Virus record (IMG/VR): IMGVR_UViG_3300025450_000063
Span: 1-37,176 of that record
Reading direction: 5' to 3' (one strand)
DNA from: a virus
Length of the DNA stretch: 37,176 nucleotides
This document shows, one piece after another, positions 1 through 37,176 of the stretch (position 1 is its first letter; each line of letters begins with the position of its first letter). A program made the position numbers and the translations under genes. A model generated the notes under the pieces. The model was not told the origin of the DNA. It searched no databases and saw only the letters and a program-made list of their open reading frames with translations.

Positions 1-2936
1 GGAAGATTAATAGTATTTGTATGATCAGTATTTGCAAAGCCAACCGTTGCCTTTACTTTACCGTTGCCAGTATCAGCCAATACATAAGCAGTGCCGCTAC
101 CGTTTATAGCACTACTGCTGCTGTTATTGTAACCATTGCTGCTTGTTTGACCATAGTAACCAGCAACACCCCAAACAATACCGCCTTCACCAACATCTTG
201 ATGACCGAAAGAAATGCCTTCGCCACCGATATTGCCGCTAGCAGTCTTACTAAATGTATAAGATGGAGTTGCCCAACTTCCGTTATTTTGGAAGAATGGA
301 TCAATCATAAACAGGTTGCTGTTTTGATAATCAACGCTATCTTTCATACCTTTTACACTGGCAGTTGCAGTTGCACTTACTGGTGTTGCTACTACTTGTG
401 TGCCACTTGAAGTAGCAGTAGTAATTTGATCAGTAGTTACATTATTTGATGATACCTGATTTGTAGTATTAGTAGTTGTTACTGTTGAACCATTAGCAGT
501 GGTAGTTGAACCATCGCTATATGATGTAACAGTAGTTGGAGTTGTATTGATTACTGTTGTTACAGGAGTTGTGTTTGTAGTAGTTGTAATAACAGGAGTG
601 TCGGTTGTAACGGTAGTAGTATATGGAGTTGATACTGTAGTTGTATCAGTTCTTGTAACACTAACATTATTACCGCTATTAGTACTTGCAAATGCAGTAG
701 CATGTGTTGTTGTTGAAGTTCCAGCAATAATAGTTGCTGTTTCTACTGGTGTGCCATAAGCCACGCTAGTAGTTGTAGTAGTTGCGCCATTGGTTGATGT
801 TGATGTTACAATTGGAGTGCCTGGTGCAGTTCCCGTAACAGTCACGCTTGGAGTCCATAGCATATCAATCTGATTGCCATTTTGTGTAATTGCCCAATTG
901 ATATTGCCGATAGAGCCACTAGTTGTTACAAATGCACCGCTAATACCGCCGCTTGCGCTGATGATACTTGTGTATGGTGAGTTTAGTGTAACATTAGTAG
1001 TTTGACCACCGACAATGATTGGAACATACGTTGCGCCACCACCGAGAGTTAAACTACCATTGACGGCAACTTGACTATATGATGGACCGTTATATGTTGT
1101 GCTGAACACGCCATTATTAACAAATGCACCATTGATAGTAGTTGTTCCTGCTCCGCTTACGAATGTACCATTGTTTGTTACAGTATTTGCACTGATAGTA
1201 TAACCAGTATTATCTGTTAAACTACTATTTGCATTAATTGTAACATTGCCAATAGTTTGGAATGTAAAGGCACGAGGAAAGTTGCCATAAGTGCCGATAG
1301 GCGCACTGGTATTTGCAGGATCACCAATGTTACCTTGTAAGGTAGCAGTTGCTGCGCTTGCATTAGTTCCAATATTAACATTAGTAGAATTGGTGGCATC
1401 AGTTGAGCGAATAGCACCCACTTGACTGCCATTGCCTAATAAGTTATATGTGCCATTAGTAGATAGTTGAACATCGCCTGTGATTGTGCCAGCATTATTA
1501 ATGATTGCACCAGTATTATTTGTGCCTAAATTAACAATTGCTAAACCACTGCCGCCAGTGATTGTGCCGCTTGCATTATTATTAATAGTGCTGCCAGCAG
1601 TGCTGTTTAAGAAATCTACGCCAACATCACCAGTAATAGAACCATTGTTGTTGATAGTACCATTATTAGCAACCAACACGCCTGGCATACTGTTTGTTCC
1701 AGTTGGTGTTGCAGTAATAGAACCATCATTGTTTAGAATACCATGACCATAACCATTTATAATAACACCATTGCCATTAGTAACAGTAATAGTGCCAGTT
1801 GATGTATTATTAACTGTTGCTGTGCCTGTGCTGCCAGTTCCATTGAAAGATGCTATGATACCAAATGCTGAATAAGTGTTATTACCATTAGTTGCACCAC
1901 TGGTATTGGCAGTTATAGTTCCACTATTAGTAATTGTTACGTTGGCACTAGTGCTGCTGCTTTGTTGAGCATTGATACCACTGCCATTATTAGTAGTAAT
2001 AGTTCCGCCATTTGTAATTGTAGTTGTAGTAGCACTAGTAGCACTAATGCCTGCGTTAGTTCCACCAACATTGATTGTGCCATTGTTAGTGATGCTTGTA
2101 TCAGTAGTTTGACCCAGTGATGTGGTAATAGTTGTGCCGTTTGCATTAGTGCTAGTAGTAGCAGCAGGCGCACCAGATGGATTGCTTACATTCATAGTAG
2201 AATTGTAACCACCTGCTTGACCACTTGTTGTACCACCAGTTGCGCTTGGACCACCACCGTTTTGGTTAGCAACAAGACCTACAGTGCTTTGACCTGGTGT
2301 TCCGCTGCTATTAACGATACAAGCATTGCTTCCACCCCATGCACCCTGACAAGCACCAAAGCCTGGACTTGCTGACCAACCTTGTGCTGTAATGCCATTG
2401 TAAGGACCAAACTCTGGATTATAAACTAAGTTATTTCCACCATTGAGTGTTAGAGTTGGCGCACGATACCATGGACCATAATCGCCTGCCCAATAGCTGC
2501 CATCAATACCATACATAGATACTTTGGCATATGCTACAGTAGCACAACTACCACCGCAATTAGTGCTGCTGACACTTAGTGTTGTCCAAGGAACAGCAGG
2601 ATCGATTTGTGGATTACCGCCGAGTGCGGTAGGATTAGGCAAGTTACCACTGTAACTAGTATTAACAGTAGATACCAGTTGGTTATTACCATTATAAAAT
2701 TCTATTTTTACGTTTGCAGTATCACTTTGTCCTGCACGACCGCCGCCATTATGGGCTAGGACACTAAAAGTAAATGTGCCACCTTGTTGCATAGTGCTAT
2801 CAAATACAACACTTTGACTAATTGTTGTTGTGACATAAGCAGTTGCAATACTATTGTAAATATTATCTGCGTGTGCATTTGAGGCTGCAACAAAACCTAC
2901 CATCGCAGCGATGGCTGTAATAAGTTTTTTAAACAT
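1..2936 (-). CDS. Secreted autotransporter-like adhesin (3' end outside window)
   Basis: The frame is open from an ATG at 2936 to the left edge, about 978 codons, so the C-terminus is missing. The first 23 residues (MFKKLITAIAAMVGFVAASNAHA) form a clear Sec signal peptide with an AHA cleavage site. Next comes a beta-rich domain (about 25-230) with four cysteines, then a long Asn/Gly/Thr-rich stretch with repeated 'I-x-N-x-GTI' units, as in the beta-solenoid passengers of autotransporters. A Thr/Val-rich linker follows, and the last visible part (repeated Gly-aromatic beta strands, for example GGIVWGVAGYYG) resembles the start of an autotransporter beta-barrel. Shine-Dalgarno AAGGGA lies 6 bases before the ATG. 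The role is inferred: export to the surface of the infected cell. Signal peptide and repeats are seen; the barrel assignment is less certain. Confidence 0.72.
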   Translation of the reverse strand, partial: MFKKLITAIAAMVGFVAASNAHADNIYNSIATAYVTTTISQSVVFDSTMQQGGTFTFSVLAHNGGGRAGQSDTANVKIEFYNGNNQLVSTVNTSYSGNLPNPTALGGNPQIDPAVPWTTLSVSSTNCGGSCATVAYAKVSMYGIDGSYWAGDYGPWYRAPTLTLNGGNNLVYNPEFGPYNGITAQGWSASPGFGACQGAWGGSNACIVNSSGTPGQSTVGLVANQNGGGPSATGGTTSGQAGGYNSTMNVSNPSGAPAATTSTNANGTTITTSLGQTTDTSITNNGTINVGGTNAGISATSATTTTITNGGTITTNNGSGINAQQSSSTSANVTITNSGTITANTSGATNGNNTYSAFGIIASFNGTGSTGTATVNNTSTGTITVTNGNGVIINGYGHGILNNDGSITATPTGTNSMPGVLVANNGTINNNGSITGDVGVDFLNSTAGSTINNNASGTITGGSGLAIVNLGTNNTGAIINNAGTITGDVQLSTNGTYNLLGNGSQVGAIRSTDATNSTNVNIGTNASAATATLQGNIGDPANTSAPIGTYGNFPRAFTFQTIGNVTINANSSLTDNTGYTISANTVTNNGTFVSGAGTTTINGAFVNNGVFSTTYNGPSYSQVAVNGSLTLGGGATYVPIIVGGQTTNVTLNSPYTSIISASGGISGAFVTTSGSIGNINWAITQNGNQIDMLWTPSVTVTGTAPGTPIVTSTSTNGATTTTTSVAYGTPVETATIIAGTSTTTHATAFASTNSGNNVSVTRTDTTTVSTPYTTTVTTDTPVITTTTNTTPVTTVINTTPTTVTSYSDGSTTTANGSTVTTTNTTNQVSSNNVTTDQITTATSSGTQVVATPVSATATASVKGMKDSVDYQNSNLFMIDPFFQNNGSWATPSYTFSKTASGNIGGEGISFGHQDVGEGGIVWGVAGYYGQTSSNGYNNSSSSAINGSGTAYVLADTGNGKVKATVGFANTDHTNTINL

Positions 2937-3054
2937 AATTTTCCCTTGATTTGATTGATATTCGTTGAAATTGTTGAATATAATTGAATCGTTGAAAAAC
3001 TATGTGTAATTGAATGTATGATATTTAGCCCAACATTTATGACATTCCTGTTCC

Positions 3055-3062
3055 AATAAATA
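3055..3062 (+). promoter_or_regulatory. T4-type late promoter box for the lipase gene
   Basis: AATAAATA followed by TT lies 22 bases before the lipase ATG, with AAGGGAG (3070-3076) as ribosome binding site between. This matches the T4 late consensus TATAAATA except at the first base. It sits in the divergent gap 2937-3084 between the autotransporter-like gene and the lipase; the minus strand of that gap has only a weaker box (CATAAATG near 3038). Confidence 0.5.
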
Positions 3063-3084
3063 TTATTATAAGGGAGAATCAATT

Positions 3085-3843
3085 ATGTTAAAAGACCAAA
3101 GCCTACCTGAATTAGCCGTTACTATGGCACAAATTGCCAGTGATGCATACAAAGATAATTATTTTGAAGTATTTGATAATCTTGGTTTTACCAAGTATAA
3201 GTTTCTGGATAACGAAGGCGCACAAGGTTATGTTGCAGCCAGCAAGAATGAAGTAATTGTTTCTTGCCGAGGCACACAGCCAACACAGCCAAATGATTTA
3301 CTTGCCGACCTTGATACTATTCCAAAACGTCACGGCAAAGGATGGGTCCATGAAGGTTTCCGTCGTGAAGCACGTAAAATTCTTGACCAAGTTTTAGATT
3401 GGGCAGCGAAGAATAAGGGCAAAGATATATATGTTACTGGTCACAGTCTTGGTGCTGCAATGGCACTTTATATCACCCAAGAACTAGAATTTGCTGGATA
3501 TCCGCCAACGAAACTTATGACCTTTGGACAGCCTCGTCTTGGAAATGCTGATTATGTTGCAGATATTAAAACTGACCACTATCGTTTTGTAAATTGCAAT
3601 GATATGGTTACGCATGTGCCACCGCCAGTGCTGCTATTCAAGCATCATGGACAACTATGTTATATCAATTTCTATGGCAACATTCGTCCGCTAAGCCGTT
3701 ATCAACGCTTCAAGGATAGCATGAGAGCGCATTGGCGTTGTTGGAAGAAGGGTCAGTTGTTTGATGGCTTATATGACCACAACATGGGTCTTTATATTGA
3801 AAAATTGACCAATATTCGTGATACTGGTCAAAGTATTAATTAA
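3085..3843 (+). CDS. Class 3 (fungal-type) lipase/esterase
   Basis: The 252-residue alpha/beta hydrolase has the lipase nucleophile elbow GHSLGAA with Ser121. The other triad members fit Asp173 (in NCNDMVTHVPP) and His232 (in YDHNMGLY). The segment MTFGQPRLGN (145-154) after the elbow is characteristic of the Lipase_3 family. The expected reaction is hydrolysis of acylglycerol or phospholipid esters. There is no signal peptide, so the product is probably cytoplasmic unless released at lysis. A strong AAGGGAG site lies 8 bases before the ATG. The gene is one of few on the plus strand and its stop overlaps that of the convergent cell-wall hydrolase gene by 3 bases. A role in envelope breakdown or lipid scavenging is inference. 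Confidence 0.8.
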   Translation: MLKDQSLPELAVTMAQIASDAYKDNYFEVFDNLGFTKYKFLDNEGAQGYVAASKNEVIVSCRGTQPTQPNDLLADLDTIPKRHGKGWVHEGFRREARKILDQVLDWAAKNKGKDIYVTGHSLGAAMALYITQELEFAGYPPTKLMTFGQPRLGNADYVADIKTDHYRFVNCNDMVTHVPPPVLLFKHHGQLCYINFYGNIRPLSRYQRFKDSMRAHWRCWKKGQLFDGLYDHNMGLYIEKLTNIRDTGQSIN

Positions 3844-4310
3844 TTTGCATCCGTATAAAACCAATGGTGTCCTATCTTTTTAATAAACTTGAACTGTTTA
3901 TTCTTAAAGGGTTTATTATTAAAGTATAGCGCACCATCGGTTGGATCAACCATATAGGTTGAATACAACACCATCATCGCAATGCTGTAAAAATCATTGC
4001 GGTCATCTACTTTTTCTATTGGTTTAAATGGAAAACATATAAAAGTAAATTGGCAATCAAGCCCATGTCTTTCATAAACAATCTTACATGGTGAGTTAGG
4101 AAACTTGCCACTCTGCAATCTGTTACGAATTACCCACGCAATAGCAACTTGTCCTTGATAGTCTTCGCCACGAGCCTCATTATAAACGGCTTGTGCAACA
4201 CACTCGCTAGGATTTTCCGCAACAATAGGTTTTTGGGGTTTGGGGTCTTTGGCTAAAACAGGATAACTCACTGTCAAGAGCAGCGCCAAAGAGATTATAA
4301 ATTTTTTCAT
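3840..4310 (-). CDS. Exported SleB-type cell-wall hydrolase (probable endolysin)
   Basis: The start is set at the ATG at 4310, preceded by GAGGG; the frame runs on upstream to 4361 but that part lies in the tmRNA terminator. The first 20 residues (MKKFIISLALLLTVSYPVLA) form a Sec signal peptide. The mature part matches the SleB/hydrolase_2 fold: AVYNEARGE (41-49) with the presumed catalytic Glu45, GQVAIAWVIRNRL (53-65), CQFTF (86-90) and ALYF (127-130). The family cleaves peptidoglycan glycan strands. Four cysteines (37, 75, 86, 92) fit a periplasmic protein with disulfides. The export signal suggests lysis without full dependence on a holin. It lies directly downstream of the tmRNA, on the same strand. 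Confidence 0.8.
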   Translation of the reverse strand: MKKFIISLALLLTVSYPVLAKDPKPQKPIVAENPSECVAQAVYNEARGEDYQGQVAIAWVIRNRLQSGKFPNSPCKIVYERHGLDCQFTFICFPFKPIEKVDDRNDFYSIAMMVLYSTYMVDPTDGALYFNNKPFKNKQFKFIKKIGHHWFYTDAN

Positions 4311-4320
4311 CGCCCTCAAT

Positions 4321-4357
4321 AAAAAAGTGCAACCATTTCTGTTTCTAGGCTGGTTGC
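4321..4357 (-). terminator. Hairpin and U-tract after the tmRNA tag
   Basis: On the minus strand GCAACCA (4357-4351) pairs with TGGTTGC (4335-4329) over a 15-base loop, followed by AC and six T. This has the form of a Rho-independent terminator and would end the tmRNA transcript 13 bases past the tag stop codon. The hairpin could instead belong to the coding piece. Read-through would feed the hydrolase gene, whose ribosome binding site follows. Confidence 0.55.
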
Positions 4358-4369
4358 CCACCCAATGAA

Positions 4370-4414
4370 TTACGCCGCTAGGCGCATTTCAAATGGAGCG
4401 TTATCATTCGCTGC
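4370..4414 (-). other. ssrA: tmRNA proteolysis tag reading frame
   Basis: Starting at a GCA resume codon, the frame encodes AANDNAPFEMRLAA and ends at TAA. The ANDN start and hydrophobic LAA end are the features read by SspB/ClpX-type adaptors and proteases in alphaproteobacteria (Caulobacter uses a similar AANDN...AA tag). The resume codon is assigned by analogy. Confidence 0.9.
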
Positions 4415-4495
4415 ATTTACTTTTTTTGGTCTATAAAGCAACCAACCTACTATCTACTTCAACCCTTTCAACGTCAATCGATCCCTTGCTGGCCC

Positions 4496-4569
4496 ATCAA
4501 AGATACATCGGGTGTTCGGAAAAACCTATTACACCATATTTGTTCCGACTATGGAAACCAATGTATCTG
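4496..4569 (-). ncRNA. tmRNA intervening segment (removed on maturation)
   Basis: The 74 bases between CCA and the coding piece carry an 8-bp inverted repeat: AGATACAT (4568-4561) and ATGTATCT (4508-4501), which extends the acceptor helix in the precursor. Inside it TCGGAA and TTCCGA (4548-4543 and 4521-4516) make a second stem. Known permuted tmRNAs lose this segment by tRNA-type processing, giving two RNAs held by base pairing; that step is inferred here. Confidence 0.8.
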
Positions 4570-4632
4570 TGGTGGACCAGGAGGCAGTCGAAGCCTCGTC
4601 TTGCCCGCCTATTAGTTGCTATCAACGATAGT
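4570..4632 (-). ncRNA. ssrA: tmRNA acceptor piece
   Basis: The T-arm has a perfect 5-bp stem with a 7-base TTCGACT loop and abuts the acceptor strand CTGGTCC, then discriminator A and an encoded CCA ending at 4570. A small hairpin CTATC-GTT-GATAG lies near the 5' end. The 5' end (about 4632) is inferred from the -10 box at 4639-4644; processing could trim it. Confidence 0.85.
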
Positions 4633-4638
4633 ATATTA

Positions 4639-4667
4639 TTTATAGCATAGGATTTTTATTATGTCAA
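4639..4667 (-). promoter_or_regulatory. Sigma70-type promoter of the tmRNA
   Basis: TTGACA (4667-4662) and TATAAA (4644-4639) are separated by exactly 17 bases on the minus strand, close to the bacterial housekeeping consensus. The -10 region reads TATAAATA, so it also matches a phage late box. Transcription would start near 4632, at the presumed 5' end of the acceptor piece. Confidence 0.72.
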
Positions 4668-4683
4668 GATTTTATTTGTTATT

Positions 4684-4716
4684 TGTGGAGCAGAGATAAA
4701 TAAATGTGGAGCAGAG
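4684..4716 (+). repeat. 12-bp direct repeat flanking a late box, before the HNH gene
   Basis: TGTGGAGCAGAG occurs at 4684-4695 and again at 4705-4716, a 21-base period. The second copy supplies the GGAG ribosome binding site of the gene at 4719. GATAAATA (4695-4702) between them resembles a T4 late box. A local duplication could mark the insertion edge of the endonuclease gene; that is inference. Confidence 0.6.
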
Positions 4717-4718
4717 TT

Positions 4719-5249
4719 ATGGCAAAGATTTTATTAAATTGTAAGAATTGTGAAAAAGATTTTTCGTTAGACAAACGAGAACATGACAGGCATGTTAAAA
4801 AAGGAAGAGATTATTTTTTCTGTGGGTTATCTTGTTCTACCTCTTTTAGAAATAAAAATCTATCACAAGAAACACGACAAGAAATTAGTAAGAAATTGAG
4901 TGATAAATGGAAAGATAACAAATATGGTATAGGAAATGCCAATAATAAGAAAGGTGATTTTACTTGGTTCCTGAACAGAGCAAGGCAAAGAAAGAAGGAA
5001 ATGGATATTGATGAAGACCATTTGAAGTCTATATGGACTGGATTCTGTGCTATATCAAATGTTCCAATTGAAATGAAACATTACAAAAATAAAACATTCT
5101 TAACAACTGCTTCATTGGATAGAATAGATTCAAGTAAAGGTTATATAAAAGGCAATGTTCAATTTGTTGCGTATGGCATGAATCTTGCAAAAAATAACTT
5201 TACAGATGATGAATTAAAAAGTTTTATTACTTTAATAAGACAACATTGA
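4719..5249 (+). CDS. HNH/Vsr-like homing-type endonuclease
   Basis: The ATG at 4719 is preferred over the in-frame ATG at 4704 because GGAG lies 7 bases before it; the product has 176 residues. An N-terminal zinc-binding pattern (Cys8, Cys11, Cys35, Cys39) is followed by a basic region. The C-terminal block contains SLDRIDSSKGYIKGNVQFV (about 133-151), a motif shared by free-standing phage endonucleases of the HNH or EDxHD type. It cuts DNA and may promote its own spread. It lies between the tmRNA and the baseplate module and points opposite to its neighbours, as expected for a mobile insert. The exact nuclease subclass is uncertain. Confidence 0.72.
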   Translation: MAKILLNCKNCEKDFSLDKREHDRHVKKGRDYFFCGLSCSTSFRNKNLSQETRQEISKKLSDKWKDNKYGIGNANNKKGDFTWFLNRARQRKKEMDIDEDHLKSIWTGFCAISNVPIEMKHYKNKTFLTTASLDRIDSSKGYIKGNVQFVAYGMNLAKNNFTDDELKSFITLIRQH

Positions 5250-5267
5250 TAAGGGTTATGTCAAGAG

Positions 5268-8200
5268 TTATTTTGTTTGTCCATCAGGACCAGCAGAACC
5301 CCATGCATTATTAATGTTACGATCCATTTGAGTATTGGTAACATTCAGAATAGAGTTAAACGCAGTGCGTAATTTGTCCATAAACTGTGGCAAAACTGCA
5401 CTTCCCAATAACGTAGAAGCTAAACCTTCCACATTACTTGGAGTAATTTGTGCCAACATTTCTAAAACGCCATATACCATTTGATCAGTAAAGAATGGCG
5501 TGTTGAACTTTGTAGTTCCGATATTGCCATACAACATTTTATTGATAATAGAGAAAAGTGTAGCAACAAAAATATCATTATTGGTAAGTGCCAATCCATT
5601 TTGGTCAAGGGTAGCAAATTGATTTTGCACACCATTTAAACCAATAATATATGCTTTGTTACCAACCACGATAGTATTTCTATTAATTGCTTGTTGTAAA
5701 ATGCTTAGACCTATATTTTCACGAACTTCTGGCGATGTATTTGCCCACTGTAAATCATAATATGTTTCGTCAGCTTGTGCAGGCAACATTTCTGCTGGGT
5801 TATATCCATTGCTAATAAGCAGTTGATTGCGCAATTCAACATACGTATCAGCAGGTGTTTGCGGAATAATTTGATCTGTTAAGTTTTCTGGCACATATGG
5901 TACATTGCCAGTATAAGCGTCTAAGTAGAAACTAGCAGGATCACGATAGTATTTGCTATGCGGCAATCTAAATCGTTCTACATTAACGCCAAGTGGTTCA
6001 AGTGCAGCAGCATTGCGACCCATGCGCATTGCGCCCTTAATAGCATCGCCATAGATATTATCGCTTGCTACACGCTCCAAGTAATCACCAATTTGACCAT
6101 AGCCAGTCTGCAAACCATGATAAGGCAAGCTATCAGCAAATACATATGCATTTACTGGACTATTGCTTACTGGCTCAAACAGATTGATTCCCCACGTACT
6201 AATATGATGATTTTCTTTTAAAATTTGTGCGCAACTTGCTGCATGTCCTGCTTCACTTGCTTGTAGTGCTGCTTGAATTGTAGGATCAGGATTATTCTTA
6301 ATAACTGTTAGTTGTGCCTCAATAGCAGCAACCAAGGCATATACAGCAGAATCAAGTGTTGTATAAACAGTGCCGTTTATGTTAATACTATCTGCAGAAG
6401 CAGGTTGATCGCCACTTGCTGCGCTGCCAGGTACATGATAGCCACCAGAAAGTAAAATTTGTAACTGCACAATTAAACTGTTTAATAATTGACCGTCCGC
6501 AGTTGCCATAACTTTATTGTTAGCATCAATAATATAAGGAAGTGTGTCATTATGCACATAACCAGCGGGCGTTCCAACAAAATCAGCCATAGTTAATTCA
6601 CCGATGCTTCCACCACCATAACCATATGTTTGATATAGTTTATCTGTTGCGCCACTATACATTGGAGTGCTCATTTGACTTAAATGATTTAAGTCAATGC
6701 CAGCATCAGTTTTAGATAGTGCAGTGCCAACATCATTAAATGTTTTTGAACGAGTTATGCCCAAACTTAACATATGCTGACCCAAATCTGCAAAATTTTT
6801 ACTTGGTCCAGTAGCGGCAAGATCAGGACACATATGATTAATATCAGTTAGCTGACCTAGATTGTCTATCGGCACACCAATATTAAATTTTGCGCTTACT
6901 GCACCAATTGCTGCCTGATCAGTAACATTGTTTAATATTTTCTGAACAGCCGCATCGTGTGCAGGATTATCGATACCAGCAACTGGCAAGCCTGCACTTA
7001 TTACACTATTAGTAATACCTGTAACTTTGCCCAAGCCTGCATTAATAATTTGGCTAGCAACATTTGATGGTTGTTGCAATCGTAGTAGGCTACCAGTTGA
7101 GAAATTTCCAAGATTTTGCATGTTAGAAGCGGCTGCTGGTATATTGCTGCTTAACGCACTCATACCAAAACTAACTACTCCGTTATTATTTGCAAAGTTT
7201 GCACCAAGAGCACCAGGTCCATTTGCACCAAAACACAAACCGGCAGCTTCTGATGCTGCACCAATCATGCTGTTACTAATACCACCATACGCACTACTAA
7301 TACCAATGTTTTGCATAAACTGATTAGCGGCACCAAAAGAAGCACCGCCTATCATATTGTTTGCGACACGATTAATAACGCCATTCAACCCACCGCCAGC
7401 GGCAATTTGTTGCATTGCATTTGGAAGAGCAAGTGGATTTTGTAATATTCCGTTAAGTGGTCCCAATAAACCACCAACTGCGCCATTTACTGCACCACCA
7501 AGAATGTTAGTAATACCACTTGGCAATACACCAGTTAAACTTGGTAAAATACCGCTACCCATGCTGCTAAGTGCTTGCATTGCACCACCAGTAAGTTGAT
7601 TAAGCGGACCTGCAGCCTGACCTAATAAGCCACTAAGACCACCACCCAAGACATTACCAAGTGAGCCAAATGCTCCACCAATCGCACCAGTGATACCTGT
7701 TGCTCCTAATGCACTTGTCAAGCCACCAAGGATGCTGTTTAAACCTAACCCTAAACCACCGAATAAACCAGCGCCAGCAATTGCACCAAGGATGCCCATG
7801 CCAGCACCAGCACAACCTGCGCCAGTACCAGGCGCAGCGCCTCGTGCATTTTGTGGTAAATTAGCAGCGGCACCACCTTTAGAAACTTGACCGTTATATG
7901 TTCCATTAATAAGTGCTGCTTCATCTGCACGGCGACCTGGATTACTGCTTAACGCACCAAGCTGACCAGCCATTTGATTGCCATCACCAGTTTGCGCAGC
8001 AGCAACAGCATCACTTAAACATGGACTATTAGGACCATAATTATAAGCAGCATCAACATACGCTGCTTGTTGTTCTGGGGTCATGCTATCCCATGCAGGA
8101 CCAATACGATTAGCAATAGCAGGTGCATAAGTGCTTTGAATCTGATTCTGCATTAATGCTTGTGCATCACTTTGACTTATTGATTGCCCAGGCGTAACAG

Positions 8201-8333
8201 GACTGCCATCTAAGTTATAGTGATTGCCGTATCCAATAGCATAACCATTGACATCATAATAGGGTGTAGAACGAAAACCTTCATGCGAGGCAATAAAACT
8301 AGCGGTAAGTGTAGGGTCTTTAAGTGTTGCCAT
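5268..8333 (-). CDS. Baseplate/tail lysozyme fusion protein (gp5-like)
   Basis: The start is the ATG at 8333, 3 bases after the upstream stop; an in-frame TTG at 8375 would overlap that gene. The product has 1021 residues. Residues 8-150 match a phage (T4-type, GH24) lysozyme: HEGF with Glu18, YYD with Asp27 and then IGYG. The Thr that normally precedes IGxG (Thr26 in T4 lysozyme) is Ala32 here and one residue is deleted before it. Residues about 170-330 are a Gly/Ala/Leu-rich low-complexity hydrophobic stretch. The C-terminal half (about 330-1021) is long and unassigned. The nearby PAAR gene supports a role in the cell-puncturing spike, degrading peptidoglycan locally during infection. Confidence 0.7.
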   Translation of the reverse strand: MATLKDPTLTASFIASHEGFRSTPYYDVNGYAIGYGNHYNLDGSPVTPGQSISQSDAQALMQNQIQSTYAPAIANRIGPAWDSMTPEQQAAYVDAAYNYGPNSPCLSDAVAAAQTGDGNQMAGQLGALSSNPGRRADEAALINGTYNGQVSKGGAAANLPQNARGAAPGTGAGCAGAGMGILGAIAGAGLFGGLGLGLNSILGGLTSALGATGITGAIGGAFGSLGNVLGGGLSGLLGQAAGPLNQLTGGAMQALSSMGSGILPSLTGVLPSGITNILGGAVNGAVGGLLGPLNGILQNPLALPNAMQQIAAGGGLNGVINRVANNMIGGASFGAANQFMQNIGISSAYGGISNSMIGAASEAAGLCFGANGPGALGANFANNNGVVSFGMSALSSNIPAAASNMQNLGNFSTGSLLRLQQPSNVASQIINAGLGKVTGITNSVISAGLPVAGIDNPAHDAAVQKILNNVTDQAAIGAVSAKFNIGVPIDNLGQLTDINHMCPDLAATGPSKNFADLGQHMLSLGITRSKTFNDVGTALSKTDAGIDLNHLSQMSTPMYSGATDKLYQTYGYGGGSIGELTMADFVGTPAGYVHNDTLPYIIDANNKVMATADGQLLNSLIVQLQILLSGGYHVPGSAASGDQPASADSININGTVYTTLDSAVYALVAAIEAQLTVIKNNPDPTIQAALQASEAGHAASCAQILKENHHISTWGINLFEPVSNSPVNAYVFADSLPYHGLQTGYGQIGDYLERVASDNIYGDAIKGAMRMGRNAAALEPLGVNVERFRLPHSKYYRDPASFYLDAYTGNVPYVPENLTDQIIPQTPADTYVELRNQLLISNGYNPAEMLPAQADETYYDLQWANTSPEVRENIGLSILQQAINRNTIVVGNKAYIIGLNGVQNQFATLDQNGLALTNNDIFVATLFSIINKMLYGNIGTTKFNTPFFTDQMVYGVLEMLAQITPSNVEGLASTLLGSAVLPQFMDKLRTAFNSILNVTNTQMDRNINNAWGSAGPDGQTK

Positions 8334-8335
8334 TT

Positions 8336-9547
8336 TTAACTCACATTTGTTCTGCTGTATGCAGGCGGTGACCAAGCAATATTACCAGCTATATATGTAT
8401 CTGCGACTGCATTTAATAAACCTGGTATTGCAATAGGTGCGCCTGTTGTAACCAATTTACGCAAACCCGTAGGTTCTTTGCGAAGATTTTTATCTTGATT
8501 ACTGCTTAAATTAATTTCACTGCTTTGTTGTAGCTGTGTTAGTGGAGTATCTTTACTAAAATATTCTTTAGCAAGTACTGGATTATCAGTTACACGATGT
8601 ACTGTGCCACCCAATCTACTCGCAGCATGATCTGCTGCAGTAAGTGGTACCAAATTAGTAACATCTGCCGTACCATTAAGCGCAGCGTTTTTAAGTTCGC
8701 TTCCATTATGTAAAGCATCTAATACATAAGAAGCATCTGTTCCAAATACATTTTGATTAACGTCAAAGTCAGATACAACATAACCAACGCCACTTGTGCT
8801 AAGTGTGCTGCCTAATGCATAGCTATTGCTTGCAACGTTGCCAGTTTTTTTATAGATGCTTGCTGGTAAATTAACCAATACACCAGTTACACTATCACGG
8901 ATTGGTGGATGATAATTATTAACTACTGACACATTAGGTATTAAACCGCTGCGTGTCCAATTAAACATTTGTGTATTAATTGTAGTTAAACCTTGAAATA
9001 GATTAGGTTCGGTAAATGCTTGACCGCTACCAAATGTACTTGTAGAATATGTTAAAGGAGTATTATAAAATTGCAAGTTAGAAACATTTGCTAAACTATT
9101 TGCAGCAAGATAAACTTGTGTATTGCTTATGATTAAATCAACTACACCAACAAATGTATTGGGACCAGCACCGCTATTTGCTATCCATAAACTATCACCA
9201 TATTTAATTTCGTTCGGAAAATGTGTGCCGCTTCCACTTACTATTTTACTTGCAGTGTTTGCCGTAATATTTCCAGTCGTATAATACGTATAAGTGAAAG
9301 CATTGGCGCTTATTGGACGATATTTAAATACAGCATTGCTAATATTAATTGCACTGTTTGTAGTAAATGTTGCAAATGTATTGCTTACTACTGTAGAAAT
9401 ATAACCAGCAAAATTGCTATTTGTGTTACCTATTACTGCACCTGGTTTTAACTGTGTAAGAAAAGTTGTGCCACTTCCATACACATTTCCGTTTGCAGTA
9501 TAGACAGTAATATTTCCTGTTCCGTTTGTGTAACTTCCCAATGACAT
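8336..9547 (-). CDS. Virion protein with two N-terminal beta repeats
   Basis: The 403-residue product begins with two related units (about 5-76 and 84-160), each containing GNITxxTAxxxVxGSGTxF and a GD or GA turn, as in short beta domains of phage tail and baseplate proteins. The rest has no motif I recognise. The start ATG overlaps the PAAR stop (TAATG) and the next gene is the lysozyme fusion, so a baseplate or spike component is the best inference. There is no signal peptide or membrane segment. Confidence 0.6.
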   Translation of the reverse strand: MSLGSYTNGTGNITVYTANGNVYGSGTTFLTQLKPGAVIGNTNSNFAGYISTVVSNTFATFTTNSAINISNAVFKYRPISANAFTYTYYTTGNITANTASKIVSGSGTHFPNEIKYGDSLWIANSGAGPNTFVGVVDLIISNTQVYLAANSLANVSNLQFYNTPLTYSTSTFGSGQAFTEPNLFQGLTTINTQMFNWTRSGLIPNVSVVNNYHPPIRDSVTGVLVNLPASIYKKTGNVASNSYALGSTLSTSGVGYVVSDFDVNQNVFGTDASYVLDALHNGSELKNAALNGTADVTNLVPLTAADHAASRLGGTVHRVTDNPVLAKEYFSKDTPLTQLQQSSEINLSSNQDKNLRKEPTGLRKLVTTGAPIAIPGLLNAVADTYIAGNIAWSPPAYSRTNVS

Positions 9548-9828
9548 TACAATGGACCTATTAAAACATCAGATTCAAATGGTATCATTGTGTGACCACA
9601 ACTATCAAGCACACTTAAGTAACCTAATGGCCGACCACCTACAATTATGCTTGGAGTTCCCATTATAATTGGATTAGGTGGGTGAGGATGCGGACCAAAA
9701 CCAGGATGGCTTGTTACGTAATCACCAATTCGACTAGCAGGTCTGCCATTGATTAATACACTATAGTCGCCCATAAAAGCAACACCACCTACAGTATTTG
9801 GACTTCCTATCTTTGTTGGAATAGGCAT
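9547..9828 (-). CDS. PAAR-domain spike-tip protein
   Basis: The 93 residues show the PAAR arrangement: VLINGRPASRIGD (24-36), a His-rich turn (His41, His47, His49), PSIIVGGRPLGYLSV (59-73) and CGH (Cys77, His79). PAAR proteins form a zinc-stabilised cone that sharpens the central spike of contractile tails (gp5.4 in T4). AAAGGAGA lies just before the ATG. It is coupled to the next gene by a TAATG overlap and lies next to the lysozyme fusion, as expected for a spike module. Confidence 0.88.
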   Translation of the reverse strand: MPIPTKIGSPNTVGGVAFMGDYSVLINGRPASRIGDYVTSHPGFGPHPHPPNPIIMGTPSIIVGGRPLGYLSVLDSCGHTMIPFESDVLIGPL

Positions 9829-9838
9829 TGACTCTCCT

Positions 9839-10135
9839 TTAGGCAGTAGCCAGTGTCAGTCCTGTTGTTTTAGCAAGATACTGAGTGGCAATATCACTTT
9901 CGGTTCTACCAGAAAGAACAACTGCTCTTTTATTTAACACAATCGTATCCGTAGGTCCAACGCTATAGATTGCTGGTGCTAATCCAAATCCACCTTGCGG
10001 AGTGACAATCATAACTAGCGGCTTTAACAGTGTGTAGGTAGTAGCATCACTTTCACTAACACGGCTAATAATTTCTTCACCAGTGACAGTCTTAAATGTA
10101 TAGACAGTATTCTTGTCGGTCTTATTGATTAGCAT
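9839..10135 (-). CDS. Small beta-rich protein, possible Sm-like fold
   Basis: The 98-residue product starts YTFKTVTGEEIISRV, with a glycine turn between two strands as in Sm/LSm-like small beta barrels, then a Gly-rich turn (TPQGGFGLAP) and a C-terminal helix. I do not recognise a function. GGAAAGA precedes the ATG, which overlaps the end of the glutaredoxin gene by 14 bases, so it is translated from the same message. Confidence 0.45.
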   Translation of the reverse strand: MLINKTDKNTVYTFKTVTGEEIISRVSESDATTYTLLKPLVMIVTPQGGFGLAPAIYSVGPTDTIVLNKRAVVLSGRTESDIATQYLAKTTGLTLATA

Positions 10136-10373
10136 TCTTTCTTTCCTGTAATTCGTTGATAGACAATTTACTTAGTCCGCTATAACCGCCCTCTACTAAA
10201 AGTTTTTTATTGTAATAAATCTGCGGCACAGTCTTGTGACCTTCGGCTACTAACCAATCACGAACACCCTCGTCATTGATATGAACTTCGGTATATTCTT
10301 CACCCCAACTGTTTAGAAGGTGCTTTGCTCCGTCGCAATATGGGCAGTTATCTTTTGTATATAATGTAATCAT
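10122..10373 (-). CDS. nrdC: Glutaredoxin
   Basis: The 83-residue product has the full glutaredoxin pattern: redox CPYC (Cys10, Cys13), the TVP loop (48-50, cis-Pro) that binds the substrate, and a GG turn (63-64). It transfers electrons to ribonucleotide reductase, whose subunits are encoded just upstream in the same direction; T4 encodes a comparable protein, NrdC. The start is 12 bases past the nrdB stop, with only a weak ribosome binding site. The symbol is by analogy with T4. Confidence 0.88.
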   Translation of the reverse strand: MITLYTKDNCPYCDGAKHLLNSWGEEYTEVHINDEGVRDWLVAEGHKTVPQIYYNKKLLVEGGYSGLSKLSINELQERKNANQ

Positions 10374-10385
10374 TGATTATTTCTT

Positions 10386-11498
10386 TTATAAACTAAATCC
10401 GTTAAATGAATTACTATCAACATCTTGTTTGGTGCCGCCGATAACATATGATGAGATTTCAGTTTCCTGTGGAGCAACCTGAACTTCTGCGCCAGCAATC
10501 CACTTTTGTGTCCAAGGTAACGGATTATTCTTTGTAGGATATGGCTGACCAAGACCAACTGCTTGCATACGCTTGTTGGCAATAAACTCAACATATTCAG
10601 CAAGTAGTTGATAGTTTAGTCCAATCATGGAGCCATCCTTGAACAAATATTTTGCCCATTCTTTTTCTTGTTTGACTGCATCATCAAACAACTTGATAGC
10701 ATCTTCACGACATTCTACTTCAATCTTGGCATAATCAGGGTCATCTTTTGGCAAAATCTTCAAGAGCGTTTGTGTGCCAGCAAGATGCAGATTTTCATCA
10801 CGAGCGATTAACTTAATAATCTTTGCATTGCCTTCCATCTTTTTCAATTCAGCAAATGCCCAACTACAAGCAAATGAAACATAAAAACGAACACCTTCAA
10901 GAATATTAACGCTCATAAGTGCAAGCCACAGTGCTTTCTTGTGCTCATATGAATCATAACCTGGTCTAGGACCAACACCATTAATGGCAAGATCATTGTT
11001 CATGTTAATTAGATTATCATATAGAGCAGTAATATCACCAGCACAATCAACAATTTCTTGAATATCCATCATCTCATCAAATATCTTTGATGGATTGGCA
11101 TACACATTGCGAATGATATGTGTATACGAACGAGAGTGAATAGTTTCACTGAATGTCCAAGTAGTAATCCAAGTTTCCAATTCGGGCAGCGAACAAATAG
11201 GACCAAATGCTACTGCTGGCGCACGACCTTGCACACTATCAAGCAGAATTTGGCGCTTTAAATTACTTGTAAAGATATGCTGTTCATTCGCCGTCAAGTC
11301 TTTGAAGTCCTTGGCATCACGAAGAATATCAATTTCTTCGGGTCTCCAAAAAAATCCTAACTGGCGGTCTGTAAGTTTATCAAATTGTTTATATTTTAAG
11401 GTATCATAACGCTGAATACTGACACCACCATGTGGATCAAGGAACGCAAGTGATTTAGTATGATCTGTTTTATCGTTGGCATCAAATACTGTACTCAT
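10386..11498 (-). CDS. nrdB: Ribonucleotide reductase class Ia, beta subunit
   Basis: This 370-residue protein makes the tyrosyl radical for reduction of ribonucleoside diphosphates. All di-iron ligands are visible: Asp87, Glu118, His121, Glu201, Glu235 (RDENLHL) and His238. The radical tyrosine is Tyr125 in the conserved SETIHSRSYTHII. The C-terminal tail FNGFSL resembles the tail that docks onto NrdA. The start codon overlaps the stop of the HNH gene (ATGA), and its ribosome binding site (AGGAAG) lies inside the end of that gene, so nrdB now depends on an insert for translation initiation context. Confidence 0.97.
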   Translation of the reverse strand: MSTVFDANDKTDHTKSLAFLDPHGGVSIQRYDTLKYKQFDKLTDRQLGFFWRPEEIDILRDAKDFKDLTANEQHIFTSNLKRQILLDSVQGRAPAVAFGPICSLPELETWITTWTFSETIHSRSYTHIIRNVYANPSKIFDEMMDIQEIVDCAGDITALYDNLINMNNDLAINGVGPRPGYDSYEHKKALWLALMSVNILEGVRFYVSFACSWAFAELKKMEGNAKIIKLIARDENLHLAGTQTLLKILPKDDPDYAKIEVECREDAIKLFDDAVKQEKEWAKYLFKDGSMIGLNYQLLAEYVEFIANKRMQAVGLGQPYPTKNNPLPWTQKWIAGAEVQVAPQETEISSYVIGGTKQDVDSNSFNGFSL

Positions 11499-12190
11499 TT
11501 TACATATCTTCCTTTTTCATCTCTATTATGTTTCATTCTACCTTTATACCATCCTTCTGGTTGACTTTCCATATATTTTTCTTCTGTGCCATTATTATAC
11601 CATTTTTTACCAAGAGAATGTTTAGAATGATTGTTTTTAACTTTTTCAATCATTGCATAACTGTTGTTGCCTATGTATGGAATTGGGTCAATGCCATTTT
11701 TATAAAATTTTAAGTAAAGATGTCTAGTAATTCCAGTTTCTTCTTTAAGTTCTTTATATCCCTTATACATTTTTCCATTATATTCTATTTCCAACATTTT
11801 TGCAAAACCTAAATTATTTTTCCATTCCTTGCTTTTTATTATACCTTTACGTGCCTTACTCATTTTTTGTTTAGCAGCATCGGTATGCTTGTATCCAAGA
11901 TTATCTATTTTGACTCTTTCGGCGTGTTTGCGTCTTACCCATCCATAATTTTTATTATTCCTATTTGCCATCATATTTGCGGCATATAGTAATTTTATAT
12001 TATCTGGATACATTTTTAATAACAATAAATGTGCTATATAATGTTCCTCTGCGGTTAGCGCCACAAGATTATCCTTTATATCAGTCCCGCCCATACATCT
12101 AGGAATGATATGGTGATTTTCAGTGTATGTTGTAAGAGAGCGATTTTTCGCTCTCTCTATCAAATTGTTATAAATGGAATAATAGTTCAT
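11495..12190 (-). CDS. Free-standing HNH homing endonuclease between nrdA and nrdB
   Basis: The ATG at 12190 is preferred (GGAG 6 bases before); an ATG at 12205 lies within the upstream repeat and has no ribosome site. The 231 residues include an HNH core: ENHHIIPRCMGG (about 24-35), DNLVALTAEEHYIAHLLL (about 40-57), then two Asn-rich and basic repeat-like regions (KHTDAAKQKMSKARKG, a NUMOD-type DNA-binding helix) and a tail with LGKKWYNNGTEEK. T4 has a homing endonuclease gene (mobE) at the same place between nrdA and nrdB. It is AT-rich and not needed for reductase function. It overlaps nrdB by 4 bases. Confidence 0.88.
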   Translation of the reverse strand: MNYYSIYNNLIERAKNRSLTTYTENHHIIPRCMGGTDIKDNLVALTAEEHYIAHLLLLKMYPDNIKLLYAANMMANRNNKNYGWVRRKHAERVKIDNLGYKHTDAAKQKMSKARKGIIKSKEWKNNLGFAKMLEIEYNGKMYKGYKELKEETGITRHLYLKFYKNGIDPIPYIGNNSYAMIEKVKNNHSKHSLGKKWYNNGTEEKYMESQPEGWYKGRMKHNRDEKGRYVK

Positions 12191-12202
12191 ACGAATCTCC
12201 GT

Positions 12203-12240
12203 CATACGTATTTATATTTATCCATCATACGTATTTATAT
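12203..12240 (-). repeat. Tandem duplicated late promoter box before the HNH gene
   Basis: Two copies of ATATAAATACGTATGAYGGA lie 23 bases apart on the minus strand. Each contains a perfect TATAAATA late box (12239-12232 and 12216-12209). The first overlaps the nrdA stop codon (12235-12237). The copy nearest the gene ends in CGGAG, which serves as its ribosome site. Confidence 0.75.
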
Positions 12241-14541
12241 TGTGCAGGACTCGCATGCGTCTTGATCTTCAAGCGTAGCAAAAATCACTTCCGATGGTTT
12301 TTGTTCAACAAACTTATTGACATCAATTTCACCTTGGCCATCAAAATTATTAAAATAATACAAGGTTTTGATACCATATTTGTAACATAACAACAAATGA
12401 CCAATCATAACACTCATTGGAATCTTTTCATCCGCATAGAATGTTGGATTATATGAAGTATTAGTTGAAATACTCTGATCAATATACTTTTGTAGAACCG
12501 CAACTAATTTCAAATAACCTTCTGGTGATTTTTGATCCCATAGAAGTTCATACTTGTTCTTTAACTTACGGAACTCTGGAACAACTTGCTTCAACACACC
12601 ATGCTTGCTTTGCTTGATAGAAATTAAGCTGCGTGGTGGCTCAATGCCATTTGTAGCATTTGCAACCTGTGCAGATGTTTCTGCTGGCATAAGTGCCATA
12701 AGAGTTGAATTGCGGATACCATGTTCACGAAGACTTGCACGAAGTGATGCCCAATCCATACGCTCCACATGTGGCACAAGTTCATCAACTTCACGCTTAT
12801 ATGTGTCAATAGGCAGAATGCCCGAACCATACTTTGTTTCATCGCTCTTTGGCGCAGCGCCACGTTCAATAGCAAGTTGGTTACTTGCCTTGATAAGATA
12901 ATAAGACCATGCTTCTGCATACTCATCAACTAATGCAAGCGCACGTGGGTCACTATAACTCATGTCATTCTTTGCAAGGAAGTAAGCAAAGTTAATGATA
13001 CCAACACCCAATGGACGACGATTCATTGTACTTAACTGTGCTGCAATGACTGGATAGTTCTGGTAGTCAAGTAGCGCATCAAGCCCACGAACAGCCAAAT
13101 CGCACATCTTTTCAAAATCTTTTGGTTCTTTAACATTGCCCCAATTGATTGCGCTTAGAGTGCAAAGTGAGATTTCACCTTCTTCATCAAAGATATGATT
13201 TAGTGGCTTTGTTGGTAGTGCAATCTCGGCACACAGATTGCTTTGCTTGATTACAGCCTTGCTTTCAATAAATGCACCGTGCGTGTTGGCATGATCGACA
13301 TTCATAAGATAGATGCGACCTGTATTCTTGCGCTCTTCCATGAATTGCGAGAACAAATCAATTGCTTTGTAGGTTTTCTTGCGAATCTTTGGATTCTTCT
13401 CTGCCTTCTCATACAGTTCCTTGAACTTATCTTGATCAGCAAAGAACGCATCATACAAACCTGGTACATCACTTGGCGAGAAGCAAGTAATATCTCCGCC
13501 GCTTAGCAGACGCTCATACATAAGTTTGTTAAACTGCACACCATAATCCATCTGGCGAATACGATTATCTTCGGTTCCCTTATTGTTCTTGAGAACCAAT
13601 AAGTCTTCTACTTCATAATGCCATAGCGGATAATAAAGAGTAGCAGCACCGTTGCGAACGCCGCCCTGTGAGCATGATCTAACTGCTGCTTGGAACATCT
13701 TATAGAATGGAATTAAGCCTGTGTGAGAGGCATCGCCCTTGCGAATGGCACTACCAATAGCACGAATAGAACCCGCTCCAATACCGATGCCAGCCTTTTG
13801 TGAGACATACTTAACAATAGCACTGGATGTGGCATTAATGCTGTCTAAACTGTCGCCAGTTTCAATTAACACGCATGAAGAGAACTGACGCTGTGGTGTG
13901 CGAAGACCTGCCATGATCGGAGTTGGAAGAGAAATATCATGCTTTGAAATAGCATCATAATAATCACGAACATACTTTAGGCGAGTTTCTTGTGGATACT
14001 TGGCAAATAGGGTTGCGGCAATAAGAGCATAAGCAACCTGTGGCGTTTCCATAATTTCACCAGTAACACGATTCTGTACCAAATACTTGCCACGAAGTTG
14101 TTCCATAGCAACATAGGTAAGCGTCATATCACGCTCGTGTTCAACGAACTTATTAATGCTTGCCCATTCTTCTTCGGTATAATCGCTTAATAGATTAGAA
14201 TCATAGAATCCACTTTCTACATTCTTCTTGATAATATCAATTAGCGGAAGTGGATGATAGTCATTATATACTTGCTTGCGAAGATGATAATTTACAAGAC
14301 GACCTGCGACATATTGGTAGTTAGGCGCTTCTTCGCTAATAAGATCAGCAGCAGCCTTGATTAGGGTTTCTTGTAGTTCGCTGGTTTTAATGTTATTATA
14401 AAATTGGATTTGACTACGCAATTCTAATTCACTTGCACTTACGCCGCTTAGATTTTCAGTTGCCCAAAATACTACCTTGTGAAGTTTTTCAATATCCAAT
14501 GGTTCCTTGCGACCATCACGCTTAATAACATTGATTGGCAT
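12235..14541 (-). CDS. nrdA: Ribonucleotide reductase class Ia, alpha subunit
   Basis: The 768-residue catalytic subunit is full length and uninterrupted. Residues 1-90 form the ATP-cone region (KRDGRKEPLDIEKLHKVV, LRSQIQFY). Active-site residues are visible: Cys223 and Cys460 (redox pair), Asn435, Cys437 (thiyl) and Glu439 in SNLCAEI, the radical-path YY in KTLYYF, and the C-terminal shuttle cysteines in ACESCTI. It reduces ribonucleoside diphosphates with NrdB and glutaredoxin. An AGAGAG site precedes the ATG. No late box is seen upstream, which fits expression before virion genes. Confidence 0.98.
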   Translation of the reverse strand: MPINVIKRDGRKEPLDIEKLHKVVFWATENLSGVSASELELRSQIQFYNNIKTSELQETLIKAAADLISEEAPNYQYVAGRLVNYHLRKQVYNDYHPLPLIDIIKKNVESGFYDSNLLSDYTEEEWASINKFVEHERDMTLTYVAMEQLRGKYLVQNRVTGEIMETPQVAYALIAATLFAKYPQETRLKYVRDYYDAISKHDISLPTPIMAGLRTPQRQFSSCVLIETGDSLDSINATSSAIVKYVSQKAGIGIGAGSIRAIGSAIRKGDASHTGLIPFYKMFQAAVRSCSQGGVRNGAATLYYPLWHYEVEDLLVLKNNKGTEDNRIRQMDYGVQFNKLMYERLLSGGDITCFSPSDVPGLYDAFFADQDKFKELYEKAEKNPKIRKKTYKAIDLFSQFMEERKNTGRIYLMNVDHANTHGAFIESKAVIKQSNLCAEIALPTKPLNHIFDEEGEISLCTLSAINWGNVKEPKDFEKMCDLAVRGLDALLDYQNYPVIAAQLSTMNRRPLGVGIINFAYFLAKNDMSYSDPRALALVDEYAEAWSYYLIKASNQLAIERGAAPKSDETKYGSGILPIDTYKREVDELVPHVERMDWASLRASLREHGIRNSTLMALMPAETSAQVANATNGIEPPRSLISIKQSKHGVLKQVVPEFRKLKNKYELLWDQKSPEGYLKLVAVLQKYIDQSISTNTSYNPTFYADEKIPMSVMIGHLLLCYKYGIKTLYYFNNFDGQGEIDVNKFVEQKPSEVIFATLEDQDACESCTI

Positions 14542-14554
14542 TTTATTCTCTCTT

Positions 14555-15013
14555 TCAAATTTTTAAATTTTTATGTGTTACGATGTTTATGAGTTCTGCC
14601 GATTCGGGGACAGAGAGACTATTTACAACCTCGCCTATATTGTAATTAAGCGTATATAATCCGTCTTCACATCGCAATAAATTAAGGTATTCATGATTTT
14701 TTCTATCCTTGTAAATCTCTATTTTCATAGTATCACGAAATGGATAAGAAGTATAGTATAAAGTGTAAAACATGCCTAACGCACGTGCTATATCGCAATA
14801 ATTACCTTCACTGACCAAGGTCCAAGGATCAGGCCAGTCTCTGCAATCATCGTATTCAAGATAATTTGGAATGATTGGGCATTTAGCCCAATCTTTTGCT
14901 ATAATTTGCAAATGGTTGCTTGCAATATTGCGACGATATTCTCGCCATTGTAATATTCTATATGCAGAATTGCCACTGAACCAGTTATAGCATTTCAAGG
15001 TATCTGATAGCAT
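14555..15013 (-). CDS. Conserved phage protein of unknown function
   Basis: The frame is open from 15040; ATG codons at 15040, 15034 and 15013 are possible and none has a clear ribosome site, so the start is uncertain. The product (152 residues from 15013) has a Trp/Tyr-rich core (LKCYNWF, WREYRRNIA, DWPDPWTLV, ARALGMFYTLYYT) that looks conserved and globular. There is no signal peptide or membrane segment. It overlaps the end of the tailspike gene and precedes nrdA by 14 bases. I do not assign a function. Confidence 0.6.
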   Translation of the reverse strand: MLSDTLKCYNWFSGNSAYRILQWREYRRNIASNHLQIIAKDWAKCPIIPNYLEYDDCRDWPDPWTLVSEGNYCDIARALGMFYTLYYTSYPFRDTMKIEIYKDRKNHEYLNLLRCEDGLYTLNYNIGEVVNSLSVPESAELINIVTHKNLKI

Positions 15014-18000
15014 AATTGAGGAGACCTGTTCCATTTCCATCTGATGTATAAGTTAAATCGGTTCCATTGAAACCAAATGTTACTCCAACATCCGAATTTT
15101 GAGTGCTATCATCATCTATACTATATACGCCACCACTTGTCAAGCTAAACTTAAATGTTCCACTGCGAACACCACCATTTCGACTAATAGTATAATCTAC
15201 AAGCAGACCAGCAACTTGACTTGCAAAACTATCATAACCTGTTCCAAGTGCAACACCAGTTTGTCTTGCTGCAAGTGTTAGAGATTTACCATTATTATGC
15301 TGTATGCTTCCTAAACGCAGACCAACATTATAATTCCATTCAACTGTATTAACTGTTTCAATGACAATATTCATATCAGTTCTATCAAAAGTATCACCGA
15401 CGCTAGCACAACCAATTGCTGTACTATCCCAATTAATTACATAAGTTGATGGGTTTGTTGGACCAGTTAAATGATCTCCTACGTCTCTATAATAATTGGC
15501 TAAACTTAAGAAATTTGAAGAATTTACAACATATACACCATTAGAATAAATTTGATCCATTACACTATTGCTTAGTGTAACGCCTTTTGAAGAATTACCA
15601 ACAAAATAAATTCCATAATATAAATTATAAAATGTACAACTGTCGATTAATGAATTACTTGTATTTTGTGATGCTGGCAAATATACACCAGTATTAAATC
15701 CACTAAACAAGCAATCTACTAAATTAACATCAGTATTGTATATTAAACTGCGACCTAAAAGTTTTACCGCAGCCGTTGTATTTCCGCTAATAGAATCAGT
15801 TGAAGAAGTTACTGCTGCACTTTGTCCTTGAATACGAACATTGTCCAGTGTTACACGACTTGCAGTATCAATAATAATACCATCATTTAAACTCTTTAGT
15901 GTTAAATTGCTAATAGTAATATCAGTTGGCAAATTGGCACCGTTTAATCCAATTAAGTTTTGAATTTGTTGCAAGTTATCAGCAGTATACATTACCCACG
16001 TAACATAAGGATAAATGTATGGACTTACTGTTTGCGTTATTTGTGTATTATAACTACCTTCACCCATAATTCTTGCAAAACTTGGAACGTTTATGCTGCC
16101 ACTAACAATATAATTACCAGCAGGAAAATAAAGAATTTTTCTTGCATTTAAACTACCACTGCGGCAATACAATTCATATAATGCACGATTAATTGCCTCA
16201 GTGTCATCAGTAACGCCATCTCCCATAGCACCAAAATCTTTTACACTTACAAAATCATCTAATTTCTTTTGTATGCTGCGAACAGTGATACTATTACCAT
16301 AGGTGTAACTTTGTCCAGTCCATGTAGTTGCATCGTTGCTATAAGATACTTGCCCATTAGTACCAATGGCAGTATATTGTGCATTTAGATAAGCAATGGA
16401 TGTTATAGTATAATTTAAACTTACAGATGTTCGTTTCCAATATTTAAATTGACCTGTGCTTTTGTACAAATAGCCATATTGACCAGCCATAATGTTTATT
16501 GTGCCGTTTGTAGTAATATCATAAATTGCGGGCGCTAATAAATTTGCTCCATAATAACCACTTAATGGAACAAATGTGCTTGAATCTAAACTACTACTAT
16601 AAGTTAAACCAACATCACCAACAGCAAAGAAATATGTTCCATCATAATCTATGCTTTGTATATCTGCAAGTGTGCCTAGATTTCGTGTTAGCCAACTACT
16701 AGTAGTACCAGTAGAACTAACCGCAAATACGCCGTGATCACCGCCAACAACAAAATAACTTGTTTGCGCACCGCCAGGTGGTGTGAATGTTACATAGGAT
16801 ACACTATTCAGATCAGCCAATGACACAGGTGAGCCGCTTGGATTTACTGCGCTATTATTAATCGCAGTTGCCCAAGTAACATAGTTTGAACTGTTTGGAC
16901 TGCTTATACCAATACCACTTGTTCCAACTGCAAGTGCCAAATATGAACTACCACCTAAGTTTGCTACTGTTACACTACGTAAATCAGCAGATGTTCCGCT
17001 GCTTGCAACTGTCCAAGTAGTTATATTAGGCGCAGTAACTACTGTTCCTGCTGCTCCCACTGTAATATATGTTGCAGGATTTGAACCTTTTGTAATAGAA
17101 TACAAGTTATTTGTTGTATTACTTGTGCGTGATGTATAAGTTGTGCCATCAGTGCTGCTTAAAATTACACCACCGTCACCAACAACTATCCAATAGCTGC
17201 CATCATAATAAACATCATTGAGGCTCGTTGTAACACCACTAGTTCGTAAAGTCCAAGATGAATTTAACGCATTACTACTAGTATAAATTCCACCACTTCC
17301 AGTAAGAGCATGAAATGTACCAGTACCATTGTAATAAATCTTGGTAAAATTTTCAATACCACTTGCTACAGAGGACAAATAAACTAACGTGCCATTTGTA
17401 TTCTTATAAACATCACCCCAACTTGTAATGGCATATGTATTAGCACCATTTGTTGTGCTTGAAACAAAAGTATCTATTAATGAACGACGCCAAGTTATAC
17501 CATCTGTACTGTAAAATGCTTTGTTATTTGCTTTTGTTGCAATGAACGCACTAGTAGATGTTGATGTATCGGTTATATATCGTAATCCAACGATATCATC
17601 AAAACCAGCGGTTACAGTAGTCCATCCACTATTTGAAGTTGGATCAGTAGCATAAATTATAGTTCCAGTTGAACCACCTGCAACAAACTTACCGTTACCA
17701 TATGCGATTGCATTTAATGCAACACTTACACCAGTAGTAACTGGTCCTGTCCAATTAACACCGTTTGCACTCCAATATACACTGCCTTGAAGAGTAACAA
17801 GAACAAATTTACTATTACCATAAACAATAGCATTAATATTGGTGTATGAAACTGCGCCGCTAGATGACCAAACCGTACCGTTTGTACTAGAAATAACAAC
17901 ACCATTTGCACCAACAGCAACAAACGTACCATTACCATATACTACATCAAGCAAATCACTAGTTGTACCGCTTGTTGTACTAGTCCATGTTTTTCCATCA

Positions 18001-18335
18001 ATACTTGTTAAAATGTTTCCTCTAGTACCAACTACAACATAAATGGTACCATTATATGCAATAGCATTATACTGCGCACGAGCATTTCCAGTTTGTGGAT
18101 TATAACCTGCGTCACTATTTTTAAAACTATAGGTATTAGCTAAGTTTAAAATATCGCTATATTGAGTTAAAATTTCTGTATTACCAGCACTTGGCGCTCC
18201 ATCGGTAACTAATCCGTTACCAATAAACAATTGGCGAGTATCAATACTATAACCAATTTCTGCTTTGCTTAATTGTGGTAGATTTTCGTATAAACCACTG
18301 CGGTGTGAAATACGAGAAATTTGAACGATTGCCAT
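14985..18335 (-). CDS. Tailspike: beta-propeller plus pectin-lyase-like beta-helix
   Basis: The 1116-residue protein starts with a phage tail-fibre type head (ISRISHRSGLYENLPQLSKA, 7-26). Residues about 65-680 hold many 40-residue units of the form 'AIAYGNGKFVxxGxxGxxxxSxDGxxW', as in YCF48/sialidase-like beta-propellers. Residues about 690-985 begin VSVKDFGAMGDGVTDDTEAI, the hallmark of pectate-lyase-3 type right-handed beta-helices found in tailspikes. The last 130 residues may be a receptor-binding or trimerisation end. It probably binds, and may cleave, a surface polysaccharide. A late box (18357-18364) lies upstream. Confidence 0.82.
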   Translation of the reverse strand: MAIVQISRISHRSGLYENLPQLSKAEIGYSIDTRQLFIGNGLVTDGAPSAGNTEILTQYSDILNLANTYSFKNSDAGYNPQTGNARAQYNAIAYNGTIYVVVGTRGNILTSIDGKTWTSTTSGTTSDLLDVVYGNGTFVAVGANGVVISSTNGTVWSSSGAVSYTNINAIVYGNSKFVLVTLQGSVYWSANGVNWTGPVTTGVSVALNAIAYGNGKFVAGGSTGTIIYATDPTSNSGWTTVTAGFDDIVGLRYITDTSTSTSAFIATKANNKAFYSTDGITWRRSLIDTFVSSTTNGANTYAITSWGDVYKNTNGTLVYLSSVASGIENFTKIYYNGTGTFHALTGSGGIYTSSNALNSSWTLRTSGVTTSLNDVYYDGSYWIVVGDGGVILSSTDGTTYTSRTSNTTNNLYSITKGSNPATYITVGAAGTVVTAPNITTWTVASSGTSADLRSVTVANLGGSSYLALAVGTSGIGISSPNSSNYVTWATAINNSAVNPSGSPVSLADLNSVSYVTFTPPGGAQTSYFVVGGDHGVFAVSSTGTTSSWLTRNLGTLADIQSIDYDGTYFFAVGDVGLTYSSSLDSSTFVPLSGYYGANLLAPAIYDITTNGTINIMAGQYGYLYKSTGQFKYWKRTSVSLNYTITSIAYLNAQYTAIGTNGQVSYSNDATTWTGQSYTYGNSITVRSIQKKLDDFVSVKDFGAMGDGVTDDTEAINRALYELYCRSGSLNARKILYFPAGNYIVSGSINVPSFARIMGEGSYNTQITQTVSPYIYPYVTWVMYTADNLQQIQNLIGLNGANLPTDITISNLTLKSLNDGIIIDTASRVTLDNVRIQGQSAAVTSSTDSISGNTTAAVKLLGRSLIYNTDVNLVDCLFSGFNTGVYLPASQNTSNSLIDSCTFYNLYYGIYFVGNSSKGVTLSNSVMDQIYSNGVYVVNSSNFLSLANYYRDVGDHLTGPTNPSTYVINWDSTAIGCASVGDTFDRTDMNIVIETVNTVEWNYNVGLRLGSIQHNNGKSLTLAARQTGVALGTGYDSFASQVAGLLVDYTISRNGGVRSGTFKFSLTSGGVYSIDDDSTQNSDVGVTFGFNGTDLTYTSDGNGTGLLNYAIRYLEML

Positions 18336-18356
18336 GCGGATATCCTGCTTTAAGGA

Positions 18357-18364
18357 TATTTATG
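18357..18364 (-). promoter_or_regulatory. Late promoter box for the tailspike
   Basis: CATAAATA lies 22 bases before the tailspike ATG on the minus strand, overlapping the end of the nuclease gene. The first base differs from T4 TATAAATA. Confidence 0.55.
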
Positions 18365-19061
18365 GTTTATCCGCATAGAACTCCCAAACTCTATCCCACC
18401 ATACACTTGTCCAATGGTCAAACTCTTCACCTTTAATAATCCAACGCTGTGGCTCACAATCTTTGGAACACATTAAGATAACAATCTGTGAAATATCGGT
18501 ACCAAACAACTGATTATGTGCGGCAGCATAGGCAGCACCTTGAATGAAATAGTCCGAAATCCATTCGGTTTTCTTTGGTTTATTAGTTTGCTTATAATCT
18601 ACAATAGATGGTTTGCCATTATAAACACCTACAAGGTCAGTAGTACCAGCATAAAGTTGAGGATAGTATAGTGCAGTTTCCATGCCCCAATACTCTTGCA
18701 TCTGACCTTTCATATATTCTTCAATGATAACAGTTGCCATCTTGGCGGCTTGTCCATGAACCATATTACCACCAGTTTTAAGATCACCAAACTCAAGCCA
18801 GTTTTCTAACTGCTTGTGCATTGAGGTTCCACGACCAGCAGCTTCTGTGGTAATTTCTTGCGCTTTTGCCACACCAACACGTTTGCGCCACTCATAAAGT
18901 GATTTTTTCTTTTCTTCACTTTTAGTCTTATCAAGGATAGTTGTAACACTTGCTACAATATCGCCTTCGGGCGTTTGATATCTACGACCTGCTTCTGTTT
19001 CTTTGCGTGTGATTTTTTTATAATCGTATAAAGGATTATGTGTTACCAGGATATTTGCCAA
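18360..19061 (-). CDS. PD-(D/E)XK nuclease (Cas4/RecB-like)
   Basis: The 233 residues match a RecB/Cas4-type nuclease core: GRGTSMHKQLE (77-87, His82), the PD-like TTDLVGVY (140-147, Asp142), IVDYKQT (153-159, Asp155 and Lys157) and QGAAY (174-178). It likely cuts or resects DNA in recombination, repair or host DNA breakdown. The only in-frame start upstream of the conserved part is a TTG at 19061, with no clear ribosome site; it overlaps the previous gene by 19 bases, so coupled translation is likely. Related proteins are common in marine T4-like phages. Confidence 0.78.
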   Translation of the reverse strand: MANILVTHNPLYDYKKITRKETEAGRRYQTPEGDIVASVTTILDKTKSEEKKKSLYEWRKRVGVAKAQEITTEAAGRGTSMHKQLENWLEFGDLKTGGNMVHGQAAKMATVIIEEYMKGQMQEYWGMETALYYPQLYAGTTDLVGVYNGKPSIVDYKQTNKPKKTEWISDYFIQGAAYAAAHNQLFGTDISQIVILMCSKDCEPQRWIIKGEEFDHWTSVWWDRVWEFYADKP

Positions 19062-19381
19062 GATATATGTTGTCCATCTGTTGAGATTCGACTTATAGTA
19101 TATCCTAGCTTTGTGAAGTTGTCAATAACTGTTTGCATTTGCCCACTAGCAAAATTATTAGATGTAATAGTCTGCCAAGTTGAATAATAATTGGCATCAA
19201 GGGTCATGGGTGTGCCAACAACAGTATTAGCACCGATTGATGTATATGTATTGCCATTAATTCTGACTGTTGTTTGGTTGTTATCAACCGCATTAATAAT
19301 ATTAATGTTTAACAATGCAAGTTCAGTCTCAACGACTACGCTGTCAATACTTGCAATTCTGGCATTAGTGGCTGTAAACAT
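19043..19381 (-). CDS. Small probable virion protein
   Basis: The 112-residue product ends in NFTKLGYTISRISTDGQHI and SWQISW, a beta-rich pattern I have seen in small structural proteins of marine myoviruses. A late box (19399-19406) and CGGAG precede its ATG, which fits a late gene. No catalytic motif or membrane segment is visible. Role in the particle is inference. Confidence 0.55.
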   Translation of the reverse strand: MFTATNARIASIDSVVVETELALLNINIINAVDNNQTTVRINGNTYTSIGANTVVGTPMTLDANYYSTWQTITSNNFASGQMQTVIDNFTKLGYTISRISTDGQHISWQISW

Positions 19382-19398
19382 GTGTGGCGCTCCGTGAT

Positions 19399-19406
19399 TA
19401 TTTATT
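19399..19406 (-). promoter_or_regulatory. Late promoter box for the 112-residue gene
   Basis: AATAAATA on the minus strand, 17 bases before the ATG at 19381, followed by a short leader containing GGAG. It overlaps the stop end of the previous gene. Confidence 0.45.
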
Positions 19407-20316
19407 TCTTTTTACGACGACCAGCACAGTGAGCCTTTTGGCTAAAACCTTTAGGATGAGAACAATCTATACTGCGCTTGTATTTCTTGCTCCACTTTTC
19501 AGTCAGTTCCGCTTCTTTTACAATCTTCTTGTTCTTTTTTACTTTGTATTTCTTGCCATCAACTATAAAATACTCTAGATTATTTTTTCTGGCAGTGTTA
19601 AGCGCACCCAAAAAAGCATTGCCCTCTCCAAGACTTAATTCTTTATCGGTCTCAATAGTTTCGGCATCATATAATTTCTGAATTAAACCAGTGTTACGAA
19701 GTAGTTTGAACGCTAAATTTTCTACACCAAACTCGCCATTCTTTTCTAAACCACTTTGACGCATATCTTTAATACGTTTTTTAAGTCTTGCAATAGTTTG
19801 CGGATCGCCACTCTCAAGTGCCTGTTTAATTTCTTCTTCTAAGTGTTCAAACTTATGTTCAATATTAGTAACATCTGGCTTGGCAGTTATCTTTTTTGGA
19901 AACTGTACCCAGTTATCATTATACACACTATAAACACCATTAGAAATGTGTTTATCTTCACTGCCTTGAACATATACTTCAACAGCATGACCTAAAATTG
20001 TAATATCGTGTTGATCATTGAATATTACTTTTTTGGCTTGAAAAAGGTCTTTGAGATTAACTTTACAAGGTCCGCTACTGTTAGCAATAAGATGAAGGTC
20101 AATATCACTCTTGTTATTATAATTAAAACTAGCATTGCTACCACTTATTGTAATATCAGTAAGTTCTAGGTCTTCTACATTGATAAATTCAACAAATGCT
20201 TTTGCAATTTTAAAAAGTGCAAGACGAACTTGTGGTTTTAAATGATTGCCTTCCCATAAATCTGGGTTAAGTTTATCATGAAATGTAGTTAAGGTTTCTA
20301 AATCACCTATGCGCAT
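19402..20316 (-). CDS. Nucleotidyltransferase-like protein with basic C-terminal tail
   Basis: The 304 residues contain the Pol-beta-type NTase signature ISGSNASFNYNNKSDIDLHL (57-76): Gly59-Ser60 and Asp71-x-Asp73; a third acidic residue may be Glu in AVEVYV (about 111). Residues 150-195 form a charged helix. The tail ends CSHPKGFSQKAHCAGRRKKK, a short Cys/Lys module that I recognise at the ends of several marine-phage proteins. Substrate and target are unknown. It follows genes of probable virion type, so it may be packaged or act in morphogenesis; that is inference. Confidence 0.62.
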   Translation of the reverse strand: MRIGDLETLTTFHDKLNPDLWEGNHLKPQVRLALFKIAKAFVEFINVEDLELTDITISGSNASFNYNNKSDIDLHLIANSSGPCKVNLKDLFQAKKVIFNDQHDITILGHAVEVYVQGSEDKHISNGVYSVYNDNWVQFPKKITAKPDVTNIEHKFEHLEEEIKQALESGDPQTIARLKKRIKDMRQSGLEKNGEFGVENLAFKLLRNTGLIQKLYDAETIETDKELSLGEGNAFLGALNTARKNNLEYFIVDGKKYKVKKNKKIVKEAELTEKWSKKYKRSIDCSHPKGFSQKAHCAGRRKKK

Positions 20317-20326
20317 TAAGTATTTA

Positions 20327-20665
20327 TTAGAACTTGGCTGCGCTTTTTGCCATATTATCTACAGTGGCAGATTGCTTTTCAATGTCTGATTTATCAGGTT
20401 GTTTGCTGGCTACGCTTTCTTTTCCTAGCACAACATGCTGGTTGTTATAATCACTAATCATTTCACCAATACTAGGATTTGAATTAATTAATTCTTCAAG
20501 GTTTTCATAAGAAAAAGAATAGCCAGCATTATTCATTAATTTACTAATGTTGGCCATTGGAATTTGTACGCCTGGTTTAGTCTTACTCTCCAGATATTGT
20601 AAAATAGTCATAAAAACACCGGCTTGACTCTTTACAAAATCTGGAGCAACTTCAAGAAGTTTCAT
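20327..20665 (-). CDS. Conserved phage protein of unknown function
   Basis: The 112-residue product is mostly helical, with LEVAPDFVKSQAGVFMTILQYLES at the N-terminus (first 20 or so residues amphipathic) and a polar tail ending AKSAAKF. Its ATG overlaps the stop of the upstream gene (TAATG), indicating translational coupling. I recognise no domain. Its place among probable virion genes suggests a small structural or assembly protein. Confidence 0.5.
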   Translation of the reverse strand: MKLLEVAPDFVKSQAGVFMTILQYLESKTKPGVQIPMANISKLMNNAGYSFSYENLEELINSNPSIGEMISDYNNQHVVLGKESVASKQPDKSDIEKQSATVDNMAKSAAKF

Positions 20666-21576
20666 TATCTTAAACCACGTCCCATTTCTGCGGGTCCGCC
20701 TGTAGCACTATCAACTGCATTTAACTCAGGCTCATTATCATTTTCATCGCCAATAGGAGCATTCATATCAGGAGCAGGCTCGCCCATAGGAGCAGCACCC
20801 ATATCAGGAGCAGGTTCGCCCATAGGAGCAGCACCATAGACACCACGGCTTGCATTATCAAGAGTATCACGTGCGCCATTAGCAGCATCAAGTAAGCTAC
20901 CCAATACTTGCTTAGTTGTATCATTAAATGAGTTAGCTTGTTCCATACCAACTTCATCTTTCATAGCACTTACTAGTGCTGGTAGTTGTTCGTTCTGCAT
21001 CTTGCTGATTTTTTCAACAATGTCTTGAACAGTATCTGCAAGGTCACGAGCAGCCATAGTAACACGTGCTTGCTCAATTTCACCTTCGGTTAGTGCTGGT
21101 GGCAACTCAATGCTTTCATTCTTTGCCATCTTAGTAGCAGTAGCATACATAACTTCTTCGCCACGCTTGCCATAACGTTTTTCAAAATCACCCTTCTTGC
21201 CTTTAAGTGACTTTGCATAATGCTCACGCTTCTTAAGTTCGCTCGGTGATAATTCACGCTCATTAAGATTTACTGTGCAATAATCAGTAATTGCTTGCAT
21301 TTTTTCTGCTAATATTGCTCGACCTTGTGCCATTTCGTTTTTCCATGTTTCTAAAATCTTGCCTACCATAACAGCTTCCATATATTGTGGATTGCGTTCG
21401 GCATAGTGTGCCTGACTTGATGTCTTAATTGCACGAATCTTTGTGCCAATAGTTTTCAACATCTGATTAGCATCGCTTTCATTTATCTTAGCAAGATTAA
21501 GTTGCCATTTATAAACTTTGTCCAATTGCTGATTTAACTCTGCAGAAGATGTCTTTCCGAATTCTTTAACAAACAT
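20665..21576 (-). CDS. Probable virion-associated protein with Pro/Met repeat
   Basis: The 303-residue product is largely helical. Residues 105-150 (SELKKREHYAKSLKGKK, FEKRYGKRGEEVMYATATKM) contain a basic module that I recognise in marine-phage virion proteins. Residues about 248-272 hold two copies of a GAAPMGEPAPDM unit, encoded by a 36-bp tandem repeat. The tail is acidic. A late box (21600-21607) lies upstream. Precise role unknown. Confidence 0.55.
   Translation of the reverse strand: MFVKEFGKTSSAELNQQLDKVYKWQLNLAKINESDANQMLKTIGTKIRAIKTSSQAHYAERNPQYMEAVMVGKILETWKNEMAQGRAILAEKMQAITDYCTVNLNERELSPSELKKREHYAKSLKGKKGDFEKRYGKRGEEVMYATATKMAKNESIELPPALTEGEIEQARVTMAARDLADTVQDIVEKISKMQNEQLPALVSAMKDEVGMEQANSFNDTTKQVLGSLLDAANGARDTLDNASRGVYGAAPMGEPAPDMGAAPMGEPAPDMNAPIGDENDNEPELNAVDSATGGPAEMGRGLR
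20764..20835 (-). repeat. 36-bp tandem repeat inside the coding region
   Basis: Two adjacent copies (20764-20799, 20800-20835) differ at one base. Each encodes 12 residues (GAAPMGEPAPDM), so copy number can change without a frameshift. Confidence 0.9.
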
Positions 21577-21599
21577 AGTGTTGTCCTTACATTTAATAG

Positions 21600-21607
21600 T
21601 ATTTATT
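21600..21607 (-). promoter_or_regulatory. Late promoter box for the 303-residue gene
   Basis: AATAAATA then CTATT on the minus strand, 24 bases before the ATG at 21576; AAGGAC in the leader may bind the ribosome. It overlaps the last codons of the upstream gene. Confidence 0.45.
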
Positions 21608-22040
21608 TAATAGAGACGGTTTTTTCTAAAAGGTCTATCTGTTGATGCAGTAAGTCTAATTCGCTATCTACTTTTGCAAGGCGATCTTGCGCAACTGCAT
21701 TATGCGGGTTGTTTTTTAATCGCATGCGAAAGTGATTTTGATCTGCAAGGTATATATCTAATTGTTTGTCGATTGCTGTAGCAGAACTAATATCATTATA
21801 TTTGTTCTTTGCAACAAGCGCAGCAGTAAGTATTGCAATACGGCGTTGGCGAAGTGTTGAAATTACCGTATTCTTATTAATTACGGTCCATTTATTATCA
21901 TTTAATTTTACTTCAACGCCATTGACTACATATCCGCTCCCCACGGATTTTACAATCACTGCGCCCTTGTTAGGCAAGTGATCGTATTCTTCCGTGACGA
22001 ATTTTTTGATTTTGTTGAGGGTTTTGCTTTCATTAATCAT
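21603..22040 (-). CDS. Conserved phage protein of unknown function
   Basis: The 145 residues have an N-terminal helix, a small beta part (GAVIVKSVGSGYVVNGVEVKL, about 25-45) and a long C-terminal coiled-coil-like helix (LDIYLADQNHF to LLEKTVSIK). No motif of known function is visible. Position among probable virion genes suggests a structural or scaffold role, not shown by the sequence. Confidence 0.5.
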   Translation of the reverse strand: MINESKTLNKIKKFVTEEYDHLPNKGAVIVKSVGSGYVVNGVEVKLNDNKWTVINKNTVISTLRQRRIAILTAALVAKNKYNDISSATAIDKQLDIYLADQNHFRMRLKNNPHNAVAQDRLAKVDSELDLLHQQIDLLEKTVSIK

Positions 22041-22076
22041 GCTATTAATTTAGCACAAAGCACAACCACTTGTCAA

Positions 22077-22349
22077 TTAACTATGCGTTTTTGCCACATA
22101 TAATATAAGTCCCAAAAGTGCCGTTAATAGTGAGCCAATAATGCCAATTCCTAAGCCAACGAGTTTTTTATAAGCCAAAGTTTCTTTTTCGATTAACATG
22201 TTTTTAATATCGCTGACTATGGATTCAACCTTTGCAAGTCTTAATTCCATAGTATCCATTTTATTATCCATTTGTTCATAACGCTCTGCACAGATATCGA
22301 CATGCGCTTCTAAACTGGTTCGCTCAATTTCATATGGTTTCTTTGCCAT
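22077..22349 (-). CDS. Small coiled-coil membrane protein (holin-like candidate)
   Basis: The ATG at 22349 is chosen because CGGAG lies 6 bases before it; the frame extends 7 codons further without a site. The 90 residues comprise a charged helix with heptad-like spacing (about 20-60) and one C-terminal membrane segment (LVGLGIGIIGSLLTALLGLILYV, in two parts of 20 or fewer residues). This order resembles XhlA-type membrane proteins linked to phage lysis. A perfect late box lies upstream. A holin or virion membrane role is inference. Confidence 0.5.
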   Translation of the reverse strand: MAKKPYEIERTSLEAHVDICAERYEQMDNKMDTMELRLAKVESIVSDIKNMLIEKETLAYKKLVGLGIGIIGSLLTALLGLILYVAKTHS

Positions 22350-22374
22350 AACAAACTCCGTGCATTGCAAATAA

Positions 22375-22382
22375 TATTTATA
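22375..22382 (-). promoter_or_regulatory. Late promoter box (perfect TATAAATA)
   Basis: TATAAATA followed by TT on the minus strand, 25 bases before the ATG at 22349. This is an exact match to the T4 late consensus. Confidence 0.65.
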
Positions 22383-22389
22383 ATATCAA

Positions 22390-22755
22390 TTATAATAATA
22401 AAAAGCAGATATTTTTATTTTCACCAGAAACAATGGTATATTTTTTAAGGTCTTCTACACTTTCTTCGAGACCAGTTATCATTGGTATAAAACCAATTTC
22501 ATTTTCTAATGATTCTAAGTTATTTTTGAAGTTATCAGAATCAAAATCAAACAACCATACATTATGAAATCCTGTATAATTCTCACCAAATCCAATATCA
22601 TCTATTTTTCGATATACTCTCGTAGGATATGCTTGAATTGTAGGAATAGATTTTAAACCAATAGCTTGAACTAATGTGTGCCAATTTTTTAATTGATTTT
22701 GAGCATAATAATCGCCATTTCTGGTAATATCAAAAAGTGTTAAACATCTAATCAT
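22390..22755 (-). CDS. Conserved phage protein of unknown function
   Basis: The 121-residue product begins MIRCLTLFDITRNGDYY and is rich in aromatic residues (NYTGFHNVWLFDFDSDNF). No catalytic motif, signal peptide or membrane segment is visible. It is separated from the upstream gene by a terminator, so its own promoter must lie in 22756-22790, where I see none that is convincing. Confidence 0.5.
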   Translation of the reverse strand: MIRCLTLFDITRNGDYYAQNQLKNWHTLVQAIGLKSIPTIQAYPTRVYRKIDDIGFGENYTGFHNVWLFDFDSDNFKNNLESLENEIGFIPMITGLEESVEDLKKYTIVSGENKNICFLLL

Positions 22756-22783
22756 GGTTTTACTTATTGTATATTATTTTAGG

Positions 22784-22811
22784 CAAAGAAAAAGGGCGGT
22801 TGCCCGCCCTT
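22784..22811 (-). terminator. Rho-independent terminator after the 140-residue gene
   Basis: AAGGGCGG (22811-22804) pairs with CCGCCCTT (22799-22792) around a 4-base loop, followed on the minus strand by TTTCTTT. The 8-bp GC-rich stem in AT-rich DNA is a strong terminator. Confidence 0.88.
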
Positions 22812-22837
22812 GAACTTTGTAATATATCTAGGATATA

Positions 22838-23260
22838 TTAAGTGTAGCTTAGCTTGAAACCACGGTTAGCGAATACTGAACCGCTGCAATCAACTGCGTT
22901 GTTACCAGCAGCAGTTAGACTACGAACAGTTGCCTGAACAACACTTGCAATGCCAGCATCAGTTGATGCAAGACCTTGTGCGCCTTCAAGAAGAAGACTG
23001 ATGTTACCACCAGATGATGCTTCAACCTGATATGCAAGAACAGTCACGTTTGACTCAATTGCGTTTAGGATTGCAGGAATTGCGTAGTTTACTGCGCTTT
23101 CACCACGAATATCTTGTGCTGTGCCGCTAGTGTTAGCGATATAACCTGCAAGTGCTACAGGGAACTTTCCGATAAAGCTAGCACCGATTGCTGTTGAGAT
23201 AAAACCCTTACCATCACCAACTACACCAGCATTACCATTTGTACGATAAAAATCTGCCAT
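22838..23260 (-). CDS. Probable abundant virion protein
   Basis: The 140-residue product is Ala/Gly/Ser-rich and neutral (GFISTAIGASFIGKFPVALAGYI, two adjoining parts), with no enzyme motif. It is a stand-alone transcription unit: late box (23301-23308), a good GGAG site and a strong terminator 26 bases past the stop. That layout suggests high late expression, as for a capsid, tube or decoration protein. I do not recognise the family with certainty. Confidence 0.55.
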   Translation of the reverse strand: MADFYRTNGNAGVVGDGKGFISTAIGASFIGKFPVALAGYIANTSGTAQDIRGESAVNYAIPAILNAIESNVTVLAYQVEASSGGNISLLLEGAQGLASTDAGIASVVQATVRSLTAAGNNAVDCSGSVFANRGFKLSYT

Positions 23261-23300
23261 TTTAATTCTCCAAAATTTGCGTTTATTATTACGCTAATAG

Positions 23301-23308
23301 TATTTATG
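23301..23308 (-). promoter_or_regulatory. Late promoter box for the 140-residue gene
   Basis: CATAAATA then CTATT on the minus strand, 41 bases before the ATG at 23260. Confidence 0.5.
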
Positions 23309-23340
23309 TTTGAGTTAAAAATTAAGGCGTATATAGTAGA

Positions 23341-23589
23341 TTAACGGCTTTCGTCTATCTTTCGCAATCCACGAATAAATTTAGCAGGTTCTTGCGCACG
23401 AATACTATTTAAAAGTCGGCGTTCAAGTTCATCTGCTTCTGGAGTATCATAAGTTTCACGTATTTGATTAATTAGATTGATAGCACTATTAATAATATGG
23501 TTAGCACGGCTTTCTAATACTAATCCAGTATTTTTACCAACACTTAAAGTGCTTAGTTCATCTAATATAGAACGTGATTGTTTGCGCAA
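23341..23589 (-). CDS. Small helical conserved phage protein
   Basis: The 82-residue product is all-helical and charged (RSILDELSTLS, ESRANHIINSAINLI, ELERRLLNSI). I know similar small proteins from marine T4-like phages but not their function. It follows the radical SAM gene by 31 bases in the same direction and may share its message. Confidence 0.5.
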   Translation of the reverse strand: MRKQSRSILDELSTLSVGKNTGLVLESRANHIINSAINLINQIRETYDTPEADELERRLLNSIRAQEPAKFIRGLRKIDESR

Positions 23590-23620
23590 AATCTACTACT
23601 CCGCTATTATTTATTGGAAA

Positions 23621-24631
23621 TTATGCTTGTGGAACTTTTCCGCACATTTTTACACATGTTGTAAGAGCGCCATCTTCGTAGCTATCACGAGTCCAAGCAC
23701 TTTCAACTTTACTAAACCAACGCATGCATGTTTCTAAATCATATTCGTGCAAACTATACTGTGACACCAATGGTTTAATTTGTTGATTTAGTTTTCCATT
23801 CCAACCTTTATCATATTTTTCTGGATTAAAACCCATAAAGCAGCATGGATATACTTTGCCATCTGATGCAATGTATATCGATTTTTGATTCTTAGAAAAA
23901 CAAGAATATGTTGTACCAGGTACATGTGGCGAGATAAAAAATTCTTTATTCCGATTACTTTTGTCAGCAATAATATTTTCAATTACTGTATCGCCAGCCC
24001 AATCGCCCATGATGTGGGATAATTTTCCATCACGATCAAATACTGGACCAACGCATCTACCATCATCTATTAATAAAAAGTTAGCAAAACCTAAACTTTT
24101 AGAAAGTTCTCTGCATTGTTCTATTTGGTGTGAATTATGGTCAAATTTTATCATTTTCCATATAGCATGCCCACCATTATCCATAAATGTTTTTGCATTT
24201 TGCAAAATTTTATTATAATCAGTATCTTGACGATAAAGATGGTGAGTGTCTTCAAGACCATCTAAACAAAATTGAACTTCTGTATAACTAAACTGTGCCA
24301 AGTCTGCCCAAAATGCTGCATTTCTTGCGCTACCATTTGTGCTTATTTCTATTCTTAATTTTTCATTGTGCGATTTAAAATATTGAATAATATCCAATGA
24401 TTCTAAATTTGAAGTAAAATCACCAAGATTTCCATTGACCAATATATGTTTTAATTGTGAAATAAACTGCGGACTAAAAGATTTTTTAACAAGTTCTAAC
24501 GAAAGATTTGTTTCTTCGTATCCACTATTAAATGGATAGCCAAATAAATTACGCGGACACTGCGGACAACGAGCATTGCACAGCGAACTAAATTCCATGT
24601 GTAAATGGACTACATCTTGTATTGAAATCAT
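23621..24631 (-). CDS. Radical SAM protein with C-terminal cysteine cluster
   Basis: The 336 residues open with the radical SAM motif CNARCPQC (Cys18, Cys22, Cys25), which binds a 4Fe-4S cluster and S-adenosylmethionine. The next strand elements (VNGNLGDF, LRIEISTNG, VQFCLDGL) fit the barrel. The C-terminal part has more cysteines (YSCFS, YPCCFMGF, CMRW, CVKMCGK), in the style of SPASM or Twitch auxiliary cluster domains. Such enzymes modify peptides, sugars or RNA; the substrate here is unknown and no precursor peptide is obvious nearby. It lies 8 bases downstream of gp41 in the replication block. Confidence 0.8.
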   Translation of the reverse strand: MISIQDVVHLHMEFSSLCNARCPQCPRNLFGYPFNSGYEETNLSLELVKKSFSPQFISQLKHILVNGNLGDFTSNLESLDIIQYFKSHNEKLRIEISTNGSARNAAFWADLAQFSYTEVQFCLDGLEDTHHLYRQDTDYNKILQNAKTFMDNGGHAIWKMIKFDHNSHQIEQCRELSKSLGFANFLLIDDGRCVGPVFDRDGKLSHIMGDWAGDTVIENIIADKSNRNKEFFISPHVPGTTYSCFSKNQKSIYIASDGKVYPCCFMGFNPEKYDKGWNGKLNQQIKPLVSQYSLHEYDLETCMRWFSKVESAWTRDSYEDGALTTCVKMCGKVPQA

Positions 24632-24639
24632 GATAGTAT

Positions 24640-26034
24640 TTAAGTTTTCTTTATGTTAGCTAACATTTGTTTTAACTTAGTACTATTGACATCTGAAACT
24701 ATTTTGCCACGTTCTTCTGGCTCTGCTGCTGGTATCACAGTACTCTTATTTTTTACACCGTCAAATATACTGCTAACTGGCTTCTTAAATGTCATGCCTT
24801 CACCATCATCTGGCAAGTCACGGATACGCAAACTATCAACATCAAACTCAAGTTCAACCTTTTGCCCAACACCACTAGATGAACGAGTTTTCATAATCTG
24901 TAACTGATATTTGCCATGCTCACGCATACTGCGAGAGGTAAAGATACCAAATAGATTATCAGCAGTGTTAATCTTAGAAATACCACCACTAATGTGACTA
25001 TGGTCAAACTCTACTTCTTCAACACTCGCACGATTCAACTGTGATGCGGTGACCAATAAAATTTGCATTTCCTTGGCAAAGTTACGAATTTCTTCGGAGA
25101 CATATTTGTCCTTAACGAACAAATCACTTGGACTAACCTTGGCACTAACAGGCATGAGCAAGTCAAGATAATCGATCATAATAAAATCAACCTTACGACC
25201 AGTACGAATTTGAAGTTCCTTTACATAAGAACGAACATCGTTGATATTGCTTTGGGCTGGTAGATACTTAATCTGTAATCTACCACTCTTCTTGCCCATC
25301 ATGACAACCTTCATATCAACATTATCAATGTCTTTGAAGATATCCTTGCTGGCAATATTGGTTACCATACTATCGATACGCATAGAGGTAAGTTCTTCGC
25401 TCAATTCAAGCGTAACATATACACCATTGAGACCAAGTTGCATCCAATTAACTGCAATGTTCTGCATGAACAGTGACTTACCGCTACCTGAACCGCCAGC
25501 AAAGATGTTAAGTTCTCCCTTGTTGAACCCACCAAATAATTTCTGATCAAGTGCATTCCACCCCGTCGAAACCTGACCATTGTTATCTTTGATTTTCATC
25601 AAACGTGCTTTAGGATCAGCAAAGTAATCGGTACCAAGGTCTTTGGTTAGACTGATTTGAACAGCGTCTTTAATAAGTTTTTCAACTGGACCAAAATCAC
25701 CTTTCTCTAGCAAATCTGCGGCGGCAAGAATGGCTCGTTCAAGTTCTTTCTGCTTAGTAAAGTCTTCAAACTCTTCCAAAAACCAAGAGGTATGATCATC
25801 AGTCATACCAGGAACTTGGGCAAAGGTGTTATTGGTAGCAGCATTAATCTGCTCAACAATAGGCATAACAGTATGCTTTTCACAGTGTTCCTTGATGAAC
25901 TCTGCTGCACCTTTTAAACTACGGTCAAAATTATTTGGGTTAAAGATGTTTTGGACACGCACATAACTTTGCGGGTCACTTAACATCATTTCAACGAATA
26001 ACTTCTGTATTGCGCTATCATATGTTTTTGCCAT
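24640..26034 (-). CDS. 41: Replicative DNA helicase, DnaB family (gp41)
   Basis: The 464-residue protein has an N-terminal helical domain (1-150) and a RecA-type core: Walker A AGGSGSGKS (179-187, Lys186), Glu in TLELSEE (208-214), Walker B FIMIDYLDLL (284-293, Asp288) and TASQLNR. It unwinds DNA at the fork as a hexamer and works with primase gp61, encoded just upstream in the same direction. Length matches T4 gp41 (475). No late box is seen, fitting early or middle expression. Confidence 0.93.
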   Translation of the reverse strand: MAKTYDSAIQKLFVEMMLSDPQSYVRVQNIFNPNNFDRSLKGAAEFIKEHCEKHTVMPIVEQINAATNNTFAQVPGMTDDHTSWFLEEFEDFTKQKELERAILAAADLLEKGDFGPVEKLIKDAVQISLTKDLGTDYFADPKARLMKIKDNNGQVSTGWNALDQKLFGGFNKGELNIFAGGSGSGKSLFMQNIAVNWMQLGLNGVYVTLELSEELTSMRIDSMVTNIASKDIFKDIDNVDMKVVMMGKKSGRLQIKYLPAQSNINDVRSYVKELQIRTGRKVDFIMIDYLDLLMPVSAKVSPSDLFVKDKYVSEEIRNFAKEMQILLVTASQLNRASVEEVEFDHSHISGGISKINTADNLFGIFTSRSMREHGKYQLQIMKTRSSSGVGQKVELEFDVDSLRIRDLPDDGEGMTFKKPVSSIFDGVKNKSTVIPAAEPEERGKIVSDVNSTKLKQMLANIKKT

Positions 26035-26058
26035 TAGGTAATTATATCTTTAATTTAA

Positions 26059-26796
26059 TCAATTGTCACTATTATTGTTGATCCACAATTTAAATAAAGA
26101 TGCAAAATCTATGTGTGCCATTTCTGCATAATGTCCTTTTTCAAATTTTTCATAGTTATGCTTGCTTGCCCATTGATTAAATCCTAAATTTTCTGGTAGA
26201 AAAAATTTATTTTTGTCAATTTTAGAATAGAAGATATCCGTATCACTGTTAATACTGTTAATATTTTTTCTAATAGTTTCATATTCTGAAAAATAATCAA
26301 TCGTGCTTGTAAAATAAAACTTTTTGTTCATTAATTTTAAGTATTGTTGAGTCAATAATATATTTTTAAAATATTCATTAAACAATATCTTTTTCTCAAA
26401 TACTAAAGTTTCATAGACATTTTGTAAATTTTTTAATTTTGATTTGTCTTTGAATTTTTGTGAAACTAGTTTGTATATTTTAAAATCTTGATCATAAAGA
26501 TTAATACCACTTGGAGAAAAATTTACAGGAAAATTATTTTTATAAAAAGTTATTCTTTCTAAAAATGACCACATAACAACAACTAAATCAATGTCTGTTA
26601 AATCAGAAGACAAAATTTTAGTCATTATTTGACCACAACCTGCTCCAGATATTCCGTAATTAAATATGGTAGCATCTTTATATAAATGATTTGTCCAAGT
26701 ATGATTGCTTGGTTGAACAATGTTGTACAGCGATGCATCTGGAAATTCATCGCCAAACGTACAAGAACATCCAAATGTTGCTATTTTTAAAACCAT
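26059..26796 (-). CDS. SGNH-hydrolase-like protein
   Basis: The 245 residues begin IATFGCSCTFGDEF, a block I variant (Gly9, Ser11) of SGNH esterases, with a Gly-Asn region (GISGAGCGQIM, 48-58) and a possible catalytic His in GHYAEMAHIDF near 225-235. It is Asn/Lys/Phe-rich and more AT-rich than its neighbours. It lies between gp61 and gp41, overlapping the primase by 10 bases, and so looks like an accessory insert in the replication operon. Possible role: deacylation of polysaccharide; this is inference. Confidence 0.55.
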   Translation of the reverse strand: MVLKIATFGCSCTFGDEFPDASLYNIVQPSNHTWTNHLYKDATIFNYGISGAGCGQIMTKILSSDLTDIDLVVVMWSFLERITFYKNNFPVNFSPSGINLYDQDFKIYKLVSQKFKDKSKLKNLQNVYETLVFEKKILFNEYFKNILLTQQYLKLMNKKFYFTSTIDYFSEYETIRKNINSINSDTDIFYSKIDKNKFFLPENLGFNQWASKHNYEKFEKGHYAEMAHIDFASLFKLWINNNSDN

Positions 26797-27785
26797 TTCT
26801 TAGATACCAATTGAATTTTAAGTTTGTTAGTTTGCACACTATCTAAAATACTGCGCATCGTGAACAATGTGCCGTATTTTGCAACAGCATCTGCCGTATC
26901 TTTAATACCCATTTCCCAATCAGGAAATGCTACGCCCCAACCATACTTTAGCGCAGCCTCTACCATTGCTCCACCAGCCTTGTCACGGTCAGGGACAACA
27001 ATGATATCACGGTCAAGTGTTTCAATAACTTGAGCCTGACCATCATTGATTTCATTTGAACAAATTGCAAGCGCACCAATGGCAACGGCGTCTAACAATC
27101 CTTCTACAACAATACAAAACTTTGCATCTTTAGGCTGTTTATCATATCCCCATATCATATTGCTTGGATAGTTAGAGAAGTATTTTATCTTCTTCTTGCC
27201 ATCCTCAAACAGCCGACCACTAAAACCCATTGGTCTCTTTTTCCAAGTAAATGGAACAAGCACACGGTTTCTCAATGATGCGTCATCGGTCCAATAAAAC
27301 TCAGACAACTTATCACCAAACCCTCTAGCATCAAGATAATGAATAGCAGCTTCAAGAGAATTATAATCGTCTTCATTGATATATCCATCATTAAGCCAAC
27401 TAGTAACAGGACGACCGGGACATGGGTCACGAGGTTCATAAGTTGGCAACTCACGAGGTTCAACCTTTGGAGCATCAGGTGTAGATTGTGCCAATGCAAA
27501 TAAACTAAGACGAGAAATAGTATCATCGCCCATGCCAAGCCATGACATCCAACGACGCATCTTATATGATAAACGATTACCAGGTTGCCAAGAGGCAGTA
27601 TAATGACAGTTAAAACAGTGTGCAGTGATACCACCCTCTGGTGATGGCATAATACCACCACGCCCACGAGTATCTACTGCATGACCATTATTATGGCAGC
27701 AAACAGCATTGAAACTTATCCAACCGCTAGGCGTGGATTTGCGCTTCCATGGCAGATGCTGCATGATTTGGTCAGTAATTTCCAT
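26787..27785 (-). CDS. 61: DNA primase (gp61)
   Basis: The 332 residues have an N-terminal zinc-binding part (Cys29/Cys30 with nearby His31 or His35, and Cys57, Cys60) and a TOPRIM domain: IVVEGLLDAVAIGALA (225-240, Glu228) and VVPDRDKAG (263-271, Asp266, Asp268). It makes RNA primers for lagging-strand synthesis, with gp41. Length matches T4 gp61 (342). It starts 30 bases after the baseplate-like gene. Confidence 0.92.
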   Translation of the reverse strand: MEITDQIMQHLPWKRKSTPSGWISFNAVCCHNNGHAVDTRGRGGIMPSPEGGITAHCFNCHYTASWQPGNRLSYKMRRWMSWLGMGDDTISRLSLFALAQSTPDAPKVEPRELPTYEPRDPCPGRPVTSWLNDGYINEDDYNSLEAAIHYLDARGFGDKLSEFYWTDDASLRNRVLVPFTWKKRPMGFSGRLFEDGKKKIKYFSNYPSNMIWGYDKQPKDAKFCIVVEGLLDAVAIGALAICSNEINDGQAQVIETLDRDIIVVPDRDKAGGAMVEAALKYGWGVAFPDWEMGIKDTADAVAKYGTLFTMRSILDSVQTNKLKIQLVSKKWF

Positions 27786-27815
27786 AACATTAATATAACA
27801 GATTTATAACAAAAG

Positions 27816-28604
27816 TCAAGGACGATATGCGATATAATTTACCGTGCCACTAGTTTGTGTAACCTTAAAACGAACAGCGCCAAACTTACCTTGAAAATTA
27901 TAATATCGATTGCCAGTTGAATTACTGAATACAGCCGTATTTACAGTTACCCAATTGTTTGCATTACTAACACTTATTGAATCTTGGCTTGCTTGAATAT
28001 CAATATTGCCAGTAAAGCTATTTGTATTATATTGAACTGTTTGATAAACAGCACGTGATTTTACACGATCTGCTGTAACGGTTGTACTTGTATAGGCAAC
28101 ATTAGTATAGTTAGTACTAACATCATTTGTATAAACAGGAATAGAAAGATTGGCACTTGGAACAAATGCAGGATATACGCTGTCAAGTAATCTTGCTTGA
28201 CCTTGTGCATTATAATTATCATCACTGAATGCAATTTGTTGTTCGCCTTCTGGACTAGTAATTACTATACTATAATTATATAATCCTGCCGAAATATCAT
28301 TTAGCAATGTTCCTTCAACCAATGTAGTAGCGGTGCCAGTATCGGTATAAACCATCTGCAGCACTCTACTAAAAACTAATTCTTTTGTTGTCGGATCAAT
28401 TAGGTTAAATAAAACCGAACTGTCAAGTAGGCTAACAGGTTTCTGATCTTGGTTTTTAATCAAAAACTGAAATCTATTATCTACGCCTTTGTAGATTTGT
28501 AATGGTTTTGCATACACTAACTGATTCTCCGTGTGAGGTGTGAAATCACTGTTCTTTACAATATCAATAATTTGCGTATATAAATAACCTATAATTGGCT
28601 GCAC
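27816..28604 (-). CDS. Probable baseplate or tail protein (BppU-like N-terminus)
   Basis: A GTG start at 28604 is supported by AGGAG (28617-28613) 8 bases upstream. The 262 residues start with a beta-rich domain (about 38-135; VDNRFQFLIKNQDQKPVSLL and later TTLVEG) of the type found in BppU-like baseplate proteins: 'F.v.d.dg.pvdlt...v.f...dp...'. The C-terminal half is beta-rich, Ser/Thr/Asn-rich, with an F5/8-like strand pattern (WVTVNTAVF, GAVRFKVTQ). A late box (28622-28629) lies upstream. The family call is moderate. Confidence 0.6.
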   Translation of the reverse strand: MQPIIGYLYTQIIDIVKNSDFTPHTENQLVYAKPLQIYKGVDNRFQFLIKNQDQKPVSLLDSSVLFNLIDPTTKELVFSRVLQMVYTDTGTATTLVEGTLLNDISAGLYNYSIVITSPEGEQQIAFSDDNYNAQGQARLLDSVYPAFVPSANLSIPVYTNDVSTNYTNVAYTSTTVTADRVKSRAVYQTVQYNTNSFTGNIDIQASQDSISVSNANNWVTVNTAVFSNSTGNRYYNFQGKFGAVRFKVTQTSGTVNYIAYRP

Positions 28605-28621
28605 AGAATGGACTCCTACAA

Positions 28622-28629
28622 TATTTATT
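28622..28629 (-). promoter_or_regulatory. Late promoter box for the baseplate-like gene
   Basis: AATAAATA then TTG on the minus strand, 17 bases before the GTG start. It abuts the start of the plus-strand gene at 28630. Confidence 0.45.
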
Positions 28630-29001
28630 ATGATTTCAATTGAACAAATGCTTGAAAAATATCCTTTCCTAAGTTATATAAAATACACGCATAGTGACTA
28701 CATAGGTATTATACAAAATCATGATACTGATATAGTTTCAATCTATGCATTTAATAAACTTCGAACTGAAAAAGATAAACTTGGGTTTCTAGAAGCAGCA
28801 GAAATATGGTGGTGGGAAAGCAATCGTCTTATACCAATCAACATATTTTTAAAAGAAACATGGAATCCATACCGTTACAGCACAGTAACGCTAACGTGCA
28901 AAGACATAGTTGAACAACAAGGTCATATTGTTTCAATTGCTAAACTTGCAGAACGTCGCACAAAACGCCGTGTATTGCAGTTAGTTAAGCGTCTCTCCTA
29001 A
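28630..29001 (+). CDS. Conserved phage protein of unknown function
   Basis: The 123 residues begin MISIEQMLEKYPFLSYIKY and end with a basic helix (AKLAERRTKRRVLQLVKRL) that could bind nucleic acid or protein. It lies alone on the plus strand among minus-strand genes, divergent from the baseplate-like gene and overlapping the DnaE-like gene by 21 bases tail to tail. The leader is very short and lacks a clear ribosome site. Function unknown. Confidence 0.55.
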   Translation: MISIEQMLEKYPFLSYIKYTHSDYIGIIQNHDTDIVSIYAFNKLRTEKDKLGFLEAAEIWWWESNRLIPINIFLKETWNPYRYSTVTLTCKDIVEQQGHIVSIAKLAERRTKRRVLQLVKRLS

Positions 29002-29541
29002 TAGATTCATATGTACCATTACTAATTGGGCATATGACACCGCATGTGCTTTCTTGAAGTAATATCCTTCATGCGGTTTAATCCAAATTTCTTCTGCAAT
29101 TTCCTTCCATCGTTTGCCAATAAGATATCGCTTACTTGGGCGAATCAATGCCAATACCATTGCTAGTTTCTCTAGCGTATCGGGAAAATGCTTTTGCACT
29201 GTATCAAAATGATTGTTGAGATGCATCAACTTATCAACAAACTCTTTATCTTTAAGCAAATTCCAATCAGGTTCTTTTGCTACTAACTCATCAAGATGCT
29301 CATTGCTCTTGACTAAATTATAGATATGCACATTCAACATATCTAATTTCATATAGCCAAGTTCTTCGGCTTCATTATAATCAATATTAGATAATCCTGT
29401 TATCGGATTATAAGGAACGGGATTGACATAGACTCCAGTGTTGTGCTTGACAACAACACCATCACGAGTAATGCTCGCAGGAATATGCTTGATAAGTTTC
29501 AAGATATCCTCACGGTTTCCAAAGTCTATGTCAATATCCAT
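28981..29541 (-). CDS. Compressed DnaE-like (C-family polymerase) protein
   Basis: The 186 residues resemble bacterial DNA polymerase III alpha palm and fingers in order and sequence. MDIDIDF (1-7) matches the catalytic PDxDxDF of DnaE; HNTGVYV (33-39) matches the HAGGVVI region; GYMKLDMLNV (62-71, Asp67) matches GLVKFDFLGL with the third catalytic Asp; ALIRPSKR (131-138) matches ALFRPGP; and YYFKKAHAVSYA (160-171) matches YGFNKSHSAAYA. The PHP domain, thumb and C-terminal domains are absent. Function is unknown; T4-like phages use a B-family polymerase for replication, so this is probably not the replicase. The start follows the previous stop directly (TAAATG). Confidence 0.65.
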   Translation of the reverse strand: MDIDIDFGNREDILKLIKHIPASITRDGVVVKHNTGVYVNPVPYNPITGLSNIDYNEAEELGYMKLDMLNVHIYNLVKSNEHLDELVAKEPDWNLLKDKEFVDKLMHLNNHFDTVQKHFPDTLEKLAMVLALIRPSKRYLIGKRWKEIAEEIWIKPHEGYYFKKAHAVSYAQLVMVHMNLLGETLN

Positions 29542-29802
29542 TTATGCCCATCTCATCAAGAATAACATTCGGTCTTCTTCATCAGCAAATACCAATACCA
29601 TACCAGTTTGCCAACTTTTATTTCCCCACTTTTCCCATGCAGGCGATACTTCTTTTAAATTAGCATTTACCCATGCTCGAATTTCATTTTCATTTGCTTG
29701 CCAAAACTTAACATCAGAAATAACTAACATGCTAAGTCCTTCGCTGCCATTAATGCCAGGTATTGGAGAAGGAACAACAAATCTTTGCTTTTCTTTAGTC
29801 AT
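29542..29802 (-). CDS. Small conserved phage protein
   Basis: The 86 residues (KEKQRFVVPSPIPGINGSEG, then WQANENEIRAWVN and GMVLVFADEEDRMLFLMRW) form a probable small alpha/beta protein. No motif is known to me. It overlaps the stop of the zinc-finger gene and is directly followed by the DnaE-like gene, so the three are probably translated from one message. Confidence 0.55.
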   Translation of the reverse strand: MTKEKQRFVVPSPIPGINGSEGLSMLVISDVKFWQANENEIRAWVNANLKEVSPAWEKWGNKSWQTGMVLVFADEEDRMLFLMRWA

Positions 29803-30527
29803 TAGAAATTTGCTTGCGCCAATATATGCTTGGTTAATTCTGCATCAGCAGTATAATCATGCAACTTACGTTGCCAAAACTCAGGATCAATCCATGGCAT
29901 TAGCAGTGTAACTTGTTCTTCACTTAGCGTTTCAAATTTAGCAATACCATTATCACAGCAATAGATTGCCCAACAACTAACACGACCATTTAAAACATGT
30001 TGCACAAAACGATTAGAACTTACCTCAGTAAAGTATGTAGTAATATCATTACCAGTTTCTTCACTCCATTCTTGCATGGTTATGATTGAACGTTCTAGTG
30101 CATCACTTGAACTTTCACTGCGCAACAATCCATATAGATATTCTTCATATACCTTATCCTTGCACCAGTTATCAATCTTGATTTGTTTCTTTAACACATA
30201 ATCCATAAACTGATTAACATTGATTGCACTAATTGCTACACAGTGTCGCCCAAACTTTACAAATGCATTGTAAAAGTTGTTATTACAAAAGTCTGCATAA
30301 GTCTTTAACTTAGCAGAGCCTTGCGTAAGTTCATAAAACCGCAACCAAGTTTTGAAACCAATAATAACGCCCTTCTCACCTTGCTGCAAGTCACGACGCT
30401 TTGGCTCACATTGATGAACTGCCAATGTGCTTTCGCGCACAAACCCTTGACCACAATATTTGCATTTGTGCTCGCCTGGTTTCATATCACGCCTTGCTTC
30501 TTCTGCAATCTTTTGCAATTCACTCAT
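29802..30527 (-). CDS. Zinc-finger protein conserved in T4-like marine phages
   Basis: The start is uncertain: ATG at 30527 or 30533, or GTG at 30545, none with a clear ribosome site; 30527 gives 241 residues. Near the N-terminus a C2H2/C2HC-type finger is visible (Cys22-x2-Cys25 ... His38-x-Cys40). The remainder is helical, with a conserved-looking end (MPWIDPEFWQRKLHDY). I have seen proteins of this layout in cyanophages, next to replication genes, without a known role. The finger suggests nucleic-acid binding. Confidence 0.62.
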   Translation of the reverse strand: MSELQKIAEEARRDMKPGEHKCKYCGQGFVRESTLAVHQCEPKRRDLQQGEKGVIIGFKTWLRFYELTQGSAKLKTYADFCNNNFYNAFVKFGRHCVAISAINVNQFMDYVLKKQIKIDNWCKDKVYEEYLYGLLRSESSSDALERSIITMQEWSEETGNDITTYFTEVSSNRFVQHVLNGRVSCWAIYCCDNGIAKFETLSEEQVTLLMPWIDPEFWQRKLHDYTADAELTKHILAQANF

Positions 30528-30548
30528 GACCATACTATAGCACACCAG

Positions 30549-31442
30549 TTATTCATTTACAATATCATTAATAATCTGAGATGCCTCATCACGAGAAATG
30601 ATATCAAGTTCTGTCCAATAATTTATAAGTTGCTGTTTAACTGAATCATTCATTTCTTTAATACTTCTGTAATGAATTGCTGATACCATTATATCAAACT
30701 TATTAGTATAGGTAACATTTAAGAAATCTTTCAATGTCATACTGTCATCAAGAAAATGTAGGTTTGAATCCCATAAACCAGTGCTAAAAGGATTAGTGAA
30801 ATAATAATATTCTTCTAAACTACCATATTTTGATATAATATATGCTTGCATTAAATAAAATTCATTTGTACTTGCTGGCACAAAATTACCAAAAAAACTA
30901 TCAAGTTCTAAGTTAAAATTCTGCACAAGTACTGATTCTAATTCTTCAAGAGTTTGTTTCTTAATTAAAAACGGTGTATTAATAGACATTGTTGGAGTAT
31001 CAACTGATACATTGAATAAATCAAATGCATATTTTTTAATAGGATATTCTGGTAACGTGTCTTGGGTTATTGTGTGACTATAGCAAGCATGAAATTTATT
31101 ATCTATTACAAAATCTGCGCTCGTGATGTTACGTATAAAGAAATTTTTTGAATCAAGTATTATAATATTTTCAGCAGTACATACTTGATGTGCAGATAAT
31201 TTCAAAACTTGTTGTCGCACATATCCATCTATCAACCTGCCATTATATAAATCTTTATAGTTGTAAAATTTTATCCGATCATTAAACATACCAAAATTTA
31301 ATACTAGTAGTTGCGCATCACAATTATTAACAATATGAATATTTGTTATTGGTAAGTTCTGACAAAATTTACCAATACTATTGGCAAATATTTTTAATAG
31401 TGGATAGTCATTTTCGTATGCTACGACGAATAAATCAAACAT
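30549..31442 (-). CDS. Glycosyltransferase-like protein, copy 2
   Basis: The 297 residues start MFDLFVVAYENDYPLLKIFA, an alpha/beta strand-helix opening of GT-A type proteins, and contain IIILDSKNFFI, in the place of a DxD-like metal site. It is clearly related to the gene just upstream: same opening, same ILDxKNFFI block, same 'MxINTPFLIKKQTLEELE' block and the same 'HYRSIK' block near the end. The start overlaps the previous stop by 8 bases. Sugar transfer (to DNA, polysaccharide or virion) is inference; a DUF6492-type protein is the closest class I can name. Confidence 0.5.
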   Translation of the reverse strand: MFDLFVVAYENDYPLLKIFANSIGKFCQNLPITNIHIVNNCDAQLLVLNFGMFNDRIKFYNYKDLYNGRLIDGYVRQQVLKLSAHQVCTAENIIILDSKNFFIRNITSADFVIDNKFHACYSHTITQDTLPEYPIKKYAFDLFNVSVDTPTMSINTPFLIKKQTLEELESVLVQNFNLELDSFFGNFVPASTNEFYLMQAYIISKYGSLEEYYYFTNPFSTGLWDSNLHFLDDSMTLKDFLNVTYTNKFDIMVSAIHYRSIKEMNDSVKQQLINYWTELDIISRDEASQIINDIVNE

Positions 31443-32394
31443 GATTTTTCACATCATTTATTATTTTAGTTGCTTCATCGCCATAACATAGTTCTAGTTC
31501 AATCCAAAAATTTTTTAATTCAGATAATAGTTCCTCAGACATTATTCTAATAGACCTATAATGCACACTACTGCAAAAAATTCCACCAACCCAATCTAAA
31601 AATGCGGCTTGCATTAAACTTTTTCTAATTTTAACTTCTGTATGTGGAATATAAGTCCAATGAAAATCTTCCCAATGTTCAACATCTACTGGCCATATTC
31701 CAGTGCAATAATTTCCTTGCTGCGGAGTATCATCTGTAAAAAAGAAATATTCTTTAAAATCACTATATTTTTTTAATATGAAAGATTGGATTAACATAAA
31801 CTCATTTGTTTTATTTGGAGCATCGTATCCAATAATATCTTGTGGCAAAAGATTAAAATTTTCTTTAATGTAATCTACACATTCTATTAGAGTTTGTCGT
31901 TTAATAAAAAATGGTGTTCGCAACATAATTTGCTGACTATTGGGCGGAAGTTCAAATAATTTGTGCGTGAATATTTTATTTTCTAACCAAAATTCTGGAG
32001 CAATATCATATACTGCTCGTAATTTTCCTTCACTATTCATTACTTCTTCTAATCTGACAGGATTAATAAAAAAATTCTTAGCATCAAGAATCATTATATT
32101 TTCACTGTGACATAATTTATAAGCATATAATTTTAAAATTTGCTGAACATTATATCCATTTACCCATGGACCATCATATATTTCACTGAAATCATGTATG
32201 CTTATGCGTTCATTAAATGAACCAAAATACAATCTCATGCTATTAATTGCATCAGACATATTATTATTTTGATTATTGCTTACAATTACAATTTGGTTGA
32301 GCGGAAATTTATTGCAAAATTTATTAATGCTTCTTCCAAGAACTTTTAGCAGAGGAAAATCATCTTTGCATACAACAACAAATATATCAAACAT
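31435..32394 (-). CDS. Glycosyltransferase-like protein, copy 1
   Basis: The 319 residues share the layout of the next gene: MFDIFVVVCKDDFPLLKVLG opening, IMILDAKNFFI, MLRTPFFIKRQTLIECV, and SVHYRSIRIM near the C-terminus. The pair is best explained by tandem duplication followed by divergence. Both are strongly AT-rich. No signal peptide or membrane segment is present. A late-like box 4 bases before the ATG would start transcription too late to make a leader, so it may be chance. Confidence 0.5.
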   Translation of the reverse strand: MFDIFVVVCKDDFPLLKVLGRSINKFCNKFPLNQIVIVSNNQNNNMSDAINSMRLYFGSFNERISIHDFSEIYDGPWVNGYNVQQILKLYAYKLCHSENIMILDAKNFFINPVRLEEVMNSEGKLRAVYDIAPEFWLENKIFTHKLFELPPNSQQIMLRTPFFIKRQTLIECVDYIKENFNLLPQDIIGYDAPNKTNEFMLIQSFILKKYSDFKEYFFFTDDTPQQGNYCTGIWPVDVEHWEDFHWTYIPHTEVKIRKSLMQAAFLDWVGGIFCSSVHYRSIRIMSEELLSELKNFWIELELCYGDEATKIINDVKNHV

Positions 32395-32401
32395 GCAATA
32401 T

Positions 32402-32617
32402 TTATTTTGTTATTTCATGCAATACTTTGGCATTATTCAGTGCATCTATAACACTTAGATTGTTGCTTTTGAACACTGGACCCCATTCTTTCCAGAACGT
32501 AACCAATTCCATCATTTCCATAGAAAACCTAATATCAATATTTTGACCGCCGTGTGTTTCTTGGATGTTGATATAACCAACATCGCCAGCATTTGTAAAA
32601 GCGCCTTTAATTGTCAT
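32402..32617 (-). CDS. Small phage protein of unknown function
   Basis: The 71 residues (MTIKGAFTNAGDVGYINIQE, then helix MEMMELVTFWKEWGPVF) show no motif I recognise. The ATG overlaps the stop of the clamp-loader gene (ATGA), which implies coupled translation and supports it being real. Confidence 0.55.
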   Translation of the reverse strand: MTIKGAFTNAGDVGYINIQETHGGQNIDIRFSMEMMELVTFWKEWGPVFKSNNLSVIDALNNAKVLHEITK

Positions 32618-33078
32618 TTCATTGCATCCTTGATTTCTTTATCGTTCCAACCCAATTCTACCAACATTGCCTTAAACTCGACATCAGGAATACTTGCCGC
32701 CATTAACTCACAGTCGTCAAGTTTATATTCTGGATAAAGTTTTGCAATAATATCTGCACGTTTATTCTTTGACTTACGTGCGCTAAACGCCATCCACTCA
32801 TGACGATGCTTGCCCATGTTGGGGCTTACAGTGGTCAGCAACAGCCATTGTAGTTTAGGATGCTTACCAAGATCAAAGAACCGTTTATTAACACGCTCGT
32901 TCATTGCTTGCAGATAATATTGCTGCAACATAGGCTCACCGCCTACCGCACTGCCCCAACGCAACATAAGATAGGTAGAGAACTTCTTGCGTTCTTCATC
33001 CGTCAATTCATCATAGAACTCACGATTGCGCAAATCAAGCTGTGCCATCTCATAGCCAATGTCAAGTTTATTAACCAA
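32614..33078 (-). CDS. 62: Clamp-loader small subunit (gp62-like)
   Basis: The start is TTG at 33078, supported by AGAGGAG 6 bases before; the next ATG would cut into the conserved part. The 154 residues are helical. The segment QWLLLTTVSPNMGKHRHEWM through LYPEYKLDDCELM parallels T4 gp62 (NYLMAAVPRGKRYGKWAKL, then LLAKRYQVNTNDA). gp62 is the non-ATPase subunit that loads the sliding clamp with gp44. The family call rests on this alignment by eye. gp44 is not in the window. Confidence 0.62.
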   Translation of the reverse strand: MVNKLDIGYEMAQLDLRNREFYDELTDEERKKFSTYLMLRWGSAVGGEPMLQQYYLQAMNERVNKRFFDLGKHPKLQWLLLTTVSPNMGKHRHEWMAFSARKSKNKRADIIAKLYPEYKLDDCELMAASIPDVEFKAMLVELGWNDKEIKDAMK

Positions 33079-33104
33079 GGATTACTCCTCTCCATTTACC
33101 TTTT

Positions 33105-33302
33105 TCAGTTGGTGAAACCAGAGATGCTGTCATCATCTTGCTTTATTTCTTCACTTAACTGATACATCACATGCAATTCATCAGCAAGTTCTTTTAGCGT
33201 AGGATTGTTTTCAGTTGCACGAAGAATTGCCATCCACCTGGCAGGTCCAATGTTGTTTTCATATGTGCTCATGCTACTACTCTGTGTCGTTGCGTTTCCC
33301 AT
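33105..33302 (-). CDS. Small phage protein of unknown function
   Basis: The 65 residues include ARWMAILRATENNPTLKELADELHVMY, a short helix-turn-helix-like stretch (in two parts of fewer than 20 residues each), and a charged tail. An internal ATG at residue 11 is an alternative start. It lies 26 bases before the gp62 start, whose ribosome site is in that gap. Function unknown. Confidence 0.5.
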   Translation of the reverse strand: MGNATTQSSSMSTYENNIGPARWMAILRATENNPTLKELADELHVMYQLSEEIKQDDDSISGFTN

Positions 33303-33314
33303 AATATTATCCTA

Positions 33315-33815
33315 TCATATAATGTTCTGGATGTCAATAGTCTCACTTGCACGAGAAATTTCTTTAACAAAGTATGCACATACTGGCTTTGGTCCATCAC
33401 TTAATGGCACACATAATAGCTGTCCATTTTTTAATTTAGGAAAATACCAACGCACATCTTGATATACATCTTCAATTTCAATATTCATAAATGCTGCACG
33501 AAATGAACTAATTGGATTAAATGTAAATGCTTGGAATCCACGATCATTAAGTTTTGTAAGTGGTAAGGCTTCTAAATCGCCAATTTCTGCTTCACCAATA
33601 AGAATACGCCAATTATATGGCATCATAATTCTGTGTTTGCCAATCTTTAACACAAGTGCAGGATCATTAAAGCTTTCTAAGAAAACCAATGGCAAGAAAT
33701 AATAATCTGCTTCACTTGGATTTGAATTATCCAATACACAGAATCGTAAATCATCTACCTGTTCTGGCAAGTTATTCATTTCAAAGACAGTGTTATCTAC
33801 TGTTAGTATTCTCAT
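33315..33815 (-). CDS. Conserved phage protein of unknown function
   Basis: The 166 residues form a probable beta-rich globular protein (DYYFLPLVFLESF, GKHRIMMPYNWRILIGEAEIG, in parts, and FPKLKNGQLLCVPLSDGPKP). The ATG overlaps the upstream stop (ATGA), so it is coupled to the SGNH-like gene. No motif of known function is visible. Confidence 0.55.
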   Translation of the reverse strand: MRILTVDNTVFEMNNLPEQVDDLRFCVLDNSNPSEADYYFLPLVFLESFNDPALVLKIGKHRIMMPYNWRILIGEAEIGDLEALPLTKLNDRGFQAFTFNPISSFRAAFMNIEIEDVYQDVRWYFPKLKNGQLLCVPLSDGPKPVCAYFVKEISRASETIDIQNII

Positions 33816-34549
33816 ATTAAATTTCTACCTTTTAAGTTATCTAAAATAAATGTGTTAATCACATTTGATAATTGTTCGCACTCTAATGGATGTGCAGCTA
33901 AATGCCATTTACCATTATAGTAATCTATGTCACGAATAGGAACTCCGCAATCATGTGTATGTTGATTCATATAAAAATCAAATAATCTATAAAATCCACT
34001 ATCACTCGCTATATCAGCCATCACAGGAAAATTATGTTCTTTAAAATGAGAAAAATCTCCAGCGGCTTGGTTCCAAATCAAATAATCATGTCCGTTATTT
34101 TTTAACCAACCAGCAGTCATAGCAATTTGTTGTAGGCTTTTTTCAATAAACAGCGCACTATGATTTAACGTATTATAAAGATAATCTTTAAATAAATTTA
34201 GCAATCTATCATCTTCGGCATTTTTTTGAGATTTATTAAAATTGTGCTTGTCGTCATCACCAACTATATGATCATAATTTAGTGTAGCCCACATACTTTT
34301 TCTTGTTATAGGATCGTTATATGGAACATCTAATCGACTTGGGAATGATAATCCCCATATGATTAAACATTTTGGAAGTTTTGCAATTTTATTATAGATG
34401 TGATTTATAACATATTCATGCGCACTGCCACTGCGATATAACATAACAGGTTCTGCACCAAGCTGCTTACACAATTCTAAATGACCATTAGAATCAATGT
34501 AGCAACGCATATAACTATCACCGCAGAATACTACATGACTATAACTCAT
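33812..34549 (-). CDS. SGNH-hydrolase-like protein
   Basis: The 245 residues begin VVFCGDSYMRCY with the GDS motif (Gly10-Asp11-Ser12) of SGNH esterases, and end with DIDYYNGKWHLAAHP, which resembles block V (DxxH, where His completes the triad). Known members deacylate lipids or sugars. The start overlaps the uvsW stop by 4 bases (ATGA), and it is coupled to the next gene in the same way. It differs in sequence from the SGNH-like protein at 26059. The target is unknown. Confidence 0.62.
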   Translation of the reverse strand: MSYSHVVFCGDSYMRCYIDSNGHLELCKQLGAEPVMLYRSGSAHEYVINHIYNKIAKLPKCLIIWGLSFPSRLDVPYNDPITRKSMWATLNYDHIVGDDDKHNFNKSQKNAEDDRLLNLFKDYLYNTLNHSALFIEKSLQQIAMTAGWLKNNGHDYLIWNQAAGDFSHFKEHNFPVMADIASDSGFYRLFDFYMNQHTHDCGVPIRDIDYYNGKWHLAAHPLECEQLSNVINTFILDNLKGRNLI

Positions 34550-35991
34550 TTATAGATACTCTTTTCTTGTGTAAATGGATAATTGGCTTCTTTATAAAAC
34601 TGTTTGCGTTTTGTTAAATGTCGTTTGGCAAACTTACAATCGGCAGTTAAATCCCAGATTTGAACAAAGTCTTTATCTTCTGCCTTACGAATGCCACGAC
34701 CGATAGACTGAATGACACGAACGAATGACTTGCCAGGTTCAATAAGAACAAGGTTAAAAATACGAGGAACATTAATACCAACTGCAGCCACGCCATAAGT
34801 TGCAACAATGATTTTATCACTGACGTTAGCAATCTCATCATAATGTTCTTTACGCTTTGCATTTTTCATGTCTCCTTGAACAAACACACTATTAGGCAAC
34901 CGTGCAACAAGTTCCTCACCACATTCACGGCGATCTACTAGCACAAGTGTGTTTCCTGTTTTAATAACTTCGCTAAGAAAACTTGCCATGTGGTCAAGGC
35001 GATCTTTATTGGTTGTTAGATATTTTAATTCTTCTTGATAGTTTCTAAAGTCGCTATGTTCGACTGTCTGCACAATATTAACGTGACAATTAGATAGAAC
35101 TCCACGCTCTTGTAATTCACTTGCAGTGAGTTTCCCAATGACCTTACCAATGGATACCAGCAAGGCTACCTTTTCAAATTGTTCTTTTGGAATAGTTCCT
35201 GTTAATCCCCAGCGAATAGGAACATCTGCAAACTCAGTGGTAAGCAATGCTTTAAGAACTTCTGCTTTTGCCTGATGAGCCTCATCAACAATTACTGCTG
35301 CAACATTAAGCATCATAGTCCATTCATTACCTACACCCTTGGTACCTTTATAAAGGCTATTGAGGCTCTGCCATGTGCAGATAGTATGTGTGCGACCTAG
35401 TTCCTTGCGTTCGCCAAAATAAACGCCAACATCTAGTCCAAGATTTTTATAATCTTCTTCTGTTTGCAGAACTAAACTTTTGCTTGGAACAATAACGATA
35501 GTACGTCCATATGGTTCAACCATGAGGCTTAATGCTGCTGTCATAATGGTTTTACCAGCACCTGTTGCAACTTCTTGCATACACTGTGTATCGTTTAAGA
35601 ATTCATTAATAATGTCAATTTGGTAATCACGTAAGACAATTGGTTGCCCCACATTTGGATGATTTTTTGGCCACGTCTTGTGTGCAAATGTATTTTTATC
35701 TACTTGCGTAAATTGAAATGATTGTCGAGATGAACGATTATCTTCTATTTCAAATTCCCAATTACGCTCACTGAGATATTCAATAATTTCTGGAAGTAAG
35801 TTGATATAGGTAGAACCACCTAATTGAAAATACGCAACCTTTCCATCCCAACGTCCTAACCTAACGCTTGGTAGATGGCGAGCATATGGAACTTCATACT
35901 TGAATTTTGCTACAAGCCTACGGCGAGTATCTGCATCAAGTCCTTCTAATTTACAATTTACTTCGTCTCTGATAATTATTTTGCACAACAT
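34546..35991 (-). CDS. uvsW: UvsW-type helicase
   Basis: The 481 residues have a small N-terminal domain (1-115), Q-type LRDYQ (120-124), Walker A TGAGKT (143-148), DEAH (236-239), LTGT (263-266) and a second RecA domain ending in motif VI, QSIGRGIRK (near 435-443). UvsW is an SF2 helicase that unwinds R-loops and branched DNA and regulates origin use in T4. Length is close to T4 UvsW. A sigma70-like promoter (35999-36027) lies just upstream. Confidence 0.93.
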   Translation of the reverse strand: MLCKIIIRDEVNCKLEGLDADTRRRLVAKFKYEVPYARHLPSVRLGRWDGKVAYFQLGGSTYINLLPEIIEYLSERNWEFEIEDNRSSRQSFQFTQVDKNTFAHKTWPKNHPNVGQPIVLRDYQIDIINEFLNDTQCMQEVATGAGKTIMTAALSLMVEPYGRTIVIVPSKSLVLQTEEDYKNLGLDVGVYFGERKELGRTHTICTWQSLNSLYKGTKGVGNEWTMMLNVAAVIVDEAHQAKAEVLKALLTTEFADVPIRWGLTGTIPKEQFEKVALLVSIGKVIGKLTASELQERGVLSNCHVNIVQTVEHSDFRNYQEELKYLTTNKDRLDHMASFLSEVIKTGNTLVLVDRRECGEELVARLPNSVFVQGDMKNAKRKEHYDEIANVSDKIIVATYGVAAVGINVPRIFNLVLIEPGKSFVRVIQSIGRGIRKAEDKDFVQIWDLTADCKFAKRHLTKRKQFYKEANYPFTQEKSIYK

Positions 35992-35998
35992 TTATCTT

Positions 35999-36027
35999 AA
36001 TATACAGGGTTGTTTAGTATAATGCAA
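35999..36027 (-). promoter_or_regulatory. Sigma70-like promoter for uvsW
   Basis: TTGCAT (36027-36022) and TATATT (36004-35999) are 17 bases apart on the minus strand. It lies between the terminator and the uvsW start; the ATG follows within 10 bases of the -10 box, so the leader would be very short. For that reason the call is tentative. Confidence 0.35.
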
Positions 36028-36054
36028 TAAAAAAACAGGGCAAAAGCCCTGTTT
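36028..36054 (-). terminator. Rho-independent terminator after the 57-residue gene
   Basis: AAACAGGGC (36054-36046) pairs with GCCCTGTTT (36041-36033) around a loop of four T, followed on the minus strand by TTTTTATT when the T end of the stem is counted. It separates the AAA+ unit from uvsW. Confidence 0.88.
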
Positions 36055-36061
36055 AAGAAAG

Positions 36062-36235
36062 TTATTTGGTTTTCTTTTCTAATATTCGTTGGATGGTAAC
36101 TGTTCCACCCATACCATATTGCATTTGAACTAGTCGTCTTGCGCTACTCTGATCATTTGCATTTACGGTCAATTGAAACTGTGCAGTTGGTTCATGTGGT
36201 TTTGTCACATAACCTTTGATATCATATGTCTTCAT
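36062..36235 (-). CDS. 57-residue protein coupled to the AAA+ gene
   Basis: The frame starts at ATG 36235, overlapping the AAA+ stop (ATGA), and ends at TAA 36062. It encodes MKTYDIKGYVTKPHEPTAQF and ends GTVTIQRILEKKTK, a small alpha/beta protein with beta-alpha-beta spacing (YDIKGYV, FQLTVNAND, SSARRLVQMQY, GTVTIQRI). Translational coupling and the terminator just past its stop support it being real. Function unknown. Confidence 0.72.
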   Translation of the reverse strand: MKTYDIKGYVTKPHEPTAQFQLTVNANDQSSARRLVQMQYGMGGTVTIQRILEKKTK

Positions 36236-37017
36236 GCACCATTCCTCATAATCGTTACTTCTGCAACACGCTGCCAGCGATTTGGCTGCGACTTACGAAG
36301 GTCTGCCAACTTAAGTGCAGTACGCAGTGACATTTCACGGAACCGCTTAGAGTTGTCCTTCATAAACTGCAAAATTTCTTTTTCCTGTTCTTTGGTCATA
36401 TCATAACCGCTAAACAACTGTCCGCTTTCTGCAATCTGCCGAATACGAAGATATTTATCGTGTTCAGTATCCATTGTCAAATCAATATAGTGGCAGCGAG
36501 ATTGCAACGCACCAAGATGGTCTTGCAGCTTCTTAGAACGGATATTCTCAAACTTCAAGTTGGTGATGAAGATAACGCCACCCTTGAAATCAAACTTATT
36601 AGGGATGCCTTGCTTATGTAGCAGATTACTATCGGCGTTCCAATGGATAGTACGCTTCTTACCACTGTCAAGTGCTGCTTTGAGAATGTTAAGTGACAAT
36701 TCGTCCATGAGAACGCTATCGCAATCATCAAACACCAACACACTGCCAGCATCACTGAACTCATACAACTTAGCATAAAGACCAAGTGCAGTCATAGCAC
36801 CCTTGACAACCTGATACTTGACCTTACCAGCAACTTCGTCATAAAGAGAATGCTCGTCTAATTTTTTATGAACACCATAAGATTTACCAACGCCTGGCGG
36901 TCCTACCACGATCATAGCACGAACATCGCCTTCCTTTACGGCAGTGGTCATATCTTCAAGAATTTCAAAACGCTCGGCAATACGAGCCATAATTGCTTCA
37001 TCATTCATGCGAGCCAT
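36232..37017 (-). CDS. AAA+ ATPase, function not assigned
   Basis: The 261 residues have Walker A GPPGVGKS (39-46), Walker B VLVFDDCD (93-100), a sensor-1-like ITN (151-153, Asn153) and a possible arginine finger in LQSRCHY (171-177). A C-terminal helical lid follows. It is not gp44: it lacks the clamp-loader signature and is shorter. Its start has GAGGG 7 bases upstream. It may remodel a phage or host complex; the small coupled protein downstream could be a partner. Confidence 0.78.
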   Translation of the reverse strand: MARMNDEAIMARIAERFEILEDMTTAVKEGDVRAMIVVGPPGVGKSYGVHKKLDEHSLYDEVAGKVKYQVVKGAMTALGLYAKLYEFSDAGSVLVFDDCDSVLMDELSLNILKAALDSGKKRTIHWNADSNLLHKQGIPNKFDFKGGVIFITNLKFENIRSKKLQDHLGALQSRCHYIDLTMDTEHDKYLRIRQIAESGQLFSGYDMTKEQEKEILQFMKDNSKRFREMSLRTALKLADLRKSQPNRWQRVAEVTIMRNGA

Positions 37018-37049
37018 GGGAATACCCTCTGTGTTTGAGCCTATATCTT

Positions 37050-37077
37050 ACAATAGCATAAATACTCATGTTGTCAA
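37050..37077 (-). promoter_or_regulatory. Sigma70-like promoter for the AAA+ gene
   Basis: TTGACA (37077-37072) and TATTGT (37055-37050) are 16 bases apart on the minus strand, with the ATG 33 bases further on. The -35 is perfect; the -10 is weaker. Confidence 0.5.
37057..37064 (+). promoter_or_regulatory. Late promoter box for the right-edge gene
   Basis: CATAAATA followed by CTC on the plus strand, 35 bases before the ATG at 37100. It lies within the spacer of the opposing promoter. Confidence 0.45.
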
Positions 37078-37099
37078 GCATTATTTTGGAGAAAAATTG

Positions 37100-37176
37100 A
37101 TGAAATTTCAGAGAATTGAAATACGAGAATTACAAAATCCAGATCAAAACCCAACAATTTCTACTGGTTTGAGAGA
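37100..37176 (+). CDS. Start of a plus-strand gene (3' end outside window)
   Basis: The ATG at 37100 has TTGGAG 9 bases upstream and opens a frame running off the right edge: MKFQRIEIRELQNPDQNPTI and a few more residues. Too little is visible to name a product. It is divergent from the AAA+ gene. Confidence 0.6.
   Translation, partial: MKFQRIEIRELQNPDQNPTISTGLR

Follow-up and report, generated by a model that had tools for sequence, protein, structure and literature searches.

A helicase-linked, twitch-type radical SAM enzyme of phages: conservation, gene company and possible substrates

Why do phages carry a radical SAM enzyme gene directly behind the gene of their replicative helicase, and on which substrate might such an enzyme act? 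The question is raised by a gene of the window, i.e. the whole stretch of viral DNA analysed here, a giant-phage fragment of 37,176 nucleotides. It has long been noticed that phages can carry radical SAM genes, and the helicase-linked twitch family described below offers a handle on them at a fixed site beside a replication gene. From the sequence of the window, the original prediction had read this gene as a radical SAM protein with an auxiliary cysteine cluster that could modify a nucleotide, a peptide or an RNA during infection, with the small protein encoded next to it as a possible partner or substrate.

Cysteines, family and predicted fold of the enzyme

The gene (23621..24631, minus strand, ATG start), supported by its ORF and by family and fold matches, encodes 336 residues. 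In order to examine its motifs, we aligned 36 distinct sequences, corresponding to 48 of the 51 viral loci found by scanning plus the window, with duplicates removed. The putative [4Fe-4S] motif C18-x3-C22-x2-C25 (CNARCPQC, codons at 24557..24580, minus strand) is invariant in 36/36 and lies in a partial TIM barrel for which the model and the PDB matches agree with a radical SAM fold, so that the CxxxCxxC radical SAM protein of the original prediction is confirmed. GNxGD, also invariant in the 36 sequences, occupies the place of the usual glycine-rich motif; we take it to stand in for GGE, and the alignment with the MoaA profile agrees. A further stretch, WKMIKFDHN, is invariant among the aligned sequences and reads WKMIPFDHN in locus L153, which lies outside this set, and 55 positions altogether are invariant over the 35 aligned viral sequences.

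The cysteines assigned by alignment to the auxiliary cluster are C244 (23900..23902), the first of a C-x13-G-x4-C element, the doublet C263 and C264 (PCC, 23840..23845) and the last pair C326-x3-C330 (23642..23656), all on the minus strand. C244-x13-G-x4-C263 and C264 are invariant in 36/36, and C326-x3-C330 is kept in 35/36, the single exception, L043, having lost its C-terminal part at a contig end. According to the available part of PMC6231123, the seven-cysteine motif of SPASM domains is CX9-15GX4C..CX2CX5CX3C..C. In our alignment CX13GX4C and a later Cx3C are present and the CX2CX5CX3C block is absent. Because the auxiliary cysteines suffice for one cluster only and this block is missing, the pattern rules out a full SPASM enzyme and the protein is, as judged from its cysteines, of the twitch type, with enough of them to ligate one auxiliary cluster completely, as in BtrN. 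The auxiliary cluster proposed earlier thus survives as a site for one cluster (C244, C263, C264, C326 and C330) and not as a SPASM domain with two.

The enzyme matches PHROG 21308 (E 3e-19). Its match to Pfam Radical_SAM (E 2.7e-5, 24.8 bits) lies under the cut-off of 29.5, and that to Pfam SPASM (23.2 bits) lies over the cut-off of 21.5, yet spans profile positions 1-23 of 67 only. Thirteen NCBIfam models were found at E<=0.1, none near its own cut-off, and assignment to a named NCBIfam family was rejected: the best was TIGR04317 (tungsten cofactor oxidoreductase maturase) with 49.6 bits versus a cut-off of 380, NF033640 (N_Twi_rSAM) scored 34.5 versus 170, the MoaA, viperin and BlsE models were not among the 13, and no curated peptide-maturase model reached its cut-off. 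Against solved structures, the single sequence gave by phmmer one weak, unrelated match (E 0.59), and the profile gave MoaA as best match (E 4.8e-8), followed by NifB and, weakly, YydG/EpeE.

Relatives with 38-100% identity were found at the 51 loci of the viral contig scan, and a profile scan showed that at least 585 viral stretches encode a relative (E<=1e-3); the scan of genome contigs gave 27 loci, one of which (L079) is phage-like, and a tblastn search of 50,697 phage records gave matches in 3 Campylobacter phage records only. Using FastTree, we clustered 189 sequences, the best match per locus: 67 helicase-linked viral, 96 other viral and 26 cellular. The window copy falls within a clade of 93 viral sequences (support 0.91) that contains 63/67 helicase-linked copies and 0/26 cellular ones, four helicase-linked copies being placed elsewhere; by this tree the enzyme belongs to an uncharacterised branch so far seen in viruses. 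In two contigs, L042 and L050, the relative lies away from the helicase locus and is flanked by two gene families common to both contigs (clusters 52 and 53). Among four copies at 74-76% identity, dN is 0.16-0.18 versus a dS of 1.20-1.44, and for three further copies 0.27-0.31 versus 1.19-1.40, dS being near saturation in both cases. From cysteines, predicted fold and selection, we propose that the gene encodes an active twitch-type radical SAM enzyme.

An AlphaFold2 model built with 35 sequences reached a pLDDT of 90.3 and a pTM of 0.89. Compared with the PDB by VIA-align, it gave Z-scores of 18.4 for SuiB, 17.3 for SkfB, 17.0 for BlsE, 16.9 for anSME, 16.3 for MoaA, 15.6 for DesII, 15.5 for PqqE, 15.0 for viperin and 14.6 for BtrN, and the matches to SuiB, SkfB, BlsE, anSME, MoaA, DesII and BtrN cover most of the chain. 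Foldseek placed BlsE first (E 1.1e-10) and also listed SpeY, with TM-scores near 0.5. The model contains no RRE or other additional peptide-binding domain, the first strand comprising residues 9-12 and the cysteine motif beginning at 18; some peptide-modifying enzymes lack an RRE or have it carried apart. Since enzymes acting on sugars, peptides and nucleotides are mixed among the matches, the fold leaves the substrate unnamed, and within the SPASM/twitch subfamily sequence networks hardly predict function (PMC6231123, available in part).

Helicase linkage and the cargo junction

The gene upstream (24640..26034, minus strand) encodes a 464-residue replicative helicase of the DnaB/gp41 type (PHROG 19, DnaB-like, 219 bits), for which the name gp41 is valid as a family name, and the gap of 8 bases (24632..24639, minus strand, from the ORF ends) is exactly as originally described. 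Further upstream on the same strand, a 245-residue protein (26059..26796) is cargo between helicase and primase (26787..27785, PHROG match). By eye it resembles SGNH hydrolases, with GxS near its N-terminus, and no significant family match was found for it; two proteins at other loci match DUF6071 or GDSL slightly under cut-off. Two DUF6492 proteins identified by family match, which we take to be glycosyltransferase-like, are encoded in tandem as paralogs at 30549..31442 and 31435..32394 (minus strand). At 11495-14541 of the window, a gene for the large subunit of ribonucleotide reductase adjoins a homing endonuclease ORF.

We surveyed gene positions at 185 viral loci, none contained in another and mostly fetched by the enzyme gene, so that the sample is biased towards it. 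Both genes are visible at 100 of these, the enzyme being downstream and on the same strand in 100/100 and the direct neighbour of the helicase in 77/100. Counted by distinct enzymes, the order and strand hold for 76/76 and direct neighbourhood for 55/76; the enzyme starts between -20 and +40 bases from the helicase stop in 47/76, and in 29/76 the two genes overlap by four bases (ATGA, GTGA or TTGA), the window showing the 8-base gap instead. From this arrangement we infer that the enzyme is probably made together with the helicase. Protein distances of the enzyme and of the helicase run parallel over 58 distinct loci (Mantel r 0.81, 0/2000 permutations), a comparison in which relatedness among loci is not otherwise controlled.

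On the other side of the enzyme, the 82-residue protein (23341..23589, minus strand, TTG start) belongs to a virion-protein family (PHROG 11854, head and packaging). By tblastn it matches 56 phage records, RefSeq duplicates included, and of the 40 that were listed all but two exceed 280 kb; the same method found the enzyme in none of the 56. The gene directly follows the helicase in PA5oct and Vibrio phage 2.275.O, whereas Sinorhizobium phage Phosso has a single small gene between the two. We then considered 80 loci retrieved with the helicase as sole query: helicase and 82-residue gene are both seen in 46, with the enzyme between them in 8, other cargo in 25 and nothing in 13; three more loci show the enzyme before the contig ends, and the 82-residue gene was not found in 31/80. 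Helicase and 82-residue gene thus stay paired whether or not the enzyme lies between them: their junction takes up cargo, of which the enzyme is most plausibly one inserted example, and the small protein does not serve it as a dedicated substrate. With a virion family, 56 records and 38/46 junctions lacking the enzyme, the proposed role of this neighbour as partner or substrate was therefore abandoned.

Cargo found either here or between primase and helicase includes extra radical SAM genes, an amidinotransferase, DnaE-like genes and proteins placed by eye only. Two extra radical SAM genes lie beside the enzyme in L018 (NF033640, 257-288 bits) and one in L041 (229), all over the cut-off of 170. 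In L223 the enzyme adjoins an amidinotransferase whose best solved match is an inosamine-phosphate amidinotransferase (E 2.5e-5); this identity is confirmed for L223 only, the corresponding reading in L051 (332 kb) having no Pfam match, and L051 carries a carbamoyltransferase 3 kb from the enzyme. Two further cargo readings were made by eye, a '2OG oxygenase-like' protein in L118, with no Pfam, PHROG or PDB match, and a 'sulfotransferase-like' protein with no significant match. A DnaE-type polymerase III alpha of about 566 residues is encoded at the helicase/82-residue junction by L092:5084-6784 and 13 further members of its ORF cluster, L092 being on the opposite strand.

Gene company of large relatives and candidate substrates

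Within the window, a fragment of 37 kb, the only possible cassette genes found are the two for DUF6492 proteins and the SGNH-like candidate. We examined nine large contigs picked by size, of which six carry the enzyme itself (489-541 bits) and three a more distant relative (230-283 bits). All nine contain PF04055 matches (11, 15, 17, 4, 8, 2, 10, 11 and 18) and an A-type Fe-S carrier; a carbamoyltransferase is present in 7/9, and a SAM synthetase and a PNP_UDP_1 nucleosidase are each present in 4/9 and not found in the other five, some of which exceed 275 kb. Nucleosidases of the PNP_UDP_1 type can remove 5'-deoxyadenosine. For comparison, nine other records were considered (three isolates and six contigs fetched by the helicase, one of which, L168, also has the enzyme): radical SAM genes occur in 7/9, the Fe-S carrier in 4/9, and carbamoyltransferase, SAM synthetase and nucleosidase in 1/9 each, none of these five types being found in PA5oct and Vibrio phage 2.275.O. 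Since 7/9 and 4/9 of the comparison records share them, radical SAM genes and the Fe-S carrier are traits of a wider phage group and are not tied to the enzyme gene. In two contigs that encode the identical enzyme (60 and 36 kb) it is the sole PF04055 match, and 2-3 matches occur in each of four contigs (40-67 kb) encoding related enzymes; all six are fragments.

Several of these genes are grouped in cassettes. The stretch from 27 to 39 kb of the record behind L138 contains five radical SAM genes, a nucleosidase, a SAM synthetase and a carbamoyltransferase; L312 and L313 have five radical SAM genes in a row, all five of L312 passing NF033640, and L314 has five with other genes interspersed. 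Radical SAM cassettes of phages also contain a DegT/StrS aminotransferase (L312:12747-13847), a UDP-glucose-dehydrogenase-type protein (L311:957-2183) and, in L310, an NAD-dependent epimerase together with a radical SAM protein that is probably of the B12 type, its B12 domain being under cut-off. In a 131-kb relative (enzyme 76% identical) a SAM synthetase and a carbamoyltransferase lie within 5 kb of each other, where a nucleotide-sugar dehydratase was recognised by eye; because about 37 kb separate this pair from the helicase-linked copy, their link to the enzyme is one of co-occurrence. The window copy may likewise be tied to a distant cassette.

A family of about 350 residues adjoins twitch radical SAM genes in phage cassettes (L312:10124-11230, L313:9804-10904, L314:11497-12555, L051:11510-12580 and L310:7710-8762), with the motifs NHDxxNxLHxxFExLQG and IRQLNxLCHExESL. 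No Pfam match was found for the two members scanned and no PHROG match for the one searched; the predicted model is of middling quality (pLDDT 73.7), with no significant solved-structure match (best E 0.98). Among cultured jumbo phages, Sinorhizobium phage Phosso (PV764938.1) has four radical SAM matches at 185889-192368.

Taken with the fold, these neighbours lead us to favour, tentatively, a phage tailoring pathway in which the enzyme oxidises a sugar or aminosugar by two electrons. The cluster held by C18, C22 and C25 would split SAM into methionine and a 5'-deoxyadenosyl radical, which would abstract a single hydrogen atom from a substrate of polar character. Judged by conservation, this substrate may be bound by Y133, R134, H165, N166 and R192, which the aligned cellular homologs also have, and by H130, K159, K162 and D164, which are shared by the 35 viral sequences of the alignment. 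The second electron would then pass to the auxiliary cluster (C244, C263, C326 and C330), and the substrate would thereby be oxidised by two electrons, as in BtrN. This substrate would most likely be a sugar, an aminosugar or a cyclitol-like group of a phage-encoded pathway tailoring a glycan or a small molecule, the other steps of which may be encoded elsewhere in genomes that, among relatives, reach about 330 kb.

The gene company of the enzyme and of its paralogs speaks more for the tailoring of sugars or small molecules than for nucleotides, peptides or RNA. For the sugar reading we count the amidinotransferase of L223, the carbamoyltransferase of L051, the NF033640 enzymes of L018 and L041, the DegT/StrS, UDP-glucose-dehydrogenase-type and epimerase genes of the cassettes and the DUF6492 pair of the window, as well as glycosyltransferases close to two of the cellular homologs, that of Paraburkholderia fynbosensis (L071) and that of a Hyphomicrobiales MAG (L060), a glycan context not seen by eye at most other cellular homologs inspected, e.g. 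Microcoleus. Against it, SuiB, SkfB and anSME score level with or above the sugar enzymes; four cysteine ligands are no proof of a dehydrogenase; and, for the pathway, the contigs with an identical enzyme show a single radical SAM match and the window is nearly free of cassette genes.

A peptide or protein of phage or host, receiving a cross-link, a formylglycine or an epimerised residue, is a somewhat unlikely substrate: SuiB, SkfB and anSME are among the nearest folds and many SPASM enzymes act on peptides (PMC9012708, available in part), but the model begins at the radical SAM core and has no domain for peptide binding, the cut-off of no curated peptide-maturase model is reached, and the 82-residue neighbour is found without the enzyme. 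We regard as unlikely a modification of a nucleotide, a DNA base or an RNA timed with replication, for which the direct helicase linkage (55/76), the overlapping genes (29/76) and the fold relatives MoaA and viperin, which act on nucleotides, would speak, the first also by its sequence match (E 4.8e-8). However, the enzyme is one of several cargo types at a junction that is empty in 13/46 cases, and thymidylate synthase-type genes, possibly plain thymidylate synthases, occur in 3/9 large contigs. A queuosine-type pathway was rejected, tRNA-guanine transglycosylase being absent from 18/18 records searched, many of them fragments. From these counts and the missing peptide-binding domain, the substrate classes originally suggested have received little positive support.

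A sugar or nucleotide sugar could also be the substrate of a non-oxidative reaction (decarboxylation, deamination or epimerisation, as by BlsE or DesII). BlsE leads the Foldseek matches, DesII is close by VIA-align, and cassettes hold DegT aminotransferase and UDP-glucose-dehydrogenase-type genes, but the full set of auxiliary cysteines is kept, a site that serves as electron acceptor in SuiB and, probably, BtrN (PMC9012708, available in part), and with TM-scores near 0.5 the families cannot be told apart; on balance, we judge such a reaction rather improbable. A neutral passenger, which a variable cargo site might harbour, was already disfavoured and appears very improbable: 55 positions are invariant in 35 sequences, dN is well under dS, enzyme distances parallel those of the helicase, and the sole full-length copy with an inner stop (behind L153) has it at the C-terminal end, past the last conserved cysteine.

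Beyond the favoured sugar oxidation, we can only speculate, as an unlikely but larger picture, that jumbo phages in water maintain a nearly self-sufficient radical SAM line building a sugar-like compound not known from cells, with which phage DNA, virion or infected-cell surface would be coated. Such a line would comprise SAM synthetase, A-type Fe-S carrier, a nucleosidase possibly clearing 5'-deoxyadenosine, up to eighteen radical SAM domains and carbamoyl-, amidino-, amino- and nucleotide-sugar enzymes, the helicase-linked enzyme being a widely kept step co-made with the replication machinery. Large relatives do bring Fe-S delivery, and several add SAM synthesis and a nucleosidase. The product of the enzyme would reveal what giant phages use such costly chemistry for, and may be novel either as an enzyme reaction or as a glycan modification that shields phage DNA or the infected cell.

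Comparison with known systems

In the open-access literature searched, available to us in part, we found no description and no tested function of the helicase-linked twitch family, and no tested function of the multi-gene radical SAM sets of phages. Like BtrN (butirosin) and SpeY (spectinomycin), the enzyme combines a radical SAM core with a C-terminal domain having cysteines for one auxiliary cluster, and the BtrN match extends over 214 residues (Z 14.6) with 14% identity; unlike them, it has other neighbours and a predicted activity, and it shows no close sequence relation to either. With BlsE and DesII it shares the fold (Z 17.0 and 15.6), whereas identity is 18% and 12%, and with SuiB, SkfB and anSME it also shares the fold (Z 16.9-18.4). 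A second auxiliary cluster is present in SuiB and anSME and an RRE peptide-binding domain in SkfB and SuiB, as stated in the available part of PMC6231123; the phage enzyme differs from these three in having neither a second auxiliary site nor an RRE. NF033640 proteins, members of which adjoin the enzyme in L018 and L041, likewise combine radical SAM and twitch domains, but there the twitch domain is N-terminal, as read from sequences and family name, and the enzyme falls far below the cut-off of that model (34.5 versus 170).

Among phages, Campylobacter phages CP220 and CPt10 encode 11 and 12 radical SAM proteins, and a module of theirs includes an amidinotransferase (PMC2853527, available in part). 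These radical SAM clusters resemble those described here, with 27% identity over 54% of the window enzyme, but they belong to other phages and to another locus, no helicase being annotated within the 12.5-kb stretch viewed. The T4-like ocean virus TARA_ERS488813_N000010, for which the accessible part of PMC5332604 reports 12 radical SAM genes and an A-type Fe-S carrier, shows the same association of both within one phage. Radical SAM cassettes in a variable region distinguish two pelagimyophages from each other, and freshwater pelagimyophages are described as lacking them (PMC7029224, available in part). Aeromonas giant phage 332-Vera, with eight radical SAM genes inside its structural genes (PMC12390700, likewise), is assigned to the Chimallinviridae. 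These four reports show that radical SAM-rich phages, including some with an Fe-S carrier, were therefore already known.
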